Origin: Bradyrhizobium sp. CCGB12
GTDB taxonomy: Bacteria > Pseudomonadota > Alphaproteobacteria > Rhizobiales > Xanthobacteraceae
Length of the DNA: 64,000 nt
Reading direction: 5' to 3'
NCBI RefSeq assembly: GCF_024199845.1
Contig: NZ_JANADO010000001.1
Location: 6,758,001 to 6,822,000, forward strand
Shown here one piece after another: positions 1-64,000 of this stretch (position 1 is its first letter; each line of letters opens with the position of its first letter). Made by a program: the position numbers and the translations under genes. The notes under the pieces are model-generated. The model was not told where the DNA came from. It did no database searches and saw only the letters and a program-made list of their open reading frames with translations.

Positions 1-166
1 CGCTGAGCTTCATGTCGGTCATGATCGGCACGCCGGCGAGACCGACGACGATCTTGTCGGCGAAGTTCACGACCATGAAGAGAAAGAGGAGAAAAGTGAT
101 GGTCCATGCGCCCTTTGGCGTCCCGGTCGTCTTGCCCGCCATCTCTGGCGTTCCCTCAGCGCTCAT
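1..166 (-). CDS. MFS transporter, N-terminal part only
   Basis: This gene runs off the left edge of the window, so only the first 55 codons are visible. Translation on the minus strand from the ATG at 166 gives a short polar N-terminus followed by a first membrane segment (FLLFLFMVVNFADK) and then VVGLAGVPIMTDMKLS. That pattern is typical of the first helix and loop of major facilitator superfamily anion/solute symporters. A GGGGAG ribosome-binding site lies just upstream of the start. The gene is divergent from the ABC exporter that begins at 311, so the 144-bp gap should hold both promoters. The substrate cannot be inferred from this fragment. Confidence 0.7.
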   Translation of the reverse strand, partial: MSAEGTPEMAGKTTGTPKGAWTITFLLFLFMVVNFADKIVVGLAGVPIMTDMKLS

Positions 167-310
167 GCTTCTCCCCGTATGTCTTTTCGGCACTTTTTTG
201 ATTTGGCCGTCTTGGGAGCTAACAACGGGTTCGAGACCAACGCAACCCGGCATTTCCGCAGCAAGTGTGCTACGCAGCAATTCCGTTAATTCCGTCCGGC
301 GCCAATCATC

Positions 311-960
<650 letters not shown>

Positions 961-964
<4 letters not shown>

Positions 965-3423
965 GGCGCGCGCTCTGGATCCTCGCCGTACTGCTCAGCC
1001 ATTGGCGGCGCCACAAGATGCAGTTCGCAACGCTGCTGATCGGGCTGATCGCAGCGACCGCGCTGTGGAGCGGCGTGCAGGCGATCAACCAGCAGGCCCG
1101 CAGCGCCTATGACCGCGCCGCGGCGACCTTTGGCGGCGTGCGCACCGCGATGCTGGTGGCGCCTGATGCGGCGACCTTTTCCCAAGAGCTGTTCGTCAAG
1201 CTGAGGCGTGCCGGCTGGCCGGTCTCGCCGGTGCTGGAAGGCCGGGTCCAGATCAATGGACGCTCGGTGCGGCTGCTCGGCATCGAGCCGGTGACCCTGC
1301 CGGCCGATGTCGGCAACGCGCCGCGCCTTGGTGCTGCGGATCTCGGCAGCTTCGTCGCGCCGCCGGGCCAGACGCTGGTGGCGCGGGAGACGCTGGCCGA
1401 CTTGCAGGAGCCGGAAGGCGCGGCGCCGGCGATCAGCAATGGCGCAAAACTGCCGCCGCTGCGCGTGCAGCCGCAGCTCGTGCCCGACGTGCTCGTGGTC
1501 GACATCGGCGTGGCACAGAAGCTCCTCAACAAGCCGGATCAGGTGTCGCGACTCCTGATTGGCAATCCCAAGGGCAAGCCCGTGCCGCTTCAAAGTGTCG
1601 TCGGCGACCGGCTGCAGCGGGTCGAACCGAATGCAGAGACAGAGCTGGAGCGTCTCACCGACAGTTTCCATCTCAACCTCACCGCCTTCGGCCTGCTGTC
1701 GTTCTTCGTCGGTCTCTTCATCGTCAACTCGGCCGTCGGCCTCGCCTTCGAGCAGCGGCTGCCGATGCTGCGAACGTTGCGGGCCTGCGGCGCCTCGGCG
1801 CGCCTCGTCAACACGGTGCTGGTGATCGAGCTCGTGGCACTGGCGCTGGTCGCCGGCCTGATCGGGCTCGTCTGCGGCTATTTCATCGCCGCTGCGCTAT
1901 TGCCCGACGTCGCGGCGTCGCTCCGCGGGCTCTATGGTGCGCAGATCCCGGGGCAACTTGCGCTGCGACCTGAATGGTGGCTGGCCGGGATCGGCATCAG
2001 CGTTGCCGGCGCGCTGGTCGCGGCGGCAACCAGCCTGATCAAGGCAATCAGGATGCCGGTGCTGGCGACCGCGCAGCCGCGCGCCTGGCAGCAGCGGCAG
2101 CGCCGCTGGCTGATCCTGCAAAGTGCTGCCGCGTGCGTGGTGTTCGCGGCCGCGCTGCTGCTGCTTCACTACGGGCAATCGCTGATCGCAGGTTTTGGCG
2201 TGCTCGCGGCGCTGATGCTCGGCGCGGCGCTGATCCTGCCGGCATTGCTCGAAATCATCCTGCTCGCAGGCCAGCGCTTCGCGCGAGGCCCACTGGCGCT
2301 GTGGTTCTGGGCCGACAGCCGGCAACAACTTTCCGGACTGTCACTGGCGCTGATGGCGCTGCTGCTCGCACTTGCCGTCAATGTCGGAGTGTCCACCATG
2401 GTGGAGACATTCAGTCGGACCTTCGTCGGCTGGCTCAACGGGCGGCTGGCCGCCGACGTCTACGTCAGCGCGTCCGACAACGCGCAAGCCGTTGCGATCC
2501 GGAATTGGCTGAAGGAGCGCGGCGATGTTCAGGCCATCCTTTCGGGCGGACGTGCGGAGGCGCAGATTCAGGGCCAGCCGGTGGAATTGCTCGGCCTGCC
2601 CGATCACGCACTCTATCGCGAGCGCTGGCCTCTGCTGGAAGCCGCGCCGCGCGCCTGGACGCAGCTCGTGCCGGGCAATGCCGCCTTCATCAGCGAGCAG
2701 CTGAGCCGCCGGCTCAACGTCCGCGTCGGCGACGTCGTGGAGGTGCCCGCACCGGGCGGAACCTGGGAGCTCGACATCGTCGGCATCTATGCCGACTACG
2801 GCAATCCCAAGGGGCAGCTTGCGGTCAATGTCGCGGCGCTGATCCGGCAGTTTCCGCAGACGCCGCAGACGCGGATCGGCCTGATCGTCGCAAAGGACAA
2901 CATCCCCCGCCTGATCGCGTCCTTGCAGAAGCAATTCTCGCTCGACGACCGCAGTGTCGCCGACCAGGCGACGGTGAAGGCGGAATCGATCCGCATCTTC
3001 AACCGCACCTTTGCGGTCACATCCGCACTGAATACGTTTACGCTAGGCGTCGCCGGCATCGCGCTGCTCACAAGCCTGCTGACGCTGGCGAACTCTCGCC
3101 TGCCGCAACTCGCACCGCTGTGGGCGGTCGGGCTCACCCGACCGCGCCTTGCTGCGATCGAATTGACCAAGACGCTGTCGGTCGCGCTGTTCACGGCGCT
3201 GCTGGCCGTGCCGCTCGGCCTGCTGGTGGCGTGGTGCCTGATTGCAATCGTCAACGTGAAGGCGTTCGGCTGGCGGCTGCCGTTCCATATGTTTCCGCTG
3301 CAGCTGGTCGAGCTGGTTGCGGTCGCGCTGCTCGCCTCGCTGATTGCCGCATTGCTGCCGATGATCCGGCTGGCGCGGATGCAGCCGGCGAGCCTCGTCA
3401 AGGTGTTTGCCAATGAGCGCTGA
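961..3423 (+). CDS. FtsX-like ABC transporter permease (AttFG-like, duplicated core)
   Basis: An 820-residue membrane protein partnering the ATPase at 311. It has an N-terminal membrane segment near residue 20, a periplasmic region, a first group of FtsX-type helices around residues 235-370, helices near 390-480, a second periplasmic region, and a final three-helix FtsX block around residues 685-805. Two FtsX domains in one chain equal the AttF and AttG permeases fused, as in the YbbP/LolCE-like family. The 4-bp overlap upstream and 11-bp overlap downstream indicate one operon. No catalytic motif is expected. The family assignment is secure; the function as an exporter feeding the secreted protein at 3413 is inferred. 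Confidence 0.82.
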
Positions 3424-4495
3424 CAGGATCTCGCGGCGCGCCGTCGCCGCCTCCATCGCCGCGCTCGCCCTTGCGCGCCGCGCAAGCGCGCAGGGCTATG
3501 CCGGGCTCGGCGAGACCGCCGACGGCTTTGCCAAGGTGACGCCGGGAAAGGTCTTCACCTTTCCTAACGATCACGGGCCGCATCCGGAATTTCGTATCGA
3601 GTGGTGGTATCTCACGGCAAATCTCGTCGACGACAGCGGCGCGGCGTGCGGCCTGCAATGGACGCTGTTCCGCCAGGCGACGCAGCCGGGCCCCCAAGGC
3701 GAAGGCTGGGCCAATCAGCAGGTGTGGATGGGACATGCGGCGGTGACGCGCGCTGACACTCACAGTTTCAACGAAACGTTTTCACGCGGCGGCGTCGGCC
3801 AGGCCGGCGTGACGGCCAAGCCGTTCGAGGCCTGGATCGACGATTGGGAGATGAAAGGTCTCGAGCGCACCGACGATCGCACGCTGGCGCCGCTGACGCT
3901 GAAGGCCTCCGGCATCGGCTTCAGCTATGCGTTGACGCTGGAAGCCGATCGTCCGGTGGTGTTGCAGGGAGATCGCGGCTACAGCCGCAAGTCTGAGCGC
4001 GGGCAGGCGTCCTACTACTACAGCCAGCCGTTCTACCGCGCGCGCGGCACGCTCACCATCGACAACGAGCGTGTCGATGTCTTGGGCCAGGCCTGGATGG
4101 ACCGCGAATGGAGCAGCCAGCCGCTCGATGCCGACCAGACTGGCTGGGACTGGCTGTCGCTGCATCTTGCGTCCGGCGACAAGCTGATGCTGTACCGGCT
4201 GCGGCAGAAGGACGGCAGGGATTATCCGTTCGGCAACTGGATCAGCGCCGCCGGCGACACGCAGATGATTGCGGGCAGCGATATCCAGATGATTCCGAGG
4301 GCGACCGCCGAAGTTGCGGGGCGCAAGCTGCCTGTGGAATGGCAGATCGCAATTCCGTCGCGGTCGTTCTCGATTGCTTGCAAGCCGCTCAATCCCAGGG
4401 CCTGGATGGGGACCGGCTTCGCCTATTGGGAAGGGCCGATCAGCTTTGCCGGCACGCATGACGGCGTTGGCTATCTCGAGCTGACCGGCTATTGA
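3413..4495 (+). CDS. AttH/CrtC-type lipocalin-like secreted protein
   Basis: A 360-residue protein of the AttH / carotenoid 1,2-hydratase-like lipocalin family. The N-terminus RISRRAVAASIAALALA looks like a twin-arginine signal peptide ending at ASAQG. The mature chain begins with the family's conserved stretch HPEFRIEWWYLTANLV and later has QAWMDREWSS, which I recall as a conserved AttH/CrtC feature. I chose the ATG at 3413 over an in-frame TTG at 3407 because it places the RR motif close to the N-terminus. It overlaps the permease gene by 11 bp. Family members near FtsX/LolD transporters are usually annotated as AttH. A carotenoid hydratase role is unlikely because no carotenoid genes are nearby. 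Confidence 0.8.
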   Translation: MSADRISRRAVAASIAALALARRASAQGYAGLGETADGFAKVTPGKVFTFPNDHGPHPEFRIEWWYLTANLVDDSGAACGLQWTLFRQATQPGPQGEGWANQQVWMGHAAVTRADTHSFNETFSRGGVGQAGVTAKPFEAWIDDWEMKGLERTDDRTLAPLTLKASGIGFSYALTLEADRPVVLQGDRGYSRKSERGQASYYYSQPFYRARGTLTIDNERVDVLGQAWMDREWSSQPLDADQTGWDWLSLHLASGDKLMLYRLRQKDGRDYPFGNWISAAGDTQMIAGSDIQMIPRATAEVAGRKLPVEWQIAIPSRSFSIACKPLNPRAWMGTGFAYWEGPISFAGTHDGVGYLELTGY

Positions 4496-4522
4496 AGCGC
4501 GGTCTCTTCAAGGAAGCGAGCG

Positions 4523-4909
4523 ATGTATCATCTCACCGCCCTCGTCACGCTGCTGGCGATCGCATTTTATTTCTCCACCTGCATCAACGTCGCGCGGTCA
4601 CGCGACAAGTCCGGCGTCAAGGTGCCGGCGATGTCGGGCCATCCGGATTTCGACCGCGCCTTCCGCATCCAGATGAATACGCTGGAGTGGATGCCGATCT
4701 TCCTGCCGGCGCTGTGGCTGTTCGCGATCTACATCAGTGACGCCATCGCAGCCGGCATCGGCGCGGTCTGGATCATCGGCCGCATCGTCTATTTCATCGG
4801 CTATTCCAAGGCGGCGGCAAAGCGCAGCCCGGGCTTCGCAATCCAGGCGCTCGCCGCGACCGCGCTGTGGGCGGGGGCGCTGGGCGCGGTGGTGTTGCGG
4901 ATGGTGTGA
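4523..4909 (+). CDS. MAPEG family integral membrane protein
   Basis: A 128-residue protein with about four membrane segments: residues 1-22, a loop containing the charged FDRAFRIQMNTLEWMPIF stretch, then helices around 60-75, 78-95 and 105-125. The R..QMNTLEWMP motif is the hallmark of the MAPEG family (membrane-associated proteins in eicosanoid and glutathione metabolism). Bacterial members are thought to act on glutathione conjugates, but no substrate can be read from the sequence. It begins 27 bp after the attH-like gene and could be co-transcribed with it. Confidence 0.85.
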   Translation: MYHLTALVTLLAIAFYFSTCINVARSRDKSGVKVPAMSGHPDFDRAFRIQMNTLEWMPIFLPALWLFAIYISDAIAAGIGAVWIIGRIVYFIGYSKAAAKRSPGFAIQALAATALWAGALGAVVLRMV

Positions 4910-4935
4910 GGGAAGGTCCCGCCTCAATCCGAGCC

Positions 4936-5124
4936 GTCGTCCCGGACAAGCGCGCCCTCAGGCGCGCGCCGATCCGGGAACCATAACCACAGGGAGAAGT
5001 AGTGGCGCGAGCTGATAACTCCGAGTCCCCGTAACCACACCTGCCTGTGGCTATGGATCCCGGATCGGCGCTCCGCCCTCGACAACGCTACGCGTTGCCA
5101 AGGGCTGCGCTTGTCCGAGACGAC
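4936..5124. repeat. Large imperfect palindromic intergenic repeat
   Basis: The outer arms GTCGTCCCGGACAAG (4936-4950) and CTTGTCCGAGACGAC (5110-5124) are near-perfect inverted copies, with further internal inverted segments. The sequence fills the gap between the MAPEG gene and the convergent solute-binding gene. It belongs to the same broad GTCGTCC...GGACGAC family as the repeats at 6471, 54279 and 58267. No gene is visible in this gap. Confidence 0.8.
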
Positions 5125-5159
5125 AGCGAGAGTGTGGCGCTCGCTGTGTCCCTTCCGCC

Positions 5160-6350
5160 TCACTTCGTCAGCGGGCAGCCGCTTTCCTTGGCGGTGAAGA
5201 ACGCCTTGTCGCCCGGGACGGTGGCGAGCAGCTTGTAATAGTCCCAGGGCTTCTTCGATTCCGAGGGCTTCTTGACCTCGAACAGATACATGTCGTGGAC
5301 CATGCGGCCGTTCTCGAGCACCTTGCCGCCCTGTGCGAAATCGTCGTCGACCGGCAGCTCCTTCAGCTTCTTGGCGACGGCCTCCGTATCCTTGGTGCCG
5401 GCAGCCTTGACCGCCTTGAGATAGCTCAGCGTCGCCGAATAGGTGCCGGCGTGGATCATGCTCGGCATCCGCCCGGTGCGTTTGAGAAAGCGTTCGCCGA
5501 GATTGCGCGACCTGTCGTTGCGATCCCAGTAATAGCCCTCGGTCAGCACCAGGCCTTGCGCGGCCTGGAGCCCGAGGCCGTTGACTTCGGCGAGCGTCAT
5601 CAGCAGGCCGGCGAGCTTCTGGCCGCCCGAAACGATGCCGAACTCGGACGCCTGCTTGATCGAATTGGTGGTGTCGAGGCCGGCATTGGCGAGGCCGACG
5701 ATCTTCGCCTTCGAGCTCTGCGCCTGGAGCAGGAAGGAGGAGAAGTCCGAGGAATTGAGCGGCACGCGCACCGAGCCGACCACCTTGCCGCCAGTGGCGG
5801 TGACGATCTCGCTGGTGTCCTTTTCCAGCGCGTAGCCGAAGGCGTAGTCGGCGGTGAGGAAGAACCAGGTGTCGCCGCCGGCCTTGGTCAGCGCACCGCC
5901 GGTGCCGACGCCGAGCGCGCGGGTGTCGTAGGCCCAGTGGAATCCATAGGGCTGGCAGGCGTCGCCGGTGAGGCGCGAGGTCGCAGCACCCACGACGATG
6001 TCGATCTTCTTCTTTTCCTTGGAGAGCTCATGGATCGCGAGCGCGACCGAGGAGGTGGTCAGCTCCGTGATCATGTCGACGTTCTCGACATCGTACCAGC
6101 GCCGCGCGATCGAAGAGGCGAGATCAGGCTTGTTCTGGTGGTCGGCGGTAACGAGCTCGATCTTATGGCCGAGCACCTCGCCGCCGAAATCCTCGATCGC
6201 CATCCTGGCCGCCTCGACCGACCATTTGCCGCCGTAATCGGCATAGACGCCGGACTGGTCGTTGAGGATGCCGATCTTGACGCCCTGCGCGGCGGCCGGC
6301 GCCGCAATCAATACGGCCGAGGCCGCGGCGGCCAAAAGTGCTGATTTCAT
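5160..6350 (-). CDS. ABC transporter substrate-binding protein, branched-chain amino acid type
   Basis: A 396-residue periplasmic binding protein of the LivJ/LivK (Peripla_BP_6) family. The start at 6350 gives a clean signal peptide, MKSALLAAAASAVLIAAPAAAQG, followed by VKIGILNDQSGVYADYGG, the typical first strand and ligand loop. An in-frame extension upstream to 6677 runs through the palindromic repeat and is not credible. No LIV permease or ATPase genes adjoin it, so it is an orphan binding protein, as is common in bradyrhizobia. The ligand could be an amino acid, an aromatic acid or a urea-like compound and cannot be decided from sequence. Confidence 0.88.
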   Translation of the reverse strand: MKSALLAAAASAVLIAAPAAAQGVKIGILNDQSGVYADYGGKWSVEAARMAIEDFGGEVLGHKIELVTADHQNKPDLASSIARRWYDVENVDMITELTTSSVALAIHELSKEKKKIDIVVGAATSRLTGDACQPYGFHWAYDTRALGVGTGGALTKAGGDTWFFLTADYAFGYALEKDTSEIVTATGGKVVGSVRVPLNSSDFSSFLLQAQSSKAKIVGLANAGLDTTNSIKQASEFGIVSGGQKLAGLLMTLAEVNGLGLQAAQGLVLTEGYYWDRNDRSRNLGERFLKRTGRMPSMIHAGTYSATLSYLKAVKAAGTKDTEAVAKKLKELPVDDDFAQGGKVLENGRMVHDMYLFEVKKPSESKKPWDYYKLLATVPGDKAFFTAKESGCPLTK

Positions 6351-6470
6351 ATGCCTAACTCCCAGCAGTCTTCTGTTGTGAAATCGCGCGGATAGTAGTG
6401 AAGAACCCCGCGCGTGCCCATCAATTTCGGCGTAGGCCGTTAGTATGGAGGGCGTGCCACAAAAAATGGT

Positions 6471-6603
6471 GTCGTCCTGGACAAGCGCAGCGCAGATCCA
6501 GGACCCATTACCCCAGGGAGAAGTTTGGCGAAGACCGGGGTCACAACCAGTTCGCCCACAACTTCTCCCTGGGGTAATGGGTCCTGGCTTTCGCCAGGAC
6601 GAC
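6471..6603. repeat. Intact 133-bp palindromic repeat (same family as the IS target at 27.4 kb)
   Basis: The outer arms GTCGTCCTGG (6471-6480) and CCAGGACGAC (6594-6603) are perfect complements. Inner arms ATCCAGGACCCATTACCCC and GGGGTAATGGGTCCTGG pair as well, followed by AGGGAGAAGT/ACTTCTCCCT. The centre is an unpaired stretch of about 35 bp. It lies between the solute-binding gene and the end of the RND permease. It is the undisturbed version of the repeat interrupted by the insertion sequence at 27441-28817, which lets the empty target site be reconstructed. Confidence 0.9.
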
Positions 6604-6615
6604 GTTGGGGAGGGA

Positions 6616-9600
6616 TTACGCCGCGACCTCCGGCTTCTTATCGCGCCGCCCTTCCGCCAGGTTGCGCACCACCACATAGAAGATCGGCGTGAACAGGAGC
6701 CCGAACAGGGTGACGCCGATCATGCCGAAGAACACGGCAACGCCCACGGCCTGCCGCATCTCCGAACCGGAGCCGCTCGATATCACCAGCGGCAGCACGC
6801 CGAGGATGAAGGCGAAGGACGTCATTAGAATCGGTCGCAGGCGCAAGCGGCAGGCCTCGATTACGGCCTCCAACCGCGGCTTGCCTTCGTTCTCGATGTC
6901 GCGTGCGAACTCGACGATCAGAATCGCGTTCTTTGCCGCTAGTCCTACAAGCACGACAAAGCCGATCTGGGTGAGGATGTTGACGTCCTGGCCCATGATG
7001 CGCACGCCGATGGTGGCCGCGAGCAGGCACATCGGCACAATCAGGATCACGGCGAACGGCAGGGTCCAGCTGCCATATTGCGCGGCGAGCACGAGGTAGA
7101 CGAACAGCACGCAGATCGGGAACACGTAGAGGCCGGCATTGCCGCCGGTGACCTGCTGATAGGACAGGTCGGTCCATTCGAAGGTGAAGCCGCTCGGCAG
7201 CGTGTCGTCCGCAAGCTTCTTGATGGTGTTGAGCGCGGTGGTCGAGCTGGTGCCCGGCGCCGGCTCACCCTGAAGCTCGGACGCCGCATAGAGGTTGTAG
7301 CGCGCGACGCGGTCGGGACCCGAGACGTCCTTGAATTCGACCACGCTACCGAGCATCACCATGTCGCCAGAGGCATTGCGCGTGCGCAGGCGCGAGAGAT
7401 CGCTGGGCTCCTTGCGGTAGGGGAAATCGGCCTGCGCGGTGACGTGGTAGGTGCGGCCGAACAGGTTGAAGTCGTTGACATAGGTCGACCCGAAATAGGT
7501 CTGGATCGTGTCGTTGATGCTGGCGATGGGCACGCCGAGCTTCTGCGCCTTGGTGCGGTCGATGTCGACGAAGAGCTGCGGCGTGTTGGCCGAGAACGGC
7601 GAGAACACCGTGGGGCCGAGCAGCAAGGGCGATTTGCGCGCTGCGGCGACAAGCTCGTCGGTGGCCGCGGCGAGCAGCTCGGGCCCGCGGCCCTGACGGT
7701 CCTGGATGCGGATGGTGAAGCCGCCGCCGGTGCCGATGCCAGGCACGGCCGGCGGCGGAATCACGATGATGAAGGCACCCTGGATCGCGGACAGGCGCTT
7801 GCGCAGCTCGACCGTGATGGCGTTCGCAGACAATCCCTTCTTCATTCTCGCCTCGGGCTCGTCGAACACCGGAAAGAGCGCGGCCGCATTGCCGGCCTGG
7901 GTGCGCGTGGCACCGGAGAAGCCGGCAAAGGCCGCGACGCGGACGATGCCCGGCGTATCCAACGAGATCCGCTCGATCTCGCGCACGATTTCGGTGGTGC
8001 GCGCCAGCGAGGCCGCGCCCGGCAATTGCACGGATATGATGACATAGCCGCGATCCTGCGCGGGAATGAAGCCCTGAGGGGTCGTCACGATCAGCCAGCC
8101 CGCGCTGCCGATCAGCACGACATAGATCAGAAGCATCATGACCGAGTGGCGGATCACGAAATTGGCGAGGCCGGCATAGCCATGCGCGAGACGGTCGAAC
8201 ACGCGATTGAAGACGCCGGTAAAGGCGTTCCAGCCGCGCGCGATGACATTCCAGGCGGCCGGCGGCTTCTTCTCTTCATGCGGGACCAGTATCTGCGACG
8301 CGAGCGCCGGTGACAGCGTCAGCGAGCAGAAGCAGGAGATTGCGGTCGCGACCGCAATGGTGACGGCGAATTGCTGGAAGAATTGCCCGGAAATGCCGCC
8401 CAGGAACGCAGTCGGGACGAACACCGCACACAGCACCAGCGCGATCGAGACCAGCGCGCCGCCGACCTCCTCCATCGTCTTGAGCGCGGCATCGCGCCGG
8501 CTCATGCCATGCTCGAGGTGCCGCTCGACATTTTCGACCACCACGATGGCGTCGTCGACCACGATGCCGACGGCGAGCACCAGACCGAACAGCGTGAGAT
8601 TATTGATCGAGAAACCCAGCGCCGCCATCACTGCGAAGGTGCCGACAAGCGAAACCGGTATCGCAATGATCGGAATGATCGCGGGTCGCCAGCCCTGAAG
8701 GAATACCAGCACCACGACGACCACGAGCAGCATGGCCTCGTAGATGGTCTTGATCAGCTCGTGGACGGACTGCGCGATGAACTCGGTCGGGTTGTAGCCG
8801 ATATTGTAGTCGAGCCCCCTCGGAAAGCTCTCCTTGAGCTTCGTCATGGTGTCGGAGATGTTCTTTGCCGTCGCGAGCGCGTTCGATCCCGGCCGCTGCG
8901 TCACCAGCATGGCGACCGCGGATTTTCGCAGCAGGAAGCTGTTGGTGCTGTAGGCCAGCGCGCCGAGCTCGATGCGGGCAACGTCGCGCAGCCGCACGAT
9001 CCGGCCGTCGGAGCCGGCCTTGATCAGGATGTCCTCGAACTGCTTCTGGTCCTTCAGGCGGCCCGTAAAAGTGAGGTTCGGCTGGAAGGCACGGTCCGCG
9101 ATCGGCGGCTCGGCGATCTGGCCGCCCGCGATCTGCACGTTCTGCGCGCGGATCGCCGCCAACACTTCGGTCGAGGTCAGGCCGAGATTGGCGATCCGGT
9201 CAGGATCGAGCCACAGCCGCATCGAATAGTCGCGCGCACCAAAAATCTGGATGTCGCCGACGCCGTCGAGGCGCAGCAGCTGATCGCGGACCTGGAGCAG
9301 CGCATAGTTGGAGATATAGAGCTGGTCGAAGGTGTCGTCCGGCGACAGCATGAACACGACCATCAGGATGTCGGGCGAGTTCTTGCGCGTGGTGACACCG
9401 TTGCGCTGGACCTCCTCGGGCAGCCGCGGCTGCGCGATGGCGACGCGGTTCTGCACCAGCACCTGGGCCTTGTCGAGATCGGTGCCGAGCTTGAAGGTGA
9501 CGGTGATGGTGAGCTGGCCGTTCGAGGTCGCCTGGCTGTAGAGATACAGCATGTCCTCGACGCCGTTGATCTCCTGCTCGATGGGAGCTGCGACCGTGTC

Positions 9601-9780
9601 GGACACGGTCTGCGCGGAGGCACCGGGATATTGCGTGGTGACGACGACGGTCGGCGGCACCACTTGAGGATATTCGGACACCGGCAGCGTGGTATAGGCC
9701 AGTGCGCCGACGATCAGCAGCACGATCGACAGCACCATCGCCAGGATGGGCTGGTTGATGGAGAGACGACCGAGATTCAT
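6616..9780 (-). CDS. RND multidrug efflux permease, HAE1 family (AcrB/MexB-like)
   Basis: A 1054-residue inner-membrane proton/drug antiporter, the usual length for the family. The N-terminus (INQPILAMVLSIVLLIVG) is the first transmembrane helix, followed by the porter domain with YPGASAQTVSD. The proton-relay Asp pair is present in GIVVDDAIVVVEN and the relay Lys in GLAAKNAILIVEF. A second periplasmic porter domain precedes the last helices. The start ATG at 9780 overlaps the adaptor stop by 4 bp, so pump and adaptor form one operon transcribed leftwards. No outer-membrane factor or local repressor gene is present, so the pump presumably uses a TolC-like channel encoded elsewhere. Confidence 0.95.
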   Translation of the reverse strand: MNLGRLSINQPILAMVLSIVLLIVGALAYTTLPVSEYPQVVPPTVVVTTQYPGASAQTVSDTVAAPIEQEINGVEDMLYLYSQATSNGQLTITVTFKLGTDLDKAQVLVQNRVAIAQPRLPEEVQRNGVTTRKNSPDILMVVFMLSPDDTFDQLYISNYALLQVRDQLLRLDGVGDIQIFGARDYSMRLWLDPDRIANLGLTSTEVLAAIRAQNVQIAGGQIAEPPIADRAFQPNLTFTGRLKDQKQFEDILIKAGSDGRIVRLRDVARIELGALAYSTNSFLLRKSAVAMLVTQRPGSNALATAKNISDTMTKLKESFPRGLDYNIGYNPTEFIAQSVHELIKTIYEAMLLVVVVVLVFLQGWRPAIIPIIAIPVSLVGTFAVMAALGFSINNLTLFGLVLAVGIVVDDAIVVVENVERHLEHGMSRRDAALKTMEEVGGALVSIALVLCAVFVPTAFLGGISGQFFQQFAVTIAVATAISCFCSLTLSPALASQILVPHEEKKPPAAWNVIARGWNAFTGVFNRVFDRLAHGYAGLANFVIRHSVMMLLIYVVLIGSAGWLIVTTPQGFIPAQDRGYVIISVQLPGAASLARTTEIVREIERISLDTPGIVRVAAFAGFSGATRTQAGNAAALFPVFDEPEARMKKGLSANAITVELRKRLSAIQGAFIIVIPPPAVPGIGTGGGFTIRIQDRQGRGPELLAAATDELVAAARKSPLLLGPTVFSPFSANTPQLFVDIDRTKAQKLGVPIASINDTIQTYFGSTYVNDFNLFGRTYHVTAQADFPYRKEPSDLSRLRTRNASGDMVMLGSVVEFKDVSGPDRVARYNLYAASELQGEPAPGTSSTTALNTIKKLADDTLPSGFTFEWTDLSYQQVTGGNAGLYVFPICVLFVYLVLAAQYGSWTLPFAVILIVPMCLLAATIGVRIMGQDVNILTQIGFVVLVGLAAKNAILIVEFARDIENEGKPRLEAVIEACRLRLRPILMTSFAFILGVLPLVISSGSGSEMRQAVGVAVFFGMIGVTLFGLLFTPIFYVVVRNLAEGRRDKKPEVAA

Positions 9781-10976
9781 GACTTGCCACCGGCCGGGGC
9801 TTGCGCGGTCTGCGGGGCGACCTTGGCGCCGACGCGGGCGCGCTGGATGCCGTTGACGATGACGCGATCGTCCGCCTTCAGCCCCTCGCGGATCACGCGC
9901 AGGCCGTCGTCGAGCGGCCCGAGCACGACGGGACGTGCCTCGACGGTGTCATCAGGCTTCACCACGAACACGATCTTGCGGGACTGGTCAGTCGCGACAG
10001 CAACGTCCGGGATCAGCAGCGCCTCATAAGGCGCACTGCCGATCAGGCGGACGCGGCCGAACTGGCCGGGCAGGATCGACAGATCGGTGTTCTTGACCAC
10101 CGCACGGCTGCGCAGCGTGCCGGTCGAAACGTCCAAGCGGTTGTCGAGGAAGTTGATGGAGCCGTCATGCGACGGCTTGGTCTCGCCGGCGAGCGAGATC
10201 TGCACCGGGTTTGCCGTATCGCGCGAGCTGGGACGCCGACCTTCGAACCAGAGCTTGCTGTATTTGATGAAGGTCGCCTCGTCCATGTCGAAATAGACGT
10301 AGATCGGGTCGAGCGTCACGATCGAGGTCAGCAGCGTCGAGGTGCCAGTGTCGCTGCCCTGCACGAGATTGCCGGGGCTGACGAGATGACGGCTGACGCG
10401 GCCCGTCAACGGCGCCGTCACATGCGTGAATTCGATATTGAGCCGCGCAGCCTTCAGCACACCTTCGGCTTGCGTCACTGCGGCGTGCGCGCCCTGCAAG
10501 GCCTGGCGGCGCTGATCGACGACCTGCTCCGAGACCGCGCTGGTCTGTACCAGGTTGAGGCCACGGTCGAGCTCGCGCTTGGCAAGCTCCACCTTGGCGC
10601 GCGCATCCGACAGCTGCCCGTCCGCCTGCGTGGCGACTGCTTCGAACGGACGCGGGTCGATGACGTAGAGCAGATCGCCCTGACGCACGATGGCGCCGTC
10701 CTGGAACTCGACCGAGTTGACGAAGCCGCCGACGCGTGGGCGGACCTGGACCTCCTCGACAGCCTCGAAGCGGCCGGTGAACTCGTCCCAATCCGTGACG
10801 GTGCGCTTGACGGGCTGGGCGACGGTGACCGGCGCCGGCGGCGGAGCAGCGGCCTGTGACGCCGGCTTGTCGCAGCCGGACAGGGCGAACGCCGCGGCGA
10901 GAAGCCCGGCGATTGCGCTGTGCTGAACGAAATCGTGCCTTTTGACAAACTGCTCGCTTCCGTTCGGTCCGCTCAT
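9777..10976 (-). CDS. RND efflux periplasmic adaptor subunit (AcrA/MexA-like)
   Basis: A 399-residue membrane-fusion protein. The start at 10976 places a lipoprotein signal (LLAAAFALSGC) at residues 24-35, with the Cys as probable lipidation site. The chain then shows the lipoyl half VRPRVGGFVNSVEFQDG, a helical hairpin with QLSDARAKVELAKRELDR, and the second lipoyl half VTAPLTGRVSRHLVSPGNLV. A GAGGA sequence lies about 9 bases before the start. It bridges the permease at 6616 to an outer-membrane channel. The gene is first in the two-gene operon. Confidence 0.93.
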   Translation of the reverse strand: MSGPNGSEQFVKRHDFVQHSAIAGLLAAAFALSGCDKPASQAAAPPPAPVTVAQPVKRTVTDWDEFTGRFEAVEEVQVRPRVGGFVNSVEFQDGAIVRQGDLLYVIDPRPFEAVATQADGQLSDARAKVELAKRELDRGLNLVQTSAVSEQVVDQRRQALQGAHAAVTQAEGVLKAARLNIEFTHVTAPLTGRVSRHLVSPGNLVQGSDTGTSTLLTSIVTLDPIYVYFDMDEATFIKYSKLWFEGRRPSSRDTANPVQISLAGETKPSHDGSINFLDNRLDVSTGTLRSRAVVKNTDLSILPGQFGRVRLIGSAPYEALLIPDVAVATDQSRKIVFVVKPDDTVEARPVVLGPLDDGLRVIREGLKADDRVIVNGIQRARVGAKVAPQTAQAPAGGKS

Positions 10977-11376
10977 CCCCAGGTCCTCGCATAAAAGCCG
11001 CAGAAGCAACAGGGTACTCGCCTCCCCGCGGGCGACACAAGATGTGTTGCGATGATGAACTCTTCAAGACGACGGCGGACCCGATGCTGGGGAAGAGACC
11101 CTGACCGGATGGCGGGTTGACAGGGAGGGAAGCGGGCTTCCTTCGCCTCTCCCCGCGTGCGGGGAGAGGCCGGATCGCGACAGCGATCCGGGTGAGGGGA
11201 GCGTCCGCGAGTCCAACTGTCACTGTGCCCTCCGAGGGAGCCCCTCACCCCGACCCTCTCTCGTAAGAACGGGGAGAGGGAGAACAAGCGGCCAGCGTCT
11301 TCGCACATGACGGGCACGGCGGGCTCGGCTAGGCTTCCTCAATAAAAGCAAGACGAATTGTCCGGGGAGGACAGGC
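10977..11376. other. 400-bp non-coding region between divergent operons
   Basis: This is the shared upstream region of the efflux operon (leftwards) and the alcohol dehydrogenase operon (rightwards). It contains a large palindromic repeat (11146-11280) and, nearer the efflux gene, an imperfect inverted repeat CGACACA-AGA-TGTGTTG around 11033-11049 that could be an operator. I see no small gene in it. Confidence 0.6.
11146..11280. repeat. Palindromic repeat of the CCTCTCCCCGC family
   Basis: The left arm contains CCTCTCCCCGC-GTGCGGGGAGAGG, itself a hairpin. The right arm contains CCCTCTCTC...GGGGAGAGGG, and GGGTGAGGGG pairs with CCCCTCACCC across the centre. It closely resembles the copy at 17039-17184, including the shared GCGAGTCCAA/ACGAGTCCAA segment in the middle. 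It is an intergenic mosaic element with no coding potential. Confidence 0.85.
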
Positions 11377-12531
11377 GTGCACCAGGGACGTGTCGTTTAC
11401 GGCGCGATCGAGGAGGTCGTGTTCGGCCATCCCGCAGCCGAAGCTGTCGTCGCGCAGATGGACCGGCTGGGAACGCGCCGCGCCTTCCTGATGGTGTCGG
11501 GCACGCTCAACCGGCAGACTGACGAGATCACGAAGATCAGGCAGGCGCTGGGCTCCCGCTGCGCCGGACTGTTCGACGCCATGCCGGCGCATACGCCGCG
11601 CGAAGCGGTGATCGCCGCCACGCAAGCGGCGCGCGAAGTGAACGCCGATCTGATCGTCACCGTCGGTGGCGGCTCCATCACCGACGGCGCCAAGGCGGTG
11701 CAGCTCTGCCTTGCCAACGGCATCGACGACGTCGACGGCATCGAGCGCATCCGTGTGCACAAGGGCGTCGCACCGGAGCTGACCGCGCCTGTCGTGCGCC
11801 AGATCAGCGTGCCGACCACGATCGCCGGCGGCGAGTTCAGTTCAATCGCTGGTGTCACCGACCGAGCTGCGCATGTGAAGCAGATGCTGCGGCATCCGGT
11901 CACGGTGCCGCGCGCGACCATTCTCGATCCTGCGATCACCGTGCACACGCCGGAATGGCTGTTCCTCTCCACCGGCATCCGCGCCGTCGACCATTGCGTG
12001 GAAGCGATCTGCTCGCGCGAGACGCACCCCTACGCCGACGCACAATCGGTGAAGGGCCTCGCCATGCTCGCCGATGCGCTGCCGCGGGTGAAGGCCGACC
12101 CTGCCGATCTCGACGCCCGGATGGACGCGCAGATCGGCACATGGCTGTCGATGGGCGCGCTTTCCGCCGGCGTCCCCATGGGCGCGAGCCACGGCATCGG
12201 CTACGTGCTTGGCGCAGCCTTCGACGTGCCGCACGGCTACACCTCCTGCGTCATGTTGCCGGCGGTGATGCGCTGGAACGCCCGCGACAATGCCGAACGC
12301 CAGATGATCGTCGCGGCCGCGATGGGTTTCCCCGGCCGTGACGCCGCCGATGTGCTCGATGCATTCATCCGCTCGCTCGGCATGCCGCGCAGCCTCGCCG
12401 AAGTGCGCGTGTTGCCGGAGCATTTCGATGGCATCGCCGAGCAGGCGATGCGCACGAACTGGATCCCGCGCAACCCGCGCAGGATCGACGGCCCCGCCGA
12501 CGTGCGCGAAATTCTGCTTCTTGCCGCATGA
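11377..12531 (+). CDS. Iron-containing alcohol dehydrogenase (maleylacetate-reductase-like)
   Basis: A 384-residue group III Fe-dependent dehydrogenase. The nucleotide-binding motif VGGGSITDGAKAVQLC lies near residue 97. Metal-ligand positions are visible in GIRAVDHCVEAICSRETHPYA and in MGASHGIGYVLG...VPHGYTS, where the spaced histidines are conserved. The start is a GTG at 11377. It is 18 bp upstream of an acyl-CoA ligase gene, so the pair may oxidise an alcohol or reduce a maleylacetate-like compound and activate the acid. The specific substrate is not evident. Confidence 0.85.
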   Translation: MHQGRVVYGAIEEVVFGHPAAEAVVAQMDRLGTRRAFLMVSGTLNRQTDEITKIRQALGSRCAGLFDAMPAHTPREAVIAATQAAREVNADLIVTVGGGSITDGAKAVQLCLANGIDDVDGIERIRVHKGVAPELTAPVVRQISVPTTIAGGEFSSIAGVTDRAAHVKQMLRHPVTVPRATILDPAITVHTPEWLFLSTGIRAVDHCVEAICSRETHPYADAQSVKGLAMLADALPRVKADPADLDARMDAQIGTWLSMGALSAGVPMGASHGIGYVLGAAFDVPHGYTSCVMLPAVMRWNARDNAERQMIVAAAMGFPGRDAADVLDAFIRSLGMPRSLAEVRVLPEHFDGIAEQAMRTNWIPRNPRRIDGPADVREILLLAA

Positions 12532-12549
12532 TTCAAAGCCGGAGGACTG

Positions 12550-14100
12550 ATGTACCCAGGTCAGCATGCCCGCCTACGCCCGCTCCAGCCTGCCTTCATC
12601 ATGGCTGCGACGGGCGAGAGCGTCACCTATCGCGAGTTGGAGGCGCGCAGTAACCGCCTCGCGCATCTGTTCCGGAAGCACGGCCTGAAGCGGCTCGACC
12701 ATTATTCGATCTTCATGGAGAACAATGCGCGCTACCTCGAAGCCTGCGGCGCGGGCGAGCGGTCCGGCCTCTACTACACCTGCATCAACTCGTTCCTGAC
12801 ACCGGGCGAACTCGCCTATCTCCTCGTCAACAGCCAGTCCAAGATCCTGATCACGTCGGTTGCGAAGCTCGACATCGCCCGAGAGGCGATCCAGGCCTGT
12901 CCCGACATCAAGCTCTGCGTCGTCGTCGACGGCCCCGGTGAGAACGATCGCATCGTCGGCCTTGCGGAGGTGACTGCCGACCTGCCCGCGGCGCCGGTCG
13001 CCGACGAATGGCTCGGCACCGCCATGCTGTATTCATCGGGCACGACCGGAAGGCCCAAGGGCATCCTGCGGCCGCTGCCGGAGGAGCCGCCAAAGCACAA
13101 TCTACCGCTGTTCGACTTCCTGACGAAGCTTTGGCACTACCGGGAAGGCATGGTGTATCTGTCGCCGGCACCGCTCTATCACTCCGCGCCGCAAGCCGCC
13201 GTGAACCTCACGATCCGCATGGGCGGCACCGTCATCATCATGGAGAGTTTCGATCCCGAGCGTTACCTCCAGCTGGTCGAGCAATGGGCCATCACCCACA
13301 CCCAGCTGGTGCCGACGATGTTCTCGCGCATGCTCAAGTTGCCGGAGGAGGTGCGCAGCCGCTACGACCTGTCCTCGTTGGAGATCGCGATCCACGCCGC
13401 CGCGCCCTGTCCGGCCCTCGTCAAGGACGACATCATCAAATGGTGGGGACCGATCATCCACGAATATTACGGCGCGACCGAGGGCCTCGGCTTCACCGCC
13501 TGCAACAGCGAGGAATGGCTTGGCCATCGCGGCACCGTCGGCAAGGTGCTGCTCGGCGACCTCCACATCCTCGACGAGAACATGCGCGAGTGCCCGACCG
13601 GCACGCCGGGCCAGGTCTGGTTCAAGACCGCCTCTCCGTTCGAATATTTCAACGATCCGGAGAAAACCAGGGATGCGCGCTCTGCCGACGGCAGCATGAG
13701 CACGGTCGGCGACGTCGGCTATGTCGACAAGGACCGCTTCCTCTACCTCACCGATCGCGCAACCTTCATGATCATCTCAGGCGGGGTGAACATCTATCCG
13801 CAGGAATGCGAGAACTTGCTGATCACCCACCCCAAGGTCGCCGATGCCGCAGTATTCGGCGTGCCCAATCCTGACCTCGGTGAGGAAGTAAAGGCGGTGG
13901 TGCAGCCGATGCCCGGCATCGTGCCAGGCCCCGCGCTCGCGGAAGAGCTGATCGCGTTCTGCGGAACATCGCTGTCGCGGCAGAAGGTGCCGCGCTCGGT
14001 CGATTTCGAGAAGGAATTGCCGCGGCTGCCGACCGGCAAGCTGTACAAGCGGCTGCTCAGGGACCGCTATTGGGGGAACAAGGCGTCGCGGATCGTGTGA
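12550..14100 (+). CDS. AMP-dependent acyl-CoA synthetase/ligase
   Basis: A 516-residue ANL-superfamily ligase making an acyl-CoA from acid, ATP and CoA. Motifs are the P-loop AMLYSSGTTGRPKG near residue 160, the substrate/adenylate motif EYYGATEG, the hinge region VGDVGYVDKDRFLYLTDRA, and the C-terminal catalytic lysine in LPRLPTGKLYKR. A GGAGG ribosome-binding site precedes the ATG. It follows the alcohol dehydrogenase by 18 bp and is separated by 308 bp from the peptide-type importer. It is closest to long/medium-chain or aromatic acid ligases of the CaiC/FadD type; the acid is unknown. Confidence 0.88.
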   Translation: MYPGQHARLRPLQPAFIMAATGESVTYRELEARSNRLAHLFRKHGLKRLDHYSIFMENNARYLEACGAGERSGLYYTCINSFLTPGELAYLLVNSQSKILITSVAKLDIAREAIQACPDIKLCVVVDGPGENDRIVGLAEVTADLPAAPVADEWLGTAMLYSSGTTGRPKGILRPLPEEPPKHNLPLFDFLTKLWHYREGMVYLSPAPLYHSAPQAAVNLTIRMGGTVIIMESFDPERYLQLVEQWAITHTQLVPTMFSRMLKLPEEVRSRYDLSSLEIAIHAAAPCPALVKDDIIKWWGPIIHEYYGATEGLGFTACNSEEWLGHRGTVGKVLLGDLHILDENMRECPTGTPGQVWFKTASPFEYFNDPEKTRDARSADGSMSTVGDVGYVDKDRFLYLTDRATFMIISGGVNIYPQECENLLITHPKVADAAVFGVPNPDLGEEVKAVVQPMPGIVPGPALAEELIAFCGTSLSRQKVPRSVDFEKELPRLPTGKLYKRLLRDRYWGNKASRIV

Positions 14101-14147
14101 GCCCTGCTTTGGTGCGGCTTTGGTACCCACGTTGCCTCACATTCGAT

Positions 14148-14191
14148 GTCGTCCCGGCCTAGTGCGCAATTGCGCACTAGGCCGGGACGAC
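14148..14191. repeat. Perfect 44-bp palindrome after the CoA ligase
   Basis: Two 22-bp arms, GTCGTCCCGGCCTAGTGCGC plus AA and their exact complement, meet with no loop at the central AATT. It is a compact, perfect member of the GTCGTCC...GGACGAC family, 47 bp after the ligase stop. It could form a cruciform or act as a factor-independent transcription barrier, although no U-tract follows it. Confidence 0.9.
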
Positions 14192-14263
14192 GGCGGAGTT
14201 TGTTGACGCAGCGTCGCACAACATCCGCGCTGGGCGTGGGAACATCCCTTCGCACCTGCACTC

Positions 14264-14282
14264 TCACATGATGAAAGTGTGA
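14264..14282. promoter_or_regulatory. Candidate operator TCACA-N9-TGTGA upstream of the peptide importer
   Basis: A 5-bp perfect inverted repeat with a 9-bp spacer lies 126 bp before the substrate-binding gene at 14409. It is the only obvious dyad in the 308-bp region between 14101 and 14408 apart from the 44-bp palindrome. The assignment as a regulator site is speculative; arms this short can occur by chance. Confidence 0.3.
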
Positions 14283-14408
14283 AACCCTGCGGCCTTCCGT
14301 CATCCGAATTGTCGAGGCGGCATGCGGCCTTACCGGTTGCCTCCCTCTACTCGCGTCGCTATCGTCTGACAAACAGGCCGCAAAGGCCGTTGTCCAGGGA
14401 GGATGAGA

Positions 14409-16007
14409 ATGCGGAGCGTGTGGGCGCTCGCCGCAATGGCGGCGCTATCTGTGCTGACGACCTCAACCGCCACGTTGGCCGGCGAGCCCAAGCAGGGCGG
14501 TATCCTGCGGATGTATCACCGCGACAGCCCCGGCAACGCCTCGATCCATGAAGGCGCGACCTACTCGCTCAACGTTCCCTTCATGCCCGTGTTCAGCAAC
14601 CTCGTCATCTACAAGCAGGACGTGGCGCAGAACAGCATGGACACTATCGTGCCCGAACTCGCCGAGAGCTGGGCCTGGGTCAACGACAACAAGACGCTGA
14701 CTTTCAAGCTGCGCCAGGGCGTGAAATGGCACGACGGCAAGCCGTTCACCTCGGCGGACGTCAAATGCACCTTTGACATGCTGATGGGCAAGTCGCAGCA
14801 GAAGTTCCGACAAAATCCGCGCAAGGCCTGGTACAACGAGGTCAACGACATCTCGACCAACGGCGATTTCGAGGTCTCCTTCAACCTGAAGCGGCCGCAG
14901 CCGTCGCTGCTGGCGCTGCTGGCCTCCGGCTATACGCCGGTCTATCCCTGCCATGTGTCGCCCGGCGACATGCGCACGCATCCGATCGGCACCGGCCCGT
15001 TCAAGTTCGTCGAGTTCAAAGCCAATGAATCGATCAAGCTGACGCGAAACACGGATTATTGGCGCAAGGGCCGGCCCTACCTCGACGGCATCGAGTTCAC
15101 CATCATCCCGAACCGTTCGACCGCGATCCTCGCCTTCGTTGCCGGCAAGTTCGACATGACCTTCCCGACGGAAGTCTCGATTCCGCTTCTGAAGGACGTC
15201 AAGTCGCAGGATCCGAGCGCGGTTTGTGTCGTCGAGCCCAACAACGTCTCGACCAACATCATCGTCAATTCGACCGCGCCGCCATTCGACAATGCCGATG
15301 TCCGCCGGGCGATGGCAATGGCTCTGGACCGCAAGGCTTTCGTCGACATCCTGTTCGAAGGCCAGGCCGACATCGGCGGCACGATGGAACCCGCTCCCGC
15401 AGGCCTCTGGGCGATGCCGAAGGACATGTTGCAGAGCATCCCGGGCTATGGTCCGGACGTCAAAGCCAACCGGGAGGAGGCAAAGAAGCTGATGCAGAAG
15501 GCCGGCTATGGGCCGGACAAGCATCTCGCCGTCAAGGTCTCGACCCGCAACATCCCCGTGTATCGCGACCCCGCGGTGATCCTGATCGATCAGCTCAAGA
15601 GCATCTATATCGACGGCGAGCTCGACGTGGTCGAGACCGCGAACTGGTTCCCGAAGGTCGCGCGCAAGGATTACATGCTCGGCCTCAATCTGACCGGCAA
15701 CGCGGTCGACGATCCCGACCAGTCCTTCTACGAGAATTATTCCTGCGGCTCGGAACGCAACTACACCAACTACTGCAACAAGGAGATCGAAAAGCTGTTC
15801 GACGCGCAGTCGCAGGAGACCGATGTCGGCAAACGCAAGAAGCTGGTGTGGGACATCGACAAGAAGTTGCAGGAGGACGTCGCCCGCCCGATCATCTTCC
15901 ACGCGCGCACCGGCACTTGCTGGAAGCCCTATGTGAAGGGCGTGACGGTGATGTCGAACAGCTCCTATAATGGTTACCGGTACGAGGACGTCTGGATGGA
16001 CAAGTAG
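14409..16007 (+). CDS. ABC transporter substrate-binding protein, family 5 (peptide/opine type)
   Basis: A 532-residue periplasmic binding protein of the DppA/OppA family. It has a signal peptide ending around TATLAGEP and then KQGGILRMYHRDSPG. The family signature region ESWAWVNDNKTLTFKLRQ is near residue 85, and HPIGTGPFKFVEF near residue 190. I chose the ATG at 14409 because GGGAGG lies about 6 bases upstream; the ATG at 14403 would be too close. It is the first gene of a five-gene importer ending at 20084. The cargo may be a peptide, opine, sugar acid or nickel chelate. Confidence 0.9.
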   Translation: MRSVWALAAMAALSVLTTSTATLAGEPKQGGILRMYHRDSPGNASIHEGATYSLNVPFMPVFSNLVIYKQDVAQNSMDTIVPELAESWAWVNDNKTLTFKLRQGVKWHDGKPFTSADVKCTFDMLMGKSQQKFRQNPRKAWYNEVNDISTNGDFEVSFNLKRPQPSLLALLASGYTPVYPCHVSPGDMRTHPIGTGPFKFVEFKANESIKLTRNTDYWRKGRPYLDGIEFTIIPNRSTAILAFVAGKFDMTFPTEVSIPLLKDVKSQDPSAVCVVEPNNVSTNIIVNSTAPPFDNADVRRAMAMALDRKAFVDILFEGQADIGGTMEPAPAGLWAMPKDMLQSIPGYGPDVKANREEAKKLMQKAGYGPDKHLAVKVSTRNIPVYRDPAVILIDQLKSIYIDGELDVVETANWFPKVARKDYMLGLNLTGNAVDDPDQSFYENYSCGSERNYTNYCNKEIEKLFDAQSQETDVGKRKKLVWDIDKKLQEDVARPIIFHARTGTCWKPYVKGVTVMSNSSYNGYRYEDVWMDK

Positions 16008-16049
16008 CGGTGGACGCAGGCGGCTGACGGGTTCGACAGGAGGCGATGC

Positions 16050-16997
16050 ATGTTTGCCTATCTGGTGCGACGCCTGTTCCTGATGCTCGTGACCCTGTTC
16101 GGGATCTCGATCGTCATCTTCTTCCTGCTGCGCATCGTCCCCGGCAACATCGTCGACATCCTGTTCGCCGCGGCCGGCTATGTCGATCCCGCCGACAAGG
16201 CTAACCTGGAGAAGGAGCTCGGCATCGACCAGCCGCTGATGGTGCAATATTGGCACTGGATCAGCGGCTTCCTGCGCGGCGACTTCGGCTACTCCTATGT
16301 CTCGGAGAAGCCTGCGCTGCAGGAGATCTTGCCGCGGATTCCGATCACGGCGCGGCTCGCCGGTCTCGCGCTGCTGTTCTCGGCCTCGATCGGTATTCCG
16401 CTTGGCGTCATCAGTGCGGTGAAGCAGGGCACACGGCTCGACTACACGCTTCGCGTCGTCAGCCTCAGTGGATTGTCGCTGCCCTCGTTCTGGCTCGGCC
16501 TGCTCATCCTCACCGCGTCGGTGGCGATGTTCGGGCAGATGCCGATCTTCAATCCGAATCCGCAGACCTGGCTCGAGGCGTTCGCGACCTACGCCGTGCC
16601 GGCCGCCGCGGTCGGCTTCCGCAGCGCGGCGCTGACCATGCGTATCACCCGCTCCTCGATGCTGGAGGTGCTGCGGCAGGACTATATCCGCACCGCCCGC
16701 GCCAAGGGCGCATCCGACGCAGCGGTCAATTACCATCACGCACTGAAGAACGCGATCCTGCCCGTCATCACCGTGGTCGGCATCGAGGCCGCGTTCCTGA
16801 TCGGTGGCCTGATCGTCACCGAGACGGTGTTCAACATCCCCGGCGTCGCCCGCTTCCTGGTCGAGGCGATCCGCTGGCGGGATTATCCGATCGTGCAGAA
16901 CCTCGTGATGCTGATTGCCGTGGTGGTGGTGAGCGCGAACTTCATCGTCGACATGCTCTACGCGGTATTCGATCCGCGTATCAGGTACACGGATTGA
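16050..16997 (+). CDS. ABC transporter permease (DppB-like)
   Basis: A 315-residue membrane permease with about six helices. The N-terminal helix MLVTLFGISIVIFFLLRIVPG and the DQPLMVQYWHWISGFLRGDFG region are typical of DppB. The cytoplasmic EAA loop, which contacts the ATPases, is seen as DYIRTARAKGASDAAV near residue 212. AGGAGG is placed 6 bases before the ATG at 16050. It follows the binding protein by 42 bp and pairs with the DppC-like permease at 17192. Confidence 0.92.
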   Translation: MFAYLVRRLFLMLVTLFGISIVIFFLLRIVPGNIVDILFAAAGYVDPADKANLEKELGIDQPLMVQYWHWISGFLRGDFGYSYVSEKPALQEILPRIPITARLAGLALLFSASIGIPLGVISAVKQGTRLDYTLRVVSLSGLSLPSFWLGLLILTASVAMFGQMPIFNPNPQTWLEAFATYAVPAAAVGFRSAALTMRITRSSMLEVLRQDYIRTARAKGASDAAVNYHHALKNAILPVITVVGIEAAFLIGGLIVTETVFNIPGVARFLVEAIRWRDYPIVQNLVMLIAVVVVSANFIVDMLYAVFDPRIRYTD

Positions 16998-17038
16998 TCG
17001 CATGCTTTTTGCTCACCCCGCGAATGCGCTTTCCTTCA

Positions 17039-17184
17039 CCTCTCCCCGCCTGCGGGGAGAGGTCGAATTTGCGCGAAGCGTAAATTCGGGTGAGGGGGAG
17101 TCTCCACGAGTCCAATTCTCACCGCCCCCGCCGAGAGCCCCCCTCACCCCGACCCTCTCCCCGCAAGCGGGGCGAGGGGGAAGG
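17039..17184. repeat. Palindromic repeat inside the importer operon, carrying the next ribosome-binding site
   Basis: The left hairpin CCTCTCCCCGCCTGCGGGGA is followed by a central region with GTGAGGGGGA. The right arm reads CCCCTCACCC then CTCTCCCCGCAAGCGGGGCG. It is closely related to the copy at 11146-11280. The distal arm ends GAGGGGGAAGG, and this purine run is the only ribosome-binding site for the DppC-like gene starting at 17192. Folding of the repeat could therefore affect translation of the second permease. Confidence 0.85.
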
Positions 17185-17191
17185 TAGCGCT

Positions 17192-18085
17192 ATGGCCGCG
17201 ATCGACTTTGACGTTGAACTGAGGCGGGCCGGGGCGCATGCGACCGGGGGCTGGCGGCGCGTGCTGTTCCTGGCGCAGCGGCATGTGCTGGGTGCGGCCG
17301 GGCTCATTATCATGACGGTGTTCGTGCTCACCGCGATCTTCGCCGACTTCATCGCGCGCTATGATCCGCTGACGGTCGACGCCGCGCGTGCGCTGGCTCG
17401 TCCAAGTTGGGCGCACTGGATGGGCACGGACTCGTTCGGCCGCGACGTGTTCAGCCGCATCATCCACGGCGCGCGGATTTCGCTGGCGGTCGGCATCGGC
17501 TCGACCGCGCTCGGCGGGACCATCGGCGTGATCGTCGGCCTCACCTCCGGCTATCTCTCCGGCTGGGTCGACCTCGTGTTCCAGCGCGTCTCCGACGTTC
17601 TGCAGGCCCTGCCGCTGCTGGTGCTCGCGCTGGTGATGACAGCCGCGCTCGGCCCGTCGCTGCCGAACGTCGTCCTCGCCATCGCCATTCCGCTGATCCC
17701 GACGGTTGCACGCGTCATCCGCGCCAACACGCTGGCGCTGCGAGAGCAGCCCTTCGTGGAAGCCGCAAAATCGATCGGCATGAGCGAAATGCGCATTGCG
17801 CTGCGCCACGTGCTGCCGAACACGCTGGCACCGTTGATCGTGCTCGCGACCGCGCAGCTCGGCTCGACCATCCTCACCGAAGCTTCCCTCTCCTTCCTCG
17901 GCCTCGGCATCCCTGAGCCTTATCCGTCATGGGGTCGCATGCTGTCGGAATCCGCCGCCGAATATGTCCGCACCGCGCCGTGGCTGGTGATCTTTCCCGG
18001 CATCGCCATTAGCCTCGCCGTGTTCGGCGCCAATCTGTTCGGTGACGCCCTGCGCGACATCCTCGATCCCCGGCAGCGCGGCTGA
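17192..18085 (+). CDS. ABC transporter permease (DppC-like)
   Basis: A 297-residue membrane permease. The N-terminal tail and first helix ([20 protein letters not shown]) are followed by [20 protein letters not shown], the diagnostic DppC/OppC motif. The EAA loop appears as [20 protein letters not shown]. The start at 17192 excludes upstream codons that lie in the palindromic repeat. Its stop overlaps the ATG of the first ATPase gene (18085), so they are coupled. Confidence 0.92.
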
Positions 18086-19092
18086 TGGCTGACAAATCCG
18101 ATCTCATACTCGACGTGAAGAACCTGAAGACGGTGTTCTTCACCAACTCCGGTCTGTTCAAGGCGGTCGACGATCTCTCGTTCAGCGTGAAGCGCGGCGA
18201 GACGCTGGCGATCGTCGGCGAATCCGGCTGCGGCAAGAGCGTCACCGCGCTGTCCTTGATGCGGCTGGTGCCCGATCCGCCTGGTCGCATCGTCGGCGGC
18301 TCCGTGTCACTCGAAGGCACCGATCTGCTGGCGCTGGATGAAGCGAGGATGCGCGCGATCCGCGGCAATCGCATCTCCATGATCTTTCAGGAACCGATGA
18401 CATCGCTCAATCCGGTGATGCGGATCGGCGACCAGATCGTCGAGGCGGTGCGGCTGCACCGGAACTTGTCGGCCAAGGAGGCCGGGAATATCGCGGTCGA
18501 GATGCTGCGGCTGGTGCGCATCCCCGAGCCGGCGCGACGTGCGCGCGAGTATCCGCATCAGCTCTCCGGCGGCATGCGCCAGCGCGCGATGATCGCGATG
18601 GCGCTGGCCTGCCGGCCAGCACTGCTGATCGCAGACGAGCCGACCACCGCGCTCGACGTCACCATCCAGGCGCAGATCCTGGCGCTCAGCCTCGACCTTC
18701 AGAAGGAGCTCGGCACCGGCCTCGTGCTGATCACGCACGATCTCGGCGTGGTCGCGCAAACCGCGCAGCGCGTCATCGTGATGTATGCGGGCCGGAAGGT
18801 CGAGGAAGCCAGCGTCGAGGCGCTGTTTGCATCGCCAAAGCATCCCTATACGCGCGGATTGATGGCTTCGATCCCAGCGGTGCCGGCGTCCGGCGTCGCC
18901 GCACCGCCGCGTCTGAACGAAATTCCCGGCACCGTCCCGTCGCTGGTACGGCTGCCCAAGGGCTGCGCTTTCGCGCCGCGCTGCAAGCTCGCGATCAAGC
19001 GCTGCGAGGCCGAATATCCGCCGCTGACTGATTGGGGCGGCGGCCATCTCGCGGCGTGCTGGCGCGCGGCGGAAATTGCGGAGGTGGCATGA
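18085..19092 (+). CDS. ABC transporter ATP-binding protein (DppD-like)
   Basis: A 335-residue ATPase. Walker [11 protein letters not shown] is near residue 47, the signature [15 protein letters not shown] near 155, and Walker [15 protein letters not shown] follows. The C-terminal oligopeptide/dipeptide extension contains [15 protein letters not shown], a cysteine-rich motif that in this family can bind an iron-sulfur cluster. It shares a 1-bp overlap with the permease and a 4-bp overlap with the second ATPase, showing tight coupling. Confidence 0.93.
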
Positions 19093-20084
19093 CCGACGCG
19101 CTGCTCGAAGTCACCGACCTCAAGAAGCACTATCCCGTGCGCGCCGGCGTGCTGCGCCGGCAGGTCGGCACCGTGCATGCGGTCGATGGCGTGTCGTTCT
19201 CGCTGGGCATCGGCGAGACCCTAGGTCTTGTCGGCGAATCCGGTTGCGGCAAGTCGACGGTGGCGCGCAGCGTGTTGCGGCTGGTGGAGCCGACCTCGGG
19301 GCAGATCCGCCTCGAGGGTGAGGACATCACCCATCTCTCCAAATCCGATCTTCGTCCGCACCGCCGTTCGATGCAGATCGTATTCCAGGACCCGTTCGCC
19401 TCGCTCAATCCGCGTATGACCGCAGGCGACATCGTCGGCGAGCCGCTGGCCGTGCATGGTCTCGCAACCGGCAAGGAATTGGAGGCGCGCGTCGCAAAAC
19501 TGTTCGAGCAGGTCGGATTGCGGCCGGACCAGATGCGCAATTTCCCGCATCAATTCTCCGGCGGCCAGCGCCAACGCATCTGCATCGCACGGGCGCTGGC
19601 GCTGGAGCCGCGCCTGATCGTTTGCGACGAACCGGTTTCCGCACTCGACGTCTCGATCCAGGCGCAAGTGATCAACCTCCTGATCGACCTGCAGCGCCAG
19701 CACGGCTTCTCCTATCTCTTCATCGCGCACGACCTCGCCGTGGTCGCCCATATCAGCCACCGCGTCGCCGTGATGTATCTCGGCCGCATCGTCGAGATCG
19801 CTGACAAGGACGAGCTGTTTCGCAACCCGCGCCATCCCTATACCCAGGCGCTACTTGCCTCGGTGCCGATCGCCAACCCGCTGGCGAAGAAGCTCGCGCC
19901 GCTGGTGGATGGCGATGTGCCGAGCCCGGTCAATCCGCCCTCGGGCTGCGCGTTTCACACGCGCTGCCGGTATGCAATGGAGCGGTGCAGGACGGAGCGG
20001 CCGGCGTTGATGGACGCGGGCGACGGGCATCAAGTGGCGTGCCTGCTGAATGACGGGACGGGACGGAGCAACGCGATGCCGTAG
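19089..20084 (+). CDS. ABC transporter ATP-binding protein (DppF-like)
   Basis: A 331-residue partner ATPase. Motifs are Walker [11 protein letters not shown], signature [15 protein letters not shown] and Walker [14 protein letters not shown], with a C-terminal [15 protein letters not shown] cluster. I chose the ATG at 19089 because it overlaps the preceding stop as ATGA and gives the normal DppF N-terminus. The TAG stop is provided by the first bases of the palindromic repeat at 20081. It is the last gene of the importer operon. Confidence 0.93.
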
Positions 20085-20194
20085 GTGGGTTAGCCTTGTG
20101 GACTGCGCAAAGCGCAGGCCGCTGGGCGTAACCCACCACTTTTGTTGCCGCTGAGACCAAAGAGGTGGATTACGCTTCGCTAATCCACCCTACG
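20081..20194. repeat. Palindromic repeat (GTAGG-TGGGTTA type) providing stop codons for two convergent genes
   Basis: The arms are GTAGGTGGGTTAGC...GCGTAACCCACC and GGTGGATTACGC...GCTAATCCACCCTACG. It is related to the copies at 26326, 44391 and 52074. The TAG of the dppF-like gene (20082-20084) is inside the left arm. The TAG of the ceramidase-like gene (minus strand, 20180-20182) is inside the right arm. It probably acts as the convergent boundary between the two units. Confidence 0.88.
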
Positions 20195-20977
20195 ATTGCG
20201 GAGCGTGCTGATCACCGGCCAGGCCGCCATCGCGGCCGCCAGATGCTTGAGCGTGTGGCCCGAGACAATGTGCCCCGTCGCTTCGAATACGGTCACGTCA
20301 CCCAGCTCGAACAGCTTAGCCAGCACATAAAAGAAGATCACGCCGCCTAGCGGCACGCCAAGCGCGCCAGGCCGGGGCTGTGTCAACGCCAGTCCCACAG
20401 CAACCGCCACGCCGCCGAACTGCACGACCACCCATGGCGTGAGATTTTCGGATGCCACCCAGGCCGCGAGCAGGCCGGCAATCATCATCAGCACCAGCAC
20501 CGCCTCGCCGGCGCGCACGCTGATGCGCTCACTGGCCGCGATCCCCAGAAATCCCGCGAACGCCACCGCCATGCCCAGACGATCGGCGACGAGCCGTTGC
20601 GGCACGTCGGGGTCCAGATGATAGAAGCCTGAGCCTAAGCAGGTGAGGATCAGTCCCACGAAGAACCAGCTTGCACCCACGGGCGCATCATAACGGGCGC
20701 GCAGCCGCTCGATGCCCCAGACGCCCATCGCGAGAAAGGCGAGATTGCTCAGCACGTCGCCGGTGTTGGGCACGCCGAGCCAGGCGCGGCCGTCGACGAA
20801 ATGCGGGATGTGCCAGGCGGCGACAGGCAGCGCGGGCGCCAGAAGCGCCGCCAGCGCCAGAACGAGGAGCGCACCGATCAGGTATTTTTCGCGAGCTTGC
20901 GGCGCGCCGAACCTGACCCGACGGGGCATTGACGGGAGCCTGGCAGCGGTCGCGTGGTCGGGATCATGGGCGCGCAT
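20180..20977 (-). CDS. Ceramidase-like integral membrane protein (CREST superfamily)
   Basis: A 265-residue protein with about seven membrane segments. The pattern NTGDVLSNLAFLAMGVWGIE early, GSGFYHLDPD in the middle and GHTLKHLAAAMAAWPV near the end resembles the metal-ligand positions of alkaline ceramidases and other CREST membrane hydrolases. The role may be hydrolysis of an amide bond in a lipid, but substrate and activity are inferred from motif layout only. The last residues (NRRVD) are encoded inside a palindromic repeat, so the native C-terminus may have been altered by repeat insertion. Two operator-like palindromes lie directly upstream. An internal ATG at 20929 is an alternative start. 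Confidence 0.65.
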   Translation of the reverse strand: MRAHDPDHATAARLPSMPRRVRFGAPQAREKYLIGALLVLALAALLAPALPVAAWHIPHFVDGRAWLGVPNTGDVLSNLAFLAMGVWGIERLRARYDAPVGASWFFVGLILTCLGSGFYHLDPDVPQRLVADRLGMAVAFAGFLGIAASERISVRAGEAVLVLMMIAGLLAAWVASENLTPWVVVQFGGVAVAVGLALTQPRPGALGVPLGGVIFFYVLAKLFELGDVTVFEATGHIVSGHTLKHLAAAMAAWPVISTLRNRRVD

Positions 20978-20991
20978 TTGGGGCCTACAAA

Positions 20992-21035
20992 TGAACAGTG
21001 TTCAATATTAGTAACCGAAACATGAACAAAGTTCA
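20992..21035. promoter_or_regulatory. Two 13-bp operator-like palindromes upstream of the ceramidase-like gene
   Basis: TGAACA-G-TGTTCA (20992-21004) is a perfect inverted repeat 15 bp before the gene's start codon. TGAAC-AAA-GTTCA (21023-21035) is a second perfect one. Their centres are 31 bp apart, close to three helical turns, so both would face the same side of the DNA. On the minus strand a TAATAT sequence lies between them and could be a -10 box. The form is typical of TetR-family operators, but no TetR gene is in the window. Confidence 0.6.
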
Positions 21036-21213
21036 ACGCTTATTTCGCTCCGCTGCGTTTGCATAGGATGTAACTGAAATCACTCGTAATTCTGACCTTT
21101 CGCTCAGGTCAGCGAAACTTGGTGGAAAATCTGCTTGTGAGATCGCACACACACGATCGATCCATTCGGTGTCAGGCTGGTCCATGCGTCCCGATCGACG
21201 CCTGCTCCAACGG

Positions 21214-21639
21214 ATGGATTCGATGATGCTTCTGTCCAGATCTCTCACCGGCCTCCTCGGCCTTCTTTTCACGTTGGCCTGTTGCACCGTCGCTCGCGCG
21301 GAGACGATCGACGTCTCCGACAATCACGGTGGATCGGTCGCCGCCTACAACGCTCGCTGGACTGAACTCGCCAGCCAGGGCGTGAATGTCCGCATCGTCG
21401 GCCCCTGCCAGTCCGCCTGCACCGTTCTGCTGGGTCGCATTCCCCGCAGCCGGATCTGCGTGACACCAGAGGCAAGTTTCGGCTTCCACCTGGCGCACCG
21501 GACTGACGCAACGGCGACGCTGCGTGCCGCTTACGCGGCGGACATCACGTCCTGGATCAATGCCCATGGCGGTCTCACCCAGGATTTTATCTGGATGCGG
21601 GCACCCGACACCTATCGGTATTTCAAGAAGTGTTCGTAG
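21214..21639 (+). CDS. Small secreted ClpP-like protein of unknown function
   Basis: About 141 residues. The N-terminus from the ATG at 21214 (or 21223) gives a signal peptide, LLSRSLTGLLGLLFTLACC up to AEA-type cleavage at ARAETIDV. The mature part has VNVRIVGPCQSACTVLLG, then ICVTPEASFGFHLAH. The Ser in a CxSACT context followed by a His about 35 residues later resembles the fold of periplasmic ClpP/crotonase-like proteins (COG3904 type). The third catalytic residue is not obvious. It stands alone between convergent genes and I cannot assign a role. Confidence 0.6.
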   Translation: MDSMMLLSRSLTGLLGLLFTLACCTVARAETIDVSDNHGGSVAAYNARWTELASQGVNVRIVGPCQSACTVLLGRIPRSRICVTPEASFGFHLAHRTDATATLRAAYAADITSWINAHGGLTQDFIWMRAPDTYRYFKKCS

Positions 21640-21644
21640 CCGCT

Positions 21645-23633
21645 TCACGCGGCCGACGAAGCAACCCCAATTTCCGCCACGATCCTGCCCGTGGTCACCT
21701 GCTCGCCCTCGGCGACGTCGATCGCAGCCACGACACCGTCGATGCCGGCCTTGTGGACGTGCTCCATCTTCATCGCCTCCAGCGTCATCACCGGCTGACC
21801 GGCGGTGACGCAATCGCCCGGCTTGACCAGCACGGCGACGACGCGGCCGTTCATGGCGGCGCGGACCTTTCCGTCACCGCCATTGGCTGCAGCAGCTGTC
21901 GGCGCGGCGAGGGTGAGATCGTTGACCGCGATCGGGATGCCGCGGTGCTGGATGTAGAGCCGGTCGCCATCGCGCAGGAATTTAGCGCTGTCCATGACGC
22001 CGTCATGCCTGAAGCGGATGGCGTCGGAATCGAGCCGGTCGATCTCGAAGCTGGCCTGACGGCCATCGGTGGCGACGGTGTAGCCGCCATCGCGCGCGCG
22101 GGTGATTTCGAGCTCATGCGCGTGGCCGGCGATCTCGATTTTCGCAGGGAGCGGGAACGTCGCCGACAGGCTGCGGCCACCTTGCCAGGCAGGCGCGCGC
22201 GGGTTGGTGACGTAGAGCAGCAGGCCCACCAGCGCCGTATCGAATGCGGCGTCCGCCCGCGGCGCCAGCAGCTCGTCGCGATGCGCGCCGATGAAGGCCG
22301 TCGTCGCCTCGCCCTTGGCGAAGCCGGAATGGCGCAGACACGACATCAGGAAGGCCTGATTGGTCGTCACACCGAACGCAGTGAGTTGCTCCAGACCGAC
22401 GATCAGCCGTCCCCGCGCCTCCTCGCGATTCACGCCATGGCTGATCACCTTGGCGATCATGGAATCGTAGAACGGCGGAATCTCCGAGCCCGATTGCAAC
22501 GCATGCTCGACGCGGATGCCATCCGGCACCTGCCAGCGCGCCATCCGGCCGGACTGCGGCATGAAATCCTGCGCGGCATCTTCCGAGCAGAGCCGCACCT
22601 CGATGGCATGGCCGAAGAATTTGATGTCCTGTTGCTTAACCGGCAGCGGCTCACCGCGCGCGACGCGCAGTTGCAACTCGACGAGGTCGAGCCCGGTGAT
22701 GGCTTCCGTGACGGGATGCTCGACTTGGAGACGTGTGTTCATCTCCATGAAGTAGAATTCGCCGCTCGCATCGAGCAGGAATTCGAGCGTGCCCGCGCCC
22801 TCGTAGCGCAGCGCCTTCACCGCTGATACCGCGACCTCGCCCATCCTGGCACGCAACTCCGGCGTCACCGCGGGTGACGGCGCCTCCTCAATCAGCTTCT
22901 GGTGTCGCCGCTGCACCGAGCAATCGCGCTCGCCGAGATGGATGGCGTTGCCGTGGCTGTCCCCGAACACCTGGATCTCGATGTGGCGCGGATTCTGGAT
23001 CGCGCGTTCGAGGATGACCGTGGGGTCGCCAAACGCCGCCTTCGCCTCCGATCGCGCGACGCGCAAAGCATCGGGGAATGCCCCCGCGTCGGTGACGAGC
23101 CGCATGCCGCGGCCACCGCCGCCGGCGACAGCCTTGATCATCACGGGGAAGCCGATCTTTCTGGCTTCCGCGAGCATGACCTCGTCACCCTGCTCGGCAC
23201 CCTGGTAGCCGGGCACGCAGGGAACACCGGCCTCCTTCATGATCTCCTTGGCGCCGGCCTTGTTCCCCATTGCCGCGATCGCCTGCGGCGAGGGACCGAT
23301 GAAGACCAGGCCGGCATCCTTGCAGGCCTGCGCAAACTCCTCGTTTTCGGCGAGGAAGCCATAGCCGGGATGGACGGCGTCCGCCCCGCTCGCCTTGGCG
23401 GCGGCGATGATCGCGGGGATGTTGAGATAGGATTGCGCCGGCAAGGCTTCGCCGATGCGCACGGCCTGATCGGCCTGCTTGACGTGGAGCGTGTCGCGGT
23501 CGGCATCCGAATAGACCGCAACGACGCCAAGGCCCAGCTGCCGCGCACTGCGCATCACACGCAGTGCGATCTCGCCGCGATTTGCGACCAGAACCTTGAA
23601 GAACGGCCGGTGCTGCACTGATCCGTTCCTCAT
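21645..23633 (-). CDS. Acyl-CoA carboxylase, biotin carboxylase/biotin carrier subunit
   Basis: A 662-residue alpha subunit. It has an N-terminal biotin carboxylase domain starting KVLVANRGEIALRVMRSAR, ATP-grasp loop VAGGGGRGMRLV, and catalytic region FYFMEMNTRLQVEHPVTE near residue 290. The C-terminal biotin carrier domain carries the biotinyl lysine in LEAMKMEHV around residue 630. The architecture is that of 3-methylcrotonyl-CoA, geranyl-CoA or propionyl-CoA carboxylase alpha chains. It overlaps the carboxyltransferase gene by 4 bp, giving the two-subunit holoenzyme. The acyl substrate is set by the beta subunit. Confidence 0.92.
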   Translation of the reverse strand: MRNGSVQHRPFFKVLVANRGEIALRVMRSARQLGLGVVAVYSDADRDTLHVKQADQAVRIGEALPAQSYLNIPAIIAAAKASGADAVHPGYGFLAENEEFAQACKDAGLVFIGPSPQAIAAMGNKAGAKEIMKEAGVPCVPGYQGAEQGDEVMLAEARKIGFPVMIKAVAGGGGRGMRLVTDAGAFPDALRVARSEAKAAFGDPTVILERAIQNPRHIEIQVFGDSHGNAIHLGERDCSVQRRHQKLIEEAPSPAVTPELRARMGEVAVSAVKALRYEGAGTLEFLLDASGEFYFMEMNTRLQVEHPVTEAITGLDLVELQLRVARGEPLPVKQQDIKFFGHAIEVRLCSEDAAQDFMPQSGRMARWQVPDGIRVEHALQSGSEIPPFYDSMIAKVISHGVNREEARGRLIVGLEQLTAFGVTTNQAFLMSCLRHSGFAKGEATTAFIGAHRDELLAPRADAAFDTALVGLLLYVTNPRAPAWQGGRSLSATFPLPAKIEIAGHAHELEITRARDGGYTVATDGRQASFEIDRLDSDAIRFRHDGVMDSAKFLRDGDRLYIQHRGIPIAVNDLTLAAPTAAAANGGDGKVRAAMNGRVVAVLVKPGDCVTAGQPVMTLEAMKMEHVHKAGIDGVVAAIDVAEGEQVTTGRIVAEIGVASSAA

Positions 23634-25246
23634 GGGCGGGCCACCGAGAACTGCATGCGCTGCGGTGTCCGCGCGTCGCCCTCGCGGCAGATCGCGAGCA
23701 CCTCGGACAGCACCGCGCGGGTGTCGCGCGGGTCGATCACGCCGTCGTCAAGCACGCGCGCGCTGGTCGAGAACACGTCCATCTGGCCGTCGAACACGCC
23801 GATGATCTCAGCCTTCATGGCATCGAGCTTGTCCTTCTCGATCGGCTTGCCGCGGCGCGCGGCGGCGGCCTCGGTCACGATCGCCATGGTTTCGGCGGCC
23901 TGCTCGCCGCCCATCACCGCGGTCTTGGCATTGGGCCAGGAGAAGCAGAAGCGCGGATGGAAGCCGCGCCCGCACATGCCGTAATTGCCGGCACCGAACG
24001 AGGCGCCGCAATAGATGGTGATCTGCGGCACCGTCGCCGACGTCACCGCCTGGATCATCTTCGAGCCGTGCTTGATCATGCCGGCCTCTTCGTAAGATTT
24101 GCCGACCATGTAGCCGGTGGTGTTGTTCAGATAGAGCAGCGGCGTGCGGGTCTGGCAGCAGGCCTGGATGAAATGCGTCGCCTTGTTGGCGCCAGCAGGA
24201 TCGAGCGGACCATTGTTGGTGATGATGCCGATGGCCTGGCCCTCGATGCGGGCATGGCCGCAGATCGTGGCCGGGCCGTAATTCGGCGCCATCTCGGTGA
24301 AATCGGAATCATCGACGATGCGCGCGATAATCTGCTTCATGTCCACGGGGCGCTTGTGATCCATCGGCATGATGCCAAGCAGCTCGTCCTGGTCGTAGCG
24401 TGGCGGCTTGAATTGCGGAGCCGCCCTGCCCGGACGTTCCCATTCCATCGCAGCCATGATCTCACGCGCGATACGCAAGGCATCGCGGTCGTCCTCGGCG
24501 AGGTAGTCACCGAGGCCGGAGATCTGCGTGTGCATCTCGGCGCCGCCGAGCTCTTCCTCGGTCGCGATCTCGCCGGTGGCGGCCTTCAGCAGCGGCGGCC
24601 CGGCAAGGAAGGCGCGGGTGCGACCGCGTACCATGACGATGTAGTCGGACAGGCCGGTCTGGTAGGCGCCGCCCGCGGTGGACGAGCCGTGCGTCACGGT
24701 GACGACCGGCAGGCCGGCGGCCGAGAGCCGCGCGAGATTGCGAAAGATGTTGCCACCGCGGACAAAATCCTCGACGCGGTAGCGCAAGAGATTGGCGCCG
24801 GCGCTCTCGACGAGCTGCACGTAGGGCAGCTTGTTTTCCAACGCGAGCTCCTGCACCCGCAGCGTCTTGTCGAGGCCGTAGGGCTGGAGCGCGCCGGCAT
24901 CGATGCCCGCATCGTTGGCGCTGACCATGCAGCGGACGCCCGAGACGAAGCCGATGCCGGCGATGACGCCGCCGCCGGGCACGCTCTTGTTCGCATCCGG
25001 CACGTCGAACATGTAGCCGGCGAGCGTCGACAGCTCGATGAAAGGTGCGCCGGGATCGAGCACCAGCGCGACGCGCTCGCGCGGCAGCAGCTGGCCGCGC
25101 TTGTGGAAGCGATCCTTTGCTGCCGCCGACGCCGCCCGCGTGCGCTCTTCCAGCGCGCGCATGCGGTCGATCAGCGCGAGCATGCCGTCACGGTTGGCGT
25201 GGTAGGCGGCGCCGCCGGCGGAAATGGTGTTTTCGATGACAGACAT
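23630..25246 (-). CDS. Acyl-CoA carboxylase, carboxyltransferase (beta) subunit
   Basis: A 538-residue carboxyltransferase that moves CO2 from carboxybiotin to an acyl-CoA. Visible features are RFHKRGQLLPRERVALVLDP at the N-terminus, TVTHGSSTAGGAYQTGLSDY, and ATGEIATEEELGGAEMHTQ in the N-lobe. The C-lobe has NNGPLDPAGANKATHFIQ and GASFGAGNYGMCGRGFHPRF. The GGAEMH...SGLGDYLAEDD region resembles methylcrotonyl/geranyl-CoA carboxylases more than propionyl-CoA carboxylases. The start at 25246 is chosen because codons further upstream lie in the palindrome at 25261. Confidence 0.9.
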   Translation of the reverse strand: MSVIENTISAGGAAYHANRDGMLALIDRMRALEERTRAASAAAKDRFHKRGQLLPRERVALVLDPGAPFIELSTLAGYMFDVPDANKSVPGGGVIAGIGFVSGVRCMVSANDAGIDAGALQPYGLDKTLRVQELALENKLPYVQLVESAGANLLRYRVEDFVRGGNIFRNLARLSAAGLPVVTVTHGSSTAGGAYQTGLSDYIVMVRGRTRAFLAGPPLLKAATGEIATEEELGGAEMHTQISGLGDYLAEDDRDALRIAREIMAAMEWERPGRAAPQFKPPRYDQDELLGIMPMDHKRPVDMKQIIARIVDDSDFTEMAPNYGPATICGHARIEGQAIGIITNNGPLDPAGANKATHFIQACCQTRTPLLYLNNTTGYMVGKSYEEAGMIKHGSKMIQAVTSATVPQITIYCGASFGAGNYGMCGRGFHPRFCFSWPNAKTAVMGGEQAAETMAIVTEAAAARRGKPIEKDKLDAMKAEIIGVFDGQMDVFSTSARVLDDGVIDPRDTRAVLSEVLAICREGDARTPQRMQFSVARP

Positions 25247-25260
25247 GACTTGATCCTGCT

Positions 25261-25346
25261 CGTCATTGCGAGGAGCGGAGCGACGAAGCAATCCAGACTG
25301 CTTCTACGGAGAGATTCTGGATTGCTTCGCTCCGCTCGCAATGACG
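25261..25346. repeat. Palindromic repeat, CGTCATTGCGAG family
   Basis: The arms CGTCATTGCGAGGAGCGGAG plus CGACGAAGCAATCCAG pair with CTGGATTGCTTCGCTCC plus GCTCGCAATGACG. It separates the carboxyltransferase gene from the BKACE gene within one transcription direction. The same family occurs at 38506-38586. Confidence 0.88.
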
Positions 25347-25359
25347 GTGAGGCGATACC

Positions 25360-26235
25360 TTACCGATTCGTCCCAAAGATCTTCCGCGCCTCGGCGGGAC
25401 TCGCGATCTCGCGGCCGGCGCGCCGGGCGCAGGCGGCGATGGCCTCGATCAGCTGGCCGTTCGACGTCACCTTCTTGCCATCGGCGAGATAGAAGGCGTC
25501 CTCGAGGCCGGTGCGTAAGTGACCCCCGAGCTCGGCGCAGCGCTGGTGCAGCGGCCAGATCTCCTCGCGGCCGATCGCGGTGACCTGAAAATGCGCTTCG
25601 GGCCGCTTCAGCTTGATCAGGATCGGCAGCAGCTCCGGGTCCGACGGCATTCCCGAAGCGACGCCCATCACAAAATTATATTCGAGCGGGCCCTTGTACA
25701 TGCCGACCTGGTGGTACATGCCGACGCAGCGGACGATACCGACGTCGAAGCACTCGAACTCGGGGATGGTGCCGACAGCGTTCATGACGTCGAGATAGTC
25801 CTTCACCTTCTCGACCGCGTTGTCGAACATCATCGGCGGCCAGGCCCAGGTGTTGTCGGCCTTCACTTTCAGGTAGTTCAGCGAGCCGGCGTTGCAGGCG
25901 GCGATCTCAGGCTTGGTCTCGCGGATGCAATCGAGCGCGCCGCTATAGTTCGGCCCGGATACGCCCGAGGTGTGGTTGATGATGACGCCGGGGCAGGCCT
26001 CGCGAATCGCCTGCTGGATTTCCTTGCTGACCGCGACCTCCCAGGATGGCAGGTGACCCTTGTTCGGCGCCTGCTGGCGCAGATGGATGTGCATGATGGA
26101 CGCGCCGGCATCGAACGCAGCCTTGGCCTCGCGCGCCATCTGCTCGGGCGTCACAGGCACGTTGTGCTGCTTCGGGTCGGTGAGCACGCCGTTCAGCGCG
26201 CAGGTGATGACGGCCTTGTCGCTCATGCCACTCAT
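25360..26235 (-). CDS. Beta-keto acid cleavage enzyme (BKACE / 3-keto-5-aminohexanoate cleavage family)
   Basis: About 291 residues. The protein begins SDKAVITCALNGVLTDPKQH and has AGASIMHIHLR, the paired zinc-binding histidines of the BKACE family, then NHTSGVSGPNYSG and GHLRTGLEDAFYL later, all conserved family blocks. BKACE enzymes condense a beta-keto acid with acetyl-CoA to give acetoacetate and a new acyl-CoA. Start choice is uncertain among GTG 26244, ATG 26235 and ATG 26226, none with a strong ribosome-binding site. It lies upstream of the carboxylase genes and may feed the same acyl-CoA route. Confidence 0.88.
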   Translation of the reverse strand: MSGMSDKAVITCALNGVLTDPKQHNVPVTPEQMAREAKAAFDAGASIMHIHLRQQAPNKGHLPSWEVAVSKEIQQAIREACPGVIINHTSGVSGPNYSGALDCIRETKPEIAACNAGSLNYLKVKADNTWAWPPMMFDNAVEKVKDYLDVMNAVGTIPEFECFDVGIVRCVGMYHQVGMYKGPLEYNFVMGVASGMPSDPELLPILIKLKRPEAHFQVTAIGREEIWPLHQRCAELGGHLRTGLEDAFYLADGKKVTSNGQLIEAIAACARRAGREIASPAEARKIFGTNR

Positions 26236-26325
26236 GTCTCGCACGTTGAGAATTCAACGCTTGCGATCATGTGACGCGCGGCATCCGGCTTCTTGCGCGG
26301 AGAAGCTGAAAAAAGGGCGAGACTT

Positions 26326-26440
26326 CGTAGGGTGGGTTAGCCGAAGGCGTAACCCACCACTTCTGTTGCCGCGGAAAGTAAAGAGGTGGGTTACGCTAGC
26401 GGACTGCGCTTCGCGCAGCCGCGAGCTAACCCACCCTACG
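26326..26440. repeat. Palindromic repeat, CGTAGGGTGGGTTAG family
   Basis: The outer arms CGTAGGGTGGGTTAGC and GCTAACCCACCCTACG are exact complements. Inner GCGTAACCCACC pairs with GGTGGGTTACGC. It fills the gap between the AraC regulator (ending 26450) and the BKACE start. Related copies are at 20081, 44391 and 52074. Confidence 0.92.
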
Positions 26441-26449
26441 GGAGCGGCG

Positions 26450-27250
26450 CTAACTCGCCTCCGCCAGCCTCACCGTCTCGGTGCTGCGATAGATCGCAAG
26501 ATCGCGCGAGCCGACGAAGATCGCGCGCGGCTTCAATCCGTAGAAGCGGCGGATCGAATGGCTGAAATGGGTGCTGTCGGGATAGCCGATGTCCTGCGCG
26601 AGGTGGGCGAGGTTGAGATCCTGGTTGGCGAAATGCAGCAGGTGCCGGGCACGCTTCCAGGCGCGGAAGGAGCGGAAGGAGATGCCGGTCTCTTCCTTGA
26701 ACAGATGCAGGAAGCGCGAGGCCGAGAGGCCGGCTTCGGCCGCGCAAGTGTCAGCCGTCACTGGCTCGCCGGAGAAGCGCTCGATGCGCGCGACCGCGCG
26801 CGTCACACGCGGGTCGAGCATGCGGCGCGGCAGCGCCTCGCCAAAGCACATCTCGTCGAATTCGGCGGTGGCGATGTCGCCGTAGCGGCGCTGGCGCAGC
26901 AGCGCATAGGCCGCGAGGATTTTTCGGGCATAGGCGGCTCGATCGGGTCCGGTCAGCCGTTCGGCCAAAGCCTCGATCACGCCATCCGGCATGCTCTCCG
27001 GCTCGAGGGTCACGCTGATTGCGGTGCGGTAGTCGCTGGCGATGGAGTGCCGCTGGTTCGGCAGGGTGACGAACAGCTCGCCGGTGGCGAGCACATCGTC
27101 GATCGTCAAATACAGGCTGCCCTTCACCGCGACGTAGACATGGCAGCAGCCGGGAGTCCGCTTCCGGGGCCGGCCGAGCAGGCCGGCATAAAACACCCGC
27201 TCCGGCGTGATCAGCATCAGATGGTCGGATTCGCGACCGCTATCTTCCAT
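26450..27250 (-). CDS. AraC-family transcriptional regulator
   Basis: A 266-residue regulator. The N-terminal half (VFYAGLLGRPRKRTPGCCHV...SLYLTIDD) looks like a cupin-type effector domain. The C-terminal third holds two helix-turn-helix units: CAAEAGLSASRFLHLFKEE and LAHLAQDIGYPDSTHFSHS followed by RRFYGLKPRAIF, the canonical AraC ending. The start at 27250 has AGGAG upstream. Its position between the BKACE/carboxylase genes and the acyl-CoA dehydrogenase operon suggests it controls this catabolic region. The insertion sequence lies directly upstream of its promoter. Confidence 0.88.
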   Translation of the reverse strand: MEDSGRESDHLMLITPERVFYAGLLGRPRKRTPGCCHVYVAVKGSLYLTIDDVLATGELFVTLPNQRHSIASDYRTAISVTLEPESMPDGVIEALAERLTGPDRAAYARKILAAYALLRQRRYGDIATAEFDEMCFGEALPRRMLDPRVTRAVARIERFSGEPVTADTCAAEAGLSASRFLHLFKEETGISFRSFRAWKRARHLLHFANQDLNLAHLAQDIGYPDSTHFSHSIRRFYGLKPRAIFVGSRDLAIYRSTETVRLAEAS

Positions 27251-27401
27251 TGGGATCCTCCTCGCGCGGCTCTTTGGCCGCTGCGGACGGAGGTCACCTT
27301 AGCGGAAATTTGGGCGCTGTCACGACGGGATAGCGCTGTCATGAGGCGCAAAGCGTTGGCATTCCAGGACGGCGATGTGCCAGTTCCGGAACTCCAAACA
27401 T

Positions 27402-27440
27402 CGTCGTCCTGGACAAGCGAAGCGCAGATCCAGGACCCAT
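27402..27440. repeat. Left remnant of palindromic repeat split by the insertion sequence
   Basis: The sequence TCGTCGTCCTGGACAAGCGA then AGCGCAGATCCAGGACCCAT equals the left arm of the intact repeat at 6471, apart from single-base differences. It stops abruptly at CCCAT where the insertion sequence begins. Continuation of the arm (CACCCCAGG) is found on the far side of the element at 28818. Confidence 0.88.
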
Positions 27441-27442
27441 AT

Positions 27443-27455
27443 GTGGACGGCCCCC
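27443..27455. repeat. Subterminal inverted repeat of the IS, left copy
   Basis: GTGGACGGCCCCC here is the exact reverse complement of GGGGGCCGTCCAC at the other end. It is located 2 bp from the inferred element end and is followed by a partly matching GGCA block. Confidence 0.9.
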
Positions 27456-27489
27456 GTGGCACAAGAGCTTTGTGAGGTTTGATCGGATC

Positions 27490-27650
27490 GCTTGCATCCA
27501 TATGTGCGGCCTGTTGATGCAGCTTTGTAGCCGCTGGCCAAGATGGTTTCCGCAACACGAGTTCCAATCACCGCTGCGACCTTGCTCGGCCAATGGGTCC
27601 CACGGATTTGCTCGCGTCTCGGGTCGACCGATCACACCATCTCCTCTGCT
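27490..27650 (-). ncRNA. Candidate bridge RNA of the IS110/IS1111 element
   Basis: The 250-bp region between the transposase stop and the left inverted repeat has no credible gene. It carries three segments related to the recombination sites. ATCACACC (27631-27638) matches the right half of the target, ATCACCCC, at 7 of 8. AATGGGTCC (27592-27600) is complementary to the left target half, GGACCCAT. CCATATGTG (27498-27506) is identical to the element's own junction at 27437-27445. On the minus strand the two target-like segments come first and the donor-like one second, the order of loops in known IS110 bridge RNAs. The second donor guide was not found. RNA boundaries are approximate. Confidence 0.5.
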
Positions 27651-27705
27651 CCTGCAGCTCCGGTTCGGTCGGCGGACTAAGTCGCCGGCCGGCCGAATCT
27701 CTCAA

Positions 27706-28743
27706 CTACGCGGCAACGGCCATTTGGGCATCGATCCGCGCGCTATCGTAGCTTTCCCCCGTGGTCATCAGTTTCCAGGCGATGCGAGCCATCTTGTTGG
27801 CCAGCGCCACTGCGGCCAGCTTCGGCGTCTTGCGCTTCAACAGCTCGATCAGCCAGCGAGGCCCGCGATCTCGGGTTTTGGCCATCTTCACCACCGAGGT
27901 TGCCCCGACCACCAGCAGCTGACGTAGCCTCTCATCACCTGCCCGGGTGATCTTGCCGAGCCGGGTCTTTCCCGCAGTGGAATGGTCCTTGGGCGTCAGG
28001 CCGAGCCAGGCTGCGAACAGCCGCCCCGAGCGGAAGGCGTGTGGGTCGGGCGCCTTCATCACCAGCGCCGCCGCCGTGACCGGACCGATCCCCGGGATCT
28101 GCGCCAATCGCCGGCTCGTGGCATCGGCCCGGTGCCAGGCCAGCAGCTTGGCCTCGACCGCCTTCAGCTCGACCTGCACCTGGTCATATTGGCGAGCCAG
28201 CATCGCAAACAGCTCGCGGGCCAGCGCCGGCACGCCTTCGTCCTGGCTGATCGCCGCCAGGAACGCGGCGAGCTTGTCCAGCCCCTTGGCCGCGATCAGA
28301 CCGAACTCCGCCGCATGCCCGCGGATCGTGTTGGAGAGTTGCGTGCGACGCGCGACCAATTGCTCGCGGACGCCCAGCAGCATCAGTGCAGCCTGCTGCT
28401 CCGCCGTCTTCACCGCCACATACCGCATCCGCGGCCGGCTCGCCGCCTCGCACAGCCCTTCCGCATCGCGCCCGTCGTTCTTGTTGCGCGGCACGTAGGG
28501 CTTCACCAGCTGCGGCGCAATCAGCTTGAACGTGTGTCCCAGCCGGCCGAGCTCGCGTGCCAAGTGGTGGGCGGCCCCGCAAGCCTCGATCACGACCACC
28601 GTCGGCGGCAGCTTGGCAAAAAACTCCAGCATCGCCTTGCGGCTGAGCCGCTTGCGCAACACGACCTGCTCGGAGGCGTCAACGCCATGGAGCTGGAAAA
28701 TATACTTCGACGTATCCATTCCAATGCGGATAATCTGACCCAC
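27706..28743 (-). CDS. IS110-family transposase (DEDD recombinase)
   Basis: A 345-residue enzyme. The N-terminal RuvC-like DEDD domain shows RIGMDTSKYIF (first Asp), TVVVIEACGAAHH (Glu) and VPRNKNDGRDAEGLCEA (the two later Asp). The C-terminal Tnp domain has LAQIPGIGPVTAAALVMKAP, FAAWLGLTPKDHSTAGKTR and ITRAGDERLRQLLVVGA, the conserved IS110 block with the Ser-containing motif. The start is GTG at 28743, with AGGAG placed 6 bases before it; codons further upstream cross the inverted repeat. The frame is intact, so the element may be active. It cuts and rejoins DNA guided by an element-encoded RNA in characterised relatives. Confidence 0.93.
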   Translation of the reverse strand: MGQIIRIGMDTSKYIFQLHGVDASEQVVLRKRLSRKAMLEFFAKLPPTVVVIEACGAAHHLARELGRLGHTFKLIAPQLVKPYVPRNKNDGRDAEGLCEAASRPRMRYVAVKTAEQQAALMLLGVREQLVARRTQLSNTIRGHAAEFGLIAAKGLDKLAAFLAAISQDEGVPALARELFAMLARQYDQVQVELKAVEAKLLAWHRADATSRRLAQIPGIGPVTAAALVMKAPDPHAFRSGRLFAAWLGLTPKDHSTAGKTRLGKITRAGDERLRQLLVVGATSVVKMAKTRDRGPRWLIELLKRKTPKLAAVALANKMARIAWKLMTTGESYDSARIDAQMAVAA

Positions 28744-28799
28744 GGACGGCTCCTGTGAATGAGTGTGTGACAACCTCATTCTGGCACACTGATGCCGTA

Positions 28800-28812
28800 G
28801 GGGGCCGTCCAC
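28800..28812. repeat. Subterminal inverted repeat of the IS, right copy
   Basis: GGGGGCCGTCCAC is the exact complement of 27443-27455. It lies about 57 bp upstream of the transposase start on the minus strand. Confidence 0.9.
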
Positions 28813-28817
28813 CCCAT

Positions 28818-28914
28818 CACCCCAGGAAGCGGTTGCGGCAGGAAGCTGATAACCGCAGATCTTCGCCAAACCACTCCCTGTGATAATGGGTCCTGGCTTT
28901 CGCCAGGACGACGA
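28818..28914. repeat. Right remnant of the split palindromic repeat
   Basis: It begins CACCCCAGG, continuing the left arm cut at 27440. It then runs through a variable centre to CTCCCTGTGATAATGGGTCC and TGGCTTTCGCCAGGACGACG, the right arm of the repeat family. The GST stop codon begins at the next base (28915). Confidence 0.85.
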
Positions 28915-29567
28915 TCAGGCCCTCACGCGCGGAGCAACGTTCTGTTCTTTTCCAGCCTTTTGCTCCGCAGCAACCGCCCGCTTGAAACCGTCACGTTGCT
29001 GCAAGCGTGCCCAATAGGCTGCGACATTTGGCCCAAAGTCCTTGGCGAGGCCGATGTTGTCGGCGAGCCGGAGTGCATAACCGATGACAATGTCAGCGGC
29101 GGTAAAGCGGCCGGCGCACAAGGTTTCGGCATTGGCCGTCGCGGCCTCGACGGCGCGCAAGCGTCCCAAGAACCATTTTGCATAGTCGGTGGCGACCTGC
29201 GGATTGCGGCGCTCCTCCGGCTCTAGCTGGGTGTATCTGAGCACCAGCGTCTGCGGGAAGGTTAGCGTGGCGTCGCTGAAATACATCCAGTTCAGGAAGG
29301 CGCCATAGGCAGGATCCTCCGGCCCGACCATCAACGGCGTCGGCCCGTGCTTGATGCCGAGATAGTGGCAGATGCCCGACGACTCGGTCATGCGCGTTTC
29401 GCCGTCGATCAGGAAGGGGATGGTGCCGAGCGGATTGAGCGCAAGATAGTCCTTGGCGAAGACCCGCGGCGGGAACGGCAGCATCTTCAATTCGTAAGCT
29501 AGCCCCATCTCTTCCAGCATCCAGAGCGGACGAAACGAGCGCGCGGCGTCGCAATGATAGAGCGTGA

Positions 29568-29571
<4 letters not shown>
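28915..29571 (-). CDS. Glutathione S-transferase family protein
   Basis: A 218-residue GST. The N-terminal thioredoxin-like domain is ITLYHCDAARSFRPLWMLEE, then NPLGTIPFLIDGE (cis-Pro loop) and MTESSGICHYLG (the glutathione gamma-glutamyl contact ES). An all-helical C-terminal domain follows, with FTAADIVIGYALRLAD. The ATG at 29571 overlaps the preceding acyl-CoA dehydrogenase stop by 4 bp, so it is the last gene of that operon. The stop sits at the edge of the palindromic repeat. A role in detoxifying or isomerising a pathway intermediate is possible. Confidence 0.9.
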
Positions 29572-30734
<1,163 letters not shown>

Positions 30735-30770
30735 ATTTGTCAGCTCAGCTCTCGGTATCTCTGATGTGCT

Positions 30771-30857
30771 CGTCATGGCCGGGCTTGTCCCAGCCATCCA
30801 CGGCTTGGTGACCCGGCAGAAAGAACGTGGATGCCCGGGACAAGCCCAGGCATGACG
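30771..30857. repeat. Palindromic repeat, CGTCATGGCCGGGCTTG family
   Basis: The left arm CGTCATGGCCGGGCTTGTCC pairs with GGACAAGCCCAGGCATGACG. CATCCACG and CGTGGATG pair internally. It separates the two acyl-CoA dehydrogenase genes of the same orientation. The same family is present at 61684-61769. Confidence 0.88.
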
Positions 30858-30867
30858 GATAACGCGG

Positions 30868-32004
30868 CTACAACCCCATCTGCCTCGAGGCCAGATCCTT
30901 CATGATCTCCTCGGTGCCGCCGCCGATGGCGTTGACCTTGACCTCGCGGTAGATGCGCTCGGCCTTGACGCCACGCATGAAGCCGGCGCCACCGAAGATC
31001 TGCACGGCCTCGGAGGCACAGAATGCCATGGTCTGCGTCGCCTGGTTCTTCATCATGCAGATTTCGGCGACCGGGCTCTCGCCCTGCCCGAGCCGCCACG
31101 CCAGCATTTCCAACATCGCCTGCGAGGCCGCGACCTTCTGCGCCATATCCACGATCTTGTGGCGGATCACTTGATGCTGGGCCAGCGGCTTGCCGAACGT
31201 CTTGCGCTCCTTGGCGTAGCCGACCGCCTCGTCGAGGCAGACGCGGGCGAAGGCGGTGCAGCCCGCGGCCATGCCCATGCGCTCGCTGTTGAAGTTCCGC
31301 ATGATGATCTTGAAGCCCTGCCCCTCCTCGCCGATCAGGTTTGCGGCCGGCACGCGGCACTCGTCGAAATGCAAGGTCGCGGTGTCGGAGGCCCACCAGC
31401 CCATCTTCTTCAGCTTGGTCCGCGACAGGCCAGGCGTGTCGCCCTCGATCAGGAGCAGGCTGACGCCGCCGGCACCCTCGCCACCGGTGCGCACTGCAAC
31501 GGTCAAGTAATCGGCGCGCATGCCCGAGGTGATGAAGGTCTTCTCGCCGCTCACGACGTAGTGATCCCCGTCGCGCAGCGCCCGGGTACGGAGGTTTGCA
31601 ACGTCCGAACCGCCGCCGGGCTCGGTGATGGCAAGCGCGGAAATCTTCTCGCCCGCCAGCACCTGCGGCAGCACCCGCACCCTCACCTCGGGCCGCGCCG
31701 CCCGCGCGATCGGCGGCGAGCCGATGGTGTGGCTCATCAGGCTGGCGCTGATACCGCCGGCGCCAGCCCGCGCGAGCTCCTGGCTCGCGACGATCTTCAT
31801 GAATTGATCGGCGGCGATTCCGCCATATTCCTCGGGGAATCCCAGCCCCAACAGCCCGATCTCGGCCGCCTTGCGATAGAGCGCGCGCGGGAATTCGCCG
31901 GCCTCGTCCCATTCATGGGCGAACGGCGCGATCTCCTTCTCGACGAAACGACGCATCACGTCGCGGAAGGCCTCATGCTCGGCGGTATAGAACGGGCTCT
32001 TCAT
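30868..32004 (-). CDS. Acyl-CoA dehydrogenase
   Basis: A 378-residue flavoenzyme introducing a double bond into an acyl-CoA. It shows ALAITEPGGGSDVANLRTRA, KTFITSGMRADYLTVAVRT, KERKTFGKPLAQHQVIRHKI and a C-terminal FGGAGFMRGVKAERIYREVK followed by GGGTEEIMKD. It is the first gene of the leftward operon with 29568 and 28915. It is divergent from the CoA ligase at 32269 across a 264-bp gap, which suggests activation by the ligase followed by dehydrogenation. Confidence 0.92.
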   Translation of the reverse strand: MKSPFYTAEHEAFRDVMRRFVEKEIAPFAHEWDEAGEFPRALYRKAAEIGLLGLGFPEEYGGIAADQFMKIVASQELARAGAGGISASLMSHTIGSPPIARAARPEVRVRVLPQVLAGEKISALAITEPGGGSDVANLRTRALRDGDHYVVSGEKTFITSGMRADYLTVAVRTGGEGAGGVSLLLIEGDTPGLSRTKLKKMGWWASDTATLHFDECRVPAANLIGEEGQGFKIIMRNFNSERMGMAAGCTAFARVCLDEAVGYAKERKTFGKPLAQHQVIRHKIVDMAQKVAASQAMLEMLAWRLGQGESPVAEICMMKNQATQTMAFCASEAVQIFGGAGFMRGVKAERIYREVKVNAIGGGTEEIMKDLASRQMGL

Positions 32005-32268
32005 CGTAGTCTCGCCTTATTGACGGATTGGTCTCAGCCACCATCGCCGGAACATCAGCGGCTCACTTGCGCGCAGTGGCTGATCCGGACGAGCCACTCC
32101 AGCGCGAACCATGGTCTAGCAACTCAACGCAAGACGATTTTCACCCATCGCAGGCCAACTCCGGATCAAAAAACGCAATGCACAAACTCCGGCTGGCCCC
32201 AGGGCCATGCCGGGCATGGTGCACGGTAGCAAGGATGCGGGCGGTGCAAGACCGCCGAGGGAGGAGTC

Positions 32269-33819
32269 TTGGCCGTTCGTTACTACGATTGGATCGTTCA
32301 TCATGGCCGCCGCACCCCGAACAAGGTCGCGCTGATCGACCTCGCGAGCGAGCGCCGCTTCAGCTATGCGCAGCTCGATGCCCGCGTCTCGCGCCTCGCT
32401 TCCTTCCTGCGCCACACGCTTAACGTTTCACGCGGCGACCGCGTCGCGGTACTGGCGCTGAACACAACCGATACGCTGGAAGTACAGTTTGCCTGCGGGC
32501 GGTTAGGGGCCATCTTCGTGCCGCTGAATACCCGCCTCACCATTCCCGAGCTCCAGTTCATCACCGGCGACTGCGCACCAAAGGTAATGATCCATGACGC
32601 CGATCTGGCTGAGACCGCGCTGAGCGTGGCGAAGCTTTGCGGGGTCGCGACACGCCTGCTGGTCGGCGCCGGCGGATCTTACGAGGCTGGAATCGCCGCA
32701 GCAAAGCCGCTTGACCGCGCCGAGGAAGTCACGCTCGATGACGTCTCGACCATCATGTACACGTCGGGCACGACGGGACATCCCAAGGGCGCGACCATCA
32801 CCCATGGCATGACCTTCTGGAATTGCGTCAATCTCGGCGGTCCTGCCTGCATCGGGCCGTCCTCGGTGCTGCTCACCGTGCTGCCGCTGTTCCACACCGG
32901 CGGGCTCAACTGCTACACCAATCCGGTGCTGCATGCCGGCGGCACCGTGATGATCATGCGTGCCTTCGATCCCGGCACGGCACTCGGCCTGATCGACGAT
33001 CCCGCGCAAGGCATCAACGTGTTCTTCGGCGTGCCCGCGATCTACCAGTTCATGGCGCAACACCCCGCCTTCGCAACGACCGATCTCGGCCGGCTGATCG
33101 TCGGCGGTGTCGGCGGCGCGCCGATGCCGGTTCCGCTGCTGAAGGTGTGGGAGGCACGCGGTGTCGCGCTTCAGCAAGGCTACGGCATGACCGAGACCTC
33201 GCCCGCGGTGCTGGTGCTGGACCGCGAGGATGCGGCGCGCAAGGCCGGCTCCGCCGGCAAGCCGGTGCTGCATACCGAGGTGCGCATCGTACGGCCCGAC
33301 GGCAGCGACGCCGACGTCGGCGAGCTCGGCGAGCTCTGGGTCAAGGGCCCGAACATCACGCCGGGCTATTGGAACAGGCCGGAAGCGAACAAGACCTCCT
33401 TCACCGACGGCTGGCTGCATACGGGCGATGCCACACGCGTCGACGCGGAGGGCTTCTACTACATCGTCGATCGCTGGAAGGACATGTACATCTCCGGCGG
33501 CGAGAACGTCTATCCGGCCGAGGTCGAGAACGTCCTGCATCAGCTCAATGCCATCGCGGAAGCCGCAGTGATCGGCATTCCCGATGCGCAATGGGGCGAA
33601 GTGGGCTTTGCCATCGTCGCGGCCAAGCCCGGTCAGCGACTGACCGAGGCCGAGATCTTCGCGCATTGCGCGGCTAATCTGGCGCGCTTCAAATGCCCGC
33701 GCCAGGTCCACTTCGTCGATGCGCTGCCACGCAACGCCACCGGCAAGATCCACAAGCCGACCTTGCGCAAGGAATTTTCGGTGGCCTCGGAAGTCGACAA
33801 GAAAGTCGCCAACGCCTGA
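32269..33819 (+). CDS. AMP-dependent acyl-CoA synthetase/ligase
   Basis: A 516-residue ANL-family ligase. Motifs are TIMYTSGTTGHPKGATITH near residue 165, LQQGYGMTETSP, WLHTGDATRVDAEGFYYIVD, and the C-terminal lysine in LPRNATGKIHKPTLRKEF. The start is a TTG at 32269 immediately after a strong GGGAGGAG ribosome-binding site. It is divergent from the acyl-CoA dehydrogenase operon and upstream of a solute-binding protein gene. Uptake, CoA activation and beta-oxidation of one carboxylic acid could therefore be linked here. Confidence 0.9.
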   Translation: MAVRYYDWIVHHGRRTPNKVALIDLASERRFSYAQLDARVSRLASFLRHTLNVSRGDRVAVLALNTTDTLEVQFACGRLGAIFVPLNTRLTIPELQFITGDCAPKVMIHDADLAETALSVAKLCGVATRLLVGAGGSYEAGIAAAKPLDRAEEVTLDDVSTIMYTSGTTGHPKGATITHGMTFWNCVNLGGPACIGPSSVLLTVLPLFHTGGLNCYTNPVLHAGGTVMIMRAFDPGTALGLIDDPAQGINVFFGVPAIYQFMAQHPAFATTDLGRLIVGGVGGAPMPVPLLKVWEARGVALQQGYGMTETSPAVLVLDREDAARKAGSAGKPVLHTEVRIVRPDGSDADVGELGELWVKGPNITPGYWNRPEANKTSFTDGWLHTGDATRVDAEGFYYIVDRWKDMYISGGENVYPAEVENVLHQLNAIAEAAVIGIPDAQWGEVGFAIVAAKPGQRLTEAEIFAHCAANLARFKCPRQVHFVDALPRNATGKIHKPTLRKEFSVASEVDKKVANA

Positions 33820-33823
33820 TTGA

Positions 33824-33854
33824 AGCGCCCCTCGCGGGTGCTTTTTCTTTTTTT
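33824..33854 (+). terminator. Intrinsic terminator between CoA ligase and solute-binding gene
   Basis: The stem AGCGCCC / GGGTGCT has one G-T pair and a 5-base loop, and is followed by TTTTTCTTTTTTT. It lies 5 bp after the ligase stop and only 43 bp before the next start codon. The solute-binding gene therefore depends on read-through or on a promoter overlapping this hairpin. Confidence 0.75.
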
Positions 33855-33896
33855 GAAGTGCCTGCTCCACCCCACAAGAAACTCCAGGGAATTTCC

Positions 33897-35120
33897 ATGA
33901 AAAACAAGAAACTCGTCCTGCTCGCCGCCGCAGCCGCCCTGACATTGCTTTCGAGCCAGGGTGCCTACGCGCAGAAGAAATACGACACCGGTGTTACCGA
34001 CACCGAGATCAAGATCGGCAATGTCGAGGCCTATTCCGGTCCGGCTTCCGCCTACGGCATCATCGGCAAGACCGAGGAAGCCTATTTCAAGATGATCAAC
34101 GACCAAGGCGGCATCAACGGCCGCAAGATCAACTGGATCTCCTATGACGACGGCTATTCGCCGCCGAAGACCGTGGAGCAGGTCCGCAAACTGATCGAGA
34201 GCGACGAGGTGTTCCTGGTGTTCAACGCGCTGGGCACGCCGACCCAGACCGCCGTGCAGAAATATCACAATTCCAAGAAGGTGCCGCAGCTGTTCCTCGC
34301 CACCGGCGCCAGCAAGTGGAACGACCCGAAGAACTTTCCCTGGACCATGGGCTTCCAGCCCAGCTATCGGGTCGAGGCCCAGATCTTCGCTAAATACATT
34401 TTGAAGGAGAAGCCGGACGCGAAGGTTGCGATCTTCTATGCCAACGACGATTTCGGCAAGGACTACCTCGCCGGCATCAAGGACGTGTTCGGTGACAAGG
34501 CATCGAAGCTGATCGTGGCCGAAGAGAGCTACGAGACCTCGGAGCCGTCGATCGATGCCCATATCGTCAAGCTCAAGGGCACCGGCGCCGATGTCTTCGT
34601 GAACATCGCGACTCCGAAATTCGCGGCGCAGGCCATCAAGAAGATCGCGGAGCTGGAGTGGAAGCCGATGCACCTGATGACTGACGTCTCGGTGTCCATC
34701 GGCGCGGTGATGAAGCCCGCCGGTCTCGAAGCGTCTGAAGGCGTGCTGTCGGCCGGCTACCTGAAGGACGCGTCGGATCCGCAGTGGAAGGACGACGAAG
34801 GCATGAAGAAGTTCATGACCTTCATCGACAAATACATGCCCGGCGCCAACATTTCGGACGCCAATCTGGTTTACGCCTACGCCGCGGCCCAGACGATGGT
34901 GCAGGTGCTGAAACAGTCAGGCGACAATCTGACCCGCGAAAACGTGATGAAGCAGGCCGCCAGCCTGAAAGACTTCGTCCCGGACACGCTGATTCCGGGG
35001 ATCAAGATCAACACCTCAGCCACCGACTTCGCGCCGATCGAGCAGCTCAAGATGTGGCGGTTCAAGAAGGGCCAGTGGGAGCTGTTCGGCGACATCATCA
35101 GCGCCGAAACGGGCGGCTAG
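33897..35120 (+). CDS. ABC transporter substrate-binding protein, branched-chain amino acid type
   Basis: A 407-residue periplasmic binding protein (Peripla_BP_6). The signal peptide is KNKKLVLLAAAAALTLLSSQ up to AYAQKK, and the mature protein starts with TEIKIGNVEAYSGPASAYG. FYANDDFGKDYLAGIKDVFG is the typical second-domain strand. AGGGA precedes the ATG at 33897. No permease or ATPase is adjacent. Its neighbourhood suggests an aromatic or branched acid as ligand. Confidence 0.9.
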   Translation: MKNKKLVLLAAAAALTLLSSQGAYAQKKYDTGVTDTEIKIGNVEAYSGPASAYGIIGKTEEAYFKMINDQGGINGRKINWISYDDGYSPPKTVEQVRKLIESDEVFLVFNALGTPTQTAVQKYHNSKKVPQLFLATGASKWNDPKNFPWTMGFQPSYRVEAQIFAKYILKEKPDAKVAIFYANDDFGKDYLAGIKDVFGDKASKLIVAEESYETSEPSIDAHIVKLKGTGADVFVNIATPKFAAQAIKKIAELEWKPMHLMTDVSVSIGAVMKPAGLEASEGVLSAGYLKDASDPQWKDDEGMKKFMTFIDKYMPGANISDANLVYAYAAAQTMVQVLKQSGDNLTRENVMKQAASLKDFVPDTLIPGIKINTSATDFAPIEQLKMWRFKKGQWELFGDIISAETGG

Positions 35121-35146
35121 CTCGCGGCGATCGGGCGTACCCGAGA

Positions 35147-35175
35147 GATAGCGGCCGAGAGGCCGCTATCTTTTT
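35147..35175 (+). terminator. Strong intrinsic terminator after the solute-binding gene
   Basis: A perfect 10-bp stem GATAGCGGCC / GGCCGCTATC with a GAGA tetraloop is followed directly by TTTTT. It lies 26 bp after the stop at 35120 and ends the rightward unit before the convergent XRE regulator gene. Confidence 0.92.
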
Positions 35176-35200
35176 ATCGGCAAGCCACCAGGGTGAGAGC

Positions 35201-35971
35201 CTATACCGGAAGAAACATCGCAAACGGCTCCTCGACGGTGCGCCGCAGATGCTTCCGATACAAGGCATGGTTGGGGTCGTCGGGCGCAACACGCCCCAAG
35301 GACGGCTTCGGGACGTTTTTGAGCGGCACGTAGGCGATCGGCGCCGCGATCGGCGTGAGCTGCGAGCCGGGGCCGGCGCGGAGCGTCGAAATGATGCCGT
35401 ACATCTCGCCGGCAACGGTCGGCCGCGACACCGTGATCACACGATGCTGACCGTGCTTGATGATGACGAGATAGACGAAGCCGGACTGGTGGGGAACCGC
35501 GACCTCGCCGGTGTGCTCGTAGGCGGTATCCGTCCGCTCGCCCTCCCGGAAGACCAGCGAAGAGACCTTCGGCTCCCAGACGATCTCGGTGCGGTAGGCG
35601 AAGATCGCATCCTTGTCGCCGAACGACGGGCGCAGGGTGATGTAGACGTCCTCGAGCCAGGTCACCGCGCGATGCGCATAGGAGCCGAGGCTGTCGGGCG
35701 CGACATCGTTTGTGGCCGGCGGCGCCACGACGACGGCACTTTTGCGCAAGGACACCCCCAGCGCCTGCTCGAGCCGGACTGTCGTCGCCAGCGTGAACGG
35801 CCGCCGGCCACCGAGCACCTTCTCCAGCGTCGACAGGCTGAGCTTGGCCTGCTCGGCCAGCGCCTGCCGGGAGATCCGGCGCCTGGCCAGCTCCTCGCGA
35901 ATGGTCTCGGCAATCTCGCGGCTCTGCTCGTCCGAAAGCTGCTTGTCGGTGAATTTGTCCTGCGTCTGCAT
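35201..35971 (-). CDS. XRE-family transcriptional regulator
   Basis: A 256-residue regulator. Residues about 25-75 form a Cro/C1-type helix-turn-helix (ISRQALAEQAKLSLSTLEKV then LATTVRLEQALG). The remaining 170 residues form a beta-rich effector domain with AYEHTGEVAVPHQSGFVYLV and HGQHRVITVSRP, not a recognised catalytic domain. The ATG at 35971 gives MQTQDKFTDKQLSDEQ; longer upstream codons overlap the opposite regulatory region. It is divergent from the sortase-target gene with 186 bp between starts, so it is a candidate regulator of the sortase pair. Confidence 0.82.
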   Translation of the reverse strand: MQTQDKFTDKQLSDEQSREIAETIREELARRRISRQALAEQAKLSLSTLEKVLGGRRPFTLATTVRLEQALGVSLRKSAVVVAPPATNDVAPDSLGSYAHRAVTWLEDVYITLRPSFGDKDAIFAYRTEIVWEPKVSSLVFREGERTDTAYEHTGEVAVPHQSGFVYLVIIKHGQHRVITVSRPTVAGEMYGIISTLRAGPGSQLTPIAAPIAYVPLKNVPKPSLGRVAPDDPNHALYRKHLRRTVEEPFAMFLPV

Positions 35972-36157
35972 CGTGACCCTGCCTTGGAAGCGCCAGTCTA
36001 GCAGGGCGGACAAATCAGCACAAAACCGCACATGGCCGTGCTGTGGCGGCGCGCCCGGGGCCAGCCACGGCGGAACATTGCCGATCATTCTGCTCGCGAA
36101 ATCGCCCCCTCCCGACCGATGCTCGCCGTCGTCAATCACCCTTCGGGAGCAGGCCAA

Positions 36158-38419
36158 ATGGACAATTACGACACGGTCGACAGCAACGAACACCCCTGGC
36201 TGGGCAGACTCATCGTGGTCGGACTGTTCCTTCTGGCACAGGGCATCGCGGTGATGGTGGTCGCCTTCATCGCCCTGCTGGTCAGCTTCGAGCCGGGCTG
36301 GTCGGCGACGACGGAGCAAGCGAGCCTGCTCCAGCCGGGCGATGCCCGCTCAGGCACTCTCCTGCTGAAGCAGGACGGCGCCACCACCGAAGCAGTCCGC
36401 CTCGGCATCGACGTCGACGTCACGGTGTCTGGTCCGACGCTGCGCGCCCGGGTCACGCAGGTCTTCCGCAACCCAACCAAGGACTGGGTCGAGGCGACCT
36501 ATGTCTATCCGCTCGCGAGCGACGGCGCCGTGGACACGCTGAAGATGGTGGTCGGCGACCGCATCATCGTCGGCGACATCAAGGAGCGGCAGCAGGCCCG
36601 CGTGATCTACGAAGAGGCACGTCGCGCCGGCCACAAGGCCGCGCTTACCGCGCAGGAACGGCCGAACATCTTCACCAACTCGGTCGCCAATATCGGGCCC
36701 GGCGAAACCGTGCTGGTGCAGATCGAGTATCAGGAGCCGGTGCATCAATCCGGCAACGAATATTCGCTGCGCCTGCCGCTGGTGGTCGGACCGCGCTACA
36801 ATCCGGCGCCGATCGTGCAGAGCGTCGACTTCCGTAACGACAGCTCGGGCTGGGGCGCGACCAAGTCGGACCCGGTTCCGGACCGCGACCGTATCGCGCC
36901 GCCCGTGCTGGATCCTACGCAGAATGCGCCGGTCAATCCGACCAGCATCACGGTGCGGCTGAAGTCCGGCTTTGCGCTCGGCGAGGTCAGGAGCCACCAC
37001 CATAACGTCAAGATCGAAGGCCCGGACAACGCGACGCGCATCGTCACGCTTGCCGATGGCACAGTCGCGGCCGATCGCGATTTTGAGCTGAGCTGGAAGC
37101 CGGCTGCGGAGAAGGCGCCGTCGGTTGGCCTGTTCCGCGAGCATGTCGGCGATGCCGATTATCTGCTCGCCTTCGTCACTCCGCCCAGCGTCGAGCAGGC
37201 AACGCAGAAGCCGCTGCCGCGCGAGGTCGTGTTCGTGATCGACAATTCCGGCTCGATGGGCGGCACCTCGATCGTCCAGGCCAAGGCCGGCCTGACTTAC
37301 GCCCTCTCTCGCCTCCAGCCGACCGACCGTTTCAACGTGATCCGCTTCGACGACACCATGGACGTGCTGTTTCCGGACTCCGTGCCGGCGGATGCCGCGC
37401 ATGTCGGCGAGGCGACCTCCTTCGTCAGCGCCTTGCAGGCACGCGGCGGCACCGAGATGGTGCCGGCGATGCGCGCGGCGCTGACCGACAAGCTCGGCGA
37501 CGCCAGCATGGTCCGCCAGGTCGTGTTCCTGACCGACGGTGCGATCGGCAACGAGCAGCAATTGTTCGAGACGATCACGGCGATGCGCGGCCGCTCGCGC
37601 GTATTCATGGTCGGCATCGGGTCCGCGCCCAACACCTATCTGATGACGCGCGCCGCCGAACTCGGCCGTGGCGCCTTCACCCATATCGGCTCCGTCGAGG
37701 AGGTGGAGGAGCGCATGCGTGGCCTGTTCGCCAAGCTGGAAAATCCGGCCGTGACCGGCCTCACCGCAAAGTTCACCGAGGCCAAGGCCGACGTCACCCC
37801 GGCGATCATTCCCGACGTCTATCGCAACGAGCCCCTGGTGCTGGTGGCAAAGCTCGACAAGCTCGCGGGCGCGCTCGAGATCAAGGGCCGCGTCGGCGAT
37901 CACCCATGGTCGGTGACGCTGCCGCTGCAAAATGCAGCCGAAGGCAAGGGCCTGTCAAAGCTCTGGGCCAGGCGCAAGATCGGTGATGCCGAGGTGGCGC
38001 GAACGCTGCGCGAGATGACGCCTGAGGAATCCGACAAGGCGATCCTGGCGCTGGCGCTCGACCATCAGATCGTCACACGGTTGACCAGCCTGATCGCGGT
38101 CGACAAGACGCCGAGCCGTCCCGAAGGCGAACCGCTCAAGCTCGCCGAACTGCCGATCAACCTGCCAGCCGGCTGGGATTTCGAGAAGGTCTTTGGCGAG
38201 CGACAGCCATTGCCGGCACAGTTGCGCGAACGCCACGCGGATGCGCGCAACCAGCCGACCGCGCGGCGGCCTTCACCCACGGCGCCCGACGCGATCCGCC
38301 TGCCCAAGACCGCAACCTCGGCCGAGCTGAAGATGATCGCAGGCCTGATCCTGATCGTGCTCGCCCTGATCCTGTTCGTGTTCAACCGGCGTCGGCCCTT
38401 GCTCACCGACGCTGCTTGA
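36158..38419 (+). CDS. VIT and von Willebrand factor A domain protein, sortase substrate
   Basis: A 753-residue cell-envelope protein. An N-terminal membrane anchor (IVVGLFLLAQGIAVMVVAFI) is followed by a VIT domain with QVFRNPTKDWVEATYVYPL and the NIFTNSVANIGPGE block. A vWA domain follows, with an intact metal site: FVIDNSGSMGGTS, the Thr in GGTEMV, and FLTDGAIGNE. The C-terminus has LPKTA at about residue 715, then a hydrophobic helix (LILIVLALILFVF) and NRRR, i.e. a complete sorting signal. This matches the family known as marine proteobacterial sortase target protein. The sortase gene follows. The start has GGGAGC upstream. Confidence 0.9.
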   Translation: MDNYDTVDSNEHPWLGRLIVVGLFLLAQGIAVMVVAFIALLVSFEPGWSATTEQASLLQPGDARSGTLLLKQDGATTEAVRLGIDVDVTVSGPTLRARVTQVFRNPTKDWVEATYVYPLASDGAVDTLKMVVGDRIIVGDIKERQQARVIYEEARRAGHKAALTAQERPNIFTNSVANIGPGETVLVQIEYQEPVHQSGNEYSLRLPLVVGPRYNPAPIVQSVDFRNDSSGWGATKSDPVPDRDRIAPPVLDPTQNAPVNPTSITVRLKSGFALGEVRSHHHNVKIEGPDNATRIVTLADGTVAADRDFELSWKPAAEKAPSVGLFREHVGDADYLLAFVTPPSVEQATQKPLPREVVFVIDNSGSMGGTSIVQAKAGLTYALSRLQPTDRFNVIRFDDTMDVLFPDSVPADAAHVGEATSFVSALQARGGTEMVPAMRAALTDKLGDASMVRQVVFLTDGAIGNEQQLFETITAMRGRSRVFMVGIGSAPNTYLMTRAAELGRGAFTHIGSVEEVEERMRGLFAKLENPAVTGLTAKFTEAKADVTPAIIPDVYRNEPLVLVAKLDKLAGALEIKGRVGDHPWSVTLPLQNAAEGKGLSKLWARRKIGDAEVARTLREMTPEESDKAILALALDHQIVTRLTSLIAVDKTPSRPEGEPLKLAELPINLPAGWDFEKVFGERQPLPAQLRERHADARNQPTARRPSPTAPDAIRLPKTATSAELKMIAGLILIVLALILFVFNRRRPLLTDAA

Positions 38420-38451
38420 GAGAGGAGCTCCCCCGAACTCCTCTACTTCAG

Positions 38452-38499
38452 CGCGCGCGGCTGCCCGTCCCCTACCCAAGGCCGCGCGCGTCTTTTTTT
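38452..38499 (+). terminator. Intrinsic terminator between sortase target and sortase
   Basis: The arms CGCGCGCGGC (38452-38461) and GCCGCGCGCG (38481-38490) are perfect complements with a 19-base loop, followed by TCTTTTTTT. It sits 32 bp after the target gene stop and about 90 bp before the sortase start. Confidence 0.85.
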
Positions 38500-38505
38500 G
38501 GCGAC

Positions 38506-38586
38506 CGTCATTGCGAGCGCAGCGAAGCAATCCAGACTGCCGCCCGCGGAAAGACTCTGGATTGCTTCGCTTCGCTCGCAATGACG
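38506..38586. repeat. Palindromic repeat, CGTCATTGCGAG family, containing the first sortase start codon
   Basis: The left arm CGTCATTGCGAGCGCAGCGA plus AGCAATCCAG pairs with CTGGATTGCTTCGCTTCG plus CTCGCAATGACG. The last bases of the right arm, ATGACG, are in frame with the sortase, so one possible sortase start codon (38581) is inside the repeat. It is homologous to 25261-25346. Confidence 0.9.
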
Positions 38587-39165
38587 ATGATGCCAATGCC
38601 CCGCTTCATCTCTCCCCTGCTCCTGGCACTGATCGGCCTCATCCTGTTCGGCGACGGCGCCTACACCCACGCCAAGGCGTGGCTCGCGCAGGTGCTGCTC
38701 GAGCGCGCGTTCGACAGAAGCGTCGCGACGGGCCGAATGGTCAAGCCATGGTCATGGGCCGACACCTGGCCGGTCGCGCGGATCGAGGTGAAGCGGATCG
38801 GCGCCAGCGCCATCGCGCTGGACGGCGCGAGCGGTCAGGCGCTTGCCTTCGGGCCCGGTCACATCCACCAGACGGTTGATGCCGGCGAGCGCGGTATTGC
38901 TGTATATGCCGGACATCGCGACACACATTTCCGTTTCTTGCAGAATGTTGCCATCGGCGACGTTATCGATGTCACGCGCAGTGACGGCAAACACTTTCGC
39001 TATCGCGCGGATTCATCTGCCGTGGTCCGCTTCGATGCCTCGGGCATCGATCCCAAAGCGCAGGATTTCGAACTCGTGCTCACGACCTGTTGGCCGTTCG
39101 ACGCCGTGACGTCCGGCCCGGAGCGCTACGTCCTACATGCCACCTTGATCGCAACCGGTGAATAG
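38587..39165 (+). CDS. Class GN sortase (Gram-negative sortase)
   Basis: About 192 residues. A single N-terminal membrane anchor (ISPLLLALIGLILFGDGAY) is followed by the sortase barrel. The catalytic triad is visible: His in YAGHRDTHFRFL, Cys in LVLTTCWPFDA, and Arg in SGPERYVLHA. Sortases cut a C-terminal sorting signal between Thr and the next residue and transfer the protein to an amine. The likely substrate is the LPKTA-bearing protein encoded just upstream. Possible starts are ATG 38581, 38587, 38590 and 38596; none has a clear ribosome-binding site because the palindrome occupies the leader. Confidence 0.9.
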   Translation: MMPMPRFISPLLLALIGLILFGDGAYTHAKAWLAQVLLERAFDRSVATGRMVKPWSWADTWPVARIEVKRIGASAIALDGASGQALAFGPGHIHQTVDAGERGIAVYAGHRDTHFRFLQNVAIGDVIDVTRSDGKHFRYRADSSAVVRFDASGIDPKAQDFELVLTTCWPFDAVTSGPERYVLHATLIATGE

Positions 39166-39307
39166 CCGTTCGCAATCGGCCCGTCCGGAGCCCATTGGAT
39201 CACTCATAATTGCGGTTGATGAGACTGCGGAACTGGCGTTGACGGCGGGAGCCCTATAAGAAAGGCCGATTGATCATCTTACGCTTTATTTGCAGGCAGA
39301 ACGATAA

Positions 39308-40300
39308 ATGGACGACGAGTTCAGGCTGCGTCTCGAACAGCGGTTGGAGCAGCTCGAAAACCGCGTCGCGCTACTGGAACGCAATCTGGATCTCGTTGCC
39401 GCCGGACAAAGACGCTCGTCCTTTCGCAGCCTCTGGCGGCGTCCGCCGATGTGGACCTTCGAACAATATCCGCCGCGCATTCTCAACCTGACGGCTTTCC
39501 CGCCGGCGCCCGCGATCGATGCGGGCGCGCCCCGGATCGCAATGGTCACACCGAGCTACAATCACGCGCAATATCTCGGCGCCACGATCGAGAGCATCGT
39601 GAGCCAGAACTATCCGAACCTGCATTATCACGTGCAGGACGGCGCCTCGATCGACGGCACGTTCGATCTCCTGAAGAGCCGCGGCGACAGCATCAGCTGG
39701 AAAAGCGAGCCCGACAAGGGACAGTCCAGCGCCATCAATCTCGGCTTCGCCGGCGTCGACAGCGAGATCATGGCCTATCTCAACAGCGACGACATGCTGC
39801 TGCCAGGGACGCTCGCCTATGTCGCCCGTTACTTCATATCGCATCCGCATGTCGACATCGTCTACGGCCATCGCGTCTTCGTCGACCGAGAGGGCCTCGA
39901 GGTCGGACGCGCCGTGCTGCCGCCTCACGACGGCAAGGCCTTGCAATACGCCGACTACATCCCGCAGGAAACGATGTTCTGGCGCAGGCGCGTGTGGGAC
40001 AGGATCGGGCCCATCGACGAAAGCTTCCATTATGCGATGGATTGGGACTTCATCCTGCGGGCGCAGGCCGCCGGATTCAAGTTCGCACGCCTGCCGCGAT
40101 TTCTTGCCTGCTTCCGAATTCACGACGCCCAGAAGACGGCGTCAACCTACTCAGTTGGCGTCAGGGAGATGGGCCTCCTGCGGCGTCGCGTTCTCGGCTT
40201 CGATCCGACGCAGATGCAGATCCGACGCGCCATCGCGCCCTATATCGCGAAGCAACTGGCCTATCACTACGCCCACAGGCTGAGCCTGCTGCGGTACTGA
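39308..40300 (+). CDS. Glycosyltransferase family 2 protein
   Basis: A 330-residue enzyme with an N-terminal coiled-coil-like stretch (RLRLEQRLEQLENRVALLER) and then a GT-A fold. IAMVTPSYNHAQYLGATIES opens the domain, QDGASIDGT marks the nucleotide-sugar site, and AYLNSDDMLLPG supplies the DXD-type metal site. It transfers a sugar from an activated donor, probably onto a surface polysaccharide or lipid. It is convergent with the glycosyltransferase at 40311. No export or polymerase genes adjoin it. Confidence 0.88.
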   Translation: MDDEFRLRLEQRLEQLENRVALLERNLDLVAAGQRRSSFRSLWRRPPMWTFEQYPPRILNLTAFPPAPAIDAGAPRIAMVTPSYNHAQYLGATIESIVSQNYPNLHYHVQDGASIDGTFDLLKSRGDSISWKSEPDKGQSSAINLGFAGVDSEIMAYLNSDDMLLPGTLAYVARYFISHPHVDIVYGHRVFVDREGLEVGRAVLPPHDGKALQYADYIPQETMFWRRRVWDRIGPIDESFHYAMDWDFILRAQAAGFKFARLPRFLACFRIHDAQKTASTYSVGVREMGLLRRRVLGFDPTQMQIRRAIAPYIAKQLAYHYAHRLSLLRY

Positions 40301-40310
40301 GCAAGCGCGA

Positions 40311-41957
40311 TCAGCGAGCCCGAGAGGAGCGGACATCGTCATCGAGCCAGATCCGCTCGAGGCCGATGCCGAGCGGACGCACGTCGGAGCTCACCCCCAG
40401 ATCCGCCGGCGAGCGCGGATCTGACAGGGCCAGGCGGATGGTCACGGTCCCGTCGGCGGAAATCGCGGCGGGATCGAGCGTCAACCTGCGCAGGCCCGCG
40501 AACGCCTCCAGCGAGAACGTCAGCCGCTGTGGCGCCCCGTCGCCGACGCGGCAGAGGGCCTGCAGCTGCGGATTCCCGTCGGAGACGAAAGCGCGGCAGG
40601 CCAGGACGATTTCGACCGGTCGTGACGGGATTGGACGGACCTCGAAGCGGAGCACGCAGGTCCTGGCAATGGACCATGTGCCCCATTCTTCCGATTCGCT
40701 CCATCCCTCGATCAGCGCCGCGACGCCGGCGCCGTCACGCGTGAACTCGAGCTTCTCCGCGCCCAGGATCGGCGCAGACATAGACGCTTCCAGCGCAGCC
40801 GGATCGAACGGCTCCTGATCCGGCACGAACTGCGCGATCACGCGCACCGCATCCGCAATCGAACCAAGCCCAAGCGCGGAGCCATCGAGCTCGTAACGCA
40901 TGCGGTTCGGCCCGGCTGCGCGGACGCTCCGGCCGGGTGGCGGACGATCCGCGAGGCGCGCCGGAATGATGATGTCGGCGACGTCGAAACCGTGCGTGCA
41001 TGCGAGCTCGCCGATGGCCTGCACGGTCCGATCATACAGAGGCGGCCGATTGTTGATATCGGTCGCCAGCGCCTGCGCGAGCGCCCTGAAGTCGAGCCGC
41101 ACATCGTCGTCGTCCGGCAGCAACAGGCGCTTGAGGACGAGCATGTCCTTGGCGATGAAGAGCTGGAGCGCATTGAGATCGGGAAGCTGCGGATCGCCGT
41201 CAACAGTGCCGAAATCGCGCGCCCCTCGCGACGTATCGAGCAGATCAGTGGTCTCGAAGAACAGGGCGTGACCGGTGCTGTGCCGCGAAAAGCCGGCCAT
41301 GCCCAGCGGTCGGGAAAGGCGAACGAAGCTGTCGGTCAGCGCGGCGTTGGCGATGCCGGATGCCACATCGGGCGAGAGACCGATGAAATAGCGGCCGCCG
41401 ATCGTGCGCATCCGATCGATGACATTGCGCCGGACGAACGAATTGTAGATCATCGGCAGATGCGCATAGTGAGCCTGAAAGCCGAAGATGCGTGCCAGTT
41501 CGCGGCGCGACGAGACGCGCTCTGCAGACGAGACAAGGTCGATTTCGGCGAACAGCCGGTTGCGAAATGCCGGATGGTAGTAGCTTGGCCAGTAGTAGCT
41601 GTAGGCGCGCCAGCTCAGGAGATCGATCTTGCCGTCCGAAAGAATGTCCGCTGCCGTGGCGCACGCATAGGGCATCAGCCCATCGTCGTCGCCGATGAAG
41701 GCGATGTATTCGCCCGAAGCATGGCCGAGTGCCGTCTCCCAATTGTCGGTCATGGTGAGAACGGTATCGCTGGCAAAATGCCTGAAACGCTCGTCCTGGA
41801 GGTCTGCGACCATCCTCGCGATCTCGGGATTGCCGCCATTGTTCTGCACGATGAACTCGCAATCGGCATGCGCAGGCTGGCACGCCATGGTCGCCAAGGC
41901 GTGGCGAAGCGTATCGGGACGATCGAGAGTCGGCACCACGACTGACAGGAGCGGCAT
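40311..41957 (-). CDS. Glycosyltransferase (GT2-like) with long C-terminal extension
   Basis: A 548-residue protein. The first 220 residues form a GT-A domain: LLSVVVPTLDRPDTLRHALA, CEFIVQNNGGNPEIA and IAFIGDDDGLMPYA, the last being the DXD-like site. The remaining 300 residues have no motif I recognise and may bind carbohydrate or an acceptor; they end in a beta-rich region with FEVRPIPSRPVEIVLACRAF. I chose the ATG at 41957; ATG 41966 is an alternative. It faces the glycosyltransferase at 39308 with only 10 bp between stops. Confidence 0.78.
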   Translation of the reverse strand: MPLLSVVVPTLDRPDTLRHALATMACQPAHADCEFIVQNNGGNPEIARMVADLQDERFRHFASDTVLTMTDNWETALGHASGEYIAFIGDDDGLMPYACATAADILSDGKIDLLSWRAYSYYWPSYYHPAFRNRLFAEIDLVSSAERVSSRRELARIFGFQAHYAHLPMIYNSFVRRNVIDRMRTIGGRYFIGLSPDVASGIANAALTDSFVRLSRPLGMAGFSRHSTGHALFFETTDLLDTSRGARDFGTVDGDPQLPDLNALQLFIAKDMLVLKRLLLPDDDDVRLDFRALAQALATDINNRPPLYDRTVQAIGELACTHGFDVADIIIPARLADRPPPGRSVRAAGPNRMRYELDGSALGLGSIADAVRVIAQFVPDQEPFDPAALEASMSAPILGAEKLEFTRDGAGVAALIEGWSESEEWGTWSIARTCVLRFEVRPIPSRPVEIVLACRAFVSDGNPQLQALCRVGDGAPQRLTFSLEAFAGLRRLTLDPAAISADGTVTIRLALSDPRSPADLGVSSDVRPLGIGLERIWLDDDVRSSRAR

Positions 41958-42158
41958 AATCACCATCGAGAGGATGAACGTCACGAACTCCTAGCATTTC
42001 GCCGGATCGTTCGCACTTTCGCCAAAAGTCTGGTGATGCTAGCCTTGTCGCGGAGTCTCGCTCATTCCGCCTTGCGGCATGGAGCTCGTCGCGATCAACC
42101 CCGCCAGAACCGGTGCTCGACCGAGCGCTGCAACAAGAACAAAAGGTGAGGAAGTGCC

Positions 42159-44378
42159 ATGGAAGCTCAGGTGTCTGTTGCGTCGGTTTCTCCGCGCCCA
42201 TGGTCTCCGCCGCCCGACGCCAGTGACGTCGTCAAAGGCATCCACGCCATGCTGCATCCGCACAACATCGTGCTGGTGGGCGCGACCGACAAGCCCGGCA
42301 ACTACGCCGAGCGCATCTGGAATAATCTGGTCAAGTACGGCTACGAGGGCGGGCTCTATCCGGTCAACGCCAGGCGCGACACCATCTGGGACGTCCCTTG
42401 CTACAAGGACTTTGCCAGCCTGCCGGAAAAGCCCGATCACGTTCTGGTGCTGGTGCCGGCGCGCTCTGCCGTGCAGGTGATCCGCGATGCTGCCGCAGCC
42501 GGCGCACGTTCGGCCACCATCGTCACCTCGGGCTTCAGCGAGTTGCAGGACGATGAGAGCCAGAAGCTCGCTGCCGAATTGCAAGCGGCCGTGCGCGAAA
42601 CGGGACTTGCGGTCACTGGGCCGAACTGTCTCGGCAATTTGAGCGCCGGCGAAAAGCTCTTTACCAACATCGACGACCGTATCGTCACCATGGAGCAGGG
42701 GGCGGTCGCGATCGCCGGCCAATCCGGCGCCATCGTCATGGCGATCCGCCAGGCGCTGGAGGATCGGGGTGTCGGCGTCGGCTACATGGTGACCACCGGA
42801 AACGAGGCCGGACTCGAAACGCCGGACCTGATGCGCTATTTCGCCGAGGATCCGAGCATCAAGGTGATCGTCGTCTATCTCGAAGGCGTGCGCAACACCA
42901 AGGCCTTCCGCGACGCCTGCAAGGCGGCGCGCGCCGCAAGCAAGCCCGTGATCGCACTCAAGCTCGGCTCGTCCGAAGGTGGCCGCGCCGCGGCGATGGC
43001 GCATACCGGCGCGCTCGCCGGCTCGATCGAGACCTTCGATGCCATTGCAACGCGCGAAGGCGTCATTCGGGTCGGCGGGCTCGACGAGTTGATCGAGACC
43101 ACCGAGTGCTTCGTTCACGCGGCCGTGCCCAAGGGCGATCGACTCGCGGCGGTCACGCTCTCCGGCGGCAAGCGCGGCATGCTGCTCGACGCCTTCTATG
43201 CTGAGGGCCTGAACTTTGCGCCGCTGAGCCCGCATGTCGGCTCGGAGCTGGCAAAAATGCTCGGGCCGGGCTCGATCGTCGGCAACCCGCTCGACGCCGG
43301 CTTTGCCGCCGTGGTCGATCCCTCCGTCTACATGAAGTCGATCAAGCTGATGATCGACGATCCCGACATCGACATCGTCATCATCGACGCCGAGCTGCCG
43401 AAGGCGCCGCACGAGCTGCGCGAGCGCAACTTGCGCATCGTCAACGAGATGGCGAGCAGGGCCTCAAAGCCCGTGATCTATATCAGCGCGATGTCGATCG
43501 GCTTCACCGAGTTCACGAAGAATCTGCGCAAGTCGCTGCCGCATCTGGCCGTCATGCAGGGCATGGATCGCGCGGTAACCGCGATCAAGTCGCTGCTTGA
43601 CTATGCGAAATTGCGCAAGGAGGTGCCGGACATCGTCTCACGCTCGAAGCCGGCCGCACGTGCCGTGCTGGAAAAGACGCTGAAATCGGCGAGCGGCGCC
43701 GCCCTCGACGAGGTCGCGTCCAAGAAGCTCCTGAAGGCATACGGCATCCCGATCTCGAAGGAGGCGATTGCGCAGACGGCGGCGGAAGCCGCGAAGCTTG
43801 CCAAGCAGATCGGTTTCCCGGTCGTGGCGAAACTCGTCAGCGCCGAGATCCTGCACAAATCCGACATCGGCGGCGTGGTGCTGAACCTCAACAGCGCCGC
43901 CGAGGTCAAGAAGGCCTTCGCCGATATCACTGCGCGGGTGAGCAAGCTGAAGGGCAAGCCGAAGCTCGACGGCATCCTGATCGCGCAGCAGGTCAAGGCC
44001 GAGCTCGAGCTCGTGGTCGGCGCCTCGCTCGATGCCGAAATGGGTCCAGTCGTGCTGTTCGGCACCGGCGGCATCGACATCGAGCTGATGAAGGACGTCG
44101 CGCTCGCCGGCGCCCCGCTGGACGAGGCCGAGGCGCGGTTGCTGATCGGCCGGACCAAGGCCGGCATCAAGATGCGCGGCTATCGCGGCAAGCCGGCCCT
44201 GCACGAGGCCTCCGCAGTGAAGGCGCTGGTCGGCTTGTCCAGCCTGATTGCGGATGCCGGCGACCGGATCGCCTCGATCGACATCAACCCGTTCCTGATC
44301 AACACCAAAACCGGCGTGGCCGTCGATGCCCTCATCGTCCTGAACAACGCAGCGGCAAAACGCGCGGCCGGGCATTGA
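42159..44378 (+). CDS. ADP-forming acyl-CoA synthetase (acetate-CoA ligase family, fused)
   Basis: A 739-residue enzyme with three parts. A CoA-binding Rossmann domain includes NIVLVGATDKPGNYAERIWN. A succinyl-CoA-ligase-like region includes TGPNCLGNLSAGEKLFTN, AIAGQSGAIVMAI and a His in AAMAHTGALAGS that may be the phosphohistidine. A C-terminal ATP-grasp domain has GFPVVAKLVSAEILHKSDIG, GPVVLFGTGGIDIELMKD and SIDINPFLIN. The reaction is acid + CoA + ATP to acyl-CoA + ADP + phosphate. GAGGA precedes the ATG. It appears to be monocistronic. Confidence 0.9.
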   Translation: MEAQVSVASVSPRPWSPPPDASDVVKGIHAMLHPHNIVLVGATDKPGNYAERIWNNLVKYGYEGGLYPVNARRDTIWDVPCYKDFASLPEKPDHVLVLVPARSAVQVIRDAAAAGARSATIVTSGFSELQDDESQKLAAELQAAVRETGLAVTGPNCLGNLSAGEKLFTNIDDRIVTMEQGAVAIAGQSGAIVMAIRQALEDRGVGVGYMVTTGNEAGLETPDLMRYFAEDPSIKVIVVYLEGVRNTKAFRDACKAARAASKPVIALKLGSSEGGRAAAMAHTGALAGSIETFDAIATREGVIRVGGLDELIETTECFVHAAVPKGDRLAAVTLSGGKRGMLLDAFYAEGLNFAPLSPHVGSELAKMLGPGSIVGNPLDAGFAAVVDPSVYMKSIKLMIDDPDIDIVIIDAELPKAPHELRERNLRIVNEMASRASKPVIYISAMSIGFTEFTKNLRKSLPHLAVMQGMDRAVTAIKSLLDYAKLRKEVPDIVSRSKPAARAVLEKTLKSASGAALDEVASKKLLKAYGIPISKEAIAQTAAEAAKLAKQIGFPVVAKLVSAEILHKSDIGGVVLNLNSAAEVKKAFADITARVSKLKGKPKLDGILIAQQVKAELELVVGASLDAEMGPVVLFGTGGIDIELMKDVALAGAPLDEAEARLLIGRTKAGIKMRGYRGKPALHEASAVKALVGLSSLIADAGDRIASIDINPFLINTKTGVAVDALIVLNNAAAKRAAGH

Positions 44379-44390
44379 CGTCGCGTAGCT

Positions 44391-44473
44391 CGTAGGACGG
44401 ATGCGCAAAGCGTAATCCGCCATTTTGCGCATGCGGCAAGTCGGGCGGGTTACGCTTCGCTAACCCGCCCTCC
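44391..44473. repeat. Palindromic repeat, CGTAGG-type variant
   Basis: CGTAGGACGGATGCGCAAAG followed by CGTAATCCGCC pairs with GGCGGGTTACGCTTCGC and TAACCCGCCCTCC. It lies between the synthetase stop and the MlaD-like gene. It is less regular than the copies at 26326 and 52074. Confidence 0.75.
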
Positions 44474-44525
44474 CTAACATCGCGGCCTTCTTCCCACGTC
44501 CCCGCTTTGGCCGTAGAATCGCCTG

Positions 44526-45346
44526 ATGGCACGCGCGAGCAATCTTGTGATCGGAACGGCGACGCTGGCGGTGATCGCCGTGGCGTTCGGCGGCCTGCTC
44601 GGCGTGCAGAAATGGCGCACCATCCAGAGCCGCAGCCAGTTGCGCGTGGTCTTCGAGGGCGGCTCGGCCAGCGGACTGCGTCGGGGCGGGCCGGTCAATT
44701 TCGACGGTGTGCCTGCAGGGCAGATCCTGTCGATCAAATTGGACAGTCCCCGCAGGATCGTGGCGCTCGTGATGCTCGACAACACCGCACCGATCCGCAA
44801 GGACACCGTCGCAGGCATCGAGTTCCAGGGGCTCACGGGCGTAGCCGCGATCTCGCTGATCGGCGGCGCTCCCTCAGCGCCGCCGGTGCCGCTGGATTCG
44901 GACGGCATCCCGATACTGACCGCCGATCTCAGCGACGCCGAGTCCATCGTGGAAACCCTGCACAGCGTCGACCGCACGATCGTGAGCAACGCCCCTGCAA
45001 TCAAGGAGGGCCTGCGCACATTCGAGACCTATACCGCCGACCTCAGGAGCAAGGGCGGCGAGATCGATTCCGTCATGGCCAAGGTCGACAGCGCCTTCGC
45101 GGGATTCGACAAGGCAGTCACCAAGATCGAGGGAGTCGTGCCCGCTTCGTCGATGGCAAAGCTGACGAGCTGTTCGAGAAGATACAGGGACTGCACGAGC
45201 TCGCCGACACCATGAAGAAGAAGTCGGCGGGGTACCTCGAAGATATCCGCCGCTCGCTGCTCGACGTCAGCGAGACCGCCAACAAGATGGCGGGAACGCC
45301 GGTGGCGCCGCGCCCTCCGCGCAAGCCTACGGAGCAGAGGCGTTAG
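44526..45346 (+). pseudogene. MlaD/MCE-family protein, apparently frameshifted near 45144
   Basis: The first ~205 codons encode an MCE protein: membrane anchor NLVIGTATLAVIAVAFGGLL, then LRVVFEGGSASGLRRGGPVN and the MCE core GVPAGQILSIKLDS...GLTGVAAISLIGG. This frame then gives an unrelated tail and stops at 45215. From about 45145 the frame shifted by one encodes a plausible helical continuation, FVDGKADELFEKIQGLHELA to DVSETANKMAGTPVAP, stopping at 45346. Loss of one base in CCCGCTTC (for example CCCGGCTTC originally) would explain it. It may be a real mutation or a sequencing error. MCE proteins carry lipids across the periplasm; no MlaE/MlaF genes adjoin. Confidence 0.8.
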
Positions 45347-45478
45347 AGCATGATCCGGAAAAGCGTGTAGCGGTTTTCCCTCGCGACAAACGCGGTACGT
45401 GTTTGCGCGGAGATCATTCCCAAACAACAATCTAAAGCGCGATGACGATTCATCCCAACCTCATCGCCCTTTTAGAAC
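45347..45478. repeat. AT-richer intergenic repeat (GCATGATCCGGAAAAG type)
   Basis: The segment begins AGCATGATCCGGAAAAGCGT and includes GCGGTTTTCC, with GGAGATCATTCCCAAACAAC further on. GGAAAAGCG/GCGGTTTTCC can pair. Similar AGCATGATCCGGAAAA elements are, from memory, widespread in bradyrhizobial genomes. Nothing coding is seen before the autotransporter stop at 45479. Confidence 0.55.
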
Positions 45479-48400
45479 CTACCACGCGTAGCGCACGAGA
45501 CCCTTGCCGGCATAGGAGCGAGTGACGTTCGAGAACTCGCCCTCGAAGGTGGCCGACGCAGACCAGCCGTTCATCCAGTTCATCTGCACCGCCGCCGTGG
45601 TCAATGCGGAATCGCGCGCCTGCGCGGCGCCGTTCACGACGAAGGCCGATCCCGGCAGGGTCTGGAAGACCGCGCCGATGGTGCGATCCGGATTGTAGTC
45701 ATGCGCCCAGGCGACGCGGCCGCGCAGGGTCATCAAGGCGCCGGCCGCGGCAAACGACCTGTCCGCACGCAGGCCGAGTTCGGTGCGGGTGCTGGTCACG
45801 TCCTTGGCGGCATAGTTGAGGGCGAAGACGCTGCTGCCGGCCACGGCAAACTCCGAATAGTCCGGAAGGCTGAACATGGTGGCCTGGAGCGCCGCATAGG
45901 GCGTGACACCGACCCATGGCGTGGCGTAGCGATAGCCACCCTCGACGCGGCCCGAAAACGCGTTGGCATTGAATTGGGCGCGCAGCTGGTCGAACCCGGC
46001 GGCGGTGACGACGCGATTGATGGTGACATCCTGCCAGCCATAGGCCAGAGCCGCCGTGATATAGGCGGGGCCGGCGGTATGACGCACGAAAGCGCCGGCC
46101 TGGAACAGATCGGAGCGGCCCCAGCCGAGGCCGTTGACGCCGAAGCTGGTGCCGCCGCCGGCAAGCGCAAAACCGGCGATGGTCGACGGCGAGAAACGGT
46201 AGTCGAGACCGACCGCCGTGCCGTAGACGCTGCTGGTGGTGTTGTTCGAGCCGAGGCCGGCATTGCCGTCGGTGGTCTGCGAACCGCCGTAGCCAGCCGC
46301 CCACACATCCCAGCGCTGCTCGAACGTCGCGGCCGGTGCCTTGCGGTAGATCGAGGCGAACGCGTCACGCGGGGTTTTGCCAGCCGCGGCATAGGCATTT
46401 GCGCTCGCGTGGTCGGCATATGGAGTCGCACCTGAAGTGCCGCTGCGTCCCGCGCCGTAGACGTCGGTGAGCAGGCTGAGGAACAGGTTCATCGCGTTGA
46501 ACGTCGTCTGCTGCGTTCCCGTCGCGGACTCGCCGGAAGCCTGCGTCAAGCCATTGGGGCCTAGGCCCGCGAATTCGGCTTGCAGAAAGCCATTCGCGTT
46601 GAAGAAATTCTGAAGCGTCGTGGCGACGTTCTTCTGATTGATGTTGAGGGCGTATTTCGCGCCATAGTCGAGCGTAAAATTGAGATAGACGGTGCCGCTG
46701 GGATCCACGGTGGTCGTGCCGATAAGACCACCGGGCGCGGCAACGGCGGCAAAATTGTCGGTTGCGGTGCCGGAAAACTGCATGATCGTGTATTGGGGCA
46801 ATATGGTGCTGCCCGCGTAGAGCGAGACGCCGACATTACCGTTCAGGGTGACATTGCCGAAAACGTTGGCAAAGCTCGCGGTGGTTCCGCTACCGACTTG
46901 AACGAGGTACAGCGCACCGGACTGGAAGGCGAGGTCGCCTTGAACCCACATGCTCGAGCCCGGCCCGCCATCGCCTGGCGCATAGATGCCGCCGTTGGCG
47001 ATCACGGTATTGCCGACGATTCCCGCGCCGAACAACGCGCCGCCCGCGTTCACGGTGGTCAGGCTCGATTGCGAGATGTCGCCGTCGACCCGCAGGATAC
47101 CGCCGTTCACGGTGGTGGTGCCGGTGTAGGCATTCGTGCTGGAGAGGACCAGCGTGCCGCTGCCGACCTTCTCCAGCGAACCCGGACCGGCGGGACCGCA
47201 ACCGCAGGGGTCGTAGTCACCGATGACGCCGCTGACCTCCGTCGAGCGATTGTTGCCGCCGACGACGAGCGTATTGCCGCCACCGATGTAATAGAAGCCG
47301 TTGCCTTCGATCGAGCCGGCCGTGATGCGACCGTCACTGTTCGGGCCGATGCTGACCCCGAAATCGACGATGCCTGTCCCGGTGGTGACGAAACGCGCAT
47401 TGCCGCCGGTGGAATTGTCGAAGAACTCTGTCTTGCCGCCGTCCTTGGTGATGATGGTGGCATTGCCGGCCGTGGTGAACGCGCCGAAATTGGTCAAACC
47501 GCCGGACTCGTTGATGATCGTCGCATTGCCGGCGGTCGCAGTATCGGATCCGGCCAGCCCACCGAATATGGTTCCACTGAGATTATCGTTCACGATCGTC
47601 GCCGAGCCGGCAGAGGATTGCTCGAGGAAGGCGGTGCCGCCACCATTCTGGTTGGTGATACTGGCCGTGCCCGCATTGGTCCGGCCGAAGAAGCCGGTGA
47701 AGCCGCCATCATTGGTGATGGTCGCGCGGCCAGCCGTCGCGGTGTCGGTCCCGCCTCCGGCCAGATCGCCGAAATACATCTGACCTCTGTTGGTAATCAC
47801 CATCGAGCTGGCGGAGGTCGCGTTGCGGAACGTCGTCAGACCGGAGAACTCGTTGATAAGCGACGTGATGCCCGACGTGTCGGCATTGACGATGTTGAAC
47901 AGGCCCTCGTTAGTGACAACGCCGATGATGCTGGCGGTATGGGTTGCATCGCCCAACTGCAGTGAGCCGCAATTGCAGATGAACGTATCGCCGGCATACG
48001 TGTTCGCGCCAAGCAACGCCAGGATGCCGGGGCCCTGCACGGAGATGCCGCCACTGCCGGTGATGCGGGACACAATCGCAGCCGAGGGGTCTCCGGTGCC
48101 GGTAACGTCGTTGGTGATGAACGTGGTGCCGCCCGGGGCCAGCCTGAGGTCACCGCCCTGGATGGTATAGATCGAACCGTCGCCGGTGAGATCGAAGCCC
48201 ATGAGACTGGTGAGCTGCACGCCGCCAGGCGTAACCGTCACCGTGCCGCCCGTTGCCGGCGTCGACGGACCGCCGCTGCCGAATATCGTGCCGACTGACA
48301 ACGGATCGTAAGCGGTGCTGATCGAGCCGGAGAAGTCCGTCCAGTTGGTGGTGGTGGTGTCCCAGACACCGCCTCCGCCGTTGACGGCGCCGTTCGGAGT

Positions 48401-48550
48401 GGTTTGCGATCCGTTGAAGTATTGCTGGGCTCCGGCGGGGGTCGTCACGACAGCCGCCCCCAAGGCGAGGCTCACCGCGAATGCCGCGCGAATGGCCGTG
48501 GTGCTCCGGCGCGAGCAACCGCGCCCTCTCGATGGCAACCAAGCCCCCAC
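45479..48550 (-). CDS. Autotransporter outer-membrane beta-barrel protein
   Basis: A 1023-residue type V secretion protein. The extended signal peptide (TTAIRAAFAVSLALGAAVVT to AGAQQ) ends near residue 42. The passenger is a beta-helix rich in G, N and T: residues about 215-400 are serial repeats built on the ATITN-D/E-GG-T-FFG pattern, and an autotransporter repeat lies near 470 (GSGTLVLSSTNAYTGTTTVN). The last 280 residues form the barrel, ending GKGLVRYAW with a terminal aromatic residue. The start is GTG at 48550 with GAGGGG upstream. The likely role is surface adhesion or interaction; no protease motif is visible. Confidence 0.92.
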   Translation of the reverse strand: MGAWLPSRGRGCSRRSTTAIRAAFAVSLALGAAVVTTPAGAQQYFNGSQTTPNGAVNGGGGVWDTTTTNWTDFSGSISTAYDPLSVGTIFGSGGPSTPATGGTVTVTPGGVQLTSLMGFDLTGDGSIYTIQGGDLRLAPGGTTFITNDVTGTGDPSAAIVSRITGSGGISVQGPGILALLGANTYAGDTFICNCGSLQLGDATHTASIIGVVTNEGLFNIVNADTSGITSLINEFSGLTTFRNATSASSMVITNRGQMYFGDLAGGGTDTATAGRATITNDGGFTGFFGRTNAGTASITNQNGGGTAFLEQSSAGSATIVNDNLSGTIFGGLAGSDTATAGNATIINESGGLTNFGAFTTAGNATIITKDGGKTEFFDNSTGGNARFVTTGTGIVDFGVSIGPNSDGRITAGSIEGNGFYYIGGGNTLVVGGNNRSTEVSGVIGDYDPCGCGPAGPGSLEKVGSGTLVLSSTNAYTGTTTVNGGILRVDGDISQSSLTTVNAGGALFGAGIVGNTVIANGGIYAPGDGGPGSSMWVQGDLAFQSGALYLVQVGSGTTASFANVFGNVTLNGNVGVSLYAGSTILPQYTIMQFSGTATDNFAAVAAPGGLIGTTTVDPSGTVYLNFTLDYGAKYALNINQKNVATTLQNFFNANGFLQAEFAGLGPNGLTQASGESATGTQQTTFNAMNLFLSLLTDVYGAGRSGTSGATPYADHASANAYAAAGKTPRDAFASIYRKAPAATFEQRWDVWAAGYGGSQTTDGNAGLGSNNTTSSVYGTAVGLDYRFSPSTIAGFALAGGGTSFGVNGLGWGRSDLFQAGAFVRHTAGPAYITAALAYGWQDVTINRVVTAAGFDQLRAQFNANAFSGRVEGGYRYATPWVGVTPYAALQATMFSLPDYSEFAVAGSSVFALNYAAKDVTSTRTELGLRADRSFAAAGALMTLRGRVAWAHDYNPDRTIGAVFQTLPGSAFVVNGAAQARDSALTTAAVQMNWMNGWSASATFEGEFSNVTRSYAGKGLVRYAW

Positions 48551-48901
48551 GCAATTCCCCTCACCCGCGGCGCTCCCCAGTGGCGCCGCGTGGAACTTAG
48601 GCCATGAGGATGGCGGGTAGAACTACGGGACATCGAGAATCCGCCAACGTGGCCGCAACTTGGGCAGATTCAACAGCCCATGTTGCAACCGCGCCACGGT
48701 TTTGCCGAGCGCTATTCCCATTCCGCGCATGCGCAGACGCGTCAAGCCATCGGCGCATATGGACGGCCATTCACATCAATGGCTGATCATCCAGGCATCA
48801 AGCCGGGACCGATAGATCCGCGATACAGATCGCGGATCTGCGCTTAAGCTCGTCCGGGACGACGCTATGCGGCATTCGTTACCTCAGCTCGGCACTGCCG
48901 C
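48551..48901. other. 350-bp intergenic region with no recognised gene
   Basis: This lies upstream of the autotransporter and downstream of the monooxygenase stop. It includes a weak inverted segment GATAGATCCGCGATACAGATCG near 48810 and an AAGCTCGTCCGGGACGACG remnant of the GTCGTCC repeat family near 48846-48864. Open frames here have no credible start or family match. The autotransporter promoter should lie in it. Confidence 0.55.
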
Positions 48902-50404
48902 CTAGCCATACACAAACGCTTTGTCATCCAGGTCCGTCTTCGGAATCTCGTCCTTCTCGGTCCAATAATCCTGGCTGTGCTGCCATTCCGGCTTGTCGCC
49001 GCGCTTGGGCAAGAGGTCCATGTTGCGCATCATGTAGCCGGGGTTGAAGTTCTCCGGATCGATCCAGGGCAGGATCGGCATGTTGTGGTCTTCGGGACGC
49101 AAGCTCACCTCGACCTTCTTTGCGCCCTTGCCCTTCATATGACCGAGCAGCCGGCAGACGAAATCGGCCACGAGGTCGACGCGCAGCGTCCAGCTGGCGC
49201 GGAAATAGCCGAACACCCAAACCAGGTTCGGCACGCCCGTGAACATCATGCCGCGATAGGTGACGGTGTCGCCGAAGGCGAGCGGCTTGCCGTCGATCTC
49301 GAAGGCGATGTCGCCGAGGGCGGCGAGGTTGAAGCCGGTCGCGGTGACGATGACATCGGCCTCCAACAGCTTGCCGGATTTGAGCTGGATGCCGTTCTCG
49401 ACCAAGCACTCGATCTCGTCGGTGACGACGGAGGCCTTGCCACTGGCGATGCCCTTGAACAAGTCGGCGTCGGGCACGAAGGCGATGCGCTGCCGCCACG
49501 GCCGGTACTTTGGCGTGAAATGTGTCTCGACGTCGTAGTCGGGACCGAGGACCGCGCTGATCTGGCCGATCAGGTCCTTCTTCACCTGCTCCGGCTTGGA
49601 GACGCAAAGCTTGGTGAACGCATCCTGCTCGAACAGGATCTTGCGTCGGACGATCTCATGAATCCAGGCTTCGTCGATCTGGAGCCGGCGCAGCTCCTCC
49701 GCGATCTCGATGGCGTTGCGGCCGAGGCGGAAATAGGTCGGCGAACGCTGCAGCATGGTGACGTGCGCACATTTGTCGGCGATGTTCGGCACCAGTGTCG
49801 CCGCCGTCGCGCCCGAGCCGATCACGACGACCTTCTTGCCGGTGAGATCGATATCATCCGGCCAGGTCTGCGGATGGACGATGCGGCCCTCGAAGCGATC
49901 GGTTCCCTTCCATTCCGGCGTGTAGCCTTCGGAAGGGCGATAATAGCCCTGGCACATCCAGAGGAAGTTCGCAGTGAAGGTCTTGGGCTCTCCGGTGTCG
50001 GTCGTCACCGCCTCGATGGTCCAGAGATTTTGCTCGCTCGACCAGTTCGCGGAGTTGATCTTGTGCTTGTAGCGGATGTGGCGGGCGATATCGTTGTCGT
50101 CAATCACCTCTTTCATGTAGGAGAGAATCTCCTCGGCGGTGGCGATCGGCGGCCCGACCCAGGGCTTGAAGCTGTAGCCGAACGTGTGGAGGTCGCTGTC
50201 CGAGCGGATGCCGGGATAGCGATGCGTGCTCCACGTGCCGCCGAACGTCGCCTGCGTTTCCAGGATGACGTAGCTCGTGCCCGGCAGCTGCTTTTCAATG
50301 TGGTAGGCGCTGCCGATGCCGGAGATGCCAGCGCCGACGATCAGCACGTCGAAATGTTCAGTGGCCTGCTTGGTGGTGGCGTGACTGCGAACAGCGACAT
50401 TCAT
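48902..50404 (-). CDS. Flavin-containing monooxygenase, Baeyer-Villiger type
   Basis: A 500-residue NADPH- and FAD-dependent monooxygenase. The FAD Rossmann motif is DVLIVGAGISGIGSAYHIE near residue 20. The BVMO fingerprint appears as FEGRIVHPQTWPDD, matching FxGxxxHxxxWP. The NADPH motif is VVVIGSGATAATLVPNIA, followed by YFRLGRNAI. It inserts oxygen next to a carbonyl or oxidises N/S atoms; the substrate is unknown. I chose the ATG at 50404 because it begins about 20 residues before the FAD motif, normal for the family. It appears monocistronic. Confidence 0.9.
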   Translation of the reverse strand: MNVAVRSHATTKQATEHFDVLIVGAGISGIGSAYHIEKQLPGTSYVILETQATFGGTWSTHRYPGIRSDSDLHTFGYSFKPWVGPPIATAEEILSYMKEVIDDNDIARHIRYKHKINSANWSSEQNLWTIEAVTTDTGEPKTFTANFLWMCQGYYRPSEGYTPEWKGTDRFEGRIVHPQTWPDDIDLTGKKVVVIGSGATAATLVPNIADKCAHVTMLQRSPTYFRLGRNAIEIAEELRRLQIDEAWIHEIVRRKILFEQDAFTKLCVSKPEQVKKDLIGQISAVLGPDYDVETHFTPKYRPWRQRIAFVPDADLFKGIASGKASVVTDEIECLVENGIQLKSGKLLEADVIVTATGFNLAALGDIAFEIDGKPLAFGDTVTYRGMMFTGVPNLVWVFGYFRASWTLRVDLVADFVCRLLGHMKGKGAKKVEVSLRPEDHNMPILPWIDPENFNPGYMMRNMDLLPKRGDKPEWQHSQDYWTEKDEIPKTDLDDKAFVYG

Positions 50405-50529
50405 TGTTGCTTCTATGCCTTGCTTGTTTTTGTGGCCGCCCTTGACCGGACGGCGCGTTTCCTCCGCGACGGGCATGCCCACCCATCGCGCTTCCGCTAC
50501 AAAATGACATAGATCAATCTGCGATCAAA

Positions 50530-51288
50530 CTACAACGCCGCACCCCAGCTCCGTGCGGTCTGCAAGATCCAGTCCCGGTAGAGCGTAAGCGGCGTGACCC
50601 CGGTCAACCCGCCGCAACCGGCCGCGCCGTTTGGCCCCGTGGACCAGCTGACGACGCCGACGAGCACGGCACCGTTCGGCTTGTCCTCAAATACGGGACC
50701 ACCGGAATCGCCGGTACAAGCGCCGATTCCGTCGCGAACACCGTTGGTTACGGGATCGACCAGCCGGATCTGGAACGTTCCGGGCTGGCCGGTTACGACG
50801 AGCGCAGCGACACGCGTGATGCCGCCGCTCTTGCCATCGCCGCGCACGGTGACGCCGATGCCAGCGATGGTAAAACGGCTGCCGACCCGGATTGGAATAT
50901 TAGGCATACCGACCGGCACCGTCGATTTTCCCTTGAGTGGAATTTCCAGTTGCAGCAGCGCCACGTCGGCGGTCGCCCGATGCGCTTGCATCGCCTGCAT
51001 GTTGAAGTTCGGATGGATCGCGACGGTGCGCACGTTCAGCAGTTGCGGCTGGCTATCGCCACTGCGATCGACGATCTTGTAGTCCGCGCCGGGCTGCACG
51101 CAGTGAGCGACGGTGAGCACGAGCTTTGGCGCAATCAGGCTGCCGGTGCAGAAATTGCCGCGCGAGCCGACGATCGTGACGATGGCGCGCGCGACACCAT
51201 CCGCCTGCGGCGTGCCGCCACCGACGATGGCATGAGCGGGCGCGGCAAGCAGCGCAGCGGCCGTGACGAATGTCGCGATTGTCTTCAT
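50530..51288 (-). CDS. Secreted trypsin-like serine protease (S1 family)
   Basis: A 252-residue protein. A signal peptide (IATFVTAAALLAAPAHA) is directly followed by IVGGGTPQADGVA, the zymogen-cleavage-like N-terminus. The triad is complete: His in KLVLTVAHCVQPG, Asp in ATADVALLQLE and Ser in CTGDSGGPVFED. Cys pairs suggest disulfides and a periplasmic or extracellular location. S1 proteases in rhizobia are uncommon but recurrent. No inhibitor or secretion gene is adjacent. Confidence 0.92.
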   Translation of the reverse strand: MKTIATFVTAAALLAAPAHAIVGGGTPQADGVARAIVTIVGSRGNFCTGSLIAPKLVLTVAHCVQPGADYKIVDRSGDSQPQLLNVRTVAIHPNFNMQAMQAHRATADVALLQLEIPLKGKSTVPVGMPNIPIRVGSRFTIAGIGVTVRGDGKSGGITRVAALVVTGQPGTFQIRLVDPVTNGVRDGIGACTGDSGGPVFEDKPNGAVLVGVVSWSTGPNGAAGCGGLTGVTPLTLYRDWILQTARSWGAAL

Positions 51289-51410
51289 GGGAATACGCCT
51301 TGGCAGTCGATTCGGACAGGGGCGGAGTTTGCTTCGCGCTGGCCCTTGCCGATAGCGCGTGCTAGCCGTCTTGTCAGCTATCTCCGTACGGAATTGACGA
51401 GGTCGGGACC

Positions 51411-52046
51411 TTGACGATCGAAGCTGTGATCTTTGATTTTGGCGGCGTGTTGACGAGCTCGCCGTTCGAGGCGTTCGCGCGGTTCGAGACCGAGCGCGGC
51501 CTGCCCATCGACATCATCCGGCGCACCAACGCCGCCAATCATCTGGAAAACGCCTGGGCCAAGTTTGAACGCGCCGAGGTTGATATCGACACGTTCGATC
51601 ATTTGTTCGCCGACGAATCGCGCGCGCTCGGCGCGGAAGTGCGCGGCCGCGACGTGCTGCCGCTGCTCCAAGGCGATCTGCGTCCCGAGATGGTCGAGGC
51701 GTTGAAGCGCATCAAGGCCAGGTTCAAGACCGGCTGCATCACCAACAACCTGCCCGCCAACGCCATCGGCAGCCTCACGGGGCGCACGCTCTACGTCGCC
51801 GAGGTGATGGCGCTGTTCGACCATGTCATCGAGTCCGCCAAGATCGGCTTGCGCAAGCCCGATCCACGCATCTATCGGCTGATGGTCGAGACCCTGAAGG
51901 TTGATCCCGACAATTGCGTTTATCTCGACGATCTCGGCGTCAATCTCAAACCCGCGCGCGAGATGGGCATGACCACGATCAAGGTCGCCAGCGGCGCGCA
52001 GGCGATCGCCGAGCTAGAGGCGGCGACGGGGCTGAAGCTGGGGTAA
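51411..52046 (+). CDS. HAD-superfamily hydrolase (subfamily IA, YihX/epoxide-hydrolase-N type)
   Basis: A 211-residue hydrolase. Motif I is VIFDFGGVLTSSP, with the nucleophile Asp but Gly in place of the second acidic residue, as in YihX-like proteins. Motif II is GCITNNLPAN, motif III the Lys in IGLRKPDPRIYRL, and motif IV CVYLDDLGVNLKPA. It is probably a phosphatase on a small phosphorylated metabolite. The start is a TTG at 51411. It is convergent with mtnA and separated from it by a palindromic repeat. Confidence 0.85.
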   Translation: MTIEAVIFDFGGVLTSSPFEAFARFETERGLPIDIIRRTNAANHLENAWAKFERAEVDIDTFDHLFADESRALGAEVRGRDVLPLLQGDLRPEMVEALKRIKARFKTGCITNNLPANAIGSLTGRTLYVAEVMALFDHVIESAKIGLRKPDPRIYRLMVETLKVDPDNCVYLDDLGVNLKPAREMGMTTIKVASGAQAIAELEAATGLKLG

Positions 52047-52073
52047 GCCACTCATCGTTGCGAGGCGCGAAGC

Positions 52074-52153
52074 CGTAGGGTGGGCAAAGCGGAAGCGTGC
52101 CCACCACTCGCAGATGGTGGGCACGGCGCTTCCGCGCCTTTGCCCACCCTACG
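52074..52153. repeat. Palindromic repeat, CGTAGGGTGGGCAAAG family
   Basis: The arms CGTAGGGTGGGCAAAGCGGA and CGCGCCTTTGCCCACCCTACG are complementary. CGTGCCCACCA and TGGTGGGCACG form the inner stem. It lies between the HAD hydrolase and the convergent mtnA gene, 5 bp from the mtnA stop, and could serve as a shared barrier. Confidence 0.92.
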
Positions 52154-52157
52154 AGAG

Positions 52158-53264
52158 CTACTCCGCCGCAGCGGCGATTCGCTCCGGGAAGGCGGCGGCG
52201 AGCGAGGCACGGTCGGGCTTCAGCACACCGCGCTCGGTGATCAGGCCGGTTACGAGACGCGCCGGTGTGACATCGAACGCATAGTTCGCGACCGGCGAGT
52301 TCTCCGGCACAATGCGCACGGTCTCCAGCCGGCCGTCGGCGGTACGGCCGGTCATGTCGGTGACCTCGATGCCGCTGCGCTGCTCGATCGGAATGTCGCG
52401 GATGCCGTCATGAACGGCGAAATCGATCGTCGGCGACGGCAGCGCGACGTAGAACGGTACGTTATTGTCGTGCGCGGCGAGCGCCTTCAGATAGGTGCCG
52501 ATCTTGTTACAGACGTCGCCATTGGCGGCGACGCGGTCAGTGCCGACGATGGCGAGATCGACCATGCCGTGCTGCATGAGGTGCCCGCCGGTGTTGTCAG
52601 GGATCACCGTGTGCGGCACGCCGTGATGGCCGAGTTCCCAGGCGGTGAGCGAGGCGCCTTGATTGCGCGGGCGCGTCTCGTCGACCCAGACGTGGATCTT
52701 GATGCCGCGTTCGTGCGCAAGGTAGATCGGCGCCGTCGCCGTGCCCCAATCCACCGTTGCAAGCCAGCCGGCGTTGCAATGGGTGAGCACATTGATCGTC
52801 TCGCCCGGCTTCTTTGCCGCAATCGCCTCGATCAGCTTGAGGCCGTTGCCGGCAATGCCGCGGTTGATCTCGACGTCCTGCTCGACGATTTCGTCGGCGC
52901 GCGCATAGGCCGCCTCGGCCCGCTCCAGCGGATCGATCGGCGCGAGTACCGTGCGCATCTCGTCCAGCGCCCATTTCAGATTGATCGCGGTCGGCCGCGC
53001 CACGACGAGCGTCTCATAGGCACGCTTCAGGCCGGCGTCGGAGGCATCCTCGCGCATCGCGAGCGCCATGCCGTAGGCCGCGGTGGCGCCGATCAGCGGC
53101 GCGCCGCGCACCAGCATGTCGCGGATCGCGACCGCCGCGTCTTCGCAGGACGTCAGCTTCGCAACGACGAACTCGTGCGGCAGCCTGCGCTGGTCGATCG
53201 CACCGACCGACCAACCGTCTTGCTCGCGCCAAATGCTGCGGAAATGCTTGCCGTCGACCTTCAT
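52158..53264 (-). CDS. mtnA: S-methyl-5-thioribose-1-phosphate isomerase
   Basis: A 368-residue isomerase converting methylthioribose-1-phosphate to methylthioribulose-1-phosphate in methionine salvage. Conserved blocks are [20 protein letters not shown], the catalytic Cys in [17 protein letters not shown], and the catalytic Asp in [19 protein letters not shown]. It lies 18 bp downstream of mtnP, so the two successive steps are co-transcribed. No other salvage genes (mtnB-mtnD) are in the window. Confidence 0.95.
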
Positions 53265-53282
53265 GGCATTCTGCCTTTCATT

Positions 53283-54158
<876 letters not shown>

Positions 54159-54278
54159 GCCTGCTCCACCCGTTCGCCACGTGCGACATGGTCAAGCTAT
54201 GCCAGTTTTGCGGCGGATTTGAAACGGGGGTGGTGGGCGATGCCGGTGGTGTGAGGAGAGTGGGGCCCGCACTCCAGT

Positions 54279-54405
54279 GTCGTCCCTGCGAACGCAGGGA
54301 CCCATAACCACAGGCCGTGGTTGGGCGAAGACTCGTCGTCCGGTACTGCGACCGTCAAAGGTCGATAGATTCCGCGGTATGGGTCCCTGCGTTCGCAGGG
54401 ACGAC
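54279..54405. repeat. Palindromic repeat, GTCGTCCCTGCGAACGCAGGGA family
   Basis: The left arm GTCGTCCCTGCGAACGCAGG plus GACCCAT pairs with ATGGGTCCCTGCGTTCGCAG plus GGACGAC. Each arm can also fold on itself (CCCTGCGAACGCAGGG). It lies between mtnP's upstream region and the carrier-protein stop at 54433. It shares GACCCAT/ATGGGTC with the insertion-sequence target family. Confidence 0.9.
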
Positions 54406-54432
54406 GCCGTGGAAGGAGCCGCGCGCCCTCGT

Positions 54433-54705
54433 TTAAGCGGCGTTCGCCAAACGCAACTGGGTGGCGACCATCCGCTCCAGCGTCTCGACGGACTGGAAAT
54501 TCTCCGGCGTGATCTCGGATTGCGGGATGGTGAAGTCGAACTCGGCTTCGACACCGAGCATCAGATTGACCATGTCCATCGAAGTCAGGCCGGCGTCGAC
54601 GAGCTTCGCCTGTGGCGTGATGGCCGCGACGAGCGAGTTCTGTTCGAGGATGCCCTTCACCAGCTTGATGATGCGATTACGCAATTCGGTATCGAAGGCC
54701 TGCAT
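54433..54705 (-). CDS. Free-standing acyl/aminoacyl carrier protein
   Basis: A 90-residue carrier protein. The phosphopantetheine attachment site is Ser42 in VDAGLTSMDMVNLMLGVE, followed by the acidic helix II and FDFTIPQSEITPENFQSVE. I chose the ATG at 54705 over a TTG six bases upstream. It differs from housekeeping AcpP, which has a GADSLDT-type motif. It lies divergently next to the amino acid:[carrier protein] ligase cluster, so it is the likely acceptor of the activated amino acid. A 4'-phosphopantetheinyl transferase must come from elsewhere. Confidence 0.88.
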   Translation of the reverse strand: MQAFDTELRNRIIKLVKGILEQNSLVAAITPQAKLVDAGLTSMDMVNLMLGVEAEFDFTIPQSEITPENFQSVETLERMVATQLRLANAA

Positions 54706-55062
54706 CGGCAAATTCCCATCTGTCTATCGGAGGCGGACCGGACTGCCGCTACGATGGGCACGGCCAGTCGATCCCGCAATGGGGCAAGAGGATTACTTCG
54801 CCTTTCTTAGTAAACGATGACTCAGATTGACTAAAATTCAGGTCTCTTCCAGTTCACTAACGCGATCGTGGAAATTCCGGTGATGCAAACAACCGGACCT
54901 TAACTGTTCGTTCGGAATTGGGCTTTGTTTACCCTCTATTTCATCGACGAATTTGAATTAAATCCGTAGCCTCGTCTCATAAGCAAAGATGGTCGGAGGA
55001 TCGCTTAGCGACATCGCGAATGATGTCGGCGATCTCGAACGGCAAACCGGAGGCGGACGAGT
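54706..55062. other. 357-bp divergent promoter region of the carrier-protein cluster
   Basis: This is AT-richer than its surroundings, with several T/A-rich stretches between 54800 and 54965. It must hold the promoters for the carrier protein (leftwards) and the flavoprotein-ligase-GNAT genes (rightwards). I see no gene in it and no clear dyad operator. A GGAGG ribosome-binding site sits just before 55063. Confidence 0.6.
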
Positions 55063-56280
55063 ATGAACGTGCGTGAAGCAGTCCTCACTGTCGACGAATC
55101 GCAAGCAGACTTCCTCGAACAGGGTCCCTCCCTGATCGAGCGCGCCGCCCGGACCGCCGCAGCGGCCGCAACCGATGCAGACGGCGTCGATCGCGACGCC
55201 CGCTTCCCGCACAAGGCATTCGAGGTCGCACGCGAGCAGAAGCTGCTGGGCGTCATGATCCCGGTCGAGTTCGGCGGCTTCGGCGCCTCGATCTACGACG
55301 TCACCGACATCTGCTACACGCTCGGGCGCGCCTGCGCTTCGACCGCGATGATCTACGCGATGCACCAGACCAAGGTCGCCTGCGTCGTCAGGCACGGTCA
55401 CGGCATTCCCTGGATGGAAACCATGATGCGCCGGGTCGCCCGCGACCAGTGGCTGCTCGCCTCCTCGACCACCGAAGGCCAGAACGGCGGCAACATCCGC
55501 GCCAGCGCGGCCGCGGTCGATCACGCCGGCGACACCGTTTCGCTCGTGCGCGACGCCACCGTGATCTCCTACGGCGCCGAAGCCGACGGCCTCGTCACCA
55601 TCGCCCGCCGCGCCACCGATGCAGCGGCCTCCGACCAGGTGCTGCTGGCGCTCGCCAAGGACGATTATTCGCTGAAACGGACGCTGGGCTGGGAAACCCT
55701 CGGCATGCGCGGCACCTGCTCGACCGGCTTCGAGCTGAAGGTCGATTGCCCCGCCGACCGCGTCTTCCCGGAATCCTATGACAAGATCCATGCCCAGACC
55801 ATGACGCCGTTCGCCCATCTGTGCTGGTCGTCAGCCTGGGCCGGCATTGCCGCCGCAGCCGTGACCCGCGCGCAGGCCTTCATCCGCAAGGCGGCGCGCA
55901 GCTCCGGCGGCCAAATGCCGCCGGCCGCGGCGCACTTCACCGCTGCGAAGATGTCGCTGGCCAAGCTGCGCGCGCTGATCGCTGCCAACATCGACGCTTT
56001 CGCCCGCGCCGAGCATGACGAGCGTGCGCTGGGCTCGCTCGACTTTCAGTCGTCGATCACGCTTCTAAAGGTGCAGGCTTCCGAGCTCGCGGTCGAGACC
56101 GTGATGCATGCCATGCGCACCGCGGGTCTTTCCGGCTACCGGAACGACGGCGAATTTACCATGGGCCGCCATCTGCGCGACGTGCTGTCGTCGCCGATCA
56201 TGATCAACAACGACCGCATCCTGGCTAACGCTGCCACATCGACGCTGATGAGCGGCGTGCCTTCGAGCCTTTATGGCTGA
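55063..56280 (+). CDS. Acyl-CoA dehydrogenase-like flavoprotein in the carrier-protein cluster
   Basis: A 405-residue flavoprotein with the three-part acyl-CoA dehydrogenase fold: LLGVMIPVEFGGFGASIYDV, LASSTTEGQNGGNIRASAAA, and RTLGWETLGMRGTCSTGFEL in the middle domain. The C-terminal helical domain ends MINNDRILANAATSTLM, and the Tyr-Glu-Gly/Thr block that carries the catalytic base in many family members is not seen. Context with a carrier protein and its amino-acid ligase suggests it may oxidise a carrier-bound thioester, as acyl-CoA-dehydrogenase-like enzymes do for prolyl-carrier proteins. This is inference. GGAGG precedes the ATG. Confidence 0.82.
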   Translation: MNVREAVLTVDESQADFLEQGPSLIERAARTAAAAATDADGVDRDARFPHKAFEVAREQKLLGVMIPVEFGGFGASIYDVTDICYTLGRACASTAMIYAMHQTKVACVVRHGHGIPWMETMMRRVARDQWLLASSTTEGQNGGNIRASAAAVDHAGDTVSLVRDATVISYGAEADGLVTIARRATDAAASDQVLLALAKDDYSLKRTLGWETLGMRGTCSTGFELKVDCPADRVFPESYDKIHAQTMTPFAHLCWSSAWAGIAAAAVTRAQAFIRKAARSSGGQMPPAAAHFTAAKMSLAKLRALIAANIDAFARAEHDERALGSLDFQSSITLLKVQASELAVETVMHAMRTAGLSGYRNDGEFTMGRHLRDVLSSPIMINNDRILANAATSTLMSGVPSSLYG

Positions 56281-56344
56281 CGTAACTAGGTGCCTTGGCG
56301 ACTGAACCAACAAGAACAATTTTGAGATAGCAGGACATCGACCC

Positions 56345-57325
56345 ATGAACATTGCCGTCCTCCCCAATTCGCCCGAGACCGCGCCGCAGATCATCGATCC
56401 GCTCGACCATCTCGCCGACAAGCTGTTCCACCCTATGGGCTCGGACGGCGTCTACGCCCGCACCTCGCTCTATGAAGGCGTCGTCGAGCGGCTCGCCGCG
56501 CTGATCACTGGCCACCGCGAGGCCGGAACCGAGGTGATGCGCTTTCCTCCGGTGATGAGCCGGGCTCAGCTCGAGAAATCCGGCTACCTCAAGAGCTTTC
56601 CGAACCTGCTCGGCTGCGTCTGCGGCCTGCACGGCACCGAACGCGAAATCAACGCCGCAGTGAGCCGATTCGATGCCGGGGGCGACTGGACCAGCTCGCT
56701 CTCGCCGGCCGACCTCGTGCTGTCGCCGGCCGCGTGCTATCCCGTCTATCCGATCGCAGCAAGCCGTGGACCTTTGCCGAAAGGCGGCCTGCGTTTCGAC
56801 GTCGCCGCCGACTGTTTCCGCCGCGAGCCGTCAAAGCATCTCGACCGGCTGCAATCGTTCCGCATGCGCGAGTATGTCTGCATCGGCACGCCCGAAGATG
56901 TTGCTGATTTCCGCGAGCGCTGGATGGTACGTGCCCAGGCAATCGCCCGCGACCTCGGCCTCACCTTCCGCGTCGACTATGCCAGCGACCCCTTCTTCGG
57001 CCGTGTCGGCCAGATGAAGGCGGTGAGCCAGAAGCAGCAGCAGCTCAAGTTCGAGCTCCTGATCCCGCTGCGCTCGGAAGAGCAGCCGACCGCCTGCATG
57101 AGCTTCAACTATCACCGCGAGCATTTCGGCACGACCTGGGGCATCCAGGACGTCAATGGCGAACCGGCGCACACCGGCTGCGTCGCCTTCGGCATGGACC
57201 GGCTCGCGGTCGCCATGTTCCACACCCATGGAACTGATCTTTCCGCCTGGCCCGCCAAGGTCCGCGAGATCATGGGCATGCAGCCGCCAGCGTCGGCCGA
57301 TGCCCATGGCGAGGGCTGGCGTTAA
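56345..57325 (+). CDS. Amino acid:[carrier protein] ligase (seryl-tRNA-synthetase-like)
   Basis: A 326-residue class II synthetase-like enzyme lacking a tRNA-binding domain. It forms an aminoacyl adenylate and loads the amino acid onto phosphopantetheine of a carrier protein. Zinc ligands known in the B. japonicum glycine enzyme (Cys131, Glu176, Cys279) are found at exactly these numbers here: SPAACYPVYP, RMREYVCIG and HTGCVAFGMDR. Motif 2-like FRREPSKHLDRLQSFRMRE and motif 3-like GCVAFGMDRLAVAMF are intact. It lies 64 bp after the flavoprotein gene and 41 bp before the GNAT-like gene. Glycine is the likely but unproved substrate. Confidence 0.93.
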   Translation: MNIAVLPNSPETAPQIIDPLDHLADKLFHPMGSDGVYARTSLYEGVVERLAALITGHREAGTEVMRFPPVMSRAQLEKSGYLKSFPNLLGCVCGLHGTEREINAAVSRFDAGGDWTSSLSPADLVLSPAACYPVYPIAASRGPLPKGGLRFDVAADCFRREPSKHLDRLQSFRMREYVCIGTPEDVADFRERWMVRAQAIARDLGLTFRVDYASDPFFGRVGQMKAVSQKQQQLKFELLIPLRSEEQPTACMSFNYHREHFGTTWGIQDVNGEPAHTGCVAFGMDRLAVAMFHTHGTDLSAWPAKVREIMGMQPPASADAHGEGWR

Positions 57326-57366
57326 CGAAACTCACGAGGCCGACCATTTCCACGGGTAAGACGAGC

Positions 57367-58242
57367 GTGATCCACACCAAGGTCCGATGCCGCGAAATCG
57401 CCGAGTCCGACGTCGATGCGATCGCGGACTTGCTGACGCGCGGCTTCGTCGGGCGTTCACGCGAATACTGGATCCAGGGCCTGCGCCGGCAGGCCTTCCG
57501 GTCCGTGCCGGAAGGCTATCCGCGCTTCGGATACATGCTCGACGATGGCGGCACGCCGGTTGGCGTGCTGCTGCTGATCTACACGGCGCGCAAGGACGGC
57601 GAAGAGACCGCCATCCAATGCAATTTGTCGAGCTGGTTTGTCGATCCGGCCTATCGCAACTACGCTCCGCTGCTCACCAAGATCGCGCAGCGGCACAAGG
57701 ACGTCACCTACCTCAACATCAGCCCGGCGCCGTGGACCTGGCCGATCATCGAGACGCAGGGTTTCCGCGCCTATTGCCACGGCATCTTCTTTTCGGTGCC
57801 TGCGCTGGCGCGGGTCCCGCGCTGGAGCAAAATCGAGGTCATCTCGCAGCATGCCAAGGCGATCGAGGGGCTTTCCGACGCGGAAACCGAGCTCTTGACG
57901 CGACATGCGCGCTACAATTGCCTCAGCCTGGTCTGTCGCACCCCGAAGGGAACCTTCCCGTTCATCCTGCAACCGGTGCGCATCCGCCGCGGCTTCATCG
58001 CCCCGCCCGCGATGAAGCTGATCTACTGCCGCAACACAGCTGAATACGCCGCCTGCGCGGGCCGCATTGGCCGTCTGCTGCTGCGGCTCGGCAAGATCTC
58101 GGTGGCCGTCGATTCCAATGGCCCGATTCCTGGCCTCGTCGGTATTTATACCGAGCGCCGCGGCCGCAAATATTTCAAGGGTCCGGACCGTCCGCAGCTC
58201 GCCGACCTCACCGATACGGAACTCGTGCTCTACGGGCCGTAG
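57367..58242 (+). CDS. GNAT-like acyltransferase of the carrier-protein cluster
   Basis: A 291-residue protein. The N-terminal third resembles a GNAT fold: VRCREIAESDVDAIADLLTR, then a strand region VGVLLLIYTAR and SSWFVDPAYRNYAPLLTKIA, near the acyl-CoA-binding loop. The rest (RARYNCLSLVCRTPKGTFPF and onward) is less typical and may be a second GNAT-like half. The start is a GTG at 57367. As last gene in the set it could transfer the carrier-bound aminoacyl group to an acceptor, but no acceptor is evident. Confidence 0.7.
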   Translation: MIHTKVRCREIAESDVDAIADLLTRGFVGRSREYWIQGLRRQAFRSVPEGYPRFGYMLDDGGTPVGVLLLIYTARKDGEETAIQCNLSSWFVDPAYRNYAPLLTKIAQRHKDVTYLNISPAPWTWPIIETQGFRAYCHGIFFSVPALARVPRWSKIEVISQHAKAIEGLSDAETELLTRHARYNCLSLVCRTPKGTFPFILQPVRIRRGFIAPPAMKLIYCRNTAEYAACAGRIGRLLLRLGKISVAVDSNGPIPGLVGIYTERRGRKYFKGPDRPQLADLTDTELVLYGP

Positions 58243-58266
58243 GGCGAGACGGCGTGCCACACACCC

Positions 58267-58410
58267 GTCGTCATCCCGGCGAACGCCGGGATCCATACCG
58301 CGGGATTTATCGGTTAGCTCGGCTGCTTGTCCCGCCGGAAGTTCCTTTCACAACCAGTCCTCGCCAAACTTCTCCCTGGGATTATGGGTCCCGGCCTTCG
58401 CCGGGACGAC
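58267..58410. repeat. Palindromic repeat, GTCGTCATCCCGG family
   Basis: The left arm GTCGTCATCCCGGCGAACGC plus CGGGATCCATA pairs with TATGGGTCCCGGCCTTCGCC plus GGGACGAC. The centre includes ACTTCTCCCTGGGATTATGG, shared with the repeat at 6471. It occupies most of the 371-bp gap between the GNAT-like gene and the sensor gene at 58614. The rest of that gap shows no gene. Confidence 0.85.
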
Positions 58411-58613
58411 ACCGAGATTTGTCGCGCACTCCCGACCACCTCTGGCTTGCAGCTACTTTCGCACTCGCGCGTTCGCGTCGTTCACGTCTCTGCATCGCCA
58501 GTCACCCTCCGTAAACTACCACGTTTAAGGGAATTTTCCGGCCTCTTCGCTACGATCGGCGGCTGAAATACGTTGCGTTAAGTCTATTGCCCGCCGAGAT
58601 CCCCGCCGACCCC

Positions 58614-61481
58614 ATGACGTCGACCCGCGACAACGAGCTTGGTGCACGCCGCGAACAGGGCCCGGAAGCCCTGGTCGCGCTGAGCCAGCTTGCGCTCGAC
58701 CACATGGAGCAAGGTGTCTGCGTCTACGATGCCGACAACCGGATCGTGCTGGTCAATCAGCGTTACCTCTCCTTCTTCGACCTGTCGGCCGACATCGTGC
58801 GGGTAGGGACGAGCTATCGCGAGGTGCTCGCGCACAGCGCGATGCGCGGCAACTTTCCGGAAAGCGAGCTCGACGCGCTGTATTCGGCGCGGATCGCTCA
58901 GATCGCAGGCGGCAAACCGTTCCGGACCGAACAACGGCTCGCGAGCGGCCTCGTCATGGCGCTCGAGCTGAAACCGCTGCCTGGCGGCGGCTGGATGACG
59001 ATCTGCGACGACGTCAGCCGTCTCGCCCGGCTCGAGGCGGAATTGCGCGTGCAGACCGAGCGCAGCCAGCATGCGCTCGCCAACATGTCGCACGGCCTCA
59101 TCATGTACGACGCCGACAGCCGCGTCGTCGTCTGCAACGAACGGTTCCTCCGGCTCTACAACCTCGCCCCGGAAATCGTGAAACCGGGGGCCTCGCACCG
59201 TGCGGTGATCGAGCACTGGATGTCGCGCGGCAACTTGCCGGGCATGTCGAGCGACGAATTTCACGCGAGCCGGCTGGACGATGTGCGCGCCAGGAACGCG
59301 AAAATCCTGCTGGTGATGCGCTACGATGGACGGATGGTGCAGGCGGTCTCCCGCTTCCTGCCCGACGGCGGCTGGGTGACCGTGCATGAAGACGTCACCG
59401 AGCGGCTGCAATACGAGGAGACGCTGCGGCAGCAGAACTTCATCCTCGACGCCGCGATGGAGAACATGGCGCACGGCCTCGCCTTCTACGACAGCGATAT
59501 GCGGCTTCGCGTCTGCAACACCACCTACCGCAAGATCTACCGGCTTTCGCAGGAGGAAACCAGGCCCGGCACGCATCTTTCCGACCTGATCGAGCGATCG
59601 ATGGCCAACGGGGCGTTCGCTTCCGAATATACCCCACAGCAAATCCTGGAAACTGCCCGCGCCCGCATCGCGAGCCGCGACTCCTCGCCGATGCGCCGAA
59701 GCATGTCGGACGACACCGTCATCTCGGTGCGCTACTGCGCGCTGGCCGAGGGTGGCTTCGTCGCCACCTACGAGGATATCACCGAGCGCGAACATGCCGT
59801 CGAGGAATTGAGCGAGCAGTATCGGCGCTTCGACGCTGCGTTGAACAACATGAGTCAAGGCCTGTGCATGCTCGATTCGAGCCTGCGCGTGATCGTTTGC
59901 AACCGCCGCTACATCGAGATGCACGGGCTATCGCCCGAGATCGTGAAGCCGGGCGTCTCGATGCGCGAGATCATGGAGCACAGCTGCGAGCTCGGCATCC
60001 ATCCGGACACCACGGGCGCGCGGCTCTATGCCGACTATGTCGAGAGGCTGCGCGAAGGCGAGCATACGCTGCACCGACATTTGAGCGACGGCCGCATCAT
60101 CAAGCTCAATCACAAGCGGATGGAACATGGCGGCTGGGTCGTCACCTATGAGGACGTCACCGAGCGCCACAAGGCCCAGGCCCGCGTCGCGCACATGGCG
60201 CAGCACGACTCGCTCACCGACCTGCCCAACCGCACACTGTTCCGCGAGAAGATGGGCGAGGGGCTGAATCAGGTCGCGATCGCCGGCGGCGCGATGGCCG
60301 TGCTGTGCTTCGACCTCGACAATTTCAAGACCGTCAACGACCGCCTCGGCCACGCTGCCGGCGACCGGCTGCTGCGCTGGGTCGCGGCGCGGCTGAAGGA
60401 GAATGTCGGCGAGCACGACACCGTCGCCCGCCTCGGCGGCGACGAATTCGCCGTGCTCCAGCGCGGACCGCAGCCGCAATCGGCGGAAATGCTCGCCCGC
60501 CGCCTGGTCGAGATTATCGGTCACCCACCGCCGCTGGAAAGCCAGTCGATCCATGTCGGTGTCTCCGTCGGCATCGCGATCGCGCCCGATCACGGGCTCG
60601 ATGCCGACGAGCTGATGAAATGCGCCGACCTCGCGCTGTACCAGGCCAAGGCCAAAGGACGCGGCGCCTATCAGCTGTTCGAGCCCGAGATGGAAGAGGA
60701 GGCGCGCAGCCGGCACGCGCTGGAGCACGATCTGCGCGGCGCGTTGGAAGCACGTGAATTCCATCTGGTGTTCCAGCCGCAGGTACGACTCGACAATTCC
60801 GAGCTCACCGGCTTCGAGGCGCTGCTGCGCTGGAAGCATTCCTCGCGCGGCTTCGTCTCGCCGGCCGAATTCATCCCGATCGCGGAAGAGACCGGGCTGA
60901 TCGTCCCGATCGGCGAATGGGTGCTGCGCAGCGCCTGTGCGACCGCCGTGTCCTGGCCCGATGTCACCGTCGCGGTGAACCTGTCGCCGGTGCAGTTCCG
61001 CGCGCGCGGGCTCGTCGCGATGGTCACGAGCGCACTTGCGGAAGCCGGCCTACCGCCGCAACGGCTCGAGCTCGAGGTCACCGAAACGGCATTGCTCGAC
61101 GACAGCGAGGCGACGATCGAGATCCTGCACCAGCTCCGCGCGTTAGGGGTGCGCGTCAGCCTCGACGATTTCGGCGTCGGTTATTCCTCACTCAGCTATC
61201 TACGCAAGTTTCCGTTCGACCGCATCAAGATCGACCGCTCTTTCGTCGGCACCCTCGGCGAAAGCCCGGAAAGCGTTGCCATCGTCCGCACCATTGCCAG
61301 CCTCGGCTCCGTGCTCGGCGTCGAGACCACGGCAGAGGGTGTGGAAACCGAGCAGCAGCTCGATTTCGTCCGCGAATGCGGCTGCACCGCGGTGCAGGGC
61401 TATTATTTCGGCAAGCCGTGCCCGGCGGCCGAGGTCGACCGCACCATCGAGACGCTGAGCGCAGTCCGGCGCGTGGCGTAG
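58614..61481 (+). CDS. PAS-repeat GGDEF-EAL protein (cyclic-di-GMP turnover)
   Basis: About 955 residues. Four successive PAS-type sensor modules each begin with an (L/M)xxMxxGxxxxD pattern: HMEQGVCVYDADNRIVLVNQ, NMSHGLIMYDADSRVVVCNE, NMAHGLAFYDSDMRLRVCNT and NMSQGLCMLDSSLRVIVCNR. The GGDEF domain has an intact RLGGDEFAVL (diguanylate cyclase). The EAL domain has FEALLRW, VNLSPVQF, LEVTETALLDD, LDDFGVGYSSL, IKIDRSFV and TAEGVE, i.e. all phosphodiesterase ligands. No membrane helix is seen, so it is a cytosolic sensor. I prefer the ATG at 58614; a TTG at 58587 is in frame. Confidence 0.92.
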   Translation: MTSTRDNELGARREQGPEALVALSQLALDHMEQGVCVYDADNRIVLVNQRYLSFFDLSADIVRVGTSYREVLAHSAMRGNFPESELDALYSARIAQIAGGKPFRTEQRLASGLVMALELKPLPGGGWMTICDDVSRLARLEAELRVQTERSQHALANMSHGLIMYDADSRVVVCNERFLRLYNLAPEIVKPGASHRAVIEHWMSRGNLPGMSSDEFHASRLDDVRARNAKILLVMRYDGRMVQAVSRFLPDGGWVTVHEDVTERLQYEETLRQQNFILDAAMENMAHGLAFYDSDMRLRVCNTTYRKIYRLSQEETRPGTHLSDLIERSMANGAFASEYTPQQILETARARIASRDSSPMRRSMSDDTVISVRYCALAEGGFVATYEDITEREHAVEELSEQYRRFDAALNNMSQGLCMLDSSLRVIVCNRRYIEMHGLSPEIVKPGVSMREIMEHSCELGIHPDTTGARLYADYVERLREGEHTLHRHLSDGRIIKLNHKRMEHGGWVVTYEDVTERHKAQARVAHMAQHDSLTDLPNRTLFREKMGEGLNQVAIAGGAMAVLCFDLDNFKTVNDRLGHAAGDRLLRWVAARLKENVGEHDTVARLGGDEFAVLQRGPQPQSAEMLARRLVEIIGHPPPLESQSIHVGVSVGIAIAPDHGLDADELMKCADLALYQAKAKGRGAYQLFEPEMEEEARSRHALEHDLRGALEAREFHLVFQPQVRLDNSELTGFEALLRWKHSSRGFVSPAEFIPIAEETGLIVPIGEWVLRSACATAVSWPDVTVAVNLSPVQFRARGLVAMVTSALAEAGLPPQRLELEVTETALLDDSEATIEILHQLRALGVRVSLDDFGVGYSSLSYLRKFPFDRIKIDRSFVGTLGESPESVAIVRTIASLGSVLGVETTAEGVETEQQLDFVRECGCTAVQGYYFGKPCPAAEVDRTIETLSAVRRVA

Positions 61482-61683
61482 CGGCTTCGCTCGCTCAAAA
61501 TTCCGTATCTCGGCACGCCTCCAAACGACCAATTGTCGCATGACGAGAAGCGGCTTGCTCCAGCGTGCATGTTCCCAGCGCGAAGATCGCGGTCTACCCC
61601 ACGTCCGCCGTGGCAAGCCCGCATCTGTTTCAAAAGGTCGCGGTGCCCGGCATTTGCGTGGCCTAGCTCACCGCTGTTTCAGT

Positions 61684-61769
61684 CGTCATGCCCGGGCTTG
61701 ACCCGGGCATCCACGTTCTTCCTCAATCGTGGTAGCGCGTGGATGGCCGGGTCAAGCCCGGCCATGACG
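61684..61769. repeat. Palindromic repeat, CGTCATGCCCGGGCTTG family
   Basis: The left arm CGTCATGCCCGGGCTTGACC and the right arm GGTCAAGCCCGGCCATGACG are complementary, and CATCCACG pairs with CGTGGATG. It lies in the 306-bp gap between two convergent cyclic-di-GMP genes, which holds no other feature. Related to 30771-30857. Confidence 0.9.
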
Positions 61770-61787
61770 CTGAGGCAGCAGCAATCC

Positions 61788-63482
61788 CTAGCCCGCCGCA
61801 GGCAGCGCATGATCCGGCGACGCGCCCCACGGGCGCTCTGCCGAGGCAAGCCCGATCAGGCGGCCCTGGATGTAGTCGCAGCCCCAGTCGCGCAGCATGC
61901 CAGCGGCTTCTTCGTCCTGCACCCATTCGGCAACGGTCTTGATGTCGAGGCGGCGGGCGAGATCGATCAGGGTCTGCACGAAGGCGCGGTCGTCGGCGGA
62001 ATGGGCGACGTTCTGCACGAAGGCGCCGTCGATTTTCACGATATCCACGCCGAGCTTGCGCAAATTGCGAAACGAGGTGTAGCCGGCGCCGAAATCGTCG
62101 ATGGCGATGCGACTGCCGAAATGCTTGAGCCGGCCGACGAAGGCGCGGACATCGTCAATGTCCTGGATAGCGACCGTCTCGGTGATCTCGACGATCAGCC
62201 GCTCGGCAACGCCGGGATGGGCCTGCATCAGCGATTCGATTCCCGCCCACCAGTCCGGATCCATCGTCGTATCCGGCGAGATGTTGAGGCTAAGGCAGAT
62301 GTCGGGCGCGGCCGCGAGCTCGGCGACCACCAGTTCGAGCACGCGGTGATCGACCAGGCGAATCAGGCCGAGCCGTTCTGCGACGGGAACGATGTCGGGT
62401 GCCAGCAGCACCTGGCCGTTGCCCTGGTCCATCCGCACCAGGCACTCGTGGAACGCACGTTCACGCGAGGCGGCCGAGACCACCGGCTCATAGGCGAGCT
62501 TGATGCGGCGCTCGTTCAGCGCGGTGACGATCTCGTCGGTGACGCGGATGTTGACGCGGCGCTGCGCGTCGCGCGCGGCATCCGGCCGCCACGCGGCGAA
62601 CGAGCCCGCACGGCGGCGCTTGGCCGCGTCCAGCGTCTCATGGGCGCGGTTGACGGCCTCGTCGGTGTTGCGGGCATAGCGCGGCACGCTGACCGCGCCG
62701 ATCGACGCTGTGACCGAGACCGGGCCTGATTTCGTTGGCACCACCTCGTCGCGGATACCGGCAAGGAAACGCTCGGCGGCAACGTTCATGTCGTCGGTCG
62801 TGCAGTTCTTCAGGATCAGGCCGAACTTGTTGCCGGAGAAGCGCCCGAGCACGTCGCCGCCGCGCAGGCGCGCGCGAATGCGCTTGGCGACGTCGAGTAT
62901 CACGGCATCGGCAACGTCGAAGCCGAAGGCGTCGTTGACGCGGGCGAGGTGATCGATGCCGACCAGCATGAAGGCCGCGGTCGAGCGGAAGCGGGTCGTC
63001 TCCTCGATCGCTTCGGCAAGCGCTGCGATCAGATGCGAGCGGTTGAGCTCGCCGGTCAGCGGATCGAGCCGGGCCAGCTTCGTCAGCTCCTCGTCGCGGG
63101 CATGGCGCTCATTGTTGATGCGGACGGAGCCGATCGCGCGCGTGGGGCGACCATCCGGCCCGGCGAACCAGCGGCCGGTCTCCTCGACCCAGACCACGGG
63201 ATCGGAGGCGCTCATGCGCACGCCGTACTCGACCCGGTAGGGCGTGCCGTCGGCGCCATGCACGGCGAAGGTCTGCGCCAGCGCCGCCGCCCTGAGCGAC
63301 TGCGCGGGCTCGATCAGCTTGGCGAACTCCGCCCCGGTCGCGAGCCGCTCGGCGGGAATGCTGGGGAAGACGGCGCTGACCTGCTCACCCCAGACGATGA
63401 CGTCGCTGGCGATGTCCCAGGCGAACACGGCCTGACCGAGCGCGGCCAGGATGTCGGAGGCTTGCGGCAATGCAGGGGTCAA
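61788..63482 (-). CDS. PAS-GGDEF-EAL protein with degenerate GGDEF
   Basis: About 564 residues: a PAS-like N-terminus (AALGQAVFAWDIASDVIVWG), a GGDEF domain and an EAL domain. The cyclase signature is degenerate (GRFSGNKFGLIL), so diguanylate cyclase activity is unlikely. The EAL domain has ECLVRM in place of EAL but keeps NISPDT, IVEITETVA, IDDFGAGYTSF, VKIDGAFV and TVAEWVQ. Phosphodiesterase or binding activity therefore remains possible. The start is inferred as TTG 63482 with GAGG 6 bases upstream; upstream codons look non-coding. It is convergent with the gene at 58614. Confidence 0.85.
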   Translation of the reverse strand: MTPALPQASDILAALGQAVFAWDIASDVIVWGEQVSAVFPSIPAERLATGAEFAKLIEPAQSLRAAALAQTFAVHGADGTPYRVEYGVRMSASDPVVWVEETGRWFAGPDGRPTRAIGSVRINNERHARDEELTKLARLDPLTGELNRSHLIAALAEAIEETTRFRSTAAFMLVGIDHLARVNDAFGFDVADAVILDVAKRIRARLRGGDVLGRFSGNKFGLILKNCTTDDMNVAAERFLAGIRDEVVPTKSGPVSVTASIGAVSVPRYARNTDEAVNRAHETLDAAKRRRAGSFAAWRPDAARDAQRRVNIRVTDEIVTALNERRIKLAYEPVVSAASRERAFHECLVRMDQGNGQVLLAPDIVPVAERLGLIRLVDHRVLELVVAELAAAPDICLSLNISPDTTMDPDWWAGIESLMQAHPGVAERLIVEITETVAIQDIDDVRAFVGRLKHFGSRIAIDDFGAGYTSFRNLRKLGVDIVKIDGAFVQNVAHSADDRAFVQTLIDLARRLDIKTVAEWVQDEEAAGMLRDWGCDYIQGRLIGLASAERPWGASPDHALPAAG

Positions 63483-63706
63483 AATCGCCTCGTTTCGGGA
63501 CAGCGGGGAGAGTCCTGAGTCGGCACAGGATAGAGCCAGATTCGCCCCCGACCCTAGGCAAAGTTCATAAACAATTTGGAAACCACGTTTCCAGGGCGCC
63601 CAGGAACCAATTAGGCTCGGTCGGCATAGGCCTTGCGAGTACTGACACGCACCCGGCGCCCGCGTCCCGAAACGCGACAACATCCGCCGGATCAACGGTG
63701 ATCGCG

Positions 63707-63967
63707 ATGTTGAGTACTGATCGATTGGACGAGGCGGCAGGCAGCATGGGCACGGCCCTGGTGCCGCTGATCCCGACTGTGCAATGGCTCAACAAGGCGC
63801 CGCTGCCGCGCCCCGATCCCAGCTTCGTCACTCAGCTGATCGCCAATGCCGAGCAGTTGCCCCAGACAACCCGGCTCCGCCGCGCCTCTTCCGAAGATGC
63901 GCAAGTCGCCTATGGCAGTAAACACCCGCTGGGAAGCGTCAGCGCGCGCACTCGGCAGGTGGCTTGA
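63707..63967 (+). CDS. Small conserved-looking hypothetical protein
   Basis: An 86-residue open frame. The middle, RPDPSFVTQLIANAEQLPQT then RLRRASSEDAQVAYG, is a stretch I associate with short uncharacterised alphaproteobacterial proteins. No signal peptide, membrane helix or catalytic motif is seen. The ribosome-binding site is weak (GGTGA). It lies upstream of, and divergent from, the degenerate cyclic-di-GMP gene. It may be a real small gene, with the remaining bases to 64000 non-coding or belonging to the next gene. Confidence 0.5.
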   Translation: MLSTDRLDEAAGSMGTALVPLIPTVQWLNKAPLPRPDPSFVTQLIANAEQLPQTTRLRRASSEDAQVAYGSKHPLGSVSARTRQVA

Positions 63968-64000
63968 TCAGCGCGACGGCGTATCCGACGAGGGCGGCGT

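Follow-up and report, generated by a model that had tools for sequence, protein, structure and literature searches.

Introduction

The bridge RNA of IS621 contains a target and a donor internal loop, each with guides to both DNA strands that overlap at the core dinucleotide (PMC11208160, PMC11208158). In the IS1111 group, the seekRNAs of ISPa11 and ISEc11 are described as lying in the non-coding region 3' of the transposase gene, with the top-strand guide placed 5' of the bottom-strand guide, in elements that end in subterminal inverted repeats (sTIRs) with 7-bp and 3-bp extensions (PMC11187229). According to the same paper, ISEc11 RNA supplied in trans restores transposition, and a promoter formed at the joined ends is argued to yield the transposase mRNA and the RNA together. 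Bridge RNAs in the right end of IS1111-group elements were also predicted in PMC11208160, in an account that includes the inspection of six diverse IS110/IS1111 examples, and the kind of RNA considered here is therefore known. As regards targets, ISPa11 enters REP palindromes, and ISEc21, an IS110-family element with a 5' RNA and the IS110 guide order, enters conserved catalytic codons of another transposase (PMC11187229). From a rhizobial genome, that of Sinorhizobium, the IS110-family element ISRm19 was described in REP-type repeats, in a 2006 study that predates guide RNAs (PMC1525189).

The locus analysed here lies in a window of 64,000 nucleotides from Bradyrhizobium sp. CCGB12. An earlier note on this window had proposed a candidate bridge RNA in the non-coding 3' end of an IS1111-group element. 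Our comparative analysis supports the proposal by a fold and by guides that track the target, and we consider it very probable that an IS1111-type element here carries its bridge RNA (seekRNA) in the non-coding 3' region. This element shares with ISPa11 and ISEc11 the 3' non-coding RNA, the precedence of the top-strand guide, the sTIRs and the 7-bp and 3-bp extensions, and with ISPa11 the entry into palindromic repeats. It differs from the two, as they are presented in PMC11187229, in host clade and in target, in having an RNA that is predicted from sequence alone, and in donor-side guides that were mapped by comparison. The likeness to the IS621 bridge RNA extends to the target and donor internal loops and to guides for both strands that overlap at the core dinucleotide; unlike in IS621, the RNA is located 3' of the transposase gene, and both loops have the opposite guide order (PMC11208160, PMC11208158). 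The IS110-group (IS621-like) pattern, a 5' RNA with the bottom-strand guide first, is thus not that of the window element. As with ISEc21 (PMC11187229), relatives of the window element are found in transposase genes, here of the ISL3, IS66, mutator (IS256) and Y2 types, while the window element itself enters palindromic repeats; the resemblance to ISRm19 (PMC1525189) is one of description, not of sequence. A literature search that covered few subscription papers and no preprints returned nothing on this element, on the order of donor guides in IS1111 elements or on the loss of a spacer.

Results

Ends, copies and transposase of the element

The element ends in a perfect 13-bp pair of sTIRs, outside which lie a left extension of 7 bp, TGATGGG (28819-28813), and a right extension of 3 bp, ATA (27442-27440), and its extent is therefore 27440-28819, or 1380 bp (Table 1). 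PMC11187229 describes ends of this kind for IS1111 elements. Six copies, the one in the window included, are present in the genome, with transposase proteins of 100% identity and near-identical DNA. All six lie in one orientation relative to the target, at xxGG/TG..ATA/TGGGTCC (slashes mark the junctions), with no added duplication. The same element occurs in the same flanks in another genome of the genus and in one B. iriomotense record. The window copy sits in a paired palindromic repeat (28870-28920 and 27400-27440), the second arm of which is unoccupied.

The transposase matches NF033542, "IS110 family RNA-guided transposase" (E 2.4e-96, on the longer open reading frame), contains the Transposase_20 and DEDD_Tnp_IS110 domains, and resembles in sequence the chains of the ISCro4 and IS621 structures. 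L245, a copy with 91.7% identity that lies on a B. barranii plasmid, has an annotated CDS of identical length, 1038 bp. Between the transposase stop at 27706 and the element end at 27440 lies a non-coding region, 263 nt downstream of the transposase against 70 nt upstream of it; such a place 3' of the transposase suits the IS1111 group, as the earlier note had argued. We assign the window element to the IS1111 group of the IS110 family.

The copy L245 lies inside an IS256 transposase gene, an intact relative of which is present on another plasmid of the same strain, and against this intact target the 7+3 bp geometry is exact (right extension ATC). An alternative geometry, with the right end at CCACA, a target-derived TA and no loss, had been prompted by the right junction ATC of L245; it was ruled out, since the intact IS256 gene reads GCGATGGGTCGC, an exact 7+3 bp fit. 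In keeping with this rejection, 149 of 150 right junctions among the matches listed, which come from mixed clades and include no place in the window's own genome, read TA, and one reads AA. Continuity of open frames as a test of geometry had a mixed outcome, because long frames are common in GC-rich DNA.

Table 1. Features of the element and of its predicted RNA in the window (pair changes refer to 42 aligned sequences)
Feature	Position	Strand	Description
IS1111-type element	27440..28819	minus	1380 bp; six near-identical copies have the same ends
Left sTIR, GTGGACGGCCCCC	28800..28812	minus	Perfect 13-bp inverted match
Right sTIR, GGGGGCCGTCCAC	27443..27455	minus	Perfect 13-bp inverted match
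Transposase gene	27706..28743	minus	345 aa from a GTG start; RNA-guided transposase of the IS110 family
Predicted bridge RNA (seekRNA), long form	27458..27661	minus	About 204 nt, as spanned by the match to the covariance model
Closing helix 1	5' arm 27651..27658, 3' arm 27465-27458	minus	5/8 pairs changed on both sides
Helix 2	5' arm 27625..27634, 3' arm 27490-27480	minus	7/10 pairs changed on both sides; overlaps ATCACACC
Target-loop stem	5' arm 27612..27617, 3' arm 27560-27555	minus	6/6 outer pairs changed on both sides
Target-loop inner stem	27606-27604 with 27565-27563	minus	2/3 pairs changed on both sides
Apical hairpin of target loop	27577..27592	minus	27592-27588 with 27581-27577; 3/5 pairs changed on both sides
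Right-target guide, GGGACCCAT	27593..27601	minus	5' side of target loop; pairs with top strand ATGGGTCCC
Left-target guide, AGCGG-TG-AT	27567..27575	minus	3' side of target loop; same sense as left target half
Donor loop	27494..27553	minus	Stem 27553-27551 with 27496-27494; helix 27539-27536 with 27511-27508
Donor-loop inner hairpin	27534-27529 with 27524-27519	minus	5/6 pairs changed on both sides
Right-donor guide (probable), CCATC	27542..27546	minus	Pairs with GATGG of left end
Left-donor guide, CACATATG	27499..27506	minus	Same sense as right end CCACATA-TG

A covarying fold downstream of the transposase

From 115 homologous loci we obtained 90 elements with recognisable ends, 25 loci having no detectable GTGG sTIR pair; these gave 69 unique non-coding regions, of which 66 were aligned after L053, L123 and L137 had been left out. 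For the fold, L057, L113, L115, L128 and L139 were set aside, and removal of near-duplicates above 93% identity kept 42 of 61 sequences. The non-coding region of L057 exceeds those of the neighbouring L058 and L059 by about 136-143 nt and has its guide-like matches further upstream.

The conserved two-loop structure that the earlier note had proposed to look for across homologues with a covariance model was found as a covarying fold of 45 pairs. In this structure, which was partly derived from the RNAalifold consensus of the same 42 sequences, 92.0% of the cells are paired, against a mean of 83.1% in shuffles, and 29 pairs have changed on both sides, against 16.8. When the structure is slid by 1-3 columns, pairing drops to 23-38%. 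The two outer helices of the donor loop (1/7 pairs changed on both sides) show scant variation and contribute little evidence.

The covariance model matches the window with 187 bits (E 1.7e-64), the window element being itself a training row, and recovers the RNA at 22 of 28 homologous loci that had no part in its construction (three partial; some are close kin of training rows), leaving six without a match. Within the window's own genome, it finds the RNA in four of eight distant relatives, one of them partial. Against 19 unoccupied-site loci the model gave nothing better than E 0.33. A genome-wide search, in which 150 of 2552 candidates were scored, returned the six copies and seven weaker places. 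Among the latter are L211 (G000:C1:5679291), L212 (G000:C2:232274) and G000:C1:5438381; neither L211 nor L212 has an intact transposase alongside, the frames near L211 resembling IS110 remnants and those near L212 nothing obvious. Folded alone, the window RNA is only moderately better than its shuffles (z -1.62), and an Rfam search with its region gave no match.

The target guides follow the targets

A scan of all alignment columns against all target positions was run without L057, L113, L115 and the elements with a short left flank, which kept 61 elements with 52 unique targets. Its ten strongest signals all fall on two guide diagonals. One joins 27571-27575, in the same sense, to left target positions -1 to -5, and the other joins 27597-27601, as a complement, to right target positions 3-7. 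The left-target guide covaries in the same sense with target positions -5 to -1, where the three strongest signals of the scan are located, and the right-target guide covaries as a complement with positions 2-7. Whether the guides track changes in the target, a check that the earlier note had suggested, was assessed by comparing guides with own and other targets, here also without L063, L048 and L072 (60 elements, 47 unique guide sets). Out of 11 positions, the guides agree with the element's own target at 8.70 and with the targets of other elements at 3.22; the own-target score of 409 compares with a permutation maximum of 223 (0/100,000 permutations). The own target ranks strictly first for 29 of the 47 guide sets and does not for the other 18. 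When permutation was confined to backbone clades, at two clade thresholds, both target guides gave 0/10,000; at the tightest threshold the left guide again gave 0/10,000, and the right guide was weaker at 878/10,000. The left flank of the window copy, TGGGG, fits the left guide AGCGG at only 3/5 positions. Each loop presents its top-strand guide first and its bottom-strand guide after it, the order given for IS1111 seekRNAs in PMC11187229.

A direct search of the window gives GGGACCCAT (27601-27593) for the right-target guide, GCGGTGAT (27574-27567) for the left-target guide and CACATATGG (27506-27498), identical to the right end. These can be set beside the three strings that the earlier note had singled out, all of which are present on the plus strand between the transposase stop and the element end, that is, in the non-coding 3' end as claimed: ATCACACC at 27631-27638, AATGGGTCC at 27592-27600 and CCATATGTG at 27498-27506. 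The reading of AATGGGTCC as a guide to the right target half proved correct, the guide lying at 27593-27601 and covarying with the targets. CCATATGTG likewise corresponds to a well-supported donor guide (27499-27506), equal to the right end of the element and following the right extension. The placing of target guides before donor guides along the transposase strand holds as well. By contrast, ATCACACC, taken for the left-target guide, is a chance-level match. The string is unchanged in L072, L073 and L091 despite other targets and differs in L032, L035 and L036 despite a target of the same kind, and it therefore does not track the target. It also falls partly on and partly next to a conserved helix, at the 5' arm (27634-27625), and so is not a guide.

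The warning that such short matches could be chance thus held for ATCACACC and not for the other two. We estimated chance levels by dinucleotide shuffles of the 250-nt region. The ATCACACC match contains one mismatch, and at least one such site arose in 371/2000 shuffles. The 9-nt match to the right target half arose in 6/5000, the 9-nt match to the right-end junction in 5/5000 and the corrected 8-nt left guide in 42/5000; all three jointly arose in 0/5000.

Donor guides and core

The left-donor guide at 27499-27506 is well supported by comparison: it agrees with the right-extension variants ATA, ATC, ACA, ACG and AGA at 146/147 bases. The earlier note had reported the second donor guide as missing; CCATC at 27546-27542 is a probable right-donor guide, the candidate at 27545-27547 matching at 134/159 positions against 111.0 in permutations. 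In the within-clade permutation neither donor guide gave a signal, the left-donor guide having no within-clade variation, and both therefore rest on a handful of between-clade changes.

An IS621-like handshake pairing, in which the base after the core in the bottom-strand guides tracks the other DNA, stood out in plain permutations (40/49 against 23.5, 0/20,000; 29/50 against 17.8, 2/20,000). These signals are absent in the within-clade permutation, and for this reason the handshake is not claimed. The junctions hint at an origin of the left core in the element and of the right core in the target.

Relatives at other targets

The right guide of L245 differs from that of the window element by a single base, the one that changes GGTCCC to GGTCGC, and its own target has the same change. 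As judged from flank frames, other relatives have inserted in conserved codons of transposase genes of the ISL3, IS66, mutator (IS256) and Y2 types, and Pfam identified ISL3, IS66, mutator or Y2 transposases in six flank pieces (L083, L077, L095, L108, L074 and L093). Mutator is what we take to be IS256, and Y2 presumably corresponds to IS91-type elements. The flank frames at these insertions break and resume as QVADR/WHLL, LLP/WNW, VQT/CIVH and similar. At L096 an insertion in a conserved transposase codon was read by eye only, and L098, considered as an insertion in an IS66 gene, was dropped as its longest flank frame reads as another protein. In L074, a short repeat of the last ~20 bp of the right end stands between that end and the point where the target resumes.

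Six relatives (L102, L103, L104, L107, L109 and L119) lie beside a sequence of the GGATTCGAACC type, resembling a tRNA T-arm; ARAGORN found no tRNA in 12 joined-flank constructs from six tRNA-like sites. At L102, L107, L119, L078 and L059 the right extension is followed by a dinucleotide other than TG, yet the left junction reads TG.

Bases between the two target halves

We searched for unoccupied sites by comparing joined flanks with 265 genomes of the genus, the window's own included, two candidates being scored per genome. At the six sites in the window's genome, the left half is separated from the TG core by additional bases in all 41 alignment rows, some of which are paralogous repeat arms and not true orthologues. 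These bases are TA at three of the sites and mostly TAA or TTA at the others. Unoccupied relatives of other window-clade sites also have extra bases, mostly 2 bp: 5/6 rows shown of 12 found at L032 (the sixth ambiguous), 3/3 at L034, 1/1 at L035, 1/1 at L037, 6/6 at L039 and 6/6 rows shown of 7 found at L041 (two with 1 bp), with one weak row with 2 bp at L040. For ten further sites, the query across the genus genomes gave no spanning row. L050 (5/5) and L051 (1/1), which belong to a related clade whose left extension is TGTTGGG, do not show this difference. L056 was dropped as a clean no-loss control: its left side does not differ from unoccupied relatives, and a few bases right of the junction 7 bp are missing (2/2 unoccupied relatives).

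The left target half directly abuts the element in all 38 further copies of the window clade that were taken from six genomes. The same repeat type is cut after CGCGG by the window element and after CGCGGT by an element of another genome (G099), and the left breakpoint follows the element's own left guide. With less certainty, occupied sites in palindromic-repeat targets seem to be 2-3 bp short of their unoccupied relatives. At L245 the target is spacer-free and nothing was lost at the junction; its left flank has a 10-bp gap about 20 bp from the junction, and this site has therefore changed otherwise too.

Discussion

We propose that the RNA folds into two internal loops, the donor loop reading the joined element ends in the same order as the target loop reads its target. 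Once transcribed, as we infer, it would be bound by the DEDD transposase, and the two together would excise the element as a circle that would insert, in fixed orientation, into palindromic repeats reading GG..TG-GGTCC. Each loop would pair with both strands of target or donor, and the transposase would cut and exchange strands at the core. On the simplest reading the loop geometry would be that of IS621 with the DNA turned round, but the handshake signals that could have favoured this reading are absent in the within-clade test. A promoter formed by the joined ends would yield transposase mRNA and RNA together. In the window element, joining of the ends would create TATGAT, preceded at 17 bp by TTGTGC, a weak -35 (3/6); in a test that asked for 4/6 at both boxes, 29 of 66 elements pass, the window fails, and 36 of 20,942 control positions pass.

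A quite different view of the conserved stretch is that it is an end structure at the DNA level, for example a set of transposase binding sites, and that the guide matches come from shared ancestry of ends and targets. The ends are indeed conserved, and the donor-side matches vary only between clades, as this view would have it; the target guides, however, track diverse and unrelated targets on both strands even within clades, and the compensatory pair changes point to an RNA, so that we regard it as very improbable. It is also conceivable, if unlikely, that the bridge-RNA element is genuine and that the window copy, or every copy in this genome, has lost its mobility. No tandem or circle junction was found in the assemblies of 397 genomes of the order, and a looser junction pattern occurred in 5 of 265 genomes of the genus, none of them the expected CCACATATGATGG; the two of these five that were examined have no element ends around them. 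Circles, however, are expected to be absent from assemblies, and the six copies are near-identical with transposase frames free of stops.

As regards the missing bases, the target spelled by the guides of the window clade would be shorter, by two bases, than the repeats that were entered. The left guide would fix the left breakpoint and the right guide the right one, the intervening 2-3 bp being lost, and a relative with a spacer-free target would insert without junction loss. That the half-guides act as independent rulers in this way, in loops that mirror those of IS621 with the opposite strands exchanged first, is a tentative proposal, to which we assign close to an even chance. It competes with the reading that no bases were lost and that the elements of this clade chose rare repeat alleles already devoid of the 2-3 bp, which is tenable if somewhat doubtful. 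Such alleles exist, at 3 of 45 unoccupied pattern sites in one genome (G092) and at 5 of 90 pattern matches in the window's genome, three of these in repeat context as judged by eye; the guides fit them exactly, and L245 used such a target without loss at the junction. Against the choice of such alleles stand the 41 of 41 rows with extra bases, paralogous arms among them, and the 32 right junctions in G092 as opposed to only three spacer-free unoccupied sites there, with the left half abutting in all 15 of the 32 that were examined. Moreover, different elements in the same kind of repeat have different left breakpoints, each according to its own left guide.

If the loss of the spacer is real, left and right guides set out of register would lead to short programmed deletions at the insertion site, and whether the RNAs of the IS1111 and IS110 groups work alike would become a directly testable question. 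The dozens of natural retargetings among the relatives could serve as templates for reprogramming, and the comparison provides a guide map, obtained from sequence alone, for a clade of IS1111-type bridge RNAs in alphaproteobacteria.
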